Part shown: positions 1 through 64,000 of the stretch, in pieces | How the letters are laid out: every line of letters starts with the position of its first letter | How positions within the stretch are numbered: the first letter of the stretch is position 1 | NCBI GenBank assembly: GCA_021825925.1 | Contig: JAKAFP010000002.1 | Span: 372,001-436,000 of the forward strand | Direction: 5' to 3' | DNA: 64,000 nt | DNA from: Chloroflexota bacterium | GTDB lineage: Bacteria; Chloroflexota; Anaerolineae; Anaerolineales; Anaerolineaceae | The notes under the pieces: generated by a model | What the model was told of the DNA's origin: nothing | Databases searched by the model: none | What the model saw: only the letters and a program-made list of their open reading frames with translations | Program-made: the position numbers and the translations under genes

Positions 1-18
1 TCTCGGATCTCGGTTCTC
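1..18. repeat. Short heptamer tandem repeat (TCTCGGW)
   Basis: Two full 7-nt units, TCTCGGA (1-7) and TCTCGGT (8-14), are followed by a partial TCTC. The tract is cut by the window edge, so its full length is unknown. It has the same 7-nt period as the tracts at 604-624, 673-728, 5401-5432 and 46031-46070. Confidence 0.45.
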
Positions 19-23
19 TATTT

Positions 24-52
24 TTGATTTTATTGACAATTTAGACTACAAT
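24..52 (+). promoter_or_regulatory. msrA promoter, leaderless arrangement
   Basis: A -35-like TTGATT (24-29), a 17-nt spacer and a -10-like TACAAT (47-52) end 7 nt before the msrA ATG at 60. A start point 7 or 8 nt after the -10 would fall on or next to the A of the ATG. No Shine-Dalgarno sequence precedes the ATG, which agrees with a leaderless mRNA. This is inferred from spacing only. Confidence 0.55.
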
Positions 53-59
53 TGTCCAA

Positions 60-605
60 ATGAATACTCAACTTCAACAAACCGTGCTTGCCGGCGGATG
101 CTTCTGGTGTCTTGAAGCGGTCTTTGACCAGGTCAGGGGGGTCACAGACGTTGTTTCAGGCTACTCTGGCGGCAAACGCCCACACCCCACTTACGAACAG
201 GTCTGCAGCGGCGCCACGGGTCATGCCGAGGCCGTGCAGATCACCTTCGACCCTGCCGTCATCCCCTTTACGGACCTTTTGCACATCTTTTTCACCATCC
301 ACGACCCAACCACGCTCAACCGCCAGGGCGCGGATGTCGGTACCCAATACCGTTCTGCCATCTTCTACGCCAACGAAGCGCAAAAAACGGAAGCTGAAAA
401 AGTCATCGCTGAACTGACTGCAGAAAAGCTCTTTTACAACCCCATTGTCACCCAACTCGTACCGTTCGAAGCCTTCTACCCAGCCGAGGAATATCATCAG
501 GAATACTTTGCCCGCAATCCCAGCCAGGGGTACTGCCAGTTCGTGGTCGCGCCCAAGGTAGCCAAGTTCAAGCAGAAGTACGCTCATTATCTCATTAGGG
601 ACTAG
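60..605 (+). CDS. msrA: Peptide-methionine (S)-S-oxide reductase MsrA
   Basis: 181 residues, the usual length for MsrA, which reduces the S epimer of methionine sulfoxide in oxidised proteins. The catalytic motif GCFWC is at residues 13-17, and the family segments GYSGG (35-39) and GHAEAVQI (54-61) follow. The C-terminal region carries no obvious resolving-cysteine extension, though one Cys lies near the end in YCQF. The ATG at 60 gives a normal MsrA N terminus and has no ribosome-binding site, which fits the leaderless promoter just upstream. The gene stands alone, and the next genes run toward it from the other strand. Confidence 0.95.
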
Positions 606-624
606 GGATGAGGGATGAGGGATT
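604..624. repeat. Heptamer tandem repeat (AGGGATK)
   Basis: Three consecutive 7-nt units, AGGGATG, AGGGATG and AGGGATT, begin at the msrA stop codon. This is one of several 7-nt-period tracts in the window. Confidence 0.6.
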
Positions 625-672
625 TGTGTTAAAGAACTACAAGTATCGTAATTAATGTATCTACAATTCCTA

Positions 673-728
673 ATTACCAATTACAGTTCACGATTTACCA
701 TTCAAGAATTACAGTTCACGAATTACTC
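673..728. repeat. Degenerate heptamer array
   Basis: Eight successive 7-nt blocks fit the loose consensus WTYACVR, including two each of ATTACAG and TTCACGA. A 15-mer, AATTACAGTTCACGA, recurs exactly at 679-693 and 707-721, a distance of 28 nt or four units. The units resemble rotations of the RGTTCAC heptamer seen at 5401 and 46031. Confidence 0.6.
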
Positions 729-906
729 CTCCCAAGAATCACTATTAAGTTGACCTGAATTGCCTGCTTTATAGCGATGCATTAAAGTCCAGACTCTGTT
801 AATATGAGATCAATTCTCCTTCTTGATGGTTTTGGGTAATAAAGTGCAAACAACAGGACAATAAGCAACACGCCAAGATTTTTTACAGGTAGATTAGCGG
901 TGCCGT

Positions 907-941
907 AAATGACAAAGACCTCAGACAGGTCTTTGTCATTT
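907..941. terminator. Perfect 15-bp hairpin, candidate bidirectional terminator
   Basis: The arms 907-921 and 927-941 are perfectly complementary, with the loop CAGAC. The stem starts AAATG and ends CATTT, so both strands have short A/T flanks but no long U-tract. It lies between convergent genes, about 300 nt after msrA. It may be a terminator or a mobile hairpin. Confidence 0.45.
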
Positions 942-1020
942 AAATTGGTGATCCTTCACATCCATTCAGACCAAGTTAACTGCATCGCTTATCAGTCCAC
1001 TGTTTTAACCGTCAAATAAA

Positions 1021-1050
1021 CACACCCCAAGTGACTAAACTTGGGGTGTG
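1021..1050 (-). terminator. Terminator of the first paralogue
   Basis: A 12-bp perfect stem (1021-1032 with 1039-1050, arm CACACCCCAAGT) has a 6-nt loop. On the minus strand it is followed by TTTATTTGAC. It starts 28 nt after the stop codon of the gene at 1078-1602. Confidence 0.8.
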
Positions 1051-1077
1051 ATATCTCTGATAGGAGGATTTTTGTGT

Positions 1078-1602
1078 TTAGTCAATAATAATTGGGGCTT
1101 CAGTCGGAACTTCTGTAGGAGGAAGTCCATAATTGCCGATAATCAAGGCGTAGGTGCCGTTGCCAACACCACTAACCGTTGCCCAGGTCATGCTGTCGTC
1201 ACCGGTGGGAAGCACGGTCTTGGTAGCCAGTTTCACCCATTTTGTGCCGCTCCACATGTAAACGCTACCCGTCCACTTGAAATTATAGAACTTGTAGTCA
1301 AAACTGAGACTGACAGTCTCGCCAGCTTTCAACCCGCTGACCTTGAGTCCACTGCCACTAAATTGACCCTGGCTTGGACCGAAACCCTTGGGATAGACCA
1401 AACCATCTTGTTCAAAGGTTCCAGGCAGATACTGTGGAGATAACACCAAAGAAGTGTATTTCTCCCCACTAAAGGCCGGTTTCACAACCGGATCGGCCAA
1501 ACCAGTTGAAGGATCAGCCATTGCAAAAGCAAGACTAAAAGTCAATGTCAACAATCCAACTACTAAAAGTGATGCAAGTAATACCTTACCAGTCTTTTTC
1601 AT
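1078..1602 (-). CDS. Secreted small beta-rich protein, paralogue A1
   Basis: 174 residues, function unknown. The N-terminal signal peptide (about 1-28) has a KK charge cluster and a long hydrophobic run ending in AFA. The mature core carries the motifs shared by all five neighbours: GQFSGSGL, a W-x-G-x-V-Y-x-W-S-G-T-K-W-V-K block, and GNGTYALIIGNYG near the end, then a short Pro/Thr-rich tail. It belongs with the next gene to subfamily A, which has no cysteine in the core. An AAGGAT ribosome-binding site precedes the ATG, and a promoter-like TTGACT-15-TATAAT lies upstream. The family is not one I recognise. The pattern suggests an extracytoplasmic beta-sandwich, perhaps a binding or matrix protein. 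Confidence 0.8.
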   Translation of the reverse strand: MKKTGKVLLASLLVVGLLTLTFSLAFAMADPSTGLADPVVKPAFSGEKYTSLVLSPQYLPGTFEQDGLVYPKGFGPSQGQFSGSGLKVSGLKAGETVSLSFDYKFYNFKWTGSVYMWSGTKWVKLATKTVLPTGDDSMTWATVSGVGNGTYALIIGNYGLPPTEVPTEAPIIID

Positions 1603-1641
1603 TTTTTATCCTTTTTTATAATTTAGACCTTATTTATCTTA

Positions 1642-1668
1642 ATTATATCCAAAAAACAAAAAAGTCAA
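1642..1668 (-). promoter_or_regulatory. Promoter of paralogue A1
   Basis: Read on the minus strand, TTGACT (1663-1668) and TATAAT (1642-1647) are 15 nt apart. The spacing is short of the optimal 17, but both hexamers are close to consensus. The leader to the ATG at 1602 would be about 35 nt. Confidence 0.45.
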
Positions 1669-1680
1669 TCCCCCAAAATA

Positions 1681-1717
1681 TTAAAAAAACTCTCCGGCAA
1701 CAAGGCACCAGAGAGTT
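1681..1717 (-). terminator. Terminator of paralogue A2
   Basis: Arms AACTCTC (1688-1694) and GAGAGTT (1711-1717) pair and are followed on the minus strand by a run of T (plus-strand A run 1683-1689). It lies 26 nt beyond the stop codon of the gene at 1744-2259. Confidence 0.65.
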
Positions 1718-1743
1718 GAAACACAAAAAGCAATTAGTGATTT

Positions 1744-2259
1744 CTAGGTGGGATCTGTCGCAGCTACAGTCGGAACACCGTAATTGCCGATGATCAAAGC
1801 ATAGGTGCCATTGCCAACGCCTGCTGCCGTTGCCCAGGTGACCTGTTCGTCACCGACCGGTGCAACAACCTTGGTCACCAATTTCACCCATTTGGTGCCG
1901 TTCCATTTGTAGATGCTGCCCTTCCACATATAGTTGGAGAACTTGAAATCAAATTTAATATTGACCGTTTCGCCTACTTTAAGGCCGCTGATGGTCAGTC
2001 CGCTGCCACTGAACTGTCCCTGGTCAGAGCCCATGCCAACCGGCAGGATCTTTCCGCCTTCTTCCTTGGTTCCGGGCAAATAAGGAGGAGCAACCACTTT
2101 TGCTGTAAACTTCTCACCTTTAAATGTTTCAGTGGCGACAGGATCGGCAAGTCCGGTTGGGGCAACAACCACCACCCCAGCAAAAACAGAGCCGAAGGTG
2201 ACCACCAACAAAGCTACCACTAAAAGAGTTGCGATCAAAACCTTGCCTGACTTTTTCAT
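1744..2259 (-). CDS. Secreted small beta-rich protein, paralogue A2
   Basis: 171 residues, with a signal peptide at about 1-28 that begins MKKSGKVLIATLLVVALL. It is the closest relative of A1: both share GLADPV after the signal, GQFSGSGL, the GTKWVKL block and the ending GNGTYALIIGNYGVP. The core has no cysteine, as in A1. AGGAAAGGAT supplies a strong ribosome-binding site. It has its own terminator, so it is probably transcribed separately from A1. Function unknown; the tandem position and protein similarity show duplication within this locus. Confidence 0.8.
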   Translation of the reverse strand: MKKSGKVLIATLLVVALLVVTFGSVFAGVVVVAPTGLADPVATETFKGEKFTAKVVAPPYLPGTKEEGGKILPVGMGSDQGQFSGSGLTISGLKVGETVNIKFDFKFSNYMWKGSIYKWNGTKWVKLVTKVVAPVGDEQVTWATAAGVGNGTYALIIGNYGVPTVAATDPT

Positions 2260-2420
2260 ATTTATCCTTTCCTGAACATAACCGAATAACGCGTATTGAC
2301 TCCAACCGATAAAGTTAATCCTTATTTGAAATTGTTTTCTGTTTTATCCTTTCGTCATAATCTCAACTTTTCAATATCACCAAAAATCATTATTTGACAA
2401 TTCTTCTGCCTGCATTTCAA

Positions 2421-2454
2421 AATAATTCCCAAAGTCATGACCTTGGGAATTATT
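2421..2454 (-). terminator. Terminator of paralogue B1
   Basis: A 12-bp perfect stem (2421-2432 with 2443-2454, arm AATAATTCCCAA) has a 10-nt loop. It sits 6 nt beyond the stop of the gene at 2461-2970. The U-tract is weak. Confidence 0.65.
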
Positions 2455-2460
2455 AATCTC

Positions 2461-2970
2461 TTAGACAGGCAAGGTTGTCGCTACTGCTGGAAATTCCTGC
2501 GGTCCCCAATAATAGATGATCAGGGCATAGGTGCCATTACCAAGACCAGAAGCGCAGGCCATGGGCGTGGCCGCCGGGTCATTCGTAATGGTGGTGGTTT
2601 GTTTTACCCATTTTGTACCGCTCCAGCGGTAAACATTTCCGGCCCATTTATAGTTATAACCAGGGAAATAGAAGCAAGCTTTTACCTTTTCCTTGCCGGA
2701 AAGGTCTTTGATCACCAATCCATTGCTGCCAAACTGTTCATCAGTTCGACCCACGGGTGCCATGGATTGATCCTCTTTTTGGACAGCACCTTTAAGGTAC
2801 CCCACTTCAACGATGGAACTGCTGTAGGTATCGCTTGGCTTCATGGGTGAAACCACTGGATCTCGGAAGGAGGTGGATTCAATAGGTTTTGCAAAGACTG
2901 GCACAAACAAAACCGCAATCAAGCCCAAAACAAGTAATAATACGGACATACTCTTGACAGTTTTTCTCAT
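2461..2970 (-). CDS. Secreted small beta-rich protein, paralogue B1
   Basis: 169 residues with a signal peptide (about 1-27, ending VFAKP). It is a subfamily B member, defined by SMAPVGR, DEQFGSNGLVIKDLSGKEK, two core cysteines (in KACF and ACASG) and the ending GNGTYALIIYYWGPQEF. The core of about 125 residues differs from the next gene at only two positions, while the signal peptides and C-terminal tails are clearly different. A GAAAGGAT ribosome-binding site precedes the ATG. The two cysteines replace residues in subfamily A at equivalent places, so a disulfide bond between neighbouring strands is likely in the secreted form. Function unknown. Confidence 0.8.
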   Translation of the reverse strand: MRKTVKSMSVLLLVLGLIAVLFVPVFAKPIESTSFRDPVVSPMKPSDTYSSSIVEVGYLKGAVQKEDQSMAPVGRTDEQFGSNGLVIKDLSGKEKVKACFYFPGYNYKWAGNVYRWSGTKWVKQTTTITNDPAATPMACASGLGNGTYALIIYYWGPQEFPAVATTLPV

Positions 2971-3072
2971 TATTTATCCTTTCAAACTATATTGTTATTT
3001 TTCCTGAAGATGAAAAAACTTTATTGGTCCTTTGCAGGCATATAGATCAACATCAGAATATTGCCAGCACAT

Positions 3073-3591
3073 CTAATCAAAATTTTGAACGGTTTCTTCC
3101 ACCGTAAACTCCTGCGGACCCCAATAATAAATGATCAGGGCATAGGTTCCGTTCCCCAAGCCAGAAGCGCAGGCCATGGGCGTGGCCGCCGGGTCATTCG
3201 TAATGGTGGTGGTTTGTTTTACCCATTTTGTGCCGCTCCAACGGTAAACATTTCCAGCCCATTTATAGTTATAGCCAGGGAAATAGAAGCAAGCCTTTAC
3301 TTTTTCCTTGCCTGAAAGATCCTTGATCACCAATCCATTGCTGCCAAATTGTTCATCAAGGCGCCCAACCGGCGCCATGGATTGATCCTCTTTTTGGTCA
3401 GCACCTTTAAGATATCCCACTTCAACAATGGAACTGCTGTAGGTATCGCTTGGCTTCATTGGACTGACGACTGGATCTCGGAAGGAGGTTGATGGCGTAC
3501 CAACATATCCTGCCATTACGGGGCTAAATAATACGGCTACCAGTCCTAACACAACAGACAACATTAACATACTTCTGAAAGTCTTTTTCAT
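3073..3591 (-). CDS. Secreted small beta-rich protein, paralogue B2
   Basis: 172 residues with a signal peptide (about 1-27, ending VMAGY). The core is near identical to B1, and long DNA stretches, for example around 2563-2625 and 3175-3237, match almost base for base. The C terminus (TVEETVQNFD) is unrelated to that of B1. A GAGGAAGG ribosome-binding site lies before the ATG. No hairpin separates it from B1 (101-nt gap), so B2 and B1 may share a transcript. The sharp border between identical core and divergent ends suggests recent duplication or gene conversion. Confidence 0.8.
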   Translation of the reverse strand: MKKTFRSMLMLSVVLGLVAVLFSPVMAGYVGTPSTSFRDPVVSPMKPSDTYSSSIVEVGYLKGADQKEDQSMAPVGRLDEQFGSNGLVIKDLSGKEKVKACFYFPGYNYKWAGNVYRWSGTKWVKQTTTITNDPAATPMACASGLGNGTYALIIYYWGPQEFTVEETVQNFD

Positions 3592-3640
3592 TAATAACCT
3601 TCCTCAACCCACATAAACTTTTTGAAATAAGTCTCATGAT

Positions 3641-4159
3641 TTATGCTGGTTCGATGGTTGCAATTGCTACCGGAAACTCCTGTGGACCCCAATAATAAAT
3701 GATCAGGGCATAGGTGCCGTTCCCCAGGCCAGAAGCACAGGCCCAGGTCGTGGCCGCTGGATCGGAGGTAAATGTGGTGGCCTGCTTTACCCATTTCGAC
3801 CCATTCCACATAAATACATTTCCCGCCCATTTATAGTTGTAGCGGTTGAATTCAAAGCAAGCTTTTACTTTTTCCTTTCCGGAAAGATCCTTAATCACCA
3901 ATCCATTGCTGCCAAATTGTTCATCAAGGCGTCCAACCGGTGCCATGGATTGATTCTCTTTTTGGACAGCACCTTTAAGATACCCCACCTCAACAATGGA
4001 ACTGGTGTAGGTGTAACTCTCTTTGAGAGGGGTTACCACAGGATCAGTAAAACTTGTGCTCGTGGTAGGTGGTTTAATGGCAAAAACTTGACCGACACTT
4101 AGCAATAACATTGTAAGCATCAAAAATGAAACCGAGATTATTTTGGTTACTTTTTTCAT
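3641..4159 (-). CDS. Secreted small beta-rich protein, paralogue B3
   Basis: 172 residues. I chose the ATG at 4159 rather than an upstream in-frame start because it has a strong AGGAGAGGA site and gives a signal peptide like its neighbours (MKKVTKIISVSFLMLTMLLL, ending VFAIKP). It is the most divergent B member: FEFNRYNYKWAGNVFMW replaces the B1/B2 sequence, but DEQFGSNGLVIKDLSGKEK, both cysteines and the YYWGPQEFP ending are kept. It is the first gene of the array in the direction of transcription, with 49 nt to B2. Function unknown. Confidence 0.78.
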   Translation of the reverse strand: MKKVTKIISVSFLMLTMLLLSVGQVFAIKPPTTSTSFTDPVVTPLKESYTYTSSIVEVGYLKGAVQKENQSMAPVGRLDEQFGSNGLVIKDLSGKEKVKACFEFNRYNYKWAGNVFMWNGSKWVKQATTFTSDPAATTWACASGLGNGTYALIIYYWGPQEFPVAIATIEPA

Positions 4160-4644
4160 ACTTTTTTCCTCTCCTTTATCCAAAACGTCTAATATTTTTT
4201 TAGTTTATTATCATATTTATTGTGTTTGAATAAAGAGAAGATTAATTCACCATAAAAAGGACACATTACCCTATTAAGTGGATTTTTTTATCCAACTTTT
4301 TTTGCTTATATGCCTTCTTTTTGGTGATGCTTTTTTCAAGTAAAACGGATAGTATATTAATGTCCTCAATGCAAACGGGGGAATACCCTTTTTGAGAATG
4401 AAGATTAACGGTTTTACGATTAGCGGTTGTGGGAAAACAATAAAAGACCAGGACATTTAGTCAAAGCTGTCATAATGGGGAAGTTCAGCCTGACATTGCC
4501 AAGGTCTTTATTGTTTTAATTACGCCCTCAATGAACCCCTGTTGCTCATTTTGTAGATCTACTTTTCTTGTTTACATAATTGCTGTATACTTATTAGAAC
4601 ATTTATTCTCTAATCATATACTTAAAGTGCAAGGGGATTCTTCC
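4160..4644. other. Intergenic region with a long inverted repeat
   Basis: This divergent spacer of about 485 nt lies between B3 and the nitroreductase. It must hold both promoters, though no hexamer pair is convincing. Its only clear structure is the inverted repeat at 4434-4517. The small open frame at 4274-4456 lacks a ribosome-binding site and has no recognisable content. Confidence 0.5.
4434..4517. repeat. 84-nt element bounded by 15-bp inverted repeats
   Basis: The arm 4434-4449 (AAAACAATAAAAGACC) pairs with 4503-4517 (GGTCTTTATTGTTTT) with one bulged base. Between them, TGTCA and TGACA can form an inner hairpin. It could be a structured RNA, a small mobile-element remnant or the leader or terminator of something unseen. 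No coding content. Confidence 0.5.
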
Positions 4645-5286
4645 ATGGATATATATCAGGCTTTCGAAAACCGTCAGACGATTCGCGATTTTGAGCAGAT
4701 CAACGGCACGCCGCGCATGATTGATGCTGCGCTTGTGACCAAACTTATTAAAGCTGGGTTTACCGCCCCAACCAATGATCATTTGCGCGACTGGCACTTT
4801 GTTCTTCTCAATGATCTGGATCAACGCACACAACTCATCTCAGAAGTGATTTCTCCCATCAGTATTAAACGGTCTGAGAATATCATCAACCGATGGGGGC
4901 TTACCGACCCGATTCAACGCGCGATGTACCTTGAAGGCATCCCGCGCCAGTTTTCCATGCTCAATGACTGCGGATGTCTTTTACTGCCGTTTTACAGGCA
5001 GGATCTTCCCTTATTACAACCCAAGAACCTTTCCGCCCTCAATTATTTCGTCTCCATTTGGCTATGTATTGAGAACATCTTCAATGCCGCCGCTGCGGAA
5101 GGAATCCAGGGAGTGGTGCGCATCCCGGCACCTGAGGAAAGTCGGATCGTCAAAACCCGCCTCAACATCCCATCCAATTACGAATTCCCGTGCTGGATCG
5201 CCCTGGGGTACCCTGCCCCCGGCGCCACCCGCGCCAGACAGGTTGCCATTGACCTTGAAACCCGCATCCATCAAAACCAGTGGTAG
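4645..5286 (+). CDS. Nitroreductase-family protein
   Basis: 213 residues from the ATG at 4645, which has an AAGGGGA ribosome-binding site; a longer in-frame extension lacks one. The opening AFENRQTIRDFEQ is the FMN-phosphate-binding start typical of nitroreductases, and the length fits. Later segments include APTNDHLRDWHFV, like the usual APSxxNxQPW region, and a C-terminal part with GYPAPG, as in family members that end GyP. These flavoproteins use NAD(P)H to reduce nitro compounds, quinones or other acceptors; the substrate here is unknown. It is a single gene, divergent from the paralogue array, followed by a bidirectional terminator. Confidence 0.78.
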   Translation: MDIYQAFENRQTIRDFEQINGTPRMIDAALVTKLIKAGFTAPTNDHLRDWHFVLLNDLDQRTQLISEVISPISIKRSENIINRWGLTDPIQRAMYLEGIPRQFSMLNDCGCLLLPFYRQDLPLLQPKNLSALNYFVSIWLCIENIFNAAAAEGIQGVVRIPAPEESRIVKTRLNIPSNYEFPCWIALGYPAPGATRARQVAIDLETRIHQNQW

Positions 5287-5316
5287 GATTTGCCTGCGAT
5301 CAATAAACAAGTGCAT

Positions 5317-5362
5317 AAAGAAAAGCCGTCCTGAAATTATTACTTCAAGACGTCTTTTCTTT
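5317..5362. terminator. Bidirectional terminator between nitroreductase and chemoreceptor
   Basis: Outer arms AAAGAAAAG (5317-5325) and CTTTTCTTT (5354-5362) continue into CGTC/GACG and TGAA/TTCA with two mismatches. Each strand ends in a T-rich arm, as expected for a terminator serving the two convergent genes. Confidence 0.7.
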
Positions 5363-5400
5363 ACAAGGTATCAATCATTTAACTTTCAAAGGAAAAGCAC

Positions 5401-5432
5401 GGTTCACAGTTCACGGTTCACGGTTCACGGTT
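5401..5432. repeat. Heptamer tandem repeat (RGTTCAC)
   Basis: Four complete units, GGTTCAC, AGTTCAC, GGTTCAC and GGTTCAC, are followed by GGTTT. The array abuts the stop codon of the chemoreceptor gene. The same heptamer recurs at 46031-46070. Confidence 0.8.
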
Positions 5433-7051
5433 TATATTTTGAACCGTCCCACCACATTATTCAATTCCTGGGCCAACGCAGCGAGCGCCGTCGCGGATTG
5501 GGTCACTTCCGCCATTTGTGCAGCCATCTCTTCTGTGGAAGCCGAAACCTCTTCCACGGCCGCGGAATTCTCTTCAGAAACAGAAGCGATGTTTTCAACC
5601 GCCATGGTCACTTCACCAGATGAAGCGGCCATTTCTTCGGTGGATGCAGTGTTCTGCTCCACCACTGCTGAAACCGAATCCACGGCTGAAACCAGTTCGT
5701 TGGCAGAGGCAGCCATTTCTTCAGCCGCAGCAGCGGCTGAATCGGCTTCGTTTTTCAGCCGTTTTGAAACTTGATCTATCGCTAGGAGGGCCAGGCCGGC
5801 TTTTTCTGCAGTCCCAAGCCCAATTTCCACTTCACGGGCACCCTCTTCCATGGCGCGGACGGCTTCATCAACAGTACTCTGAATACCTTTCACCAATTCG
5901 TTGATCTCTCTGGCTGAGGTGGATGATCGTTCTGCCAATTTGCGGACTTCATCCGCGACCACTGCAAAACCCTTTCCAGCCTCTCCAGCGCGAGCAGCTT
6001 CGATGGCCGCATTTAACGCCAACAGGTTGGTTTGTGAAGCAATATCTTCGATCATGGAAGTGATCGCACCGATCTCACTGGAACGATTTCCCATCTCTTG
6101 TACCTTCGCGGCTGATTGCCCCACCTTTTCCTGTATACGTACCATTCCATCCTGGGTATCCGTGACTGTTTTGGACCCCTCGCTTGCGGCCGCTGCAGCC
6201 TGTTCGGATTCGCGCACCACTGCTTCGGCGTTTCCTGCCACCTGGTTAATGACTTTTGTTAACTGGTTGGTTATCTCAGAGGCCTTATTAGTGGCATTAG
6301 CCTGTTCCTGGGCGCCATGTGCCACACCATCAATCGCGCGAGTCATTTGTTCAACTGATAAAGCAGTTTTATTAACCGATTCTGTTTGCTGCGTAATACC
6401 AGACGCTACTTGTTGAATCGTTCTTGCGATTTGAGTGGTGGCCTCTGATGATTCACTGGCTGCATTTGCCAACATCATCGAAGACGTGTTCAACTCAACC
6501 GCGTTTTCTGATAACTGTTGGATGATTTGATGCAGGTCACTGGTCATTTTGACCATGCTATGTCCTAGTTCATCTTTCTCGCCATATGTATTAACTTTAA
6601 CAGTCAGATCACCCCCGGCTATCAGTGCCATTTGATCCGCCATATAACCAAGGTATCCTTGCGCCGCCCCCAATGCACGTCCAATATCCCCGAGCTCATC
6701 CCTGCGGGAATTATTGCGTTGTTTTACTTCTGCTGAGAGTTCACGAGACAGGTCGCCCGTTTTTAAGCGGTTTAATGAGCCCACAAAAATATTGATGGGT
6801 TTTACAATATTTTGCGCCACAAATATGGCAGAACCAACTCCCATGAGTATACCCAAAGTCCCACCAATTATAGTAATCCAGAGTGCAATGTTCAACTTGC
6901 CAATCATTTGTGCCTGTACAGCTCCGGCTGAAGTGACCGCAGAACGGAAAACAAAATACTCTCCAAGAGCTAATCCTAAAACAAAAACGATCAGGTTTCC
7001 TGCGATGATCAAAAATTTACCCCGAACACTGATGTGATCAAGAAATCTCAT
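5432..7051 (-). CDS. Methyl-accepting chemotaxis protein with minimal sensor
   Basis: 539 residues. TM1 (about 11-33) and TM2 (about 52-78) enclose only some 20 extracytoplasmic residues, too few for a ligand-binding domain. A HAMP domain follows (about 78-130), then a long coiled coil with the conserved receptor tip [20 protein letters not shown] and [17 protein letters not shown], which contacts CheA and CheW. The small loop suggests sensing through the membrane or of a cytoplasmic signal such as energy state. GGAGG precedes the ATG. No other che genes lie in the window. A second receptor with a real sensor domain is at 52337-54385. Confidence 0.93.
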
Positions 7052-7443
7052 TCAATCCTCCGTTTACTCCATCACTGCTTAAAATAACAGTAATGAAATT
7101 TTATTTTTTCGCTTTCAAACTTCTAATAGTGATTTGTAAACTTACTTTAGAAAAAGAGATACAGATACAAATCCACAGCTAATTTGGAATTGTCCTGCAC
7201 CAATTATTGTATGCAGATTCATATTCATTTTATGTAAACAATGAGTTAATTATCGGTTAGCCATATATTAATCCCATTGGGAATTAGTATTTTGCAAAAT
7301 TTACTGATTTCGACGCTTTTGAACCAACATGGGGTTAATTTATACATATAAGTAGGTCTCAAGTCACATTTTAGTTTTTTAGTCATTGTGTATAATACGC
7401 CTAATCATCCTGACCATTTTTTATTCGATTTGAGGAATCATTC
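7052..7443. other. Divergent promoter region, no gene
   Basis: 392 AT-rich bases separate the chemoreceptor and degV. A TATAAT (7391-7396) 48 nt before the degV ATG is a likely -10 element with no good -35. I see no coding frame, repeat or strong hairpin. Confidence 0.5.
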
Positions 7444-8298
7444 ATGTCAAAAATACAAGTCATCACCGATACCGATTCAAACCTTCCTATTGAATTGGCA
7501 GAAAAACACGGAATTCTATTGGTTCCCATCACCATTCAATTTGGTGAAGAATCCTTCGCCGATTTCTATGAGATCCAAAACCCGGAATTGTTTGACAGGA
7601 TTGACAAAATAGGCAAACTGCCGACCACAGCGGCCCCCTCGCCTGCAGCTTTTTCAAAGACCTTTCATCAGGCCTTCGATTCAGGTGCCGAAAGTGTTAT
7701 TTGCATCACAGTGGGCAGCAAAATTAGCCGCACTTATGAATCTGCCCTGATCGCAGTCGAAGATTTTCCGGGTAAGAAGATCACGGTTATAGACTCAGAA
7801 TTCTTGACCATGGGCCAAGGGTATATGGCTCTTATTGCCGCCGATTCGATCAAAAATGGCGCCAGCCACGAAGAAGCGGTTGCCAAAGTCAAGTCACTCA
7901 TCCCCCGCTGTATCTTATACGGCTCACTTTCAACCTTGAAATACCTCGCCCTCGGCGGACGTGTCAGCACTTTGGCAGCCAGCATGGCGAACATGCTTAA
8001 TATACGCCCAATTCTATGCATGCGCGACGGTAAACTTGATCTGCTTGAAAAAGTTCGTACCCGCAAAGCTGCCATGGATCGTTTGGTGGAATTGTTGGTA
8101 AAAGCAGTGGATGGGAAACCTGTTGAGCGGATCTGTTTTGTGCATGTGCTCAATCTTGAAGATGCCGAATTCTTAAAATCCAAACTGGAAAGCCAGTTGA
8201 AACTGCCAGATCTGGTTGAATTCTACGATTTTGGACCCGGTGTCTCAGTGCATACCGGCGTCGGCCTGGTCGGCTGTTTCATTCTCACCGGCGAATAA
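7444..8298 (+). CDS. DegV family fatty-acid-binding protein
   Basis: 284 residues, the normal DegV length. The N terminus has the family signature ITDTDSNLPIELA, then TTAAPSPAAF (TSxPSP-like) and SRTYESA, which in characterised members bind a fatty acid carboxylate. Related proteins (FakB) present fatty acids to the kinase FakA; no FakA gene is nearby, so the partner is unknown. GAGGAA precedes the ATG. It ends in a perfect terminator hairpin. Confidence 0.92.
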   Translation: MSKIQVITDTDSNLPIELAEKHGILLVPITIQFGEESFADFYEIQNPELFDRIDKIGKLPTTAAPSPAAFSKTFHQAFDSGAESVICITVGSKISRTYESALIAVEDFPGKKITVIDSEFLTMGQGYMALIAADSIKNGASHEEAVAKVKSLIPRCILYGSLSTLKYLALGGRVSTLAASMANMLNIRPILCMRDGKLDLLEKVRTRKAAMDRLVELLVKAVDGKPVERICFVHVLNLEDAEFLKSKLESQLKLPDLVEFYDFGPGVSVHTGVGLVGCFILTGE

Positions 8299-8312
8299 AC
8301 ACACACTGGCTT

Positions 8313-8353
8313 ACAAAAAACAATCCGCGAATAAATCGCGGATTGTTTTTTGT
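8313..8353. terminator. Strong bidirectional terminator
   Basis: An 18-bp perfect stem (8313-8330 with 8336-8353) has the loop ATAAA. The GC core CCGCGA is flanked by A6 and T6, so it acts in both directions for degV (plus) and the YwbE-like gene (minus). Confidence 0.92.
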
Positions 8354-8368
8354 TTGGTTAAGAAGTGA

Positions 8369-8569
8369 TCACTGAATAATTTTTTGAACCCTGCCGACTT
8401 TTCCAACGGACAGGACCACCTTGATCCCATACGGGTGGGTCGGGCTTTTCGTGAGCAGCTTCACCACCACCCCTTCGGTCAACTGCCCTGTTGGCTGGTT
8501 CTGCTTTTCAATCACCGCCACTCTGGTACCTATTTGGATCTCGCTCCGTTTTGGAGTGGCATCTGTCAT
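8369..8569 (-). CDS. YwbE-like protein (DUF2196)
   Basis: 66 residues from the ATG at 8569, chosen for its CAGGAGT site; an upstream in-frame start has none. It resembles the small YwbE family: IQIGTRVAVIEKQNQPTGQL, then EGVVVKLLTKSPTHPYGIKV and GKVGRVQKI, a compact beta structure of unknown function. It lies 42 nt downstream of the DEAD-box helicase on the same strand, and ywbE-type proteins with this KOW-like look could act on RNA, so a shared RNA-related role is plausible but unproven. Confidence 0.75.
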   Translation of the reverse strand: MTDATPKRSEIQIGTRVAVIEKQNQPTGQLTEGVVVKLLTKSPTHPYGIKVVLSVGKVGRVQKIIQ

Positions 8570-8611
8570 TTTTTTACTCCTGGTGAGTATCCACCAGATC
8601 AAATCAATTGA

Positions 8612-10318
8612 TTAATCGGCCAACCGTAACAAGACCGGTTTTCCACGTAAACGATACTTGCCTTCGCTGGCTTTCAACACCATCTTGACGTGCTGTTCAG
8701 CCACATCTACAAAAGTGTGATCACTGCGAATGTCAATTTCACCAATGGCTCGGCCAGGGATGCCAGATTCGCTGGCTATGGCGCCGACCACATCACCAGG
8801 TCGGATGCCGTTGGCATTACCGAGGTTCATCCACAGACGCACCATGCCGGGTTCCTTGGTTCCACTGCGGGCGGGTTTCTTGTCATAGCCGGCACCTGAA
8901 CTTGAGTTTGAGCCGGCGCTGGTCTTGGCGTTCCACTTTTCGCGTTGGCGGTCAGTACTTGCGCGGCGGTCATCAAGACGTTTGTATTTGCTTTCCTGTG
9001 CGGGTTCCTGAATCTCCTTGGTGGAGATGGTGCCTTCACTGGCACGCACCAGGCGGATGGCGGCCACAGCGATCTCAACAGGGGATAGTCCCAGTTCGTT
9101 CATGCGGCCAATAAGTTCACGCTCGGCGGGAGTAACCCCGGCTAATAATTGTTCAGAGATCCGTGTGATCAGGCGGTCTTCGCGTCTTGCTTTTACCGCA
9201 TCCACAGAAGGAAGTGAAAACTCGGCCATGGGTTGTTTCGTATAAGCCTGGATTTGGTTCAAACGTCCGCGTTCTTTTGGAGTTAAAAAGGTTACTGCAA
9301 TACCCTTCTTTCCGGCGCGGCCGGTTCGGCCAATGCGGTGAACGTAATCTTCAGCATCCGCGGGGACATCATAATTGAAGACGTGTGAGACGCCGGCAAT
9401 ATCCAGACCGCGGGCGGCCACATCCGTGGCGACCATCAGCGAGATCTGTCCCTGGCGAAATTTATTCAGTACCTGTTCACGGCGGGCCTGGTTGAGGTCT
9501 CCATGCAATGAATCAGAGGGGAAACCCATCTGGATCAGTTGATCGGCCAGTTCCTGAGCGCGTGCCTTGGTGCGGGCAAAGATCAAGCCGCTGCTTACAT
9601 CCTCGGTTTCAAGGAGCCGGGTCAGAGCGGATAGTTTGTTCTCTTCATGGATGCGACAGTAACGCTGTTCGGTATCGGCAACGGTTAACCGTTCAGGGCT
9701 GACCGAAATTCTGGCTGGTTCCTTGAGATAACGATTGGCTAATTTCTGAATTGCCTGTGGCAGTGTGGCACTGAATAAGGCGATTTGTTTTTCTTCATTT
9801 AATTCTTTGAGGATCATCTCAACATCTTCAATGAACCCCATGGCCAGCATCTCGTCTGCTTCATCCAGCACGAGCATTTTGACATTATGCAATCCCAGCA
9901 CTTTTTGATTGATCAGGTCCAACAAACGACCAGGTGTGCCAACGACCACATCCACACCACGTTCCAATGCCCTGGTCTGGATGGTATAGGATTGACCGCC
10001 GTAGACAGCCAGCACTTTAACCCGGGTTTTTTGGGCCAACAACAGGGCTGCATCAGCCACCTGTTTGGCCAACTCGCGGGTAGGCGCGAGGACCAATGCC
10101 TGCACTTTTCCGGTGGAAGGCTCCAATTTTTGTAATAAGGGCAGCATAAAGGCAGCGGTCTTGCCGGTGCCAGTCTGCGCCTGCCCAATGACATCGCGTC
10201 CTTCCAATAATAACGGAATTGCTGAACTTTGAATGGGGGTCGGATCAACAAACCCCATTTTTTCCACAGCCTGCACAAACTCGGGCTGCAGGCCTAATGA
10301 CTCAAAAGCTGAAACCAT
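8612..10318 (-). CDS. DEAD-box RNA helicase with DbpA-type RNA-binding domain (DeaD/CsdA-like)
   Basis: 568 residues from the ATG at 10318 (site AGGAG). It shows, in order, the Q motif (GFVDPTPIQ), Walker A (AQTGTGKT), PTRELA, the DEAD box (LDEADEM), SAT, the second RecA-like domain with HRIGRTGRAGKKG, a basic linker and a C-terminal DbpA-like RNA-binding domain (about 490-568, starting VRLWMNLG). This architecture is that of DeaD/CsdA helicases, which help ribosome assembly and mRNA turnover and are often cold-induced. Its leader contains a terminator-like hairpin (10341-10373), so expression may be attenuated. The YwbE-like gene follows on the same strand. Confidence 0.93.
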   Translation of the reverse strand: MVSAFESLGLQPEFVQAVEKMGFVDPTPIQSSAIPLLLEGRDVIGQAQTGTGKTAAFMLPLLQKLEPSTGKVQALVLAPTRELAKQVADAALLLAQKTRVKVLAVYGGQSYTIQTRALERGVDVVVGTPGRLLDLINQKVLGLHNVKMLVLDEADEMLAMGFIEDVEMILKELNEEKQIALFSATLPQAIQKLANRYLKEPARISVSPERLTVADTEQRYCRIHEENKLSALTRLLETEDVSSGLIFARTKARAQELADQLIQMGFPSDSLHGDLNQARREQVLNKFRQGQISLMVATDVAARGLDIAGVSHVFNYDVPADAEDYVHRIGRTGRAGKKGIAVTFLTPKERGRLNQIQAYTKQPMAEFSLPSVDAVKARREDRLITRISEQLLAGVTPAERELIGRMNELGLSPVEIAVAAIRLVRASEGTISTKEIQEPAQESKYKRLDDRRASTDRQREKWNAKTSAGSNSSSGAGYDKKPARSGTKEPGMVRLWMNLGNANGIRPGDVVGAIASESGIPGRAIGEIDIRSDHTFVDVAEQHVKMVLKASEGKYRLRGKPVLLRLAD

Positions 10319-10340
10319 GTAAATACTCCTGTAAACACAC

Positions 10341-10373
10341 AAAAAAATACCCTTCCGGAACCGGCAGGGTATT
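10341..10373 (-). promoter_or_regulatory. Terminator-like hairpin in the helicase leader, candidate attenuator
   Basis: On the minus strand, AATACCCT, GCCGG, CCGGA and AGGGTATT form a stem (plus 10346-10373) followed by seven T. It ends about 22 nt before the helicase ATG and only some 10 nt before its ribosome-binding site. Upstream in the leader, GCAGG (plus 10394-10398) could pair with CCTGC inside the 5' arm (plus 10364-10368), which would break the terminator. A TATAAT on the minus strand (plus 10419-10424) could be the -10. Confidence 0.65.
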
Positions 10374-10525
10374 AGACCAAGCGCGATTAACAACCTGCGG
10401 CAAAAATTCCGCGTTTCAATTATAACACCCTTTCTGTCCAAATTAGGCTGAAAAAATGTGTATTTTAATTGACCTCCTAAATCACTTTTTAAGGTTGATG
10501 CAATCTCAATCATCTATGGATGCCG

Positions 10526-10531
10526 TATAAT
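10526..10531 (+). promoter_or_regulatory. -10 element of deoxynucleoside kinase
   Basis: TATAAT lies 32 nt before the ATG at 10564. No good -35 hexamer is visible at 16-18 nt. Confidence 0.45.
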
Positions 10532-10563
10532 TGGATTGCCATCATAAAATACAGGAGAATTTC

Positions 10564-11199
10564 ATGCCCAAACGTTTGATTCTGGTTGCTGGAAACATCG
10601 GTTCTGGAAAATCATCACTTACCGAGCGCATCGGTGAACGCCTTGGTTGGAGAACTGCTTTTGAATCCGTAAACGATAATCCATACCTTCCGGATTTCTA
10701 CGCCAACATGAAAGAATGGTCATTTCATTTACAGGTGTTCTTCCTGGGACATCGCGCCCAGCAGCACCTCGAAATGTATAATGATCCACGGTCATCCATT
10801 ATTGACCGCTCCATTTATGAAGACGCCTATATTTTCGCGAGGGCGCTCAACTCGATGGGCAATATCAACGAACGCGACTATATGACCTATAAGCAAGTCT
10901 TTGACCTGGTCATTCGCTCCCTCCCCGCTCCGTCACTGTTGATCTATCTCAAAGCACCGGTGGATGTCTTAATGAATCGTATTCACAAGCGGGGCCGCGA
11001 GATGGAATCCACCATTTCAAGCGAATATCTGACTTTGTTGGATTCCTTTTATACGGACTGGATCAATAATTTTGATCTTTGTCCTGTGCTCACGCTCAAA
11101 ACTGACGACCTCGATTTCGTCCATCAAAGCAAACATCTCGACATCGTGGTGGAACGGATAAACGAAAAATTGGCAGGCAAGGAAGAAGTGACATTTTAG
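10564..11199 (+). CDS. Deoxynucleoside kinase (deoxyadenosine/deoxyguanosine kinase type)
   Basis: 211 residues from the ATG at 10564 (site AGGAG). The P-loop GNIGSGKSS is at residues 9-17, and the ERS-like motif DRSIYEDAYIFAR and the lid segment KRGREME follow, all typical of the dCK/dGK/dAK family. These enzymes phosphorylate salvaged deoxynucleosides with ATP. The exact base preference cannot be read from the sequence. Together with thymidine kinase (62483-63055) it points to active nucleoside salvage. Confidence 0.9.
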   Translation: MPKRLILVAGNIGSGKSSLTERIGERLGWRTAFESVNDNPYLPDFYANMKEWSFHLQVFFLGHRAQQHLEMYNDPRSSIIDRSIYEDAYIFARALNSMGNINERDYMTYKQVFDLVIRSLPAPSLLIYLKAPVDVLMNRIHKRGREMESTISSEYLTLLDSFYTDWINNFDLCPVLTLKTDDLDFVHQSKHLDIVVERINEKLAGKEEVTF

Positions 11200-11318
11200 C
11201 CGGGTGCCGTCATCGCTGCCTGGCTTTCATATATGTAAGGCTCTAAACCCAGAAAAATGCAACTTTTATAAATAACTTGCGTATATTTGCTTAGATACAA
11301 AATTATTACGGGGCTCTT

Positions 11319-11912
11319 GTGATCAATCTGGAAGAAGAGTGGCTTGAAAAAGCCCGCCAAGGAGACGAAGACGCATTCACCACATTGGTAGAGACCTACC
11401 AGACGCCGGTGTACAATTTGTGCTACCGCATGCTCGGTGAGAGCGGAGCCGCAGAAGATGCGGCACAAGAGACTTTTTGGAGAGCCTGGCAGAACCTGAA
11501 TCGCTACGACCCTCAACGCTCATTCATTACCTGGCTCCTTTCCATCGCTGCACATTTTTGTATCGATCAACAACGTAAGCGGAAGCTTTCGATCTTCGAG
11601 TTGGACGAATTCCCGGATTTCGATATCAGTAATCCTCAGGAACCAACGCCCGAAAAAGTGGTAACCCTGAACGAAGAAGATTCTGCCTTACACAACTTGA
11701 TCAACCAACTCGGCCCGCAAGATCGTGCAGCAGTGATTTTGAAATATTGGAATGATTGTTCGGAGGAAGAAATAAGTCAAATGTTATCCTTAACGGTAAG
11801 CGCAGTAAAAAGTAGATTACATCGAGCGAGAAAGCAACTCGCAGAGATGATAACCGCAGGTCAATCCACTAACCTGAACAAGAGGAGGCAAAATGAATCA
11901 CCAGCCTTATGA
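11319..11912 (+). CDS. ECF RNA polymerase sigma factor
   Basis: 197 residues with a GTG start at 11319. Sigma region 2 is at about 20-90 (LVETYQTPVYNLCYRMLG, then AEDAAQETFWRAW) and region 4 at about 125-178 (RAAVILKYWNDCSEEEISQ and SAVKSRLHRARKQL). It is RpoE-like and carries no extra C-terminal domain. It overlaps the anti-sigma gene by 20 nt and heads a four-gene operon whose products are membrane or secreted, so it probably controls an envelope response. No clear own promoter could be matched. Confidence 0.93.
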   Translation: MINLEEEWLEKARQGDEDAFTTLVETYQTPVYNLCYRMLGESGAAEDAAQETFWRAWQNLNRYDPQRSFITWLLSIAAHFCIDQQRKRKLSIFELDEFPDFDISNPQEPTPEKVVTLNEEDSALHNLINQLGPQDRAAVILKYWNDCSEEEISQMLSLTVSAVKSRLHRARKQLAEMITAGQSTNLNKRRQNESPAL

Positions 11913-12429
11913 GAATTGGATTCTGGATGAAGTACAGATCAATTCACAGGAGCAAGATTCATTAAAGGAGCACCTTAAAGAATGCCCCGAGTGCTATAAA
12001 CTTTACCACTCGTGGAACAAGGTGCAAACTGAAATAAAAAACACTCCCGTGCAGCCTGCTCCAGCCGGATTCATGCGTAGATGGAAATATGAATTTGCCT
12101 CTCGTCAACGTGAACAGGAACGCCGTCAGGCCAGAACCCTGTTCATCAGCCTGGCAAGCGGCGCCGGAGCAATTTTGATCGCCCTGGCTGTCATCCTCCT
12201 GCCCGACTTTTCGTTTATCTCACTTCTGGTGAGATTCTTGACCACTGTTGTAAAACTCTTTAGTGGTGTTGAAAGTATCATCTCAATTTCAAGAAACCTG
12301 ATCAACTCTGCTCCAACCATCACACTGGTCATCAGCGGTCTGTTTGTGGCGGGATGGATCTGCCTGGCAGTTTTTGCCTGGGGCCTCTCAATTTACCGCA
12401 TCACGACCAAAGGGGTAAAAAATAAATGA
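11893..12429 (+). CDS. Membrane anti-sigma factor with zinc-binding motif
   Basis: 178 residues. A HLKECPEC segment (His27, Cys31, Cys34) gives the H-x3-C-x2-C zinc signature of ZAS anti-sigma factors. A charged linker (about 65-80) and two hydrophobic segments (about 81-103 and 140-165) follow, with a third partly hydrophobic stretch between. Its start, with AGGAGG before the ATG, lies inside the sigma gene, so the two are translationally coupled. It should bind the ECF sigma factor at the inner membrane face. Confidence 0.85.
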   Translation: MNHQPYENWILDEVQINSQEQDSLKEHLKECPECYKLYHSWNKVQTEIKNTPVQPAPAGFMRRWKYEFASRQREQERRQARTLFISLASGAGAILIALAVILLPDFSFISLLVRFLTTVVKLFSGVESIISISRNLINSAPTITLVISGLFVAGWICLAVFAWGLSIYRITTKGVKNK

Positions 12430-13466
12430 ATAAAATAAATCGAATCCTCGTTGTAGCAGCCATCCTGGTCATTCTGTTGATCAGCCCGGTCACGGTGCTG
12501 GCTCAAACCCCCACGCCTGAACCCGCCAAGACCATCAGCGGCGATCAGGTTGTCATCGCAAATACTTACCGCCTCGAATCCGGGGATGAGCTCATGGGCA
12601 ATCTGGCCGTTATTGGCGGCACAGCCACTCTGGATGAAGGCTCAACCATGACCGGTGATGTCATTCTGATCGGTGGAACGCTGACCGTGAACGGAACTGT
12701 AAATGGTGATTTCATAGCCATTGGCGGTGCGGTTAACATTGAAGACACTGCAGATGTCAACGGCAACATTTCACTCATTGGCGCCACCATCAAGAAATCA
12801 CCCCTGGCTGAAATTAATGGTGAAATTACAGAACAGTCACCCAAATTTTTTGACTTCAATTTAAGCGACCCCAATTCCATCAACTTCCCCTTTACCGCCA
12901 AGACTTCGTTATTGACCAAGATGCTGCAAGCCTCGCTTCAGGCGCTGGCCATGGCCGCACTGGCAGTCATTTTGGGCCTGCTGCTGCCCCAGCAAATTAA
13001 ACGTGTTGCCGACACCATCAGTAAAGAACCTTTGGTCACCGGCGGCGTAGGATTACTGAGTGTCGTAGTTGCTCCGATCCTGTTGGTTTTGTTGACTATC
13101 ACCATCATCTTGATCCCTGTCACGATCCTGGGCACCCTCCTGGTTGGATTGGCCGTCCTGTTTGGTTGGATTGCGATCGGTTTTGAGATCGGCCAACGCC
13201 TTGCCATTCTGTTCAAAACCACCTGGCATCCGTCCATCGCATCCGGTATCGGTGTGCTGCTGCTGGGATTGGTGACCGGTTTTGCCACCTTGATCCCATG
13301 CATCGGCTGGTTGATCGGCGTGATCGTTGCCATCCTTGGTTTGGGCGCCGTGGTCATCTCTCGATTTGGATCATCCAAATATGCCAATAAGGTTGTACAG
13401 GCAGTGGTACCTTCTTCACCACTTCCACCGACCCCACCCTCTGCTCCGGAACCACCTCAAATTTAG
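12426..13466 (+). CDS. Bactofilin-like beta-repeat protein with membrane domain
   Basis: 346 residues. A signal peptide (about 1-26, ending VLAQ) precedes a bactofilin-type right-handed repeat region (about 45-135) with recurring units such as NLAVIGGTATL, DVILIGGTLTV and DFIAIGGAVNI. Four or so membrane helices follow (about 165-315), then a Pro-rich tail (VPSSPLPPTPPSAPEPPQI). Its start codon overlaps the anti-sigma stop (ATGA). Ordinary bactofilins are cytosolic filament formers; here the signal peptide puts the repeats outside, so the assembly is probably extracytoplasmic. It likely belongs to the regulon of the upstream sigma factor. Confidence 0.8.
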   Translation: MNKINRILVVAAILVILLISPVTVLAQTPTPEPAKTISGDQVVIANTYRLESGDELMGNLAVIGGTATLDEGSTMTGDVILIGGTLTVNGTVNGDFIAIGGAVNIEDTADVNGNISLIGATIKKSPLAEINGEITEQSPKFFDFNLSDPNSINFPFTAKTSLLTKMLQASLQALAMAALAVILGLLLPQQIKRVADTISKEPLVTGGVGLLSVVVAPILLVLLTITIILIPVTILGTLLVGLAVLFGWIAIGFEIGQRLAILFKTTWHPSIASGIGVLLLGLVTGFATLIPCIGWLIGVIVAILGLGAVVISRFGSSKYANKVVQAVVPSSPLPPTPPSAPEPPQI

Positions 13467-13474
13467 TCAAAATC

Positions 13475-13504
13475 ATCTGGCGGTTTCAAAGAAAACCGCC
13501 AGAT
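13475..13504 (+). other. Intercistronic hairpin
   Basis: A perfect 12-bp stem (ATCTGGCGGTTT with AAACCGCCAGAT, loop CAAAGA) lies 19 nt before the lipoprotein ATG. It is followed only by TTATAAAAAGG, so it is more likely an mRNA processing or stabilising element, or a partial terminator, than a full stop. Confidence 0.6.
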
Positions 13505-13523
13505 TTATAAAAAGGAAAAATAA

Positions 13524-14372
13524 ATGAAACCCATAAAAATACTCTTACTTGTTTTTGTAGCGCTTACCCTGATGGCTTGTTCTTTTACAGTGAACGTCCC
13601 ATCGGTGGATACCGGTGTGACCAACACCCTGGAAATTAACGAACCTGCTCTGTCTGGTGTGGAAACCAACCAGGTCAACATTGAAATGGGCGCCGGTACA
13701 CTTGCCCTTTCCAGCGGCGCATCCGACCTGATCAACGGAACGGTTGAATATAATGTGGAGAACTGGAAACCCCAGATCACGCGTTCATCCTCCAGGATCA
13801 CCATTTCACAGAATAACTCATCCAACGTGGGCATCCCTGATGGGGATATCAAGAACGATTGGAAACTACAACTGGGCGAAGCTCCCATTGACCTGACAGT
13901 GAACGCAGGCGCGTATGAAGGCAAGCTTGATCTCAGCGGTCTTTCCATCACCAACCTGCGCATCTCTGACGGCGCCAGCAAAGCCGTGGTCCAGTTTGAC
14001 ACCTTGAACCCCGTTGAAATGGATGAATTGAGTTATAAAACCGGTGCTTCAGACGTTGAACTGCTGGGATTGGGCAATGCCAACACAAAGAATATTTACT
14101 TTGACAGCGGCGTAGGCAGCTATACCCTCGATTTCAGCGGCGATTTACAAAATGACCTCTATGTGCGAGTTCAATCCGGAATGAGCGATATGACCATTAT
14201 CATTCCCGACAATGCCCGCGCCATCGTGGAACTCAACAACGGCTTGAGCAACATTGATGCCACCGGCACCTGGACGATCTCAGGCTCTTCTTATGAATGC
14301 GGCACAACTGGTCCCCTGATCACCATCAGCCTGGATATGGCTGTCGGCAACCTGCAGCTGAAACAACAATAG
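13524..14372 (+). CDS. Lipoprotein with DUF4097-like beta-helix domain
   Basis: 282 residues. The signal peptide ends in the lipobox LMAC (Cys19), so the protein is lipid-anchored outside. The rest is repetitive beta structure with short units such as INIEMGAGTL-like, VNAGAYEGKLDL, YKTGASDVELLGLG and VQSGMSDMTIIIPD, similar to DUF4097/DUF2154 adhesin-like 'toastrack' proteins often found in envelope-stress operons with PspC or LiaF homologues. It is the last gene of the sigma operon, ending at a strong terminator. Function is inferred from context only. Confidence 0.75.
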   Translation: MKPIKILLLVFVALTLMACSFTVNVPSVDTGVTNTLEINEPALSGVETNQVNIEMGAGTLALSSGASDLINGTVEYNVENWKPQITRSSSRITISQNNSSNVGIPDGDIKNDWKLQLGEAPIDLTVNAGAYEGKLDLSGLSITNLRISDGASKAVVQFDTLNPVEMDELSYKTGASDVELLGLGNANTKNIYFDSGVGSYTLDFSGDLQNDLYVRVQSGMSDMTIIIPDNARAIVELNNGLSNIDATGTWTISGSSYECGTTGPLITISLDMAVGNLQLKQQ

Positions 14373-14388
14373 CTATTGGAAAAAGTTC

Positions 14389-14436
14389 AGCCCCCCGCAT
14401 CTTCTTTTCGAACTGCGGGGGGCTTTTTTTTTTTTA
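14389..14436. terminator. Strong terminator after the sigma operon
   Basis: An 11-bp stem (AGCCCCCCGCA at 14389-14399 with TGCGGGGGGCT at 14414-14424) is followed by more than ten T. On the minus strand a shorter T run follows, so it can also serve nadD. Confidence 0.95.
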
Positions 14437-14455
14437 TATTCTTAATTATGAAGAA

Positions 14456-15052
14456 CTATTTATACAATCCCATCTCCAAGATCGCCTGGTAGACTGCGTC
14501 TCGCAGATAATAACGGTACCCCATGCCTTCGGCGATCCTCTGCCGGATCTGTTTGGAAGAAATTTCAAGAATAGGGGCTTCCACAACATTTACTTTCGTG
14601 CTGATTCCAGGCAGCACTTTTTCAAGCGATTCCAAGTCAACCCCATCCTCATGCCGTCGCATCACACCAATCCCGTCGCATACGCGCAGGAAATCCTGCG
14701 GACGCAGCCACGAGGGAAGATCATGCAGTGAATCGCCGCCCATCATATAAAACAACTGAGAATTGGGATATTCCAGTCGTAACAGGTTCATGGTGTCAAT
14801 GGCATAATGCGGACCGGGCCGGTCTATATCAATCCGTGAGAGTAAAAAGGCCGGGTTGCCCTGGATGGCTTTTTCGACCAGTTTTACCCTTTCTTCAACC
14901 GGGCTGACATTGGCATATCGTTTATGCGGCGGATTATCCGTCACCGCCCACAGCAACAGATCAAGCTGCAGCTGGGTGCGGCATTCCTCAGCCAGGATCA
15001 GATGTCCGACATGAGGTGGATCAAAGGTGCCGCCAAATAATCCTATGCGCAT
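14456..15052 (-). CDS. nadD: Nicotinate-nucleotide adenylyltransferase
   Basis: 198 residues. The N-terminal GLFGGTFDPPHVGHL holds the GGTFDPxHxGH nucleotidyltransferase motif, and ISSKQIRQRIAEG is the C-terminal ISSTxIR signature. The enzyme adenylates nicotinate mononucleotide in NAD synthesis. It lies 18 nt downstream of obgE with a GGATGAG site, the arrangement common in many bacteria, and is the last gene of a likely argS-obgE-nadD transcript. Confidence 0.95.
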   Translation of the reverse strand: MRIGLFGGTFDPPHVGHLILAEECRTQLQLDLLLWAVTDNPPHKRYANVSPVEERVKLVEKAIQGNPAFLLSRIDIDRPGPHYAIDTMNLLRLEYPNSQLFYMMGGDSLHDLPSWLRPQDFLRVCDGIGVMRRHEDGVDLESLEKVLPGISTKVNVVEAPILEISSKQIRQRIAEGMGYRYYLRDAVYQAILEMGLYK

Positions 15053-15070
15053 CAGCTCATCCCTTTTGGG

Positions 15071-16333
15071 TTAGTCCTGCCATTCCAGTTCATAATCCTT
15101 GATGTAGACAGTTACGCCTTCTTCAATGCCTTCCTTGCGTAAAGCGTCATCCACACCCAGGGTGACCATCAGGTGGTGGAAGCGGCGGACAGAGCCGTCG
15201 TGTTCCCAGTAGGTCATTTCGGCTGCCCTTTCGATTGCAGCGCCGCTCACCCTGAAACCTTCGCCTTCGCGGGTGATCACAAAATCGCGGGCGTCTTTTT
15301 CAGGTTTATACAGCGGAATGAGCGTCTGGACCACTTCCACTTCAGGAGCTGTCTTGAGCAATTCATACGCCTTCCACAAGACAGGCTGCAGATTTTCATG
15401 CGTGACCGCCGACATGGACATAACGGTGTAGCCTTTTTTGGTCAGAGTTTTCTTTAAAGCCGGCCATTTTTCCTTCACATCCGGCAGATCAATCTTGTTT
15501 AAGACCACCAGTTGAGGTTTCTTGGCCAATCCCGGATCAAACAATGCCAGTTCCGAGTTGGTTTGGGTGAAATCAGCCATGACGTCTTCAGACATGCCGT
15601 TCAAGACATGGATCAAGACTCGGGTACGCTGAATGTGTTTCAAGAAACCGTCGCCCAGCCCCACCCCTTCGTGTGCACCTTCGATCAAGCCGGGGATGTC
15701 AGCCATGATGATGGAGGTTTCCTCATCCAGGTTGACAACGCCCAGGTTGGGTTCGATCGTGGTAAAAGGGTAATCTGCGATCTTGGGGTTGGCATTGGTG
15801 GTTGCAGCTAAAAAGCTGGATTTTCCTGCATTGGGGACGCCGACAATGCCGATATCCGCAAGCAGTTTCAATTCCAGCCGAATATTCTTTTCTTCAGGGG
15901 GTTCCCCTTTTTCTGCGGTACGGGGAGCCTGGTTGCGGGAGGTGGCAAAATGCTGGTTGCCCAGGCCGCCGCGTCCGCCCTTGCAGATGCGCAGTTCATC
16001 ACCGGCATGCACCAGGTCGCCAAGCAGCTCGCCGGTGGCCTCATCATAGATCATCGTGCCAGGGGGAACCGGAATCACCAAATGTTTGGCGGATCTTCCG
16101 GTCATATTGCTGGAACCGCCGTTTTCGCCATCAGGAGCCACGTATTTACGCTTAAACCGAAAGCTCTGCAGTGTATTCAAGGTAGGTTGAACCTGGATGA
16201 TGACGTCGCCGCCCCTGCCACCATCACCACCATCCGGCCCACCACGCGGAACATACTTCTCGCGGTGGAAATGCATCATCCCCGCGCCGCCTCGGCCAGA
16301 ACGAACATAGATACGTGCTTCATCAATAAACAT
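15071..16333 (-). CDS. obgE: GTPase Obg
   Basis: 420 residues from the ATG at 16333, which has GGAAG before it and gives the classical start MFIDEARIYV. The Gly-rich Obg fold comes first (about 1-158, with RGGPDGGDGGRGGDV), then the G domain with GVPNAGKSSFL, DIPGLIEGAHEG and NKIDLP, and a C-terminal OCT domain (about 345-420). Obg is a ribosome-assembly and stress GTPase of the 50S subunit. It is followed closely by nadD. Confidence 0.95.
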   Translation of the reverse strand: MFIDEARIYVRSGRGGAGMMHFHREKYVPRGGPDGGDGGRGGDVIIQVQPTLNTLQSFRFKRKYVAPDGENGGSSNMTGRSAKHLVIPVPPGTMIYDEATGELLGDLVHAGDELRICKGGRGGLGNQHFATSRNQAPRTAEKGEPPEEKNIRLELKLLADIGIVGVPNAGKSSFLAATTNANPKIADYPFTTIEPNLGVVNLDEETSIIMADIPGLIEGAHEGVGLGDGFLKHIQRTRVLIHVLNGMSEDVMADFTQTNSELALFDPGLAKKPQLVVLNKIDLPDVKEKWPALKKTLTKKGYTVMSMSAVTHENLQPVLWKAYELLKTAPEVEVVQTLIPLYKPEKDARDFVITREGEGFRVSGAAIERAAEMTYWEHDGSVRRFHHLMVTLGVDDALRKEGIEEGVTVYIKDYELEWQD

Positions 16334-16421
16334 AGACCATTCTTCCAAAAAAGACTCAGGAACCTGGCAAAACCGTTCTTACGACCAGTTTACACCAGAT
16401 TCCTGAGTGAATAAATACCCT

Positions 16422-17741
16422 TTACTTGCCGAATTTTGCTTTCAGAATTTCAACCAGGGTAGGTTGGCCGATTTCCTGTAATTCATAGCGAACACGCTGC
16501 ATGGGTTTGTTGACCTTGATGATTCGGTTCAGGTCAATTGGGGTCGCGGAGATCACCAGATCAACATCAGCTTTGTTGATGGTTTTTTCGAGGTCCTTGA
16601 CCATGTCATCGCCGTAGCCCATGGCGGGCAGGATCGTGCCGGTGTTGGGATATTTCACATAAGTGTCGTGGATGGTACCGACAGCAAACGGTCGTGGATC
16701 CACAATCTCAGCGGCGCCGAAACGTCGGGCGGCAATCCAGCCAGCACCGTATTTCATTTCGCCGTGGGTCAGGGTTGGACCATCTTCGACCACCAACACG
16801 CGTTTACCGCGGATGGCTTCGGGATCATCCACAAACAACGGGGATGCGCCTTCGATGACCAGTGCATTGGGGTTCATGGCATGCAAGGAATTGCGAACTT
16901 CAATCACCTTGTTTGGATCGGCGGTATCCACTTTGTTGATCACAAAGACGTCTGCCATGCGGCAGTTGGCTTCGCCGGGGTGATAGGCTTGTTCGTGTCC
17001 GGCGCGATGAGGATCAGCCACCACGATGTTCAGATCAGACTTATAGAACGGGAAGTCGTTGTTTCCGCCATCCCACAACACTACATCCACTTCCTGCTCA
17101 GCCTGGCGCAAAATGGCTTCGTAATCCACACCGGCGTAGACGATCACGCCGTTATCCAAATGAGGTTCGTATTCTTCACGTTCCTCAATGGTGCATTCGT
17201 GTTTGTCGAGGTCGGCATAAGTGGCAAAGCGCTGAACCTTTTGTTTGACCAGATCACCGTAGGGCATGGGGTGACGGATGGCCGCCACTTTGAATCCCAT
17301 GTCGCGCAGGATCAAAGAAACGCGGCGGGTGGTCTGGCTTTTGCCTGAACCAGTGCGCACTGCGCAGATGGAGACCACAGGTTTGGTTGATTTGACCTGG
17401 GTGGAATCGGTGCCCATGAGTTTGAAATCTGCACCGGCGGCCAAAACCTTGGACGCTTGATGCATCACGAATTCGTGGGGCACATCGCTGTAAGCAAACA
17501 CAACCTGTTCGATTTTCTGTTCCTTGATCAGTTTGATCAAGTCGCTTTCAGGGTAGATCGGAATTCCCGCCGGGTACAATGAGCCAGCAAGTTCTGCGGG
17601 ATATTTACGGCCATCAATATTAGGGATTTGGGTGGCCGTAAAAGCGACTACCTCATAATCCTTGTTGTCACGATAAAACACATTGAAATTGTGAAAATCG
17701 CGACCGGCTGCTCCCATGATCAAAGTTCTAATTCTTGCCAT
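16422..17741 (-). CDS. Cyclic 2,3-diphosphoglycerate synthetase-like GTPase
   Basis: 439 residues with a P-loop, AVRTGSGKS (127-135), a DGGNNDFPFYKSDLNIVV segment and NKVD (base-recognition-like). The whole matches proteins annotated as cyclic 2,3-diphosphoglycerate synthetase, first described in methanogens, where the product is a thermoprotectant. Bacterial homologues are common but their role is not established, so this reaction should not be assumed. The N terminus (MARIRTLIMGAAGRDFHNFN) resembles a nucleotide-binding fold. GGAGATGA precedes the ATG. It sits between argS (43 nt upstream) and obgE. Confidence 0.75.
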   Translation of the reverse strand: MARIRTLIMGAAGRDFHNFNVFYRDNKDYEVVAFTATQIPNIDGRKYPAELAGSLYPAGIPIYPESDLIKLIKEQKIEQVVFAYSDVPHEFVMHQASKVLAAGADFKLMGTDSTQVKSTKPVVSICAVRTGSGKSQTTRRVSLILRDMGFKVAAIRHPMPYGDLVKQKVQRFATYADLDKHECTIEEREEYEPHLDNGVIVYAGVDYEAILRQAEQEVDVVLWDGGNNDFPFYKSDLNIVVADPHRAGHEQAYHPGEANCRMADVFVINKVDTADPNKVIEVRNSLHAMNPNALVIEGASPLFVDDPEAIRGKRVLVVEDGPTLTHGEMKYGAGWIAARRFGAAEIVDPRPFAVGTIHDTYVKYPNTGTILPAMGYGDDMVKDLEKTINKADVDLVISATPIDLNRIIKVNKPMQRVRYELQEIGQPTLVEILKAKFGK

Positions 17742-17784
17742 TTAGATCATCTCCTTAAAAATAATTTGGTTTACGAGCCTTTTT

Positions 17785-19548
17785 TCACATCGCTTGTGGG
17801 GCTGTGATGCCCAGTAACGCCAAACTATTTGCAATCGCCTGCTTTGCGGCAGCCACCAACCGTATCCGAGAGGATTTTACCGGTTCTTCCGCAATCAGTA
17901 CGGGACATTGACCATAAAAATCATTAAACGCTTTTGCTAGATCATAAGCCAGGTTGCTGACAGTTAACGGCTTCAATTCCTTGGCGGCTTTTTGGATCTC
18001 ACCGGGCATGCGTGCGATCAGATCAATCAAGGCGATCTCGCTGGCAGAGAGTTCGCCACCTGGCAGGATGGAATCCGGCAGCGGAGCGTTGTACTTGCGC
18101 AAAATGCTGTTCGCTCTCACATACGCATATTGGATGTAAGGAGCGGCCTGTCCGTTGAAGTCGAGGGCGCTTTCCCAATCAAAGGTCACGATCTTGCCGC
18201 TGTCACGTGAGACCATGGGATATTTAACGGCGCCCAGCCCGACTGCTTCAGCTACTTTCAACTTGCTTTCTTCACTGAGATCAGGGTTCTTTTCTCTCAC
18301 AACTTCAAGTGCGCGGGAGGTTGCTTCTCTGAGCAAGTCTTCGAGCAGCACTACCGTGCCCTCGCGGGAGGCCATCACCACGTTGCCTGGCAGATTGACC
18401 AGTTCATATGAGACGTGCTGGCAGCGGGTCGCCCAGTCAAAACCGGCGATCTCAAGCGTTTTAAAGACCTGGGTGAAATGCAGCGATTGGCGTACATCCA
18501 CTACATAGTAAGACTTCTCCAAGTCGGGATAATCAAGGAATTTTTGTCTGGCAAGTGCCAGATCTTCAGTGGCATATAAGGCAGTGCTGTCGGAACGCTG
18601 CACCACGATCACGCGGTATTTTTCATCTTTAAGCCCAAGCTTTTCATCCAGCTTGACGATGACTGCCCCACCCTGCGGACGTTCATCATCAGCAATGCCG
18701 CGTTCGATCAGGTCGGCGACCATTTCTTTGCCGGGTTCCTCAAACATCGAGTTGAAGTAATAGCGATCAAACTTGATATCGAGCTTTTCGTACATTTCTC
18801 TAAAACCGGTCAGGGACCATTCACGGGTTTCTTTCCAGCATTCCACGATCTCGGGGTCTTTTTGATCCCAGCGTGAATAGATGGCGCGTACTTCCGCGTC
18901 CAAATCAGGATTTTCTTCCAACCGCTTATTGGCTTCAGCATACATGGCGCCCATCCAGCGGGTGATGTCTTTTTCGGGTTTTTCGCCCTTATGGTACTTC
19001 AGGTAGTTCCACAGCCATTTGATCACGTGCAAACCCATATCGCCAGGGTAGTTGGCACGCACCACGTCATATCCTGCTGCTTCGGCAATTCTTGAAAGCA
19101 CGTCGCCTAAAAAGGCGCTGCGTAAATGTCCCACATGAAAAGCCTTGTGCGTATTGGGCTGTGAGAACTCGAACATGATCCGTTTGCCAAGGGGCTGCCC
19201 TTTGCCGTATTCTGTTCCTGAGGCTAAAACCTCATCAATCACACGGCGTGAATAGTCTGCCGCTGAGAAATACAAGTTCAAATAGCCATTCACTGCTTCG
19301 ATCTTGGAAAACCCCTGGGGAACTTCGATCTTTGAAGCAACACCCTGGGCGATTTCATTGGCCTTTTGAGCCACATTGCCTTTTTCGGCGCCGAAAGATT
19401 TGGCCGCCAATTGAAAAAACGAAGTGGAAATTCCCCACTGGCCGTTAAAAGGGATCCATGCCCAGCGAATTTCCATTTCGGGGAGATTATTCGTTTTTAG
19501 ATATTGTGTGATTTGGTCGGCAATGAAGTTCTGTTCTTTTTCAAACAT
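17785..19548 (-). CDS. argS: Arginyl-tRNA synthetase
   Basis: 587 residues from the ATG at 19548; a TTG two codons upstream is also possible. The class I HIGH motif appears as HVGHLRSAFLGD after the typical SQPNTHKAFH, and the catalytic core and C-terminal DALR anticodon-binding domain (ending LLGITAPQAM) are complete. It charges tRNA-Arg. It probably starts a minus-strand transcript with the cPGS-like gene, obgE and nadD, and it is separated from rpsT by a terminator. Confidence 0.96.
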   Translation of the reverse strand: MFEKEQNFIADQITQYLKTNNLPEMEIRWAWIPFNGQWGISTSFFQLAAKSFGAEKGNVAQKANEIAQGVASKIEVPQGFSKIEAVNGYLNLYFSAADYSRRVIDEVLASGTEYGKGQPLGKRIMFEFSQPNTHKAFHVGHLRSAFLGDVLSRIAEAAGYDVVRANYPGDMGLHVIKWLWNYLKYHKGEKPEKDITRWMGAMYAEANKRLEENPDLDAEVRAIYSRWDQKDPEIVECWKETREWSLTGFREMYEKLDIKFDRYYFNSMFEEPGKEMVADLIERGIADDERPQGGAVIVKLDEKLGLKDEKYRVIVVQRSDSTALYATEDLALARQKFLDYPDLEKSYYVVDVRQSLHFTQVFKTLEIAGFDWATRCQHVSYELVNLPGNVVMASREGTVVLLEDLLREATSRALEVVREKNPDLSEESKLKVAEAVGLGAVKYPMVSRDSGKIVTFDWESALDFNGQAAPYIQYAYVRANSILRKYNAPLPDSILPGGELSASEIALIDLIARMPGEIQKAAKELKPLTVSNLAYDLAKAFNDFYGQCPVLIAEEPVKSSRIRLVAAAKQAIANSLALLGITAPQAM

Positions 19549-19645
19549 GGTCAATTCCCGTTCCTTAAGTATTCAAACCTAAGGGATTATAACACAAGCG
19601 ATTTTTCTAAGAAAAACAGACCTGAAAGAGTGCAAAGAAACGCAA

Positions 19646-19669
19646 AAGCGGGAGGTTAACCTCCCGCTT
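19646..19669 (-). terminator. rpsT terminator
   Basis: A 10-bp stem (AAGCGGGAGG with CCTCCCGCTT, loop TTAA) is followed on the minus strand by TTTTGCG. It lies 22 nt after the rpsT stop. Confidence 0.85.
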
Positions 19670-19690
19670 GATTGCTTTGCAAAAAAGCTT

Positions 19691-19954
19691 TTACTTCTGG
19701 GTGGCGAGCAATTTCATTAAGCGGCTCTTGCGGCGGGCGGCATTGTTCTTGTGGATCACGCCCTTCTGAGCAGCCTTGTCAAGAGCAGAAATTGCTGCGA
19801 GGGTGGCAGCCTTGGCGGCTTCTTCATCCTTGCCTGAGATCGCGACACGTGCACGAGAGACAAAGGTTCTTGCCACACCGCGATAAACACGGTTGCGAAT
19901 GCGTCGTTTTTCGTTCTGTTTGTTACGTTTGATTGCAGACTTGATATTAGCCAA
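19691..19954 (-). CDS. rpsT: 30S ribosomal protein S20
   Basis: 87 residues with a TTG start at 19954, fixed by GGAGG seven nt upstream and by the family start M-ANIKSAIKRNKQNEKRR. The basic helical composition and the NNAARRKSRLM ending are typical. A non-ATG start is a known feature of rpsT in some bacteria, where it takes part in autoregulation. Its leader is about 65 nt long from a good promoter at 20027-20055. Confidence 0.96.
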   Translation of the reverse strand: MANIKSAIKRNKQNEKRRIRNRVYRGVARTFVSRARVAISGKDEEAAKAATLAAISALDKAAQKGVIHKNNAARRKSRLMKLLATQK

Positions 19955-20026
19955 CTTGGTTCCTCCAAAAAAATACAACTGACAGTGCGAGGGTCGAGGG
20001 TAAGCACTGGTTCAGGTGGCGGATGA

Positions 20027-20055
20027 ATTCTACTCCATGCCGTTGAATCTGTCCA
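20027..20055 (-). promoter_or_regulatory. rpsT promoter
   Basis: On the minus strand, TGGACA (20050-20055), 17 nt, then TAGAAT (20027-20032). Each hexamer differs from consensus at one base and the spacing is optimal. Confidence 0.7.
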
Positions 20056-20082
20056 GCAACTCACCCTCTTATTTTGAAGGAA

Positions 20083-21258
20083 TTATTTATCCTGCAAAGC
20101 TGCAACACCTGGCAGTTCCAACCCTTCGAGCATCTCAAGGGATGCACCGCCGCCGGTCGAAATATGGGTGATCTTGTCAGCCAGGCCGGATTCCTGAATG
20201 GCAGCCACGGAATCGCCGCCGCCCACCACGGTCACGCCCTTGCAGGCTGCGACGGCCTTGGCAACATCGAAGGTGCCCTTGGCAAAACGTGGGAATTCGA
20301 ACACGCCCATCGGACCGTTCCAGACAACTGTTGCAGCACCATCAATCACCTTGGAATAGGCAGCCACGGTTTCAGGTCCGATATCCAAAATACGCCAACC
20401 GGCTTCCACGTTACCAACCTTGGCTGCTTTGGATTGTGCTTCGGCATCAAATTTATCTGCGAGGACGACATCCACGGGCAGCATCAACTTGGAACCAGCC
20501 TCTTTCAACAGCGACTTGGCTGTTTCGAGGGCTTCGTCTTCAACCAGAGAATCGGCCATATCAAAGCCCTGGGCTTTGAAGAAGGTGTTGGCCATGCCGC
20601 CGCCGATCAAAACCGCATCCGCTTTGGTCAACAGGTTTTTGATCACACCGATCTTGTCGCTGATCTTTGCGCCGCCCATGATGGCGACGAAGGGTTTCTT
20701 GGGGTCAGCCACAACCTGGCCGAGATATTTGATCTCTTTTTCGAGCAAAAAGCCGGCTACACCGGGGAGGAAGTGAGTGACTCCCTCGGTGGAGGCGTGA
20801 GCGCGGTGAGCAGTACCGAAGGCATCGTTGACATACAGGTCAGCCAATGAAGCCAGTTGTTTGGCCATTTCCATATCGTTCTTCTCTTCTTCAGCATGGA
20901 AACGGGTGTTCTCGAGCAGCAGAACGCCGCCGGGTTTCAAAGCCTTGGCAGCATCTGCAGCGGCGGGGCCGATGCAGTCAGTGGCGAAGGCCACAGGCAT
21001 GCCCAGCAGCTTGGAAAGATGTTCGGCCACAGGTTTCATGGAGTATTTTTCCTCCGGTCCGCCCTTGGGACGACCCAGGTGGGAGCACAAAATCACTGCA
21101 GCACCCTGCTCCACCAAATACTTGATGGTGGGCAATGCAGCCTGGATTCTGGTATCGTCGCCAACCACACCATCTTTTGTGGGGACGTTGAAATCAACGC
21201 GCACCAAAACCTTTTTGCCTTTTGCATCAATATCGCGAATGGTTTTCTTGTTGAACAT
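20083..21258 (-). CDS. pgk: Phosphoglycerate kinase
   Basis: 391 residues from the ATG at 21258 (site GGGAG). It has [21 protein letters not shown], the hinge region and the nucleotide loop WNGPMGVFE, then the C-terminal GGGDSVAAI. It catalyses 1,3-bisphosphoglycerate and ADP to 3-phosphoglycerate and ATP. It is the third gene of yvcK-gap-pgk, 115 nt after gap, with a hairpin in between. Confidence 0.97.
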
Positions 21259-21290
21259 TTTATTTTTCTCCCGGAACAAAATAGACATGA

Positions 21291-21322
21291 TGCGCATCCG
21301 CAAATAAACAGCGGGATGCGCA
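21291..21322 (-). other. Hairpin between gap and pgk
   Basis: TGCGCATCC (21291-21299) pairs with GGATGCGCA (21314-21322), possibly extended by GC/GC. There is no U-tract, so it is more likely a processing or stabilising structure that could set different gap and pgk levels. Confidence 0.55.
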
Positions 21323-21373
21323 CCATGAACAGTTCAAGAAAAAGAGTTAAAACTCATTTTCCCACAGTGAAGA

Positions 21374-22426
21374 CTAGAGTTTCTTGGCCATCATGGCTGC
21401 AAGGTCAGCAGCTCTGCAGGAATAACCCCATTCATTGTCATACCAGGTGACGACCTTGACCAGGTTGCCGCCCATGACCATGTTGGTGGGAAGATCAACG
21501 ATTGAAGAACGGGAATCGCCCTTGAAGTCCATGGAGACCAGGGGATCGCCATATTCACCGGTGGTGACACCGAGAATACCCTTCATGGCACCCTTGGAGG
21601 CGGCAACGAAGGCGGCGTTCAATTCATCTTTGGTAACGGGTTTTTCAACAGTGGCAACGAAATCCACGATGGAGACGGTGGGGGTTGGCACACGGAGGGA
21701 ATAGCCGTCGAATTTGCCCTTCAATTCAGGGATGACCAGAGCAACAGCCTTGGCGGCACCGGTGGTGGTGGGGATGATGTTCAAACCGGCGGCGCGGGAG
21801 CGGCGCATTTCTTTCTTATGACCCTGATCCAGGATAACCTGGTCATTGGTGTAAGAGTGGATGGTGGTCATGACTGCGTTGACGATCTTCCAGTTGTCAT
21901 TGACGACCTTGGCTGCAGGAGCCAGGCAGTTGGTAGTGCAGGAGGCATTGGAAACGACATGGTGTTTGGAAGAATCATAAAGATTATCGTTAACACCCAA
22001 GACGATGGTCAGATCTTCATTCTTGGCAGGAGCAGAAATGATGACTTTCTTGGCTCCACCTTTGGTGATATGAACATTGGCGCCGGCTTTACCCTTATCA
22101 GGATCGCCGATGGCGTCGGTGAAGATACCGGTGGATTCAATGACGATATCCACGCCCAGGCTGGCCCAGGGCAGATTGCCGGGATCTTTTTCAGCAAAAA
22201 CTTTGATGGTCTTGCCATCAACAATTAAAGCGCCATCGCCCGCTTCGACGGTTCCGGGATAAATGCCAAATGTGGAGTCATACTTGAAGAGATGAGCATT
22301 TGTCTTGGTATCGAAGAGGTCATTGATGGCGACAACTTCGAGTTCAGAACCATGTTGCTGTTTGATCGCTTTTAAAACCTGCCGCCCGATGCGGCCAAAA
22401 CCATTGATACCAACTTTCACTGTCAT
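21374..22426 (-). CDS. gap: Glyceraldehyde-3-phosphate dehydrogenase, type I
   Basis: 350 residues from the ATG at 22426 (AAGGAGG site). The NAD-binding start [11 protein letters not shown] and the active-site [10 protein letters not shown] with Cys163 are intact. Asp36 after VVAIND suggests NAD preference. It is the second gene of the yvcK-gap-pgk cluster. A perfect 16-bp palindrome lies 35 nt upstream, next to a TAAAAT, so gap may have its own regulated promoter. Confidence 0.97.
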
Positions 22427-22455
22427 AATAAATCCTCCTTGAGGGTAATACTGAT

Positions 22456-22477
22456 ATTTTACCATGTCTAGACATGG
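22456..22477 (-). promoter_or_regulatory. Palindromic operator candidate and -10 before gap
   Basis: CCATGTCTAGACATGG (22462-22477) is a perfect 16-bp palindrome in the yvcK-gap spacer. On the minus strand TAAAAT (22456-22461) follows it directly, so the palindrome would fill the promoter spacer. TGTCTAGACA resembles operators of HutC-type GntR regulators. This assignment is inference. Confidence 0.6.
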
Positions 22478-22487
22478 CGACTATACA

Positions 22488-23840
22488 TTAGAGAGCTGAA
22501 GTTTCGTCCTTGGAACTTAACGGTCCGGTGCGCTCAAAATACAGGTCCATGACCGTCTTTGCCACCTTATTTGAATCGTGTCGCCAAGGATTATCAACAT
22601 CCAGAAGATCCGCTTGATAGATCGGATGTTGGCTTTCTTCTTCATTAACTTTAACCCATGATACGTCTGAAGGCAAGACCCCTTCAAAGCGGTGATTGCA
22701 GATCACCAGGTCCACCAGGCGGCTGCCAGCGTGTTTCTCGATCATTTTCACATGGTCTTCACACGAGTAGCCGTCGGTCTCGCCACGTTCGCTAGCCACA
22801 TTGCAAATATAAAACTTGTAGGCCTTGCTGGCCTTGATGGCATCCACCAGGTCAGGCACCAACAAATTGGCAATGATACTGGTATACAGGCTGCCCGGCC
22901 CGATGATGATCAGGTCAGCATTGAGGATGGCCTGCACGGTGGGTGGAAAGGCCGCCGGATTACCCGGTTCAAGCCAGACCCTGCGCACCTTGCCGCCGAT
23001 CTTTCCAATTCTGCTTTCGCCCTTGATGACCACTTCCACGTTTTTGTCAGGAAGCTGCACGTCGGCCACCAGGGTTACATTCTTTAATGTGGAGGGAAGC
23101 ACCTGCCCCTGCACTGCCAATACCTTGGCGGTTTCAGCAATGGCCTCTTCAAAACTACCGGTGATCTCCGTTAATGCAGAAATGAGCAAATTGCCAAGCG
23201 AGTGACCGTTTAAACCGGCGCTCGCCGCAAAGCGATATTGAAAGAGTTGGGTGATCAATTCCTCATCATTGGAAAGGGCTGCCAGGCAGTTGCGGATGTC
23301 TCCGGGAGGCAGAATGCCAATATTTTTCCGGATCTCACCGGATGAACCGCCATCATCTGCCACAGTGACCACCGCGGTGATGTTTCGCGAGTATTCCTTT
23401 AATCCACGCAGCACCGAAGACAAACCGGTTCCCCCGCCGATAACCACAATGCGCGGACCTTTATCCCGCCGGCGGAATTCTGCGACCGTATCAATGATAT
23501 TCTTGCCCGGCCGCATGAAAGGACGCAGCAGCGCCCGGTTAAGTCCAATAATTCCAAACACGGTGAGCGCTACACCAAGAGCCCCGAAAATGAGCGCTCT
23601 GATCACGCGATTCGTGATGAATTGCAAGGAAATAATTTTAATGGCCGGAAGCCACCAGGTTTGGGGAGCAGTGCGATAGAGATCAAGTAGAAGGAACGCA
23701 AAACCAATTCCCAACAACGTGGTGCCGGCTAAAATGACCACCACCCAACGTTTAATACCTATTCCAGGCACCAGCCAGCGCAATTTGCGGACGATGGATT
23801 GGAAGAAACGTTGTAGTTGACGGATTTGTTTTGGACGCAT
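22488..23840 (-). CDS. Gluconeogenesis factor YvcK-like, membrane-anchored
   Basis: 450 residues. Two membrane helices (about 31-55 and 80-103) precede the YvcK/CofD-like domain (from about 130), which begins IVVIGGGTGLSSVLRGL and contains VTVADDGGSSGEIRK and PPGDIRNCLAALS. YvcK binds UDP-sugars and is needed for growth on gluconeogenic carbon and for cell-wall synthesis in Firmicutes. The helices are an extra N-terminal part found in some phyla. It sits directly before gap and pgk, which ties it to central carbon flux. It has no ribosome-binding site and a promoter ending 9 nt before the ATG. Confidence 0.88.
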   Translation of the reverse strand: MRPKQIRQLQRFFQSIVRKLRWLVPGIGIKRWVVVILAGTTLLGIGFAFLLLDLYRTAPQTWWLPAIKIISLQFITNRVIRALIFGALGVALTVFGIIGLNRALLRPFMRPGKNIIDTVAEFRRRDKGPRIVVIGGGTGLSSVLRGLKEYSRNITAVVTVADDGGSSGEIRKNIGILPPGDIRNCLAALSNDEELITQLFQYRFAASAGLNGHSLGNLLISALTEITGSFEEAIAETAKVLAVQGQVLPSTLKNVTLVADVQLPDKNVEVVIKGESRIGKIGGKVRRVWLEPGNPAAFPPTVQAILNADLIIIGPGSLYTSIIANLLVPDLVDAIKASKAYKFYICNVASERGETDGYSCEDHVKMIEKHAGSRLVDLVICNHRFEGVLPSDVSWVKVNEEESQHPIYQADLLDVDNPWRHDSNKVAKTVMDLYFERTGPLSSKDETSAL

Positions 23841-23849
23841 ACGATTTCA

Positions 23850-23878
23850 ATGATAGCAGTCTTTTTACCTTGCGTCAA
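23850..23878 (-). promoter_or_regulatory. yvcK promoter, leaderless arrangement
   Basis: On the minus strand, TTGACG (23873-23878), 17 nt, then TATCAT (23850-23855), then 9 nt to the ATG. Transcription would start within a few bases of the start codon, and no ribosome-binding site is present. Confidence 0.65.
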
Positions 23879-23998
23879 CAAATGCTGAATCGTAATAAAA
23901 AACACCTCTAAATTGCATTAAAACCCCTCAGATTGGGAAGCAGAAAGCGGGCAGGCAGCAAATAATTTGTAAATAACAAGAGAAAGGATTTTTTAGGT

Positions 23999-24013
23999 GG
24001 TTGTCTGACAACC
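23999..24013. promoter_or_regulatory. 15-bp palindrome, candidate operator
   Basis: GGTTGTC and GACAACC flank a single central T. No U-tract follows on either strand, so a terminator is unlikely. A protein-binding site is possible; its regulator and target are unknown. Confidence 0.35.
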
Positions 24014-24176
24014 AAACCTTACTGCATTTATTCAACAAAATATCAGCGAATTAAGAAAAAATATATTCAAGACAGAAAATACAATTACCGAAAAAACATC
24101 TAAACAAATTATTCGAGAAAGAGGCCCAAATCTTCTCTTTTTGAAAGGAAATTTTATAAAAGTTGGAATACAAATG

Positions 24177-24650
24177 CTATATTGAAAATAAAATATAAAT
24201 TCCTACGAAGCCAAGAAAAACGCCACTAACAATGAATACAAAAACGTGATCCCATAGGCCATGAGTAAATTCTGAAAACTGATTCTTTTTATTTGGTGGA
24301 ACAATTAAGTATGGAAATGATAATGAATTGATATATCCGTTTTGAGTTAATACATATTGTAAATTTGATAATTTTTTCCGTTGATCTGTTAGTCGATCAT
24401 GTGTGAATAATAAGTAAAAAATATTACCAATGGATAAACATAAGAGAAAGAATCCAATTATGAAAGTATAACGCTTTACTTCAGTAGCATTGGTTATTAT
24501 GAAACCAATTGTAGTTACTAAGCTGGCTATGAAAATACCTGGGACTGCCCACTCTCTATCACTATACCGCCTAATATTTGTTTGAATATTTTCATACTCA
24601 ACTTTAAGGAATTCAAATTGTTTTACACTAATCTTATATTGCTCGTCCAT
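24177..24650 (-). CDS. Orphan membrane protein, AT-rich
   Basis: 157 residues, not recognised. A charged N-terminal helix (about 1-33) is followed by two membrane segments (about 36-54 and 60-83), a charged soluble part (about 84-130) and a last membrane segment (about 133-155). The layout recalls SLATT-type or similar small membrane effectors but no signature confirms it. AGGAGG precedes the ATG, so the gene looks real. Its DNA is clearly more AT-rich than neighbouring genes and its codons favour A/T endings, which suggests acquisition by transfer. Confidence 0.65.
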   Translation of the reverse strand: MDEQYKISVKQFEFLKVEYENIQTNIRRYSDREWAVPGIFIASLVTTIGFIITNATEVKRYTFIIGFFLLCLSIGNIFYLLFTHDRLTDQRKKLSNLQYVLTQNGYINSLSFPYLIVPPNKKNQFSEFTHGLWDHVFVFIVSGVFLGFVGIYILFSI

Positions 24651-24828
24651 TTATCCTCCTAAATATCAAACCAGTTTGAGTTAATTGTATATTATTTTTC
24701 AAATTTACTCCGAAACATCTCAAATAATATCAAAGTGAACAGAACTTTTATTAAATAGTACACGAGATTGTATGTCCACCACATCGTTTCCTTTTCTAGC
24801 CAAATCTTCAAGGCCAATCAGCTCTCCA

Positions 24829-24837
24829 TGATATAAT
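24829..24837 (+). promoter_or_regulatory. Extended -10 of the aminotransferase
   Basis: TGATATAAT (TG, one base, TATAAT) lies 90 nt before the GTG start. The extended -10 may make up for the missing -35. Confidence 0.5.
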
Positions 24838-24927
24838 CATATTACTTGAGCCATTAACAAGTGAATATCGCCAAGTTGCTGAAGTTAGTCTTCGCATCCA
24901 ACCATTCTATTTTTAAGGAGGTGTGTT

Positions 24928-26289
24928 GTGAAACCGCTAAACTTACCAGGGCCAATAGCAAAACGTCTCATTGAGCGTGATCAGGTAGTCATTTCACCAT
25001 CTTATCCTCGTGCCTACCCCTTCGTCATGGATCACGGTCGTGGTATTGAAGTGTGGGACGTTGATGGTAATAAATTCCTTGATTTTGCAGCCGGTATAGC
25101 CGTAACATCCACAGGTCACAGTCATCCAAAAGTTGTAAAAGCCATCCAACAGCAAGCCGAACAATTCATCCATATTTCCTCTGATTTTTACCATCCCAAA
25201 TGGGTGGAACTAGCCGAATATCTTGACCTCATCGCTCCTTTCCAGGAAGATGCCATTTCTTTTATGACAAATTCCGGCACCGAAAGCGTTGAAGCTGCCT
25301 TGAAACTTGCCCGTTATCATACGGGTAGATCCCAGTTCATTGCCTTCCTGGGTGGTTTTCATGGCAGAACTTACGGTGCCGTTACTTTAACCGCCAGTAA
25401 ACCCAAATATCATCGCGGGTTTGCACCGCTCATGAATGGTGTGACCCACATCCCCTTCCCTGACCCTTACCGCCCTGTATTAAACGTGCTTCCCGGTGAA
25501 GACATTGGTACTGCCACGATCCGCTACCTTGAAGAAGAAATTTTTGGCAAGACTGTCCCGGCTGATGAAGTGGCCGGAATTGTCGTCGAGCCCATTCAAG
25601 GCGAAGGCGGTTATATTGTTCCGCCTGATAACTTCTTCATTCAATTAAGAGATGTCTGCACCCGTAATGGAATTTTACTTATCGTGGATGAGGTCCAGGC
25701 GGGCATGGGCCGTACTGGTAAATGGTGGTCAATCCAGAATTTCGGTGTCGAACCGGATATCGTGGTGACAGCCAAAGGCATCGCCTCAGGCATGCCCCTC
25801 GGCGCCATGATCGCCAGAAAATCCATTGCCACCTGGCCAAAAGGCTCGCACGGCAATACCTACGGCGGAAACCCCCTGGCCTGTGCTGCAGCCCTGGCTA
25901 CCCTCGAATTGATCGAAAACGAATACCTCGATAACGCAGCCATCGTTGGCAAATACGTATTGGACCGCCTAGAGTCCATCAAACTGAACCATCCCAGCAT
26001 TGGGTCCGTTCGGGGCATCGGCTTGATGATCGGGATCGAATTCGTGATGGATCAGATTTCAAAGATTCCCGCTGAAAAACTCCGCGACCGGGTCGAACAT
26101 CTTGCCTTTGAACGCGGATTATTAACACTGGGCTGTGGACGCAGTGTCTTGCGCATCTCACCCGCCCTCTGCATCACCCAGGCGGAAGCTGAAAACGGTT
26201 TACAGATTCTTGAAGAAGCTATTACAATTGCAGAAAGTGAAAATGTCTTGGTTTCTGAAATCGAAGACATTGCTGTCGAAAAGGGATAA
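24928..26289 (+). CDS. Class III PLP-dependent aminotransferase (acetylornithine/GABA type)
   Basis: 453 residues with a GTG start at 24928 after AAGGAGGT. The fold-type I features are complete: NSGTESVEAALKLAR, GGFHGRTYGA, VVEPIQGEGGY, the aspartate in LIVDEVQAGMGRTG and the PLP lysine in VTAKGIASGMP (Lys283). The family includes 4-aminobutyrate, acetylornithine and ornithine aminotransferases. The length and IQGEGGY motif favour GabT or a broad omega-amino acid transaminase over ArgD, but the substrate cannot be fixed. No arginine genes are near. The histidine kinase starts 8 nt after its stop. Confidence 0.88.
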   Translation: MKPLNLPGPIAKRLIERDQVVISPSYPRAYPFVMDHGRGIEVWDVDGNKFLDFAAGIAVTSTGHSHPKVVKAIQQQAEQFIHISSDFYHPKWVELAEYLDLIAPFQEDAISFMTNSGTESVEAALKLARYHTGRSQFIAFLGGFHGRTYGAVTLTASKPKYHRGFAPLMNGVTHIPFPDPYRPVLNVLPGEDIGTATIRYLEEEIFGKTVPADEVAGIVVEPIQGEGGYIVPPDNFFIQLRDVCTRNGILLIVDEVQAGMGRTGKWWSIQNFGVEPDIVVTAKGIASGMPLGAMIARKSIATWPKGSHGNTYGGNPLACAAALATLELIENEYLDNAAIVGKYVLDRLESIKLNHPSIGSVRGIGLMIGIEFVMDQISKIPAEKLRDRVEHLAFERGLLTLGCGRSVLRISPALCITQAEAENGLQILEEAITIAESENVLVSEIEDIAVEKG

Positions 26290-26297
26290 TAAACTGA

Positions 26298-27857
26298 ATG
26301 CTTCCTGATTTCAGGGTCCGCCAGCGGGATTATCTGCTGGAAATCTCTCGTGCACTTACCCAGGAGCTTGACTACGACAAGCTCCTGGAACGTATTTTGC
26401 AGATATCACTCGAAATGCTGGCCGGCCAGGCCGGTATCATCGCTTTGCGTACCCGCACCGAAGGCTGGCAGATCCGCATCTCCACCGGGTTACCTGCCGC
26501 ATTTTTGAAATACCTTGAACCTCAGCTTGCGCAAATTCCTGAATATGAAGACCCCCAGGATTCCGAGTTGATGATCATCAACCAGATCCTGAATAAATTC
26601 ACCCAGGCGGTCAGTCTGGGAAGATTAAGCAGTGTTGGCCTGCCCCTGATCACCGGTCAGCGTGTCTTGGGCGCCATCTTTGTGTTCAGGGAATATTCCG
26701 GTTTTTCTTCGGATGACAAAAGCCTGCTCTCCAGTTTTGCCAACCAGGCTGCCATTGCCGTCAAGAATGCCCAACTCTACGCCCAGGTGGAATATGATCG
26801 CAAGAGGGTCACCGCCCTGCTGGATTCTGCTGCAGACGGCATTCTCATCCTCACCAGCGACCTGACTGTTGAACGTGCCAACCCTGCCTTCAGTTTTATG
26901 ATCGGCGCCCCCGTGCAGGATATCATCGCAAAAAGCCACGACGAGATCATCCATTGGGCAAAAAAACCACACGACATGACCCTTTCAGAAGCCGTAGCCG
27001 GAGGCTGGCCGTTAACTCCGAATGCCACCCTATACGTTGAAGGTGACATCATCCGTCCAGGTGCAGTCACACCCCTGCCAGTAGGGATCACCTATGCCCC
27101 GCTGCTGACCAGCGAAGGGAACCTGCTCAACATCATTACCACCGTGCGTGATATCACCCGCTTCAGGCAGGCTGATGAAATGAAAACCACCTTCATTTCA
27201 GTAGTCAGCCATGAATTAAAGACCCCCGTGGCACTCATTAAAGGCTATGTGGGCACCCTGCGGCGTGAAGATGCACGCTGGGACCGCAAGATCGTCAATG
27301 AAAGTTTGGAGATCATTGAAGAAGAAGCCGACCGCCTGGCCATCTATATTGAAAACCTTCTGGATGCCACCCGGCTGCAGGCAAACAGTTTCAGCTTGAA
27401 ACGGACTGATATTCAGCTTTCGCAGGTGATCCAAAGGGTAGCCGAACGACTGCAAACCCAAACCACCACCCATCAAATCGTGACCAACATCCCCGCAGAT
27501 CTGCCGGTGATCGTGGCGGATGAGATCCGCATCAACCAGTTGATTTCCAACCTGGTATCCAATGCCATCAAATATGCACCCGGTGGAAAGATCGAGATCG
27601 CAGCTGAAGTACGCGGTGAGAATATCATTGTATGCGTCAGTGATGAAGGTCCTGGGATCAACCCCAACGATGCACCTTTTGTGTTCGAGCGTTTTTACCG
27701 TTCTCCTGACGCCACCAAACAAACCAAGGGTGCCGGACTGGGGCTGTTCCTCGCCAAAGCGATTGTCGAATCCCACGGGGGACGCATCTGGATAGACCCG
27801 GAAAAAGGTAAAGGCGCCTGCATCTGCTTTTCACTACCCATCAACTCCGAAAACTAG
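26298..27857 (+). CDS. Soluble hybrid-sensor histidine kinase (GAF-PAS-HisKA-HATPase)
   Basis: 519 residues with no membrane segment. A GAF domain (about 15-165) is followed by a PAS domain (about 168-290), the dimerisation box SVVSHELKTPVALIKGYV (His305) and the ATPase domain with N box (LISNLVSNAIKYAP), DEGPGI and GAGLGLFLAKAIVESHGG. It should sense a cytoplasmic signal and phosphorylate a response regulator. No receiver gene is adjacent; the lone receiver at 60106-60510 is a possible but unproven partner. It is translationally close to the aminotransferase (8 nt). Confidence 0.92.
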   Translation: MLPDFRVRQRDYLLEISRALTQELDYDKLLERILQISLEMLAGQAGIIALRTRTEGWQIRISTGLPAAFLKYLEPQLAQIPEYEDPQDSELMIINQILNKFTQAVSLGRLSSVGLPLITGQRVLGAIFVFREYSGFSSDDKSLLSSFANQAAIAVKNAQLYAQVEYDRKRVTALLDSAADGILILTSDLTVERANPAFSFMIGAPVQDIIAKSHDEIIHWAKKPHDMTLSEAVAGGWPLTPNATLYVEGDIIRPGAVTPLPVGITYAPLLTSEGNLLNIITTVRDITRFRQADEMKTTFISVVSHELKTPVALIKGYVGTLRREDARWDRKIVNESLEIIEEEADRLAIYIENLLDATRLQANSFSLKRTDIQLSQVIQRVAERLQTQTTTHQIVTNIPADLPVIVADEIRINQLISNLVSNAIKYAPGGKIEIAAEVRGENIIVCVSDEGPGINPNDAPFVFERFYRSPDATKQTKGAGLGLFLAKAIVESHGGRIWIDPEKGKGACICFSLPINSEN

Positions 27858-27890
27858 AATGAACTTGCAAAAACATAACCACCAGCCGGA

Positions 27891-27899
27891 TGGTATAAT
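27891..27899 (+). promoter_or_regulatory. Extended -10 of the CpXC gene
   Basis: TGGTATAAT (TG, one base, TATAAT) lies 37 nt before the ATG at 27937, in the short gap after the kinase gene. Confidence 0.5.
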
Positions 27900-27936
27900 C
27901 GGCTGGTAAGTTATTCTTTACAAAAAAGGTCTGATC

Positions 27937-29289
27937 ATGGCGAAAATTCAAACATCCTGTCCTCGCTGCCGGCAGCCAATCCTTGCCGAAGTACAACAAC
28001 TCTTTGATATGACAACAGATCCCACAGCCAAACAACGGCTGATGAGCCGCTCGACCAACGTAGCCCGCTGCCAGGCCTGCGGATACGAAGGCATGATGAG
28101 CACCCCCATTGTCTATCATGATCCGTCCAAGGAACTCCTCTTAACCTTTTTCCCACCTGAAATGGGATTACCCGTCAACGAACAGGAAAAACAGATCGGC
28201 CCCTTGATCAATCAGGTCGTGAATGCCCTGCCCGCTGAAAAACGCAAAGGGTATTTATTCCAGCCGCAGACCATGTTCACCTATCAAACGCTGCTGGATA
28301 AAGTGCTCGAAGCCGACGGCATCACCAAGGAAATGATCGAAGCCCAGCAGAAACGGGTTGGATTAATCCAACGTTTGCTCACCACCCCCAAAGCTGAAGA
28401 CCGTTCCACCATCATTGCGCAGGAGAATGCACTGGTGGACGGTGCTTTCTTTGCCATCCTCTCCACATTGATCGAATCAGCCTCCATGCAGGGGGATGAA
28501 AAATCCGCCCAACTGCTCAATGAAATTCAGATGCAGCTGCTCAAAGAGACCGAAGTGGGGAAAACCCTGCTCGCCCAAAGTGAAGAAACGAACGCGGCCT
28601 TGAAGACCCTGCAAGAAGCCAGCAAAAATGGTCTGACCCGCGAGATCCTGCTGGATACACTGATCGGCATTAAATCGGATAGCAGCCTGACCACCGTCGT
28701 CAGCCTTGCCCGCAACGGATTGGATTATCAGTTCTTCCAACTACTGAGTGAAAAGATCGAAGCTGAAGCCCCGGAAAAGAAACAATCCCTGATTGATCTG
28801 CGCGATAAATTATTAAACATCACCCGCGAGATTGACAACGAACTGAAAAATCGGCTTGCCGAAGGCGCCAAACTGCTTTATACCATTTTGGCGGAACCCA
28901 ATTTGGAAGAAGCCGTAAAGAAACACCTGCCTGAAATGGATGAATTCTTTACCCAGGCGCTGCAATCTGAATTCGAAGCCTCCCACCAAAAAGGTGATCT
29001 CGAACGCATCGAAAAGATCCAAAAAGTGATCTCCATAGTTGAAAAAGAAAGTGCACCTCCCCCTGAGATCGAGTTGATCCAAAGCCTGCTTGAAAGCAAG
29101 GATGATGCCGAGCGCCAAAAGATCCTTGAAGCAAAAAGCGACCTGGTGAATGATCAACTGCTGGGGGCAATTAATGCCATCATTTCCGAAGGCGAAGCCC
29201 GCAAGCAGTCACCGGAACTGGTGGAGTCTTTACGGGCGGTCTATAAATTGGCCCTGCGCTTCAACATGGAAAAGAATTTAAAGAAGTAA
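27937..29289 (+). CDS. CpXC-domain protein
   Basis: 450 residues. The N-terminal CpXC domain has two zinc-binding-like pairs, CPRC (8-11) and CQAC (45-48), the first followed by the typical sequence; the second part continues with FFPPEM. The remainder (about 120-450) is almost entirely alpha helical with repeated acidic-charged segments, and is not recognised. CpXC proteins occur in many bacteria, including Chloroflexota; their function is unknown. AAGG before the ATG is a weak site. Three hairpins in a row follow the gene. Confidence 0.8.
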   Translation: MAKIQTSCPRCRQPILAEVQQLFDMTTDPTAKQRLMSRSTNVARCQACGYEGMMSTPIVYHDPSKELLLTFFPPEMGLPVNEQEKQIGPLINQVVNALPAEKRKGYLFQPQTMFTYQTLLDKVLEADGITKEMIEAQQKRVGLIQRLLTTPKAEDRSTIIAQENALVDGAFFAILSTLIESASMQGDEKSAQLLNEIQMQLLKETEVGKTLLAQSEETNAALKTLQEASKNGLTREILLDTLIGIKSDSSLTTVVSLARNGLDYQFFQLLSEKIEAEAPEKKQSLIDLRDKLLNITREIDNELKNRLAEGAKLLYTILAEPNLEEAVKKHLPEMDEFFTQALQSEFEASHQKGDLERIEKIQKVISIVEKESAPPPEIELIQSLLESKDDAERQKILEAKSDLVNDQLLGAINAIISEGEARKQSPELVESLRAVYKLALRFNMEKNLKK

Positions 29290-29320
29290 TAAGTTCAATA
29301 TCATTCTCATAATTACCGTT

Positions 29321-29351
29321 GGAGAGGTTCAAGAACCTCCCCTATTTTTTT
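29321..29351 (+). terminator. Terminator of the CpXC gene
   Basis: AGGTT, CAAG and AACCT form a short stem extended by GG/CC, followed by CTATTTTTTTG. It begins 32 nt after the stop codon. Confidence 0.75.
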
Positions 29352-29366
29352 GATCCGCTGTAGATC

Positions 29367-29399
29367 AACCTTGACAAGGCTTATAGCCTTGTCAAGGTT
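29367..29399. terminator. Second hairpin after the CpXC gene
   Basis: A perfect 14-bp stem (AACCTTGACAAGGC with GCCTTGTCAAGGTT, loop TTATA) is followed by TTGTTTAA. It may back up the first terminator or serve the minus-strand FHA gene. Confidence 0.65.
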
Positions 29400-29411
29400 T
29401 GTTTAAAACCA

Positions 29412-29442
29412 GAATCGGAATTCTTTAAAAGAATTCCGATTC
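29412..29442. repeat. 31-nt palindromic repeat, copy 1
   Basis: A palindrome with 15-bp arms and one central base, starting GAATCGGAATTC. The identical 31 bases occur at 44711-44741. Both copies are intergenic and next to gene ends, as in REP-like families. Confidence 0.85.
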
Positions 29443-29474
29443 ATGCACTAATGGTATAAAACACCTCTGATTGT

Positions 29475-30179
29475 TTATTCTTTTTCGCAGAAACGCAATC
29501 CATGACCGCGCACAGTCACAATGTAATTGTGCCCGGGATCCAGGTCAGCCAGGCGGTCGCGCAGCCTGCGGATCAGGGCATCCAGTGCCTGCTCGGATAC
29601 GCCTTCGGCCTCTTCATCCGCCCAGATGGCGTGGATCAATTCGTTGCGCGGAATCACTCTACCGGCATGTGAAACCAGTTCGCCCAGCAGCCTGAATTGA
29701 GGCGCTGATAGCGGCGGGGTCAATTCCTTCCCCTGCACCCAGACGCGCCTTGATTTCTCGTCCACAACCAGGCGGGTTGCGCCGCCAGTCAAGGGCGGGA
29801 TCAAATCCTCCATGGGCATGGTGGCATCGGAATTGTAAAAAACAAATTTATAAATAATGGCGATTTGGAACATGTCGGCATCGGCCAGGGGCACATTTTC
29901 GGTGATCAGCTTGCCGGCCAAAAAGGTACCGTTTTTACTGGCGAGGTCTTCAAGCATCATTTTGCCATCCATCATACTGATCCTGGCATGATGGCGTGAA
30001 ACCTGCCGGTCATCAATCTGGATCTGGCAATCCTCACCGCGACCTATGATCAATTCATCTTGAATTTCCCAGCGTCGGCCATCCAGCGGTCCTTGAATGG
30101 CGACCACCACGGGGCATTCCTTCTGGCGTAATTGTGGACCTGAGCGATCCATAATTGATTTTGCAGGTTGCTTGATCAT
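29475..30179 (-). CDS. FHA-winged-helix transcriptional regulator
   Basis: 234 residues. The FHA domain (about 22-105) has the phosphothreonine-binding residues GRGE (46-49), SRHH (61-64) and KNGT (82-85). A PhoB/OmpR-type winged helix (about 133-234) follows, ending IVTVRGHGLRF. There is no BTAD domain. In EmbR of mycobacteria the FHA domain docks to a phosphorylated Ser/Thr kinase; a kinase gene is divergently placed here, so the pair could work the same way. The ATG at 30179 is the only start, as a TAA lies two codons upstream; GAGGT is 14 nt away, so initiation may be weak. Confidence 0.88.
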   Translation of the reverse strand: MIKQPAKSIMDRSGPQLRQKECPVVVAIQGPLDGRRWEIQDELIIGRGEDCQIQIDDRQVSRHHARISMMDGKMMLEDLASKNGTFLAGKLITENVPLADADMFQIAIIYKFVFYNSDATMPMEDLIPPLTGGATRLVVDEKSRRVWVQGKELTPPLSAPQFRLLGELVSHAGRVIPRNELIHAIWADEEAEGVSEQALDALIRRLRDRLADLDPGHNYIVTVRGHGLRFCEKE

Positions 30180-30203
30180 CGCTTAATCGGATACCTCATC
30201 AGG

Positions 30204-30210
30204 TATAATA
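30204..30210. promoter_or_regulatory. Shared -10 region of the divergent regulator and kinase
   Basis: GGTATAATAGT reads TATAAT on the plus strand (30204-30209) and TATTAT on the minus strand (30205-30210), so two divergent promoters may overlap. No -35 is clear for either, which suits an activator-dependent switch. Confidence 0.45.
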
Positions 30211-30261
30211 GTACATAATTTCATTTTACGCTACTCCATTTCGAGGTTAAAAAGGACAAAA

Positions 30262-31254
30262 ATGCCGATCCCGCTCAAAGCAGGTGACACATTAAGAGGC
30301 AGATACCGCATCCGCCGCATCATTGGGCAGGGCGGCATGGGGTCCATTTACCTGACAGACGACCTTCGTCTGGAAGGCCGCCAATGTGCTTTGAAGGAAG
30401 TGGAACACGATAAAACCCTTTCCGGCAACCTCATCAAAGAAGCCCGTGACCAATTCCTGCGTGAAGCCACGGTTCTCGCCCGCCTCGATCATCCCAATAT
30501 GCCGAAGGTCTCTGATTTCTTTTCGATCGGGCAGCGTGATTACCTGGTGATGGATTTTGTGCCCGGTAAGGATCTCAGAACGCTAATGGTTGAAACCAAA
30601 GAAAAGGGCAACTATTTATCCGAGGGTGAAGTCCTCAATTGGTCCAACCAGCTTTCAGATGCGCTGGCCTATCTGCACCACCAGACCCCTCCCATCGTTC
30701 ACCGCGACATTAAACCGGGTAATCTCAAACTTACCCCCAACGGAGTATTGAAACTGGTGGACTTTGGGCTGGTCAAGGTTCTGGCACCAGGTGAAATTAC
30801 GATTACCATCCTGCAAGGCCAGGGAACCGCGCTTTACACCCCTTTGGAGCAATATGGCGGCGATATCGGGCATACGGACGTTCGCAGCGATATTTATGCC
30901 TTTGGAGCCACCCTGTATCACCTGTTGACCAGTAAAGCTCCGGCTGATGCACGTCAGCGCTTTATCAACCCGGCCGTTCTGGCTCCCATCCGACCACAGA
31001 ATCCAAGTGTTTCATCACGAACTGAAAAAGCCATCTTTTGGGCGATGAGCTTGCACCCTGATGACCGGCCAGGTTCCGTGGACGAATTCAGGGACGCCCT
31101 GATCGGCAGCCGCCCGGTAACCATACCTTCGGGCATTCGCATGCAAACCAAACCGCGGATCTTGCATAACAAGACTGAAATTGCCACTTTATTGGGAACC
31201 GTGGGGATGGCACTGCTGGCGCTCGTGCTCACCCTGCTCAGGCCTTCTTTTTAG
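30262..31254 (+). CDS. Hanks-type serine/threonine protein kinase with C-terminal membrane anchor
   Basis: 330 residues. All kinase motifs are present: GQGGMG (22-27), the lysine in ALKEV (Lys45), HRDIKPGN (147-154), DFG (167-169) and a PxxE-like TPLEQYGG. The kinase domain ends near 285, followed by a basic linker and one membrane helix (about 305-325) with almost nothing outside, so it lacks a PASTA sensor. AAAGGA precedes the ATG. The divergent FHA regulator is the obvious candidate substrate. Its end overlaps the end of the GH3-like gene by a few bases. Confidence 0.92.
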   Translation: MPIPLKAGDTLRGRYRIRRIIGQGGMGSIYLTDDLRLEGRQCALKEVEHDKTLSGNLIKEARDQFLREATVLARLDHPNMPKVSDFFSIGQRDYLVMDFVPGKDLRTLMVETKEKGNYLSEGEVLNWSNQLSDALAYLHHQTPPIVHRDIKPGNLKLTPNGVLKLVDFGLVKVLAPGEITITILQGQGTALYTPLEQYGGDIGHTDVRSDIYAFGATLYHLLTSKAPADARQRFINPAVLAPIRPQNPSVSSRTEKAIFWAMSLHPDDRPGSVDEFRDALIGSRPVTIPSGIRMQTKPRILHNKTEIATLLGTVGMALLALVLTLLRPSF

Positions 31255-34043
31255 ACCTTTTTGCTGCGTTCCAATACGTACCAAAGATATCCAATTCCCC
31301 CGCCAACCAGGCAGCCTAAAACCACTCCCAGCAGGATCAATCCACTGTCGGTATTTTTAATTCCATTTGCTGCACCGGGTAATCCTAAAACAAAGTAAAA
31401 ATAGACCACATATCCGCCGAGGATGGATGCAAATGGGATGCGCGGATTCCATGAAAACTTCTGTTTCTGCCAGCCCCACCAATAAAGGATCACCGCAATC
31501 GAAAAGATGATCATGGTTGAAAGCAGCCAATCACCAGCGGATAACATGCCTTTTTCATGGTTGGATGGTTGGGGATTCTCGGGGGTGATTTGAGCATCCA
31601 CAGCGACGGTGGCGGTTGCCATGCCTGTCGGCGCAAGGGTCGGTTCAAACGATGTGATCTGGCCGCCTGCGTCGGTGATCTCAAGGTTTAAGATTTGAGA
31701 GATTTGTGCCGGGTCCGCGGTGACACGCAAATTGAAAATACCGGTGTTTTGGATTCGATAAGTGGTTCGGGCAATTCCGCCGGTGGTTTGTGTTTCGATC
31801 TGTTCGATGGACCCGCTTGCGGATTTTGTATCTATCAAAAACCGTACCACCGTCCCATCAGGGACTGGATTACCGTTATGGTCCACGATCACTCCTGTAC
31901 GCAGCGGAATGGTATCCCCGACTTTGTAGGTCAGCGGTGCTTCGGTGGAGCTTGAAGGAGTCTCTGTGCTGCCCAACTGTTCACTGGGTTGTTCTACCAT
32001 CAAGGGGATGATCTGGTCGGGATTGGGCGTGGTGGCCGTTATCAAGTCGTATCCGATGCTTGTCAGCGAAACCGGCAGGATGCCTGATGGCACAATTTCT
32101 TGAAACAGAATCCTAGCGGCTACATCCACATAAACGGGGATCTTGCTGTACACAGCATAATACGCCGTGAATTTCGAAATATCGGTCGCGTCCAGATAAT
32201 ATGGGGCATTAAAGGCAAAACCGATGATCTTTTTGCTTCTCGCCAGATCGGGCTGTTCAGAGAACAAGCGGTGGAAAATGGTTGAAGCAGTCGAACTCTT
32301 TTTAAAATCAGTAAATGACACCACCAGCCAATTGGCAGATTGGATGTCATTTTTAATGAATTCAGGCGGATTGTCATTATCCAATAGTTTCTGAAGGTCT
32401 TCAAAGGTATAAGCAGCTAATTTGTAACTTACCACTTGTTCCCCGGCTTCAGGGCCGTAAAGTCTTTCAACCGCGTCGCGGAAATTATCGGCCAATACAA
32501 TACTCTGGTCTGTGCAAGTACTGCATTGTTGTTGTGCAACCGTATCCGAAATGAACACGACCCTTTCACTGCTTTGAGGTGGTTCGGGCAGCACACTATC
32601 CATATCCGAAAGATCAGGGCTGACCAGGGTGATGGACTGCCGGGCGATCTCAAACACTTTCCCTTCAGAAGTACCGATCGCTTCCAGGTTGGATGGAGAG
32701 GTCAAAGTGTTGGCAATGTTGAAAATAGGATAGAGTTCATACTTTAGCGTCAATACTCTCAACGCAGCTTCATCCACCCGTTGTTGAAAAGCTGAATCTT
32801 CTGTATATTTTTGCACAAAGAAATCATGGGTTCTAACGATGGTTGTATAGGTATCCGCATCCCCTGTCGCCAGAATATTTCCGGTATAAAGCAGATCATT
32901 CCCCGCCAACAAGGCGCTCTTGATCACCTGCCTGGCATCGAACCCCGTATTCATCGGATCAAAGAACTTGCGTACCGCGGTGCTGCCCAGATCGTCACTG
33001 ACGATGATGCCGCCATTTTTTTGCCAGGTAGAAAATGCTTCAATGCTCATGATCTGGCCAAGCGCCGTGGAGTCGAAAGAAACAGGTCGGGTCGTCGCCC
33101 TGATGTTGCCCTGAAATCCCTGGTAGCGAATATGCGACAGCAGCAACCCGTCGGTTATTTCTTCAGGATTTTCATTCGGTCCGGTCACTGCAAAAAAAGG
33201 TGCCAGCTCAATTTGTTTCAATTGTTCCAGAGATTTGCGAACAGTGGCCACCTCGTCTTCGGGCAGGCGGTCAGATCCACCGCTGCCTGGAAAATGAGTG
33301 GAGATCACTGCGATCTTGTTATTGCTTCCCGCATGCACACCCTTGATGTAGGCCTGTCCCATTTCAGCCACCCAATACGGATCGCCGCCGAAGGTGCGTA
33401 CACCCAGGTCTTCACTGGTGTCGTTTTTCACCACATCCAAAACATCCAGCGAAGGACCAAAAAGCAGGTTCACCCCGAGTGCACTGAGTTCCTCGCCCAG
33501 AATGGACCCCACCGTTTCAGCATTCTCCGGCTTCCAGGTAGCCCCGATGGCCATCTCATCCGGCAGTGCTGTCATCCCGTTGATCAGCTGATCATAAGGT
33601 GCCTGGTCGCCTTCTTGTGAAATCCCGACCAGCAGAGGGACGTAATTGATGGGATTGGCATCTGACACAGCCGGGAAGAGACTATCCGCCTGGGTATAAT
33701 CCCAATTGACCTGCTGTAATGCCTCGATCATGGTATGCGCGGCTGTGATCGTTCCATCGGGTCCGGTAAAGTTGTCGTTGTCCGAGCGCAGCACCACTCC
33801 CCCGATATGCTGCTGGGTGATCAATTTTGAAATATTGCTGTTTTGATCCGTCGCGGTTCCATTAAAAGTCACCAGGAATAACTGACCGACTTTTTCTTCA
33901 GGGCTCATTTTTGCCAGCATCGCCGTCGCTTTGGCACGGGCGTCCAGCTCCTGTTCACGTGATGCAGCGCTTGAAATCCCCTGTGGGAAGACAAGACTGA
34001 GCACCAGCAGAAGCAAGATCGTAACCCTGAACCCTTTATTCAT
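31251..34043 (-). CDS. Secreted GH3-like protein with Ig-like and membrane domains
   Basis: 930 residues from the ATG at 34043. A signal peptide (1-26) precedes a GH3-type barrel with GVVLRS, GVNLLFGPSLDV and the nucleophile segment GIIVSDDL (Asp350). The loop that in NagZ reads KHFPGHGDT is STHFPGSGGS (248-257), so the lysine and the second histidine are replaced. A second GH3 domain (about 440-660), an Ig-like region (about 690-800, PLRTGVIVDHNGNPVPDGT) and three C-terminal membrane segments (about 835-925) follow. It may be an altered beta-N-acetylhexosaminidase or a binding-only relative. It is the last gene of a minus-strand run and converges on the kinase. Confidence 0.8.
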   Translation of the reverse strand: MNKGFRVTILLLLVLSLVFPQGISSAASREQELDARAKATAMLAKMSPEEKVGQLFLVTFNGTATDQNSNISKLITQQHIGGVVLRSDNDNFTGPDGTITAAHTMIEALQQVNWDYTQADSLFPAVSDANPINYVPLLVGISQEGDQAPYDQLINGMTALPDEMAIGATWKPENAETVGSILGEELSALGVNLLFGPSLDVLDVVKNDTSEDLGVRTFGGDPYWVAEMGQAYIKGVHAGSNNKIAVISTHFPGSGGSDRLPEDEVATVRKSLEQLKQIELAPFFAVTGPNENPEEITDGLLLSHIRYQGFQGNIRATTRPVSFDSTALGQIMSIEAFSTWQKNGGIIVSDDLGSTAVRKFFDPMNTGFDARQVIKSALLAGNDLLYTGNILATGDADTYTTIVRTHDFFVQKYTEDSAFQQRVDEAALRVLTLKYELYPIFNIANTLTSPSNLEAIGTSEGKVFEIARQSITLVSPDLSDMDSVLPEPPQSSERVVFISDTVAQQQCSTCTDQSIVLADNFRDAVERLYGPEAGEQVVSYKLAAYTFEDLQKLLDNDNPPEFIKNDIQSANWLVVSFTDFKKSSTASTIFHRLFSEQPDLARSKKIIGFAFNAPYYLDATDISKFTAYYAVYSKIPVYVDVAARILFQEIVPSGILPVSLTSIGYDLITATTPNPDQIIPLMVEQPSEQLGSTETPSSSTEAPLTYKVGDTIPLRTGVIVDHNGNPVPDGTVVRFLIDTKSASGSIEQIETQTTGGIARTTYRIQNTGIFNLRVTADPAQISQILNLEITDAGGQITSFEPTLAPTGMATATVAVDAQITPENPQPSNHEKGMLSAGDWLLSTMIIFSIAVILYWWGWQKQKFSWNPRIPFASILGGYVVYFYFVLGLPGAANGIKNTDSGLILLGVVLGCLVGGGIGYLWYVLERSKKV

Positions 34044-34107
34044 TACACCTATTCCTGACCAAGACGGATCAATGAATTCCAACGAGTAGATTTAATATTG
34101 AATCACT

Positions 34108-34863
34108 CTATTTTTTCGACTCAGCCATTATTTTTCTGGCTTTTTGCGGATCGTCAGTAAAAATTCCATCTACACGCAATGCCAGCATGTGCTTGATATC
34201 CTGATCGGCATTCACTGTCCATACATGCACCCTGCGATGACGGCGATGTTCCATCCGAACATAGATAGGGTCCACATCCGTGAGATAGGGATGGATAATG
34301 GCCGGGGACACATTTGACATCAAAAAACTTCTGGATAAAAATCCCCCCAACCCTTCCAGGCATAATAATGCCACGGGCGCGTCAGGCAGCAGTTCTTTCA
34401 TCATTTTTAAGTTTTTGGGAATGAAGGAAGAAAACAGCACACGGTCTTGCATGTTCTGTTTCTTCACGACCTCGGCGACTTTCGCGATCAGATCATCCTT
34501 GGGGGAACTATAGTTGGTCAATTCTACATTGACCAGCACTTTTTTACCTACCGCTTCAAAAACCTCTGCAAGCGTGGGGATCTTCTCGCCTGCATATTTT
34601 GGGTTGAATTTCGATCCGGCATCCAGAGCCTTGAGTTCCGCCAGGGTATGCTCATTGACCTTGCCGCTACCGTTGGTGGTCCGCTCGAGGGTGGGATCAT
34701 GGATCACCATCACCATGCCGTCTTTTGAAAGTTTGGCATCCAATTCAACGGCATCAGTTTGATGCGTCACTGCCAATTCAAAAGAAGAGATCGTATTTTC
34801 CGGCGCGAGCGCGCAGGCTCCCCGGTGGGCAAAAATTACTGTATTTTTAATGTTTTCAAACAT
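34108..34863 (-). CDS. Glycerophosphodiester phosphodiesterase
   Basis: 251 residues from the ATG at 34863. The GDPD motifs are intact: AHRGACALAPENT with the catalytic HR and N, VELDAKLSKDG and IHDPTLERTTNGSG. It hydrolyses glycerophosphodiesters to glycerol 3-phosphate and an alcohol. No signal peptide is visible, so it is probably cytoplasmic. Only one base separates its ATG from the stop of the AAA ATPase gene, indicating translational coupling. Confidence 0.93.
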   Translation of the reverse strand: MFENIKNTVIFAHRGACALAPENTISSFELAVTHQTDAVELDAKLSKDGMVMVIHDPTLERTTNGSGKVNEHTLAELKALDAGSKFNPKYAGEKIPTLAEVFEAVGKKVLVNVELTNYSSPKDDLIAKVAEVVKKQNMQDRVLFSSFIPKNLKMMKELLPDAPVALLCLEGLGGFLSRSFLMSNVSPAIIHPYLTDVDPIYVRMEHRRHRRVHVWTVNADQDIKHMLALRVDGIFTDDPQKARKIMAESKK

Positions 34864-34864
34864 A

Positions 34865-36208
34865 TCACAACTCGACAAAATAGGATTCAGCCGCCTTGTC
34901 AATCATTTCTTTTGACATGACCGGTTCGACTGCCAAATAATGGGCAATATCTAAAATCTGATCACATAGATCCCGCGGATGAGACGCGCGTAACTTTCTT
35001 GAAGGTTTGATGTACCATTCCTGCAGCAGATAAGCCAGCGCATCATCAGAATAAATAATCCCTTTTACGGCCGCGACTTTTTTGAAGATATCGCGATATT
35101 CATCATAGCTGGGATCCACGATCTCGATCTTGTGGCGCAGCCGCCGCAGAAAAGCCTCATCCACCAGATCACGCGGTGGAAGATTGGTCGAGAAAATCAC
35201 CAGCACATCAAAGGGCACTTCAATTTTTCTGCCTGTGTGCAAAGACATATAGTCAATCCGGTTCTCGAGCGGCACGATCCAGCGGTTCAACAGGTCGCGA
35301 GGACGTACCTGCTGGCGACCGAAATCATCTATCAACAGAATGCCACCATTGGCTTTCACCTGGATGGGGGCTTCATAATATTTCAAAGTATCGTTAAACA
35401 CCAGATCAAGTCCTGCCAGGGTCAGTTCTCCACCCACCATAATGAACGGTCTGCGGATCTTCACCCAGCGGGTATCTTTGCGCATGCCGCCGCGATTGTT
35501 TTGGGCTGTGGAATCGTCTTCAGGTGCCAGTTGGTGGTTGGTCGAATCAAACAAGGTGATCACCTGGCCATCACAAAACAGCGCATACGGTATGTAGATC
35601 GTTTGAGAAAGGATCAAATTGCCAATGGCGCGCGCCACGCTGGTCTTGCCATTGCCGGGCGCACCATAGATGAAGATCGAAGTCCCCGAATTAACGGCTG
35701 GCCCCAGTTTTTGAAAAGTAGCATCGCCAAAAGTCAGGTCGCCCAGCACCTGATGCATGTTTCGATTGTTGACTTGAACGCGCTCGCGGCTTTGGTGACG
35801 AATGGCTTCATTGTAAACTTCAAGCGGCACGGGGGCGGGACCGGCATACTGGCAGCGGTCGAGTGCTTCGCGTGCACGAATGATGCCGGCGCCGGTAATG
35901 GCATACAAATAGGCGCTTTCTCCCAGCCCCATCTGTGAAGAACGCACCTCGATCATTTTGTCGCGCTTCAGACCTTCGAGAATTTGATCCACGATCCCGG
36001 CAAAAGGCAAAGCCAGTGCTTCAGCTATTTTCAAACCTGTCAGGTAACCTTGAAAATAAATGATCTTCAACGCCAAATCTTGGAGCCATAACAAGCCAAG
36101 CCCGGTATCATCTACCTTATTAACGGGAGGCGGAGTAAACGTACCAGGCAGGGGGTTCGTAGTTCTAGCAGGACGTTGCGATGGTATTGTGACAGACTGG
36201 TCACTCAT
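34865..36208 (-). CDS. AAA-type ATPase with N-terminal winged-helix-like region
   Basis: 447 residues from the ATG at 36208 (site GGGAGGG). A Pro-rich start is followed by a region of short helices (about 35-135) like a winged helix, then an ATPase core with Walker A GAPGNGKTS (182-190), Walker B ILLIDDFG and an arginine-rich sensor region (EAFLRRLRHKIEI). The family is known as an uncharacterised AAA ATPase in Chloroflexota and cyanobacteria; its substrate is unknown. It is co-transcribed with the glycerophosphodiesterase and lies 62 nt below eamA. Confidence 0.75.
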   Translation of the reverse strand: MSDQSVTIPSQRPARTTNPLPGTFTPPPVNKVDDTGLGLLWLQDLALKIIYFQGYLTGLKIAEALALPFAGIVDQILEGLKRDKMIEVRSSQMGLGESAYLYAITGAGIIRAREALDRCQYAGPAPVPLEVYNEAIRHQSRERVQVNNRNMHQVLGDLTFGDATFQKLGPAVNSGTSIFIYGAPGNGKTSVARAIGNLILSQTIYIPYALFCDGQVITLFDSTNHQLAPEDDSTAQNNRGGMRKDTRWVKIRRPFIMVGGELTLAGLDLVFNDTLKYYEAPIQVKANGGILLIDDFGRQQVRPRDLLNRWIVPLENRIDYMSLHTGRKIEVPFDVLVIFSTNLPPRDLVDEAFLRRLRHKIEIVDPSYDEYRDIFKKVAAVKGIIYSDDALAYLLQEWYIKPSRKLRASHPRDLCDQILDIAHYLAVEPVMSKEMIDKAAESYFVEL

Positions 36209-36270
36209 GATTGGTACCCTCCCGAACACCTGTATTCAGAATCTGATGAAATTAATTATAGCATGTCAGG

Positions 36271-37173
36271 TCAGCTGGTTTTAGGCTTCTTAAGTTGGAT
36301 TTGCACGAGCATGGCGCCAGCAAGCGCCAGGAGCAGTCCCATGATTCCAAGCGGTGTCTGCTTTTCACCCAAAAAGATCCACGCCAGTATGGAGATATAA
36401 ACCAGCATGGTGTTGTTGAGGATGGTGGTTTCGGTGGCCAGCAGGGTTTGCTGAGTGTAATTCCAAAGCGAGAAACACACAGCGGTGTTGATCACCGCAA
36501 GGATGACAATGATCCAAACGCTCTGGGCGGTGGGAATAGGAAGTCCCTGCCAGAGGATGCCCGTTAACAGCATCAAAGCGGACCCAATCGTCATGCTGAT
36601 CCCCGTGATCACAATGGGATGAATTCTGGCATTGCGATTAACTTCCCGGCCGATGATCGAACCCACCGAGTTGCCCAACAAACACAGCACGGCAAAAAGC
36701 CATCCCAGCCAATGCCCCTGCAAGGGATTATTGGCAGGGTTGAAATAGATCACCACCCCCGCCAGGTTGAGCAGCACACCCAGCCACTGCAGCCAGTTCA
36801 ACTTTTCCTTGATGGTAATGCTTGAAACAATTGCCACGAACAAAGCGCTGAGATTCAAAATGAGACTGACCGTTACGGATGGCAGGTAGGCTAATCCAAG
36901 ATACTGACCGCCCTGCCCAACTGTATACAGCACGACACCAAGCAGCACCATCACCCCCCATTCACGGCCAGACAATCGCTTGATCTGAGCCCTGATGTCC
37001 TTCTTTAATAATAGTGGAAAGAACAATAAGGAAGCCAGCATGTAGCGCAAGCCGGCAAATGTCATGGCCGGGATATCTGCAAGCCCGATCTTGATCAACA
37101 CCCATGAAGTGGACCAGATAATAGTGACCAAAACTGCCAGAAGAATGGCTTTAATACGGGAAGGTTTTTTCAT
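36271..37173 (-). CDS. EamA/DMT-family transporter
   Basis: 300 residues with about ten membrane helices in two EamA repeats; the first repeat carries IWSTSWVLIKIGL and FAGLRYMLAS, the second has GREVNRNARIHP and FLGEKQTPLG near the end. Such proteins export small metabolites; the substrate is unknown. It lies 14 nt after recJ without a clear ribosome-binding site, so its translation may be coupled to it. Confidence 0.88.
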   Translation of the reverse strand: MKKPSRIKAILLAVLVTIIWSTSWVLIKIGLADIPAMTFAGLRYMLASLLFFPLLLKKDIRAQIKRLSGREWGVMVLLGVVLYTVGQGGQYLGLAYLPSVTVSLILNLSALFVAIVSSITIKEKLNWLQWLGVLLNLAGVVIYFNPANNPLQGHWLGWLFAVLCLLGNSVGSIIGREVNRNARIHPIVITGISMTIGSALMLLTGILWQGLPIPTAQSVWIIVILAVINTAVCFSLWNYTQQTLLATETTILNNTMLVYISILAWIFLGEKQTPLGIMGLLLALAGAMLVQIQLKKPKTS

Positions 37174-37187
37174 CTATCTTTGCCAGA

Positions 37188-38939
37188 TCATTGAGATGGC
37201 CGCATATCGCGAATATTGATCTGTTGGGTTTCTTTCTCAAAATAGCGGTTGATCTCTATGGAATAGACAATATCAAACCGCGCTTTGGATTCCTTCCAGA
37301 CGTTGAACCACTGCGCCTGGTTGAACGCCACCGCCTGGTTGATCGGCGAGCCATCGATCACGCACCGCAGATGGGTCAACTCTTTGCCCATCATCTTCAT
37401 ATCAGAGAATTTCACATTTCTGGCGATGAAGGCAGCTGAAGGGTTGCTCATGCCTGTTGGTTGAAGCGATTCAAGATCGCGGTAAATGCCTGGGGTGATC
37501 TCACTTACCGGCACCTCACAATCCACTTTGATCATTTGCCGTAGATCCTGCTGCCCCAGTTTTTGGTTGGCAATTACAGCTAATTTCTGCACCAACGGTT
37601 GAAGGTTTTCGATCTTGACCGTGAACCCCGCCGCCATGGAATGTCCGCCGTGCCTTACCAGCAGGTCTGAACATTCGTCCAACGCCTCGGTGATGTGAAA
37701 TTCGGGGATGCTGCGGCAGGAAGCCCGACAGTAATCTCGCTCCACCACGCCTGCAATGGCAGGTCGGTAATAATATTCGGTCAATTTGGCAGCCACCAGA
37801 CCCACGATGCCCGGATAAATATCTTCACCCGGCAGGCACCCGCTCACGCTGACGTCTGGTTCATCATCGGAAGGCACTTTGAAAAACGCTGGGATCAGAT
37901 TCAACCCGGAGTCTTCACCGATGCTGTCCTTGGCGCAGTCCTGGGCGGCTTTGGTGGCCTTCTGCCGTTCATTGTTCTGGTTGTCCAACTCCTGGGCCAG
38001 CAATCCGGCTTTGGAAAGATCATCCGTCACTAACAGGTCGTACGCTTTTAATGCGGAATCCATGCGTCCGGCTGCGTTGAGCCTGGGCCCAAGAATGAAA
38101 CCGATGTCGGTGGCGGTGATGCGGTTGACTTCCTTGGCGGCAGCCCCGGCCAGCGCTTTGATCCCAACCCGGGTACCCAACCTGATCTGGTTGATCCCCC
38201 GTCTGACCAGGGTTCGATTCTCGCCGGTCAGCGGGACAATATCCGCCACGGTGCCCAGCGCCACCAGGTCCAAAAAGTCATCCGCCGACCAATCGCCCGC
38301 GCTGCGCCGCATGAACAGCGCCTGCGCGATCTTATAGGCCAATCCAACACCTGCCAGGTCCTTATAGGGATAAGGGTCGCCCTCCCGTTTTGGGCAGACG
38401 ATGGCATAAGCCTGGGGCAGATCGTCCTTGGGATGATGGTGGTCGCTGATGATCAGATCAATGCCGTGAGAACGCGCATGTTCGGCTTCACGCGGTGAAC
38501 GGATGCCGCAATCCACGGTCAGGATCACCCTGGCGCCTGAATCCGCCAGCATGCTGATGGATTCATTATTAAGGCCGTAGCCTTCATCAAATCGGTTGGG
38601 GATAAAGCGGTGGACTCTGGCATCCAGTTTTTGCAGCACCTGCACCATCAATGCCGTGGCAGACACGCCGTCTACATCATAATCCCCATAAACCACGATG
38701 CCTTCGCGCTGATCAATGGCCTGAAGCAGACGCTCAACAGTCCGCTCCATGTCCAGCAGTAAAAACGGATCGTGAATGGGAAAACTGGCGTTGAGATAAT
38801 TTGATGCGGAATCCACGTCCGTGATCCCGCGGTTGAACAAGATCTGACGGATGTAACGCGGAAAGACCTGAAATTGAGCATCAATATCGGCTGGAATAAC
38901 AGGGTAGACCCACCAATTTTTTGGTTGCGAAGAAGGCAT
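37188..38939 (-). CDS. recJ: Single-stranded-DNA exonuclease RecJ
   Basis: 583 residues. It carries the DHH-family motifs VVYGDYDVDGVSATAL, LTVDCGI and ISDHHHPKD, then the DHHA1 domain with GRLNAAGRMDSA-like sequence (GPRLNAAGRM) and GGHSMAAGFTV. RecJ degrades 5' single strands in repair. An AGGA site precedes the ATG, 14 nt after alr. Confidence 0.95.
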   Translation of the reverse strand: MPSSQPKNWWVYPVIPADIDAQFQVFPRYIRQILFNRGITDVDSASNYLNASFPIHDPFLLLDMERTVERLLQAIDQREGIVVYGDYDVDGVSATALMVQVLQKLDARVHRFIPNRFDEGYGLNNESISMLADSGARVILTVDCGIRSPREAEHARSHGIDLIISDHHHPKDDLPQAYAIVCPKREGDPYPYKDLAGVGLAYKIAQALFMRRSAGDWSADDFLDLVALGTVADIVPLTGENRTLVRRGINQIRLGTRVGIKALAGAAAKEVNRITATDIGFILGPRLNAAGRMDSALKAYDLLVTDDLSKAGLLAQELDNQNNERQKATKAAQDCAKDSIGEDSGLNLIPAFFKVPSDDEPDVSVSGCLPGEDIYPGIVGLVAAKLTEYYYRPAIAGVVERDYCRASCRSIPEFHITEALDECSDLLVRHGGHSMAAGFTVKIENLQPLVQKLAVIANQKLGQQDLRQMIKVDCEVPVSEITPGIYRDLESLQPTGMSNPSAAFIARNVKFSDMKMMGKELTHLRCVIDGSPINQAVAFNQAQWFNVWKESKARFDIVYSIEINRYFEKETQQINIRDMRPSQ

Positions 38940-38953
38940 CAGTTATTCCTGCT

Positions 38954-40069
38954 TTATTCTTCAAGATAAAAACGAGGTACACGATCCATCAATCCGCAAA
39001 TCACTTCATAATTTATGGTTCCCCACAACTTGCCAATTTCTTCAGCAGTGATGCTTTCGCTGCCTTGTCTGCCAATGAGCACCATTTCATCCCCGGCTTT
39101 GGCCGTGGAATCATCCGGCAATCGCCACATGGATTGATCCATACAGATGGTGCCAGCCTGCTGAACCCGGTGACCATCAATCAGGGCGACCTGCCCCATG
39201 ATCCGGCGCAGGCCATCCGCGTAGCCGATGGAGGTCGCCGCTATTTTCTCCACTTGTTTGGTGTAGTACTTGTGCCCGTAGCTGATGCCAAAACCAGGAG
39301 GTAAAGTCTTAACGGAAGTCAACCGGCATTTCCAGCTCAAGGCAGGTTCAAAATCTGTTGGAAGCAAAGCGAAGGGTGACGGGTGCAATCCATAGATCGC
39401 GATCCCGGGTCTGACCGCATCATACCGCGCGTCCGGGAAGAACACGGAGCCGGCAGAGTTTGCCGCATGTACCATTTTGGGATGCACACCCACAGATTTC
39501 AAGTTTGCCAGTAATCGGTCAAACCTTCTGATCTGTAGGGCTGTGATGGGTTTTTGCGGCTCGTCCGCACAGGCAAAATGGGTAAAAATACCCTCGAATT
39601 CAAGGTTATCAAGGTTGGAGATGTGAATGCCGAATTCATCGCCTTCTTCATAATAGACCCCAAGCCTGCCCATGCCGGTGTCAATCTTGGCATGCACGGC
39701 CACCTTGCCGCCGGCTTCTTTAGCCGCCTGATCAAAGGCAGTTGCCAGGTCGTAGTTGTTGACCATCAGGCTGATGTGATACTTGATGGCATCAGCCACC
39801 CGTTCGGGGGTGGTGTAGCCCATCACCAACAGCGGAATTTCGATGCCTGCTTCACGCAGCCGTATGGCTTCTTCAACGCGCGCCACACACAGCCAGGCTG
39901 CCCCTGCCTTCACTGCAGTTTTGGAGACTTCGATCAAACCATGACCGTAGGCGTTGGCTTTAACCACGGCCATCACCGGCCGGCCGGTGAGTTTTCCGAT
40001 CCTTTGAATGTTTCGACGGATCGCTCCCAGATTTACTTCAACCCAGATCGTTTGATTGTCGAGATTCAT
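38954..40069 (-). CDS. alr: Alanine racemase
   Basis: 371 residues. The PLP lysine is in VVKANAYGHG (Lys37), and the second-base tyrosine is in PGFGISYGHKY. The CMDQSM and DEMVLIG segments are typical. It makes D-alanine for peptidoglycan. It leads a minus-strand run (recJ, eamA, AAA ATPase, GDPD, GH3-like). Its promoter ends 6 nt before the ATG and no ribosome-binding site exists, so the mRNA is probably leaderless. Confidence 0.96.
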   Translation of the reverse strand: MNLDNQTIWVEVNLGAIRRNIQRIGKLTGRPVMAVVKANAYGHGLIEVSKTAVKAGAAWLCVARVEEAIRLREAGIEIPLLVMGYTTPERVADAIKYHISLMVNNYDLATAFDQAAKEAGGKVAVHAKIDTGMGRLGVYYEEGDEFGIHISNLDNLEFEGIFTHFACADEPQKPITALQIRRFDRLLANLKSVGVHPKMVHAANSAGSVFFPDARYDAVRPGIAIYGLHPSPFALLPTDFEPALSWKCRLTSVKTLPPGFGISYGHKYYTKQVEKIAATSIGYADGLRRIMGQVALIDGHRVQQAGTICMDQSMWRLPDDSTAKAGDEMVLIGRQGSESITAEEIGKLWGTINYEVICGLMDRVPRFYLEE

Positions 40070-40075
40070 TCGCTT

Positions 40076-40104
40076 AGTATAAACGACCTGAACTTACCCG
40101 GCAA
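40076..40104 (-). promoter_or_regulatory. alr promoter, leaderless arrangement
   Basis: On the minus strand, TTGCCG (40099-40104), 17 nt, then TATACT (40076-40081), then 6 nt to the ATG at 40069. Transcription would begin at or next to the start codon. Confidence 0.65.
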
Positions 40105-40156
40105 GGAAAATACATTCCGCTGAAGTTTGGGTTAAAATGAAATTGAGGATAAAAAA

Positions 40157-44683
<4,527 letters not shown>

Positions 44684-44710
44684 ACTTCAGCTAAAAAAAG
44701 TTTACAACAA

Positions 44711-44741
44711 GAATCGGAATTCTTTAAAAGAATTCCGATTC
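44711..44741. repeat. 31-nt palindromic repeat, copy 2
   Basis: Identical over all 31 bases to 29412-29442; here the arms extend to 18 bp (CAA outside one arm, TTG outside the other). It lies between uppP and hicB, convergent genes, and may act as a terminator for both. Confidence 0.85.
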
Positions 44742-44764
44742 TTGCATTAGAGTCACAACCTGCC

Positions 44765-45097
44765 CTATTTCTTTTTTCGAGTTGTGTATTCGGTCAATGC
44801 TTCTGCGATCAAGTGATTGATGCTCACTCTTTCTTTCTTGGCTTTTGCACTCACTTCTCTATGCAGTTCAGGCGTAATGCGTACGATCAGTTTACCAGAA
44901 AAGGGTTTATCGGGATGTTCTCCACGCGAGGCACAAAAATCCAGGTAATCGTCAACGGAGTCCTGAAAAGCTTTTTCCAATTCATCAACATTTGTTCCCT
45001 GAAAAGTGATCACATCTCGAATATTGATCACCTCACCATGGAATAATCGTGCTTCTTCATCAAACGTAATGAAGGATTCATAATCTTTGTATTTCAT
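44765..45097 (-). CDS. HicB-type antitoxin
   Basis: 110 residues. The N-terminal part (about 1-55) is the HicB fold with FHGEVINIRDVITFQG and ELEKAFQDSVDDYLDFC, and the C-terminal part (about 68-108) is a ribbon-helix-helix, KLIVRITPELHREVSAKA and INHLIAEAL. It should neutralise HicA and repress its own operon. Its ATG overlaps the hicA stop. Confidence 0.9.
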   Translation of the reverse strand: MKYKDYESFITFDEEARLFHGEVINIRDVITFQGTNVDELEKAFQDSVDDYLDFCASRGEHPDKPFSGKLIVRITPELHREVSAKAKKERVSINHLIAEALTEYTTRKKK

Positions 45098-45363
45098 TTC
45101 AATTCCTTGCTGTCATAAATACCGGCTTCCAGTAGAAAACGCCGAATACTCTTTATTGCACCCTTATCCACTTCTTTGTCAGGATGTGGGCGGTGAAACA
45201 CCGCCCGCACACCCATTAAATACACTCTAACACGTGAACCGTTTCCTTCAGAAATCTCAGCACCAAGTGCTTCAAACAACGATTCGATATCAGACCACAT
45301 TATATTCGCATGGATTGGATCACTAAAAAGCGTACGCAAGGTCTGATTCTGTTTATGATTCAT
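45094..45363 (-). CDS. HicA-type toxin (variant active site)
   Basis: 89 residues with the HicA double-stranded-RNA-binding-like fold. Most HicA toxins have a GSH motif with a catalytic histidine; here it is GSRVRVYL, while AVFHRPHPDKEVDKGA keeps two histidines later. This is the GSR/HRPHP subtype, and its catalytic residue may be one of the later histidines. No ribosome-binding site is evident. The gene order hicA-hicB is the usual one. Confidence 0.85.
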   Translation of the reverse strand: MNHKQNQTLRTLFSDPIHANIMWSDIESLFEALGAEISEGNGSRVRVYLMGVRAVFHRPHPDKEVDKGAIKSIRRFLLEAGIYDSKELK

Positions 45364-45387
45364 ATGATATCATTTTTTGATACTATA
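45364..45387 (-). promoter_or_regulatory. hicAB promoter and palindrome
   Basis: ATGATATCAT (45364-45373) is a perfect 10-bp palindrome directly before the hicA ATG, and TATAGT (minus strand, 45382-45387) is a possible -10. HicB-type repressors bind such sites, so this may be the autoregulatory operator. Confidence 0.45.
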
Positions 45388-45410
45388 TGCAATCCTGACT
45401 TACAGGCAGG

Positions 45411-45722
45411 TTATTTAACTTTAAACGTCCATTTGGCTGTGGCACCTTGTGCGGCGCCTTCGCGGCGGATCAGTTCCACTCTGGCAAACTCGAGGAATTT
45501 GTTGGTATCAAGGGCGCTGCAGATCAATGGATACTTATTGCCCAACCCCATCCCTTTTTCAATATCTTCGGCGGTGAAAGTCACTCTTCCGTCTTTTTTC
45601 ATTCTGGCAGGGTTGATGTAGCGCAGCTTGACATACTTTCTGACATTGTCCCCCCCGGATTTCTTTTTGGGTTCAACCTTTGTCTCCGACTTTTTAAACC
45701 ACTTCTTCAAAAAATCAAACAT
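45411..45722 (-). CDS. Small hypothetical protein
   Basis: 103 residues, not recognised. A basic N terminus (MFDFLKKWFKKSETKVEPKK) is followed by a compact region with VKLRYINPARMKKDG, DIEKGMGLGNKYPLIC and a C-terminal beta segment. There is no signal peptide. A weak GAGGA site precedes the ATG. It lies upstream of hicAB on the same strand, 47 nt away, but no functional link is visible. Confidence 0.6.
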   Translation of the reverse strand: MFDFLKKWFKKSETKVEPKKKSGGDNVRKYVKLRYINPARMKKDGRVTFTAEDIEKGMGLGNKYPLICSALDTNKFLEFARVELIRREGAAQGATAKWTFKVK

Positions 45723-45818
45723 TATTGCCGTCCTCGACTTTGCAAATGGAATAATTTCATCAACAAGTATACATGGGATTCATTTTTCGACAGGCCTATT
45801 TGATCAGTTTTCAAAAAC

Positions 45819-45846
45819 TTGACATGGGGTTTATACTTAATATATA
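45819..45846 (+). promoter_or_regulatory. Consensus-like promoter without a downstream gene
   Basis: TTGACA (45819-45824), a 16-nt spacer and TATATA (45841-45846) point into the 300-nt spacer before recA. No coding gene starts close by. It may drive a small RNA or a distal recA transcript. Confidence 0.55.
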
Positions 45847-45939
45847 GAATATTAATTCTATTATGGAATATCAGTTTTACAGTGAGAAGGAGAATGAATT
45901 ATTTGATTTTTTTTGAATTGTTTTGAATTGTTTTTAACT

Positions 45940-45970
45940 TCGCGTAAAGAAAACAACTTTTTTTACGCGA
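45940..45970. other. Inverted repeat downstream of the orphan promoter
   Basis: TCGCGTAAA (45940-45948) pairs with TTTACGCGA (45962-45970) around a 13-nt loop. It lies about 95 nt after the promoter at 45819-45846, so it could be a small-RNA hairpin. A T-rich stretch precedes it, none follows. Confidence 0.45.
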
Positions 45971-46030
45971 GTAAGCAATCTGTTTTTCTGGAGAATAAAA
46001 ACTCACTTCACACCAATGAAAAGGTTATAC

Positions 46031-46070
46031 AGTTCACAGTTCACAGTTCACAGTTCACGGTTCACAGTTC
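46031..46070. repeat. Heptamer tandem repeat (RGTTCAC) before recA
   Basis: Five complete units, AGTTCAC four times and GGTTCAC once, are followed by AGTTC. It ends 8 nt before the recA -35 region. The same heptamer occurs at 5401-5432. Confidence 0.85.
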
Positions 46071-46077
46071 TTCCCGC

Positions 46078-46105
46078 TTGACCTTGCGAACAAATGTACT
46101 ATAAT
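46078..46105 (+). promoter_or_regulatory. recA promoter with LexA-type (SOS) box
   Basis: TTGACC (46078-46083), 16 nt, then TATAAT (46100-46105). Between them CGAACAAATGTACT (46087-46100) matches the Bacillus-type LexA consensus CGAACRNRYGTTYC at 12 of 14 positions, and it touches the -10. LexA bound there would block the promoter, as expected for SOS control. Confidence 0.75.
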
Positions 46106-46163
46106 GGAACTATTACAAAACATCCGCTATAATTAATCATCATCCATTTGAGGAGAACACACG

Positions 46164-47261
46164 ATGGCGAAGAAAAATGCAGAAAAGAACGTTTTCGATT
46201 CCTTTGATAAATCAGAGCCCATGAGCGACGCCAAACGCGCCGTTCTTGATAAAGCCTTGGGTGACATCGTCAAACGCTACGGCGAAGGGTCCATTATGCG
46301 CCTGGGTGAAGCCCACCAGCTTGATGTGGATGTCATCCCCACCGGTTCCCTTTCACTTGATCTTGCACTTGGAGTCGGCGGCATCCCCCGCGGACGCATC
46401 ACTGAAATTTACGGACCTGAATCATCAGGTAAGACCACCATCTGTTTGCACTGCACGGCTGAAGCCCAAAAACTTGGCGGCACCGTGGCTTTCATTGATA
46501 TGGAGCACGCACTTGACCCGGCCTATGCTGTGAAATTGGGCGTGGATATTGAATCCCTGTTGGTCTCCCAACCGGATACCGGCGAACAGGCCCTTGAGAT
46601 CTGCGAAACCCTCGTTCGTTCCGGTGCCGTGGATCTGGTGATCATTGACTCCGTCGCTGCGCTTGTACCCCGGGCTGAAATCGAAGGTGACATGGGCGAT
46701 GCCAGCATGGGTATGCAGGCCAGGCTCATGTCTCAGGCGCTGCGCAAGCTTTCGGGCGCCATCAACCAGACCAAGACCACTGTCATGTTCACCAACCAGC
46801 TGCGTCAAAAGATCGGCATCATGTTTGGAAATCCCGAGACCACCCCCGGCGGTCTGGCGCTTAAATTCTACGCCTCCGTTCGCCTCGACATCCGCCGCAT
46901 TCAATCCATCAAGGTCGGTGCCGAGATCGTCGGTAACCGCACCCGTGTGCGTGTGGTCAAGAACAAGGTGGCTGCACCCTTCCGCACCGCTGAATTTGAT
47001 ATCATGTACAATGAAGGCATCTCCAAGGTCGGTGATATCATTGATCTGGCCACCGCCCTTGAGATCATCACCAAACGCGGCGCTTTCTTCTCTTATAATG
47101 ATATGCGTCTCGGACAAGGCCGTGAGAATGCCAAGGAATTCTTGAAACAAAACATTGAAATGTGCCGTGAGATCGAAAAAGCTGTCCGCGAACGTGCCAT
47201 GGGTGGCGAGCTGCCCCTCGACTTTGGTGGCGGCGGAGATTCCTCAGAGGGTGAAGATTAA
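46164..47261 (+). CDS. recA: Recombinase RecA
   Basis: 365 residues. Walker [10 protein letters not shown] (84-92), the L1/L2 loops and the acidic C terminus ([11 protein letters not shown]) are all typical. RecA promotes strand exchange and LexA self-cleavage. GAGGAG precedes the ATG. The next gene starts 5 nt after its stop. Confidence 0.98.
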
Positions 47262-47266
47262 TTAGT

Positions 47267-47827
47267 ATGCGATTTGGAAGTAAACGTCCTTCCGTAACCC
47301 TGATCCTTTGTCTTGCAGCCCTCCCATTCTTATTGGTGGGCTGCAAGTCCATCCTTCCCGTACGCTCTGTGCCGGTGGAAGACCAGGCTGCCCTTTTTAA
47401 GGCCCCCACCTTCTTGCCCACCAACATTGTCGTCACTGAACCAACCCCCACCCCGCAATCTTCATCAGCTCAAGTGGCTGAGTGTACCAACCTGTTGCAA
47501 TTCATTGCCCCCGATCTTACCTACCCGGATGGCACAGAAGTAAAACCTGGTCAGGCCATTGACAAGCAGTGGAAGGTTAAAAACGCGGGTACTTGCAACT
47601 GGGATTCCACCTACACGCTTCAACTCCTGGGCGGAGAAAGCATGGGCGCCGCATCCCCACAGGCACTTGTACCCGCCCGCAACGGCACAGAAACGGTCAT
47701 CGCTGTCCAATTCACCGCCCCCATGGAACCTGGCCGCTATACCAGCCAATGGAAGGCATACGGACCAAATGGCCAGCCTTTTGGCGATCTACTCTACATG
47801 GATATTACCGTGGTGTCTGCACAATAA
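47267..47827 (+). CDS. Lipoprotein with NBR1-type Ig-like domain
   Basis: 186 residues. The signal peptide ends in the lipobox LLVGC (Cys26). A short Pro/Thr linker is followed by one NBR1-like Ig domain (about 70-185): DLTYPDGTEVKPGQ, DKQWKVKNAGTCNWDSTY and GRYTSQWKAYGPNGQPFGD. This domain is frequent in secreted Chloroflexota proteins and probably binds or presents something at the surface. It begins 5 nt after recA, perhaps by read-through, but its function is unrelated. Confidence 0.82.
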   Translation: MRFGSKRPSVTLILCLAALPFLLVGCKSILPVRSVPVEDQAALFKAPTFLPTNIVVTEPTPTPQSSSAQVAECTNLLQFIAPDLTYPDGTEVKPGQAIDKQWKVKNAGTCNWDSTYTLQLLGGESMGAASPQALVPARNGTETVIAVQFTAPMEPGRYTSQWKAYGPNGQPFGDLLYMDITVVSAQ

Positions 47828-47839
47828 GCCGCTCCTGCG

Positions 47840-48754
47840 ATGAACGTATCCCCCTCGAAATCTAATCGGTATATTTACCTTTCCATCCCTCTGGTGATAC
47901 TACTAGCGACTGGAGCCTTTTTCACCATTCGCACGCAAGGTTTTGGATACTTCGTCACCCCGACCCTTACCATAACCCCCACCAGCACGATCATGATGAT
48001 CGGAGCCGATCTCAACGCATCACAAACTGCAACTCCTTTTCAACCGCTGCCCACCGACACCCCCACCCCAACTTCAACTTTCACGCCCACGCCAACTGAC
48101 ACCCCGACAGCCACAGCCACGAACACCCCGCTGCCAACCAACACGCCGCAGCCGCAACCCACTGTAAAACCGCTACCGACCAATCCCCCAGTGGATGGAT
48201 TGCCTGCGTCCTATCAAATCTCTGGGGTTGCAGGTCATGCCCAAAGCCACATGCTCTCGTGTGAAGCCAGGGCAGCTGCAGATTGGGCGGCCTTCTACGG
48301 GGTCTCGCTGAGTGAAAACTCGATCCAATCTGCCTTCCCCAGCACTGACAATCCAGAAACCGGTTTCGTAGGCAACGTCAACGGCGCATGGGGACAGATC
48401 CCGCCAGACGATTATGGTGTGCACGCGAACCCCGTGGCCACGGTACTCCGTAATAATGGGGTTTCAGCTAATGCCTCCAAAGGCGTGTCGTTGACCGAAT
48501 TGCGCCGTCAGATCGCCTCAGGCAATCCGGTGATCGTCTGGGTTGTCGGCTCCGTATGGGGCGGTTCCGGGGTCAGCTACACAGCCTCGGATGGCAGCAG
48601 CACCACAGTCGCTTATTATGAACATGTGGTCATCCTGACCGGCTATGACGAAACAGGCTTTACCATCGTGGATGGCGCTTCAACTTACTGGCGTTCAAAC
48701 GCTGCTTTTTCCAGTTCATTTGGCGCGCTCAACAATATGGCCATCACGCACTAA
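47840..48754 (+). CDS. Secreted C39-like cysteine peptidase
   Basis: 304 residues. A membrane anchor (about 11-31) is followed by a Thr/Pro-rich linker (about 40-118) and a C39_2-type peptidase domain. The candidate triad is Cys141 (in LSCEARAA), His262 (EHVVILTGYD) and Asp278 (TIVDGA). Family C39 relatives cleave double-glycine leaders, but this secreted branch has unknown targets. No ribosome-binding site is clear; the gene follows the lipoprotein by 12 nt, so the two may be coupled. Confidence 0.82.
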   Translation: MNVSPSKSNRYIYLSIPLVILLATGAFFTIRTQGFGYFVTPTLTITPTSTIMMIGADLNASQTATPFQPLPTDTPTPTSTFTPTPTDTPTATATNTPLPTNTPQPQPTVKPLPTNPPVDGLPASYQISGVAGHAQSHMLSCEARAAADWAAFYGVSLSENSIQSAFPSTDNPETGFVGNVNGAWGQIPPDDYGVHANPVATVLRNNGVSANASKGVSLTELRRQIASGNPVIVWVVGSVWGGSGVSYTASDGSSTTVAYYEHVVILTGYDETGFTIVDGASTYWRSNAAFSSSFGALNNMAITH

Positions 48755-48772
48755 AAAATAAAACAAAAATCC

Positions 48773-48819
48773 AAGGTCACCTTGACAAGGCAGTATAAAA
48801 CCCTTATCAAGGTGACCTT
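48773..48819. terminator. Hairpin after the C39 gene
   Basis: An 18-bp stem with one mismatch pairs 48773-48790 with 48802-48819 and encloses an 11-nt loop. Its arm contains CCTTGACAAGG, the same core as the hairpin at 29367-29399, so the two may be related. Followed by TAACAAAAAA. Confidence 0.7.
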
Positions 48820-48825
48820 AACAAA

Positions 48826-48854
48826 AAACAGCGAGGGTACTAGCCTCGCTGTTT
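48826..48854 (-). terminator. ahcY terminator
   Basis: AAACAGCGAGG and CCTCGCTGTTT pair around a 7-nt loop. On the minus strand a TTTTTTG tail follows, 20 nt after the ahcY stop. Confidence 0.9.
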
Positions 48855-48873
48855 CAATTAACTCACTTACAGA

Positions 48874-51108
<2,235 letters not shown>

Positions 51109-51112
<4 letters not shown>

Positions 51113-52161
51113 TTACCTTCCAAACTGTTATTATAAACGCATCTTGCCAAATTCAGATCATACGGAGGAGTGATTATACCAGCTTCAGTAACAAGCGAAG
51201 TGATCAATCCATTCGGTGTAATATCAAAAGCAGGGTTACGCGCTTTGGCGCCTACAGGAGCTACCGGTTCACCATGGAATTCAAGCCCCAACACTTCATC
51301 ACCATCACGTTCTTCAATGGGGATCCTATCACCATTTGGAATGGATAAATCCAATGTCGAAAGTGGAAATACTGAATAGACCGGAACACCGTTGGTATGA
51401 GCCGCCAGACTGAGCATGTAGGTGCCAACTTTATTAACCACATCCCCATTGGCCGCCACTCGATCCGCTCCAAAAAAGACTTTGTTTACCTTGCCACTAC
51501 GCAAGAAAAATCCTGCAGCATTATCCGTAATAATCTCATAAGGAATGCCATATTGTTCACATTCCCAGGCGGTTAACCGCGCGCCCTGCAGTCTTGGCCG
51601 GGTCTCATCCACCAGCAAATGGATGCGTTTTCCTTGCTCATGGGCAAAACGGATGGCTCCCAACGCGGTTCCCCAATCCACAACAGCCAGCGAACCTGTA
51701 TTGCAATGGTGAATGATGGTATCACCATCGTTGATTAAACTGGCGCCGTTTTCTGCCAGTTTGCGGTTGATCTGAACATCTTCTTCCGCCATCAGGTGGG
51801 CTTCTACAAGCAGTTTGTCAGGGATATCTGCGTCTGAGATGGATTCATTCAGAACGATCTTCAGCATTCGGTTCACACCCCAGGCCAGGTTTACTGCCGT
51901 CGGCCTTGAAGCGATCAGTAATTCAGCGGCATTTTTTGCCTGATTTCTGACATTCCCCGTGGAAGCCTTTAAGGCAGCCAGAACCATGCCGTATGCTCCT
52001 GCAACTGCCAGCGCCGGAGCTCCGCGGATAGCCATGCTACGGATGGCGTCAAGCATCTCATCCAAGGTCTGGCAATGCAAATACTCAAACCGGCGCGGCA
52101 ATCGCCGTTGGTCTATCATACTGACCTGTTTTTTTTCTGGAAGCCATTCTATCGTGCGCAA
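51109..52161 (-). CDS. mtnA: S-methyl-5-thioribose-1-phosphate isomerase
   Basis: 350 residues from a TTG at 52161, placed by homology (family proteins begin M-R-T-I-E-W) and by GGTGG a few nt upstream. A longer in-frame reading to another TTG would run through the hairpin at 52171-52196 and is unlikely. The catalytic cysteine is in HHCNTGSLAV and the aspartate in FGADRVAANGDVVNK. It isomerises methylthioribose 1-phosphate in methionine salvage. It is the first gene of the methyl-cycle operon. Confidence 0.9.
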
Positions 52162-52170
52162 TTCACCACC

Positions 52171-52196
52171 AAAAAACGCTCTCGCGGGAGAGCGTT
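52171..52196 (-). promoter_or_regulatory. Terminator-like hairpin in the mtnA leader
   Basis: On the minus strand AACGCTCTC, loop CCGC, GAGAGCGTT, then TTTT. It ends 10 nt before the mtnA start codon and its tail runs into the ribosome-binding site. The upstream chemoreceptor has its own terminator (52257-52296), so this one belongs to the mtnA leader. Attenuation or 5' stabilisation are the likely roles. Confidence 0.65.
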
Positions 52197-52256
52197 CCTT
52201 CCGATTAAGTTTATCATGAAAATCGGGGTCGTTGCAATATTTTTTCAATAAAAGGG

Positions 52257-52296
52257 AACCGCAGTGAGTTTCGATGTTTTTTTTTCACTGCGGTTC
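52257..52296 (-). terminator. Terminator of the second chemoreceptor
   Basis: GAACCGCAGTGA (52257-52268) pairs with TCACTGCGGTTC (52285-52296) with a 16-nt loop. On the minus strand the stem is followed by CCTTTTATTG. Confidence 0.85.
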
Positions 52297-52336
52297 ACAA
52301 ATTATTCTTCAACCAGAAATACCTGATCTTGAGTAA

Positions 52337-54385
52337 TTATTCTTTTAATGTCTCTTGCTCAACAGAATTAATTTTGAATTTGGCGACCAATTCGGTCAGT
52401 TTTTGAGCCATCACGGAAAGCGAGGCTGCGGCGGCGGTCACTTCCTCAACCTGGGCAGTCATTTCTTCCGCACTGGCGCTTACCTCTTCAACAGAGGCGC
52501 TGTTTTCTTCACTCACACTTGCAATGCTCTCGATGGCTTGAGACACCACACCTGCATTGGCGGCCATTTCTTCGGTTGAGGCTGTGTTTTCTTCAACAAC
52601 CGCCGAGACCGTTTCGACTGCTTCCACCAATTTACTCGCAGCCATCTTCATCTTATTGCTCGCATCCGCGGCCATGGATGCCTGTTTATTTACGGCTTCT
52701 GATGCTTTCAAAATATCTGTAAGCGCAGAACCCGCTTGATTGGCACTGGTAACCCCTGTTTCAACTTCGAGCGATCCTTCATCCATGGCTTTGACCGCTT
52801 CAAATACAGTGGTGAGGATTCCGTTGATCAAACCACCAATTTCTTTAGTCGCCAGCGAAGACCGTTCAGCAAGTTTTCGCACCTCGTCTGCGACCACCGC
52901 AAAACCCTTGCCATGCTCCCCTGCACGAGCGGCTTCGATGGCTGCATTCAATGCCAGAAGATTGGTTTGTGATGCAATGTCTTCGATAGTTTCAACAATG
53001 GCCCTGATCTCTTCAGAACGTTTGCCCATCTCTTGAACCTTGCTAGCCGAGATACCCACCTTCTCCTTAATACTCTTCATACCAACCAACGTTTGCTCGA
53101 CTGTTGCTGATCCTTTTCTTGCCGCCTCGGTGGCGGTAGCTGAATCTGTAGTCACGGTATCCGCGATTTCAGCCACTTGCTGGATGGATTTATTAATTTC
53201 ATCTGTGATCCTTGACGCAGTTGAGACGGATTCGCTTTGGTCTTGAGCGCCTCTTGCGACGCCATTGATGGCAATGGTCATCTGTTCAATGGAAGAAGCT
53301 GTTTTCGATATTGAAGAAGCCTGTTCCTGAGTCCCTTTTGCCACCTGCTGAATCGTGACAGTGATTTGTCCGGTAGCCTGACCAGCTTGTGAGGATGAAG
53401 AAGAAAGTTGTTCTGCAGCCGCACTCAAGTTAATTGCACTTTCCATGACCTGAGAGACCGTTGCACGCAAATTGACGATCATGTGAGAAAAAGCCACACC
53501 CAGCTCATCCTTTTCGGAAATTGGCATTACCTCTACCGTCAGATCATCCTGGGCAATTTTATTGGCAGCCTCTCCCATTCCTTGAAGGTATTTTTCCAAG
53601 CGGTTGAAAGCTTTACCGATATCTCCAATTTCATCACCACGATTCATGACAGACGCTTTGATTTTTTGATCCATATCTCTGAGCAAATCCCCTTGAGAGA
53701 TACTATCGCTGGCCATGGTGAGCAGCTTCATAGGCACCGTCAATGAATTACTGACAAAAATACCCAAGATAATAGCAATGGCCAAACCAACGAATGAGAG
53801 TACAAGACTCCCCAGCAGACTCTGATTGAAAGTTTTATTGGATTTCGTTATGGCTGTATCGGCCATGGAAACATGCAAGGTATTGAGTTCAGTTAAAGCA
53901 CTCGTTGCATTTTTACTGGCTTCAACTAATTTTCCACCTTCTTCCACATAGGCCAAGGCTTCAGCATTGTAGTTGGAATCAGCCAGCGTTAATGACTCGT
54001 TCAAATACTTTTGATAATCCACCCAGGCATTGGAAAACTCAGCTACAATTTTTGTTTCGTCTTTTGTCAGTGGAAGTGCATTGATCTCATTAAGCGAAGA
54101 GTCAATGGTTTTAACCCTCTCAATGATCGTTGCTTGAGTGGTTTTTCTTTGTTTGGGAATGGTGACATACCGATAGAAATCAGCCCGGATATTTCCAAAT
54201 TCCGAAGAAATGGTTCCCGCCAAATTAATAGGGACTAAATTATTAGTGTACATCGCTTTAATTTGTTTATTATTCAAATTCAAGTTAATAATCCCGATTA
54301 CAGCCACAACGAGAATAATAATTGAGAGTGTTATATAACTTGACATCAATTTTATGTTCATTCGGATATTATCTATATATTTCAT
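52337..54385 (-). CDS. Methyl-accepting chemotaxis protein with four-helix-bundle sensor
   Basis: 682 residues. TM1 (about 14-36) and TM2 (about 195-218) enclose a 160-residue helical sensor of the 4HB_MCP type. A HAMP domain (about 215-270) and a receptor coiled coil follow, with the tip [20 protein letters not shown] and [24 protein letters not shown] precedes the ATG. Its ligand is unknown. The signalling tip is nearly the same as in the receptor at 5432-7051, so both may use one CheA/CheW set. Confidence 0.95.
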
Positions 54386-54697
54386 TTGTCACCTCAGATT
54401 GATGAATGGGTATGATAGACTTTGAAATAAATACACTAAAGTGGATTTGCAAAAAACGTTTAATCGGTTGTTATGATGTAATGGAATGGAAAATACTTAG
54501 TACTCTCTCCGGTTTCTGACAACATAACATGTTTGCATATTGTAAACATAAGCATTCTGAAGAAAGTAAAGTATCGGTAAATTTCAGGAAAATATTCTCT
54601 TAATTTTTGTTTCCAGCAACCATAGAAGTTAAAAACTTGGATTCTGCTAATTTTTACACCTATTGACACTTCTTCCCCACTCCGTTATAAATTCTCT
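54386..54697. other. Divergent promoter region, no gene
   Basis: 312 AT-rich nt between the chemoreceptor and the SLT lipoprotein. The strong promoter at 54663-54691 serves the lipoprotein; the chemoreceptor promoter could not be matched. I see no coding frame. Confidence 0.5.
54663..54691 (+). promoter_or_regulatory. Promoter of the SLT lipoprotein, leaderless arrangement
   Basis: TTGACA (54663-54668), 17 nt, then TATAAA (54686-54691), then 6 nt to the ATG at 54698. This is the best match to consensus in the window. The predicted start point is the A of the ATG, and there is no ribosome-binding site. Confidence 0.8.
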
Positions 54698-57088
54698 ATG
54701 AACAAAAAAACCATCATCTACTTTCTGGTAGTTTCCTTAGTATTAAGTGCCTGTAATCGTAATATGACCACCTCTCCACTTCAGCAACCCACTGAAGTAC
54801 CTACCCAATGGATACCAACGGCCACGGCCACGCCCACTCCGACCCCCGCAGTAAGGGTTCTCAATGGCGAATCACTCCTCATCACTGGTGATTACGACCA
54901 GGCTTATAGCGAATTCCTCGCCAGCAGTACTCAAAGTTCAGACCAGGAACTGGTTGCCTCCGCGTTATTGGGAATGGGCAGAGCTTTATTGTTAAAAGAA
55001 GATTATTTTGGGGCAGTAAATCAATTTTCGTCATTGCTAATCAATTACCCAACCGGTGAAACACGTAACACGTCATTCTTCTTCCTTGCAAAAGCTTATG
55101 ACGCTCTGGAGCAATATCGTCTCGCAGCGGATGCCTATGCGAGTTATTTAAGTGCACTGCCGGGTCCGTTGGATAGCGAGATCAATGAAATGCGCGGTAA
55201 TTCGTTATTGAAATATGGCGATTTTGCAGGAGCAATGAGCGCATACCAAACTGCCATCGCCACCGCCACGGGCAGCAAACTTGACCAACTGCAAATAGAA
55301 TTGGCACAAGCAGCAACCTCTGCTGGCAATAATGATCAAGCCATCAATATTTACCTTGGATTAATTGATACTGGTCTAAATGGGTATACCAAGGCGCAAG
55401 CCGATCTGCTTTTGGGCCGTATTTATTTGCAAATGGGGCTGACAGACCAGGCTTATGCCCGTTTTCAAGATTCTGTTGATAATTACCCTGAAGCGTACGA
55501 TTCCTATTCCGCATTGGTACAACTGGTCGAAGACGGTCAACCTGTCAATCAGTTGAACCGGGGGATTATTGACTACAACGTGGGTCAGTACGGCGTGGCC
55601 ATTGAAGCGCTTACCAATTATATGGATGCGAATCCCCAGCATGATGCCACAGCCCATATTTACAAAGCTTTAAGCTTCTACGAAATTAATCAATTTGAAA
55701 ATGAGATCGCTGAATGGGATAAAGTCATTCTGGAGCACAGCACTGAAGATGAAAACTATTTTAGAGCTTATGACGAAAAATCCTATACGCAGTGGCTTTC
55801 TCTTAATCAGTTTATGGAAGCCGCTCAAACCTGCCTGACCTTCGTAGCTTCAGTACCCACCTCACCAAATGCCCCCATCATGCTGGATAAAGCAGCACGA
55901 ATTTATGTAGATGGCGGTTATCTTTCTATGGCTGCAGAAACTTATGAGCGAGTGTTTAATGAATATCCAGGTTCTGAACAGGCTTATAGTGGATTATTCA
56001 AAGCCGGCATCCTGTATTACCGCATGGGTGATTTTGCCAAAGCCCAAACCACTTTTCTAAGGTTGGTTGTTTTAACCGACAATCCCGAAGAACAGGCAGC
56101 GGATTATTTATGGGTTGCAAAAAGCCTTGAAAAACAAAACGACAGCGCAGGAGCTCAGGAGTATTATCAAAAAGCAGCCTGTGCTGCACCTTCCGGTTAT
56201 TATGGCATCCGTGCAAGCGAGATTCTGGCCGGTCAGTCGCCCTTATCACAACTGCAAAATATTGATCTGGCAGTTGACTTTCAAGCCGAAAAAACCAAGG
56301 CCAGCCGCTGGATGGTGGATACATTTAAGCTGGATGCATCAATTGATCTTAATTCGCCGGCTGAACTGGCCTCAAATCAATCCTGGATGAAAGCTGAAGT
56401 GTATACCAAACTGGGCATGCGTGAACAAGCCAGCAGTGAATTTGAATCACTGCGAAATACTCTGATCGGTGATGCCGTTAACACCTATCGGTTGATGAAT
56501 CGGACGTTGGAACTGGGGTATTATCGCACTGCCATTTTATGCAGCCGCCATGTTTTGGATTTGGCCGGCCTAAGTCAAGCCGCCACTTTGACCGATCCGC
56601 CTGATTATTTTAACCATATCCGTTTTGGATCATACTTCAGAGAAATTGTCATCCCCACTTCACTGGAACATAACATTGATCCGATGTTGATTTTCAGTCT
56701 CATCCGCCAGGAAAGTTTGTTTGACAGCAGCATCACCTCTGTAGCGTCGGCACAGGGATTGATGCAGATTACCCCCGATACAGCAGTCGGTATAGTGGAG
56801 AATTATGGTTGGCCGCCAAACTACACTGCTGATGATCTCAACAGGCCGATGGTCAATATCCGCCTGGGCACTCATTATTTCAAGAGATGCCTGGACCTTT
56901 ATAATGGTAATGCATATGCTGCGCTCTCTTCATATAATGCCGGTGATACTGCCACCACCCGATGGAAGGAATTATCAGGTGGAGATCCGGATCTGTTTAT
57001 TGAGATCATCAGTTACAGTGAAACCAGAGACTACATCAAATCCATCGTTGAGAATAATGCGATTTACGAACTCATTTACAAACGATAA
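54698..57088 (+). CDS. TPR-rich lipoprotein with C-terminal lytic transglycosylase (SLT) domain
   Basis: 796 residues. The lipobox LSAC (Cys19) anchors it; a Pro/Thr linker and about ten TPR-like repeats (about 55-600) follow. The SLT domain (about 640-790) has LIRQESLFDSS with the catalytic Glu, AQGLMQITPDTA and LSSYNAGD. It should cut peptidoglycan glycan strands to 1,6-anhydro ends, like soluble lytic transglycosylase Slt70 but lipid-anchored. The ATG has no ribosome-binding site, in line with a leaderless transcript. Confidence 0.92.
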   Translation: MNKKTIIYFLVVSLVLSACNRNMTTSPLQQPTEVPTQWIPTATATPTPTPAVRVLNGESLLITGDYDQAYSEFLASSTQSSDQELVASALLGMGRALLLKEDYFGAVNQFSSLLINYPTGETRNTSFFFLAKAYDALEQYRLAADAYASYLSALPGPLDSEINEMRGNSLLKYGDFAGAMSAYQTAIATATGSKLDQLQIELAQAATSAGNNDQAINIYLGLIDTGLNGYTKAQADLLLGRIYLQMGLTDQAYARFQDSVDNYPEAYDSYSALVQLVEDGQPVNQLNRGIIDYNVGQYGVAIEALTNYMDANPQHDATAHIYKALSFYEINQFENEIAEWDKVILEHSTEDENYFRAYDEKSYTQWLSLNQFMEAAQTCLTFVASVPTSPNAPIMLDKAARIYVDGGYLSMAAETYERVFNEYPGSEQAYSGLFKAGILYYRMGDFAKAQTTFLRLVVLTDNPEEQAADYLWVAKSLEKQNDSAGAQEYYQKAACAAPSGYYGIRASEILAGQSPLSQLQNIDLAVDFQAEKTKASRWMVDTFKLDASIDLNSPAELASNQSWMKAEVYTKLGMREQASSEFESLRNTLIGDAVNTYRLMNRTLELGYYRTAILCSRHVLDLAGLSQAATLTDPPDYFNHIRFGSYFREIVIPTSLEHNIDPMLIFSLIRQESLFDSSITSVASAQGLMQITPDTAVGIVENYGWPPNYTADDLNRPMVNIRLGTHYFKRCLDLYNGNAYAALSSYNAGDTATTRWKELSGGDPDLFIEIISYSETRDYIKSIVENNAIYELIYKR

Positions 57089-57093
57089 GGTCA

Positions 57094-57131
57094 AAAAAAT
57101 CCCCGCGGCCAGATGACCGCGGGGATTTTTT
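57094..57131. terminator. Strong bidirectional terminator
   Basis: A 15-bp stem (AAAAAATCCCCGCGG at 57094-57108 with CCGCGGGGATTTTTT at 57117-57131) has an 8-nt loop. The A- and T-rich arms serve both the SLT lipoprotein and ppdK. Confidence 0.95.
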
Positions 57132-57148
57132 ATTGTAATTCAAACGTA

Positions 57149-59893
57149 TTACTTGCGATTCTTCAAAGCAGCCTGTGCAGCGGCCAAACGGGCAACCGGT
57201 ACACGGAAGGGTGAGCAGGAAACGTAATTGTTGCCGACTCTATGGCAGAATTCGATGGAAGCAGGATCGCCACCGTGTTCACCGCAGATACCCACTTCAA
57301 GCTCAACACGTTGTGAACGGCCATCTTCAACAGCCATCTTCATCAATTTACCCACACCATCCTGATCAAGTGTCTGGAATGGATTCTTGGGGAGAATGCC
57401 TTCTTCAACATACTTCACAAGGAAGTTACGTTCGGCATCGTCACGGCTGTAACCAAAGGTCATTTGGGTCAGGTCGTTGGTACCGAAGGAGAAGAATTCA
57501 GCCACGCCGGCGATCTCGGCGGCAGTCACTGCGGCGCGCGGAATCTCGATCATGGTGCCGAATTTGTAGGGGAATTGAACTTTCTTTTCTTCCATGACGG
57601 CTTTGGCGATGCGTTCCAACCGTGGCTGGATCCATTTGAGTTCATTGACATGACCGGTCAAAGGAATCATCACTTCAGGTTTGGCGTGAACACCGCGCAG
57701 GGTGCAGTCAGCGGCAGCTTCAAAGATGGCGCGGACCTGCATTTCGACGATCAAAGGCATTTCAACAGAAAGACGAACACCTCGGAGACCCATCATCGGG
57801 TTGCTTTCATGCAGAAGTTTGATGGCTTCAAGAAGTGCTTCTTTTTCAGCCAGACCCTTGGTCTCGCCCTTCACACGCATGGTAATGACTTCCTCGAGAA
57901 GTTTTTCTTCATCGGGCATGAACTCATGCAGCGGGGGATCAATCAAGCGGATGATGACAGGATAGCCATCCATGGCAGTGAACAGACCATCAAAGTCGGC
58001 GCGCTGGTAAGGCAGCAATTCATCCAAGGCGGCTTTACGGACAACTTCGTCCTTGGCCAGGATCATGCGCTGAACGATCGGCAGACGGGTCGGTTCAAAG
58101 AACATGTGCTCGGTACGGCAGAGACCAATACCAACCGCACCATATGAGCGGGCGCGCTGTGCATCTTTGGGATAATCAGCGTTTGCCCAAACCTGCAAAC
58201 CTCTGGTCGGCCAGCCCTTGGGAGCTTTGCGGATGCCTTCGGTGGCAGCGATTTCATCTGCCCAGGTGAGGATGGTCAAAAGATCTTTTTGTTCTTCGAT
58301 CTTGGGATCGGTGAGGGCTAATTTTCCAACATAAACTTCACCGGTGGTTCCATCAAGAGAGATCCAATCGCCTTCATTGACCACGGTTCCATTGACAGTC
58401 ATTTTGCGTTTGTCGAGATCAATCACCAGGTTGGCTGCAGCGACAACACAGGGAACACCAAATTGGCGGGCAACGACTGCGGCGTGTGATGCAGCTCCAC
58501 CTTCGCTGGTCAAGATACCCTTTGAAGCCAACATACCATGCACATCATCAGGTTTGGTGAAAGGACGAACCATGATGGTGTCTTGTTTTTGTTCCTTGGC
58601 CATTTTTTCGGTCAGATCAGCATCGAAGTACACCTGTCCAACTGCGGCACCAGGTGAAGCGTTGACGCCGGTGGTAAAGAAGCGGCCTTCTTTTTTGGCG
58701 GTGGGTTTGCTATCTGCGGTAAATTGCGGGTGAAGCAGGGTATCCACATCAGCAGGAGTGATACGACCAACAGCTTCTTCCTTGGTGATCAGTTTTTCGC
58801 CAACCATATCCACTGCGATTTTGATCGCGGCGGCGGCTGTGCGTTTGCCATTGCGGCATTGAAGCATCCAGAGGCGTCCGCGTTCGATGGTGAATTCAAC
58901 ATCTTGCAGATCTTTGTAATGAAGTTCGAGTTTCTTGACGATTTCAAGGAACTGTTTGTTGGCTTCAGGAAGATCGCGGCCAAGGGTCTCGATCTTTTCA
59001 GTGTTGCGGATACCTGCGACCACATCCTCGCCCTGGGCGTTCAGTAGATAATCGCCAAACATGACACGTTCGCCAGTGGATGGATTACGGGTGAAAGCCA
59101 CACCGGTACCGGAATCATTGCCCATGTTACCGAACACCATGGTCACGATACAAACTGCGGTTCCCAGATCGTCGGGAATATTGGTGGCACGGCGATAGTC
59201 AATGGCGCGTTTACCGTTCCAAGATTTGAACACCGCTTCGGTGGCCAATTTCAATTGTTCGAGGGGTTCTTGGGGGAAATCAATGCCGATTTCTTTTTTG
59301 GTGACGGCTTTAAAGGTAGCAACAAGTTCTTTCAAATCATCCGCGGTTAGATCAGTATCAACCTTGGCGCCTTTTGCTTTTTTGAGCTCATCAAGGGGTT
59401 CTTCATAAGCTTCGTCAGTGATTCCCAAGACGACTGAACCAAACATTTGGATCAATCGGCGATAAGAATCGTAAACAAAACGTTCGTTGTTGGTCAGTTT
59501 GACCATGCCCTTGGCGGTCTCGTCGTTCAAACCGATGTTGAGCACAGTATCCATCATGCCAGGCATGGAGAATTTGGCGCCAGAACGGCAGGAAACCAAC
59601 AGGGGATTTTCGACACTCCCAAATTTTTTGCCAGATTCTTTCTCGGTCGCTTTCAATGCTTCAAGCATCTGATCCCACTGACCTTCAGGAAATTTCTTTT
59701 CGACCTGATAGGCATTGCAGGCTTCAGTAGTGACGATGAATCCAGGAGGCACGGGTAAACCAATGCGGACCATTTCAGCCAGGTTTGCGCCTTTGCCACC
59801 GAGGAGACCGCGGACTTTGTCCCAGTCATTACCCACGTATGTTTCAGCTTGTTTGATTTCGTTGAATAAATAAACCCATTTCTTACCAGCCAT
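57149..59893 (-). CDS. ppdK: Pyruvate, phosphate dikinase
   Basis: 914 residues from the ATG at 59893 (site GGAGG). The nucleotide-binding domain starts LLGGKGANLAEM, the phosphohistidine domain has GGAASHAAVVAR with the catalytic His, and the PEP/pyruvate barrel ends with ICGEHGGDP. It converts pyruvate, ATP and phosphate to PEP, AMP and diphosphate, reversibly, giving a gluconeogenic or glycolytic route. With gap, pgk and YvcK it fits a flexible central metabolism. Confidence 0.97.
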   Translation of the reverse strand: MAGKKWVYLFNEIKQAETYVGNDWDKVRGLLGGKGANLAEMVRIGLPVPPGFIVTTEACNAYQVEKKFPEGQWDQMLEALKATEKESGKKFGSVENPLLVSCRSGAKFSMPGMMDTVLNIGLNDETAKGMVKLTNNERFVYDSYRRLIQMFGSVVLGITDEAYEEPLDELKKAKGAKVDTDLTADDLKELVATFKAVTKKEIGIDFPQEPLEQLKLATEAVFKSWNGKRAIDYRRATNIPDDLGTAVCIVTMVFGNMGNDSGTGVAFTRNPSTGERVMFGDYLLNAQGEDVVAGIRNTEKIETLGRDLPEANKQFLEIVKKLELHYKDLQDVEFTIERGRLWMLQCRNGKRTAAAAIKIAVDMVGEKLITKEEAVGRITPADVDTLLHPQFTADSKPTAKKEGRFFTTGVNASPGAAVGQVYFDADLTEKMAKEQKQDTIMVRPFTKPDDVHGMLASKGILTSEGGAASHAAVVARQFGVPCVVAAANLVIDLDKRKMTVNGTVVNEGDWISLDGTTGEVYVGKLALTDPKIEEQKDLLTILTWADEIAATEGIRKAPKGWPTRGLQVWANADYPKDAQRARSYGAVGIGLCRTEHMFFEPTRLPIVQRMILAKDEVVRKAALDELLPYQRADFDGLFTAMDGYPVIIRLIDPPLHEFMPDEEKLLEEVITMRVKGETKGLAEKEALLEAIKLLHESNPMMGLRGVRLSVEMPLIVEMQVRAIFEAAADCTLRGVHAKPEVMIPLTGHVNELKWIQPRLERIAKAVMEEKKVQFPYKFGTMIEIPRAAVTAAEIAGVAEFFSFGTNDLTQMTFGYSRDDAERNFLVKYVEEGILPKNPFQTLDQDGVGKLMKMAVEDGRSQRVELEVGICGEHGGDPASIEFCHRVGNNYVSCSPFRVPVARLAAAQAALKNRK

Positions 59894-60105
59894 TTTTATC
59901 CTCCAGATAAAATGAAATCTCATCCACCCGCCGAAGCGGGAAATTTACAGCAAATGTTGAATTTTACCATGATTATACCCTGTTCATACAAGTTCTTTAT
60001 TGTGCCTTGTCTATACAAAATAAATGCTTTTTTGTTAATCAAGTGAAAGGTAAATTCACCTCCATTTGTCTGATAATAGAGTCAGAATTACTTTATGGAG
60101 ATTTT

Positions 60106-60510
60106 ATGAAAATACTTGTCATTGATGATGATCCTGCAATGACCGACCTACTCAAATTAATATTGGTATCCACCGACGCTGAAGTATTCACTGCAAATTC
60201 TGGGGCTGAAGGGCTGAAGAAACTAAAAGAGTCTTCACCTTCAGTTGTTATCCTTGACCTTATGATGCCCGATATGGATGGATGGCAGATGACCACAGAA
60301 ATCCGCAGTTTCAGTTCAGTACCGATCATGATCCTCTCAGTAATTGATAACCCTGGTTTGGTTGCCCGCGCACTGGATGCCGGTGCAGATGATTATCTGA
60401 TCAAACCAGCGCCGAGAAGTGTTTTGATTGCCCACATCAACAACCTCACCCGCCGTCGAACCGCAGTAGACGCCAGTATAGGTTCACTTAATATGATCGG
60501 TGCAGTATAA
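60106..60510 (+). CDS. Single-domain response regulator
   Basis: 134 residues from the ATG at 60106 (site GGAG), shorter than the open frame, which has no start signal upstream. It is a bare receiver: IDDDP (6-10) with acidic pocket, phosphorylation site Asp51 (ILDLMMPDMDG) and the lysine in YLIKPA. No output domain follows. It could receive phosphate from the soluble histidine kinase at 26298-27857 or serve CheY-like, but neither is shown. Its stop and that of the CCA gene are two bases apart and convergent. Confidence 0.92.
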   Translation: MKILVIDDDPAMTDLLKLILVSTDAEVFTANSGAEGLKKLKESSPSVVILDLMMPDMDGWQMTTEIRSFSSVPIMILSVIDNPGLVARALDAGADDYLIKPAPRSVLIAHINNLTRRRTAVDASIGSLNMIGAV

Positions 60511-60511
60511 A

Positions 60512-61894
60512 TTATCCTGAAATAAAACCTTTTTGAAGCTGAGCATCCACCCAGGCCAATGCCTGGGTGTGGTTTTGTATGGTCCCAATAGCTTGTTCTT
60601 CCCGTAATCCATCAAGAATCAGTCCGATACGCGGACCTTGAGGAATGTCAAATTCAAACATCAAATCTCGACCTGTTAATAACAACTTGGGATTAATATA
60701 ATCGGGATTAAAAATCCAGGCTTCAACCAATTTCTGGCAAAACATTGCCAAGGTAGACCAACGATCCGGATTCCATTCCATTGACGACTCGCTGGCGCTC
60801 TCAACAAGAGTCAATAAAGCCATATCCACACCGGCAACACCCATGGATTGATAATAGCGGTAGATAAATTTCCGATCAGGAATTTGCTGAGAGGAAAATT
60901 GGTCAATGATGCAGCATTTGTGTCGGAGACAAACAGATATTTGATCCTGCTCTTCTCGTGAAAGCGCAAGCCCGTCAGCAGCTTTCGAGCCTTCAACTTC
61001 ATCCAAATCCCAGATCAAAGCAATTAACGCATCCAATGCATGGATGGACCGCTCGGATTGATTAACCTGATTTAAGCGATCAAGCAGAAATAATCTGGAC
61101 TCCGAAAAGAGCGAACCAAGAAATGATAATTTGGTATCCTTGGTTTCAACTCCCTTTTTTGCATTGTTCAGAGTATCAATAATCGCTGCAAGCATTTTTA
61201 ATCGTAAATATGCTTGCTTCTTATCAGGAAAACCATTGAGACCAAGATGGGAGAGTATGCCATATTGTTCTAAAAGTTCCAGAGCAATCCATGGTTGATC
61301 AAGCTCCAATATTTTGAAAAGTTCATCCCTTTTTCGTTCTTTGGAAACGATATTCAAACCTTTGACTGCTTCTTTTAAAAGATCAATGGTTTTACTTTCA
61401 AGATTCAACCCGTATTTTACAGCATAGCGGACGGCGCGAATCACCCGCAAGGGGTCATCATTGAAGCTGTTGGTCTTGCAGGGGCGCAGCCATTTTTCTT
61501 TCAAATCAAGGGAACCATTAAGGGGATCAATAACATCCAGGGGGTGATCAAGATCAACTGCCATGGCGTTTATTGTAAAATCCCGCTCAAGCAGATCTTC
61601 TTTAAGGGCAAGCCCTCTCATTTGAGTAAAATCAAAAACGATACGTGCACCCTGATCATTTTTGGCAATCACCCTGCAGGCGTTGCGTTCATCATCCAGC
61701 ATAAAAAATGCGCCAGAAAGTTTCTCAGCCAGTTTTCGGCCAATGATTCTGGGATCGCCAGCACATACAAAATCGAGATCTTGATTGGGCTTGGAAAGTA
61801 TTGCATCTCTGACGGCCCCTCCCACCAGGAAAAGTTGCTCGTCCGGCGGCATCAAAGACCGAATTACAGAAAACTCTTGCGGAAGTGTGATCAA
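60512..61894 (-). CDS. CCA tRNA nucleotidyltransferase/poly(A) polymerase family
   Basis: 460 residues with a TTG start at 61894 (AAGGT upstream). The nucleotidyltransferase head has LVGGAVRD and DLDFV, followed by RDFTINAMA and the ERKRDELFKIL region. It adds or repairs the CCA end of tRNAs. A C-terminal HD-like part is not obvious. It heads a run with hpt and tdk on the minus strand (hpt lies 9 nt upstream in transcription order). Confidence 0.88.
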   Translation of the reverse strand: MITLPQEFSVIRSLMPPDEQLFLVGGAVRDAILSKPNQDLDFVCAGDPRIIGRKLAEKLSGAFFMLDDERNACRVIAKNDQGARIVFDFTQMRGLALKEDLLERDFTINAMAVDLDHPLDVIDPLNGSLDLKEKWLRPCKTNSFNDDPLRVIRAVRYAVKYGLNLESKTIDLLKEAVKGLNIVSKERKRDELFKILELDQPWIALELLEQYGILSHLGLNGFPDKKQAYLRLKMLAAIIDTLNNAKKGVETKDTKLSFLGSLFSESRLFLLDRLNQVNQSERSIHALDALIALIWDLDEVEGSKAADGLALSREEQDQISVCLRHKCCIIDQFSSQQIPDRKFIYRYYQSMGVAGVDMALLTLVESASESSMEWNPDRWSTLAMFCQKLVEAWIFNPDYINPKLLLTGRDLMFEFDIPQGPRIGLILDGLREEQAIGTIQNHTQALAWVDAQLQKGFISG

Positions 61895-61903
61895 TTACCG
61901 ACC

Positions 61904-62464
61904 TTAATCCATGGTTTGATATTTATCCAGGTCCACCACCCCGATAAAGGGAAGATTTCTATAATAATCATCAATATCAAGGCCATACCCAAAAACAAAT
62001 TTATTTGGTATTGAAAACCCTGAATACTTTACAGGGACCTCCACTTCACGCCGTTCAGCTTTATCCAGAAGGGTACACACACACAGACTGGCAGGTTTAC
62101 GAGTGGAAAGGAGTTCTAGGACGGCTTCAATGGTATAACCACTGTCAATAATATCTTCCACCAAAATCACATTACGATCGCGGATGTCAATATTCAAGTC
62201 CAGGGTTATCCGAACGTGTCCGCTGCTCTCTCGATTCCCCACCCCGTAAGAAGAGACTGCCATGAATTCGATGGCATGGGGAATTGAGATTTGCCGCATG
62301 AGATCTGTCAGAAAGAGCACTCCTCCGCGCAGGATGCACACAAGCAATAAATTATCCTGATCAGCGAAATCCTTGCTAATCTCGGCGCCGATTTCGGCAA
62401 TACGTGCCTGTAGTTTGTCTTCAGGAATCAATATTTCGCCAAGGAATTCTCGATAATCTCTCAT
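61904..62464 (-). CDS. hpt: Hypoxanthine phosphoribosyltransferase
   Basis: 186 residues from the ATG at 62464 (site GGAG). The PRPP motif VILVEDIIDSGYT and the LRGGVLFLTDLM loop are typical, as are the C-terminal FVFGYGLD sequences. It salvages hypoxanthine or guanine to IMP or GMP. It is next to tdk in a nucleotide-salvage group. Confidence 0.94.
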   Translation of the reverse strand: MRDYREFLGEILIPEDKLQARIAEIGAEISKDFADQDNLLLVCILRGGVLFLTDLMRQISIPHAIEFMAVSSYGVGNRESSGHVRITLDLNIDIRDRNVILVEDIIDSGYTIEAVLELLSTRKPASLCVCTLLDKAERREVEVPVKYSGFSIPNKFVFGYGLDIDDYYRNLPFIGVVDLDKYQTMD

Positions 62465-62482
62465 TCGGTCTCCAATTAACAA

Positions 62483-63055
62483 TTAATCTCGTGGAACATC
62501 ATGATGCAGACGACAGCGTGCTTCATACATCTCGGATGCCCCGACAATAATAATGGGATCGTTGTAGCGAGCGGGTTTACCATTCACCAATCGTTGTGAC
62601 CTGCTGGCAGGTTCTCCGCATACCATGCAGATGGCTTGAAGTTTCAAAACCTGTTCTGCTTTCGCCATAATAACAGGCATGCTTCCAAAAGGTTCCGCTT
62701 TAAAATTCAGGTCCAAACCGGCTACGATAACTCGAATCCCCTTTTCGGCCATGGTTTCAACCACGTTGGCGATTTCATCATCAAAGAATTGTGCTTCATC
62801 AATTCCAACAACGGTGGTATCCGGTTCAATCAGCGGAAAAATCTGATCAGCTTTTTGAACAGGAGTGGCAGCAAAATCAGAGCCAGCGTGGGAGGTCACT
62901 TTTTCAACGCCGTAACGCAAATCAATCACTGGTTTGAATACCTGAACTTTTTGTTTTGCGATGGTCGCCCTGCGAAGTCTTCTGATCAATTCATCTGTTT
63001 TTCCACAAAACATGGAACCACAAATTACTTCAACACTGCCGGTATGATGGGGCAT
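62483..63055 (-). CDS. tdk: Thymidine kinase
   Basis: 190 residues. The P-loop GSMFCGKT (13-20), [12 protein letters not shown] and the zinc ligands CMVC and the C-terminal RCRLHH match type II thymidine kinases. GGAGG precedes the ATG at 63055. It starts the salvage run tdk-hpt-cca, with 18 nt to hpt. Confidence 0.95.
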
Positions 63056-63126
63056 GCCATTCCTCCAAAGAGATGATTACTAACATTCTACCTTAATCTG
63101 AGCGGTACGGTTTGTGAATAGATAAT

Positions 63127-63157
63127 AAAAACACCCCCGGTAAATTACCGGAGGTGT
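63127..63157 (-). terminator. Terminator of the L31 fusion gene
   Basis: ACACC-CCGGTAA pairs with TTACCGG-GGTGT with one mismatch around a one-base loop or shorter stem. On the minus strand TTTTATTATC follows. It begins 18 nt after the stop. Confidence 0.8.
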
Positions 63158-63174
63158 CTGTAAATCAATTGTGA

Positions 63175-63651
63175 CTAGACAACAATTTCATCTGCAGCAG
63201 AGGGCAATTCGTAACCCAACTGGCGCAGGCTTTTCTTCATGTCAATCAAGGATTTTCGTCCAAAACCTTCGATGGCGAGCATGCCTGCTTCACCTTCGCC
63301 CATTTTGGCGATCAGCTTGCCAATAGTGTCAAGTCCGGCTTTTTCAAGCGCTTCGGTGGCACGGGAAGGCAGACCAATTTCCTTGACGGAACGATCGGGA
63401 GATACTTTTGAGGTTTCGCGTGCTTTTTTCTCTTCGACATATTCTTGACGAGCTTGAAGCTTCTTGTAGAAGCGATCAACCTGGCCTTCAATGTCAATCA
63501 TACGCTGCTGTTGGCCGGTAAAGAACGGATGGCACTTTGAGCAAACCTCGGTATGAATTTCTTTACGTGTTGAGCCCGTTAACCAGGTGTTTCCGCAAGA
63601 GCAGACCACTTTGGCATCTGGGTAATATGTCGGGTGAATTCCTTTTCTCAT
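63175..63651 (-). CDS. Ribosomal protein L31 fused to an RNA polymerase alpha-CTD-like domain
   Basis: 158 residues, twice the normal L31 length. Residues 1-68 are a zinc-type L31 with [20 protein letters not shown] (C17, C19) and [10 protein letters not shown] (C37, C40). A charged linker (68-86) leads to a domain (86-150) that resembles the RNA polymerase alpha C-terminal domain: [26 protein letters not shown] and [19 protein letters not shown]. In E. coli alpha, that fold contacts UP elements and regulators. The frame is uninterrupted. Followed by the terminator at 63127; rpmA is 68 nt upstream. Confidence 0.85.
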
Positions 63652-63719
63652 TTCGCTGACCTTTCTGATGTGGTTATTTTTTACAATTGTCTCGAAAGAC
63701 GGATTTGTAAAAACCTGGG

Positions 63720-63983
63720 TTATTCAGAGACAGCTGGTTTTACATGAACCTGTTTCTGACCATTGGGCAGGGTGTCATATTCCACCACGCCTTGAGCAAC
63801 TGCGAACAAAGTATCATCCGTGCCGACCATTACGTTCAAACCCGGTTTGATCTTTGTTCCGCGCTGCCGAACAAGAATGTTGCCTGACAGCACATTTTCT
63901 CCGGCGAATTTTTTTACGCCGAGCCGTTGTGCATTTGAATCACGGCCGTTACGACTAGAGCCACCACCTTTTTTATGTGCCAT
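63720..63983 (-). CDS. rpmA: 50S ribosomal protein L27
   Basis: 87 residues, complete. [20 protein letters not shown] is the classical N terminus and [15 protein letters not shown] the core. It lies at the peptidyl-transferase centre. The upstream gene (usually rplU, L21) is beyond the window edge. The L31 fusion follows 68 nt downstream. Confidence 0.97.
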
Positions 63984-64000
63984 TCTATCTACTCCACTGT

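Follow-up and report, generated by a model that had tools for sequence, protein, structure and literature searches.

The locus analysed here raises two questions: is a ribosomal protein bL31 truly fused to a domain of the type that ends the alpha subunit of RNA polymerase, and, if it is, what may such a domain do on the ribosome? The stretch of DNA that was analysed, hereafter the window, comprises 64,000 nucleotides of a Chloroflexota bacterium of the family Anaerolineaceae. bL31 sits at a moving intersubunit bridge, and in much of a bacterial class it has gained a folded domain of nucleic-acid-binding type. Among open-licence papers, no description of an L31-alpha-CTD fusion was found.

Sequence, predicted fold and genetic context

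A preliminary description of this DNA had read the frame at 63175..63651 on the minus strand as L31 joined to an alpha-CTD-like domain. The open reading frame is indeed present there; it encodes a 158-residue protein (rpmE), and both Pfam and NCBIfam assign two domains to it. Residues 1–65 (63457..63651, minus strand) form a canonical zinc-type bL31, matched by Ribosomal_L31 (PF01197) with an E-value of 2.8e-26 and 91.9 bits against a cut-off of 27, while TIGR00105 scores 82.6 bits at the L31 N-terminus (cut-off 38.35). The cysteines C17, C19, C37 and C40 (CxC...CxxC) are invariant across 53 aligned L31 sequences. A linker (residues 66–84; 63400..63456, minus strand), lying mostly within one long helix predicted by AF2 (47–82), leads to an alpha-CTD-like helix-hairpin-helix domain at residues 85–150 (63202..63399, minus strand). 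This domain, recognised by PF03118, Foldseek and alignment columns, carries a GFGRKSL hairpin and the basic residues K139, K140 and R143. RNA_pol_A_CTD (PF03118) covers residues 82–143 with an E-value of 2.1e-9 and 37.4 bits, above its cut-off of 23.8. The L31 and rpoA models of NCBIfam concur with the Pfam assignment, and a phmmer search of solved structures returned both bL31 chains and alpha chains.

The profile similarity was compared with several controls. Against an HMM built from the RpoA CTDs of Anaerolineae, the tail of the window L31 scores 44.3 bits, shuffled tails reach at most 10.5 bits (2000 made, 1718 scored) and tails of short L31s of the class at most 3.9 bits (21 given, 19 scored). 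All 119 long-L31 tails score at least 21.9 bits, the split into short and long L31s having been made by eye and the 119 containing repeats of the same genes. The PF03118 cut-off is passed by five of five divergent L31s and by neither of two L31s without the domain. The similarity to alpha-CTD claimed in the preliminary description therefore holds, over the cut-off and above both the shuffle and the short-tail controls.

The AF2 model (mean pLDDT 74.2) shows the L31 ribbon (strands within residues 10–34), then a long helix (47–82), then an alpha-CTD fold of five helices (89–144); with a pTM of 0.41 and a shallow alignment of 53 sequences as input, it does not fix how the two domains stand to each other. 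When the model was submitted to Foldseek, bL31 chains ranked first (23 matches, E up to 0.001) and alpha-CTD chains came next with E about 2e-3. The best alpha-CTD fit was 9dvt_A (E 2.4e-3, TMt 0.87, rmsd 1.1 A over 62 columns, 22% identity). Structure prediction thus agrees with the helix-hairpin-helix domain that had been proposed. The added domain is under purifying selection: in pairs of 13 same-genus sequences the median pN/pS is lowest in L31 (0.072), against 0.199 in the CTD and 0.269 in the linker, with synonymous sites close to saturation in many pairs.

The protein shares with zinc-type bL31 (PF01197, TIGR00105) its residues 1–65, the CxC and CxxC pairs, the gene next to bL27 and the single copy. 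It differs in that its C-terminal extension is a second folded domain; solved L31 chains, compared by length only, have 30–148 residues. A Shine-Dalgarno-like AAAGGT, found by eye, lies 7 nt 5' of the ATG (63659..63664, minus strand). Directly 3' of the stop codon stands an intrinsic-terminator-like hairpin of 14 pairs, 7 of them GC (63129..63159, minus strand), a consensus match only, since the scan of the region gave 2 sites versus 1.9 expected by chance. The upstream gene (63720..63983, minus strand) is presumably bL27 (rpmA), and the downstream gene (62483..63055, minus strand) is one that we take, from its sequence, to be thymidine kinase-like. bL21 is found past the window edge (TIGR00061; L212:5990-6325), and the gene order is bL21-bL27-bL31. 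The genome has a single L31 copy, plus an RpoA with a CTD of its own.

Distribution of the fusion

The preliminary description had asked whether L31 of related genomes carries the domain. In 38 of the 41 nearest genomes, a set that counts the window's own, the match covers the domain and ends no earlier than residue 149; in one of the 38, G017, it starts only at residue 16. The remaining three are G002, in which the match is interrupted by an NN scaffold gap, and G007 and G029, which have no L31 match. Exactly one L31 is found in 60 of the 61 genomes of the order and none in the other; judged by frame length, none of the 60 genes lies in an open frame shorter than 152 codons. The 80 named loci comprise 52 that are full length with the frame kept, one (L074) that is broken by a gap and 27 without the domain. 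Six of the 52 belong to named strains, namely Thermanaerothrix daxensis, Bellilinea caldifistulae, Leptolinea tardivitalis, Longilinea arvoryzae, Pelolinea submarina and Ornatilinea apprima. At the level of the class Anaerolineae, matches that extend at least to residue 135 were counted by eye in 88 of 298 genomes; this is a lower bound, as the matches listed reach only down to an E-value of 7e-30. The fusion is fixed in a large part of this class. It is genuine and long conserved, as profile, predicted fold and comparative tests all indicate. A sequencing or assembly error joining two neighbouring genes, by frameshift or chimera, is refuted because the fusion recurs across independent genomes and strains; no point was found in its favour, and its probability is negligible.

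Some other families of the class have an L31 without the domain: 21 L31s sampled from other class genomes end in charged or proline-rich tails and measure 79–264 aa in total. For 175 Chloroflexota genomes outside the class (of 201 in the phylum), none of the matches listed runs past residue 104, and five of these genomes have no L31 match at all. Outside Chloroflexota, coverage consists of one six-pattern scan, the 27 domain-less L31s of which (L075-L101) include Patescibacteria, WOR-3, Thermotogota and a Lachnospiraceae bacterium.

Three apparent irregularities have simple explanations. The split gene in G002 (the same record as L074) is due to the NN scaffold gap, and a second L31 copy in G012 to contig overlap. 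Sungbacteria L083 was matched to residue 146, but its L31 ends at 69 aa and there is no fusion. Separately, G029, which belongs to the same order and is 94% complete, has no detected L31. The L31 of 264 aa (L135, from G078) carries proline-rich repeats in place of the domain.

Relationship to the C-terminal domain of RpoA

The added domain had been called polymerase-type. The fold, an alpha-CTD-like helix-hairpin-helix, bears this out; a plain transplantation from RpoA is less probable, as both the tree and the loss of two DNA-contact residues speak against it. We take the DNA-contact set of the alpha-CTD, from E. coli work, to be R265, N268, N294, G296, K298, S299 and E302. Each of the 30 RpoA CTDs aligned from the class retains all seven equivalents. 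Among 100 distinct L31 CTDs, the equivalent of R265 is kept in 95, N268 in 17 and N294 in none (G in 99), with G296 kept in 98, K298 in 84, S299 in 70 and E302 in 8 (D in 78). The window protein has R, E, G, G, K, S and D at these positions and thus lacks the full set. Canonical DNA binding by the L31 CTD is unlikely, given that few of these domains retain the N268 equivalent and none the N294 equivalent. All 93 distinct CTDs of the main L31 clade have K or R at positions 139, 140 and 143, which are variable in the 30 RpoA domains. This basic triad is absent from a second cluster of seven sequences (f30, f55, f59 and G126), which was delimited after the tree had been seen. The mean net charge of the L31 CTDs is just +0.5.

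In a tree of 60 columns, the class's RpoA CTDs group together in one clade (99/94) that contains no L31 domain. That the L31 domain arose once is not rejected (p-AU 0.099; 0.076 with the RpoA N-terminal tree). In both trees the carriers split into f1/f34/f49 on one side and f30/f55 on the other, and the L31 domain of G126 groups with the NusA of the same genome (94/88, 60-column tree). Because the tree separates the RpoA CTDs and two DNA-contact residues are lost, we call the domain alpha-CTD-like and not a plain polymerase copy. With the RpoA alpha-CTD (PF03118) it shares the fold, the GxGxKS hairpin and the R265 equivalent. It differs in that it is not in an alpha subunit, falls outside the class RpoA clade in this short-alignment tree, lacks N268 and N294 in the window protein and has, in the main clade, a new basic triad.

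The same module on other proteins of gene expression

The same module has also been added to other ribosomal and polymerase proteins in the class. A PF03118 scan of 61 Anaerolineae genomes showed that G139 (family f20) and G113 (f58) encode bS16 and bL21 proteins ending in the same domain; the two proteins of G139 score 60.1 and 51.6 bits in Pfam. Each of these genomes has four PF03118 matches, which are RpoA, NusA, bL21 and bS16, and with the four so accounted for, the scan detected no L31 fusion in either.

bL21 with a C-terminal alpha-CTD-like domain is encoded in families f20 and f58 (L238:1001-1582 and L237:912-1616, both plus strand; also loci L246 and L247). Its matches span the whole domain in at least four of 150 genomes (G139, G045, G212 and G113), and two further matches run to residues 163 and 149 of the query (G187 and G193). 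G187 contains a bL21 (L115) with a different added C-terminal region, presumably of the PRK12278 type, alongside an L31-alpha-CTD protein. bS16 with the domain occurs in families f20, f54 and f58 (L229:975-1562, minus strand; L232), with matches also in L266 and L267. These matches reach the domain end in at least three of 120 genomes (G139, G045 and G081), the bS16 of G113 being known from its ORF, and others stop within the query domain at residues 152–171 (G076, G106, G074, G153, G135 and G093). A sequence-pattern look for bS16 in L266, L267 and L270 found none, and the bS16 of G045 and G081 is placed by the matches alone.

NusA with at least one alpha-CTD-like domain was seen at nine loci (L224-L228, L231, L233, L234 and L239), of which L239 was confirmed by Pfam as NusA plus PF03118 and the other eight were named by eye. 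In each of six ORFs read (L217-L220, L235 and L236), the domain also lies inside a protein that we take, from its sequence, to be beta', with about 720–740 residues of the open frame before it. A PF03118 match in a beta'-sized ORF occurs in 12 of the 61 class genomes, eight over the family cut-off and four under it. None of these 12 is among the 13 counted carriers of the L31 domain, but the comparison, with six of the 12 ORFs read, covers too few independent families for a complementarity of the two to carry weight.

Known models offer partial parallels. PRK14906, a 1459-position beta' model of NCBIfam, matches the added domain of L31 at about positions 1315–1370, likewise an alpha-CTD-like segment on a gene-expression protein, but on a polymerase subunit and not a ribosomal one. 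The long bL21 models of PRK12278 (216–223 positions) also describe a ribosomal protein extended at its C-terminus, but they cover only the first 129–134 residues of the bL21-alpha-CTD found here. The bL21 and bS16 fusions of f20, f58 and f54 share with the L31 fusion the module, the class and a ribosomal carrier, and differ in the carrier protein.

Possible role of the added domain

bL31 contacts 5S rRNA and uL5 with its N-terminus, and uS13, uS14, uS19 and 16S h42 with its C-terminal part, according to PMC7530986. In E. coli, as PMC9966373 reports, the last eight residues of bL31 contribute to subunit association. The window protein is most probably a 50S component like any bL31, because it is the only L31 found in its genome, as is the rule in the order (60 of 61 genomes). 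The fused protein would sit in ribosomes as usual: the N-terminal ribbon would rest on the central protuberance of the 50S subunit and the C-terminal part on the head of the 30S subunit. The long helix would put the extra domain most likely on or beside that head, because this is where the C-terminal part of bL31 sits. There, the hairpin and the basic last helix would hold RNA, probably the 16S rRNA of the head, and the extra anchor on the bL31 bridge could stabilise subunit association or restrict head movement. We tentatively favour this reading, in which the domain is a tether that binds RNA where bL31 meets the 30S head and so anchors the bridge, with a likelihood that we place a little below even. 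RNA is preferred to promoter-type DNA because two DNA-contact asparagines have been lost and a basic helix gained, and rRNA binding, one of two roles suggested in the preliminary description, would suit the three last-helix positions that are always basic in the main clade. Against the tether speak the low mean charge, the missing triad of the second cluster, the families that do without the domain and the 16S rRNA itself, which shows no expansion. The 16S comparison started from 45 genomes, of which 26 matched and 20 with a full-length 16S were used (25 dropped). Between 11 carriers and nine non-carriers, four of which (G067, G177, G266 and G274) were classed by a weak L31 match alone, head segments differ by at most 4 nt, with no rRNA expansion accompanying the domain, and the h41 region differs by 1–2 nt with overlap between the two sets. 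If the domain does bind rRNA, it shows how ribosome bridges get rebuilt. Ribosome structures are obtainable, since named strains carry the fusion.

The domain could instead make protein contacts, either between ribosomes, as in disomes or 100S particles, or with a factor of hibernation or recycling. Domains of the helix-hairpin-helix type are able to bind proteins. E. coli makes few 100S particles when bL31 is missing, according to PMC9966373. The sequence indicates no partner, and the basic triad suggests RNA more than protein; we regard these contacts as unlikely.

Less likely again is a coupling, the other role suggested in the preliminary description, in which the domain projects from the 30S head to RNA polymerase, its factors or DNA, and so tethers the ribosome to transcription. 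The fold found by Foldseek is that of an alpha-CTD, the equivalents of R265, G296 and K298 are mostly kept, and such coupling stays conceivable because the module decorates both machineries of the class, on RpoA, NusA and beta' as well as on bL31, bL21 and bS16. But N268 and N294, kept in every RpoA CTD aligned, are retained in few and in none of the L31 domains, which makes canonical DNA binding unlikely, and the ribosomal positions of bL31, bL21 and bS16 are so distant from one another that a common partner site is not obvious. Binding to polymerase or DNA would nevertheless provide a directly testable case of transcription-translation coupling.

We are equally doubtful that the domain is a harmless appendage, held by folding constraints in a class where bL31 tails grow readily. 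The length range of the domain-less L31s sampled, the faster evolution of the domain compared with L31 and the recurrence of module fusions would agree with this, but the domain is kept across many families of the class, its basic residues are invariant in the main clade, and no L31 frame of the order falls below 152 codons.

A broader reading, in which the module has been grafted repeatedly onto the ribosome (bL31, bL21, bS16) and the polymerase (NusA, beta') of Anaerolineae as a shared docking domain that ties ribosomes to transcription in a manner unlike NusG-uS10, seems to us quite improbable.

A minor observation concerns the zinc site of the L31 part. The L31 of locus L243 is devoid of both the zinc cysteines and the added domain; in those of family f49 (L150, L151 and L168) the zinc cysteines are absent and the added domain is kept.
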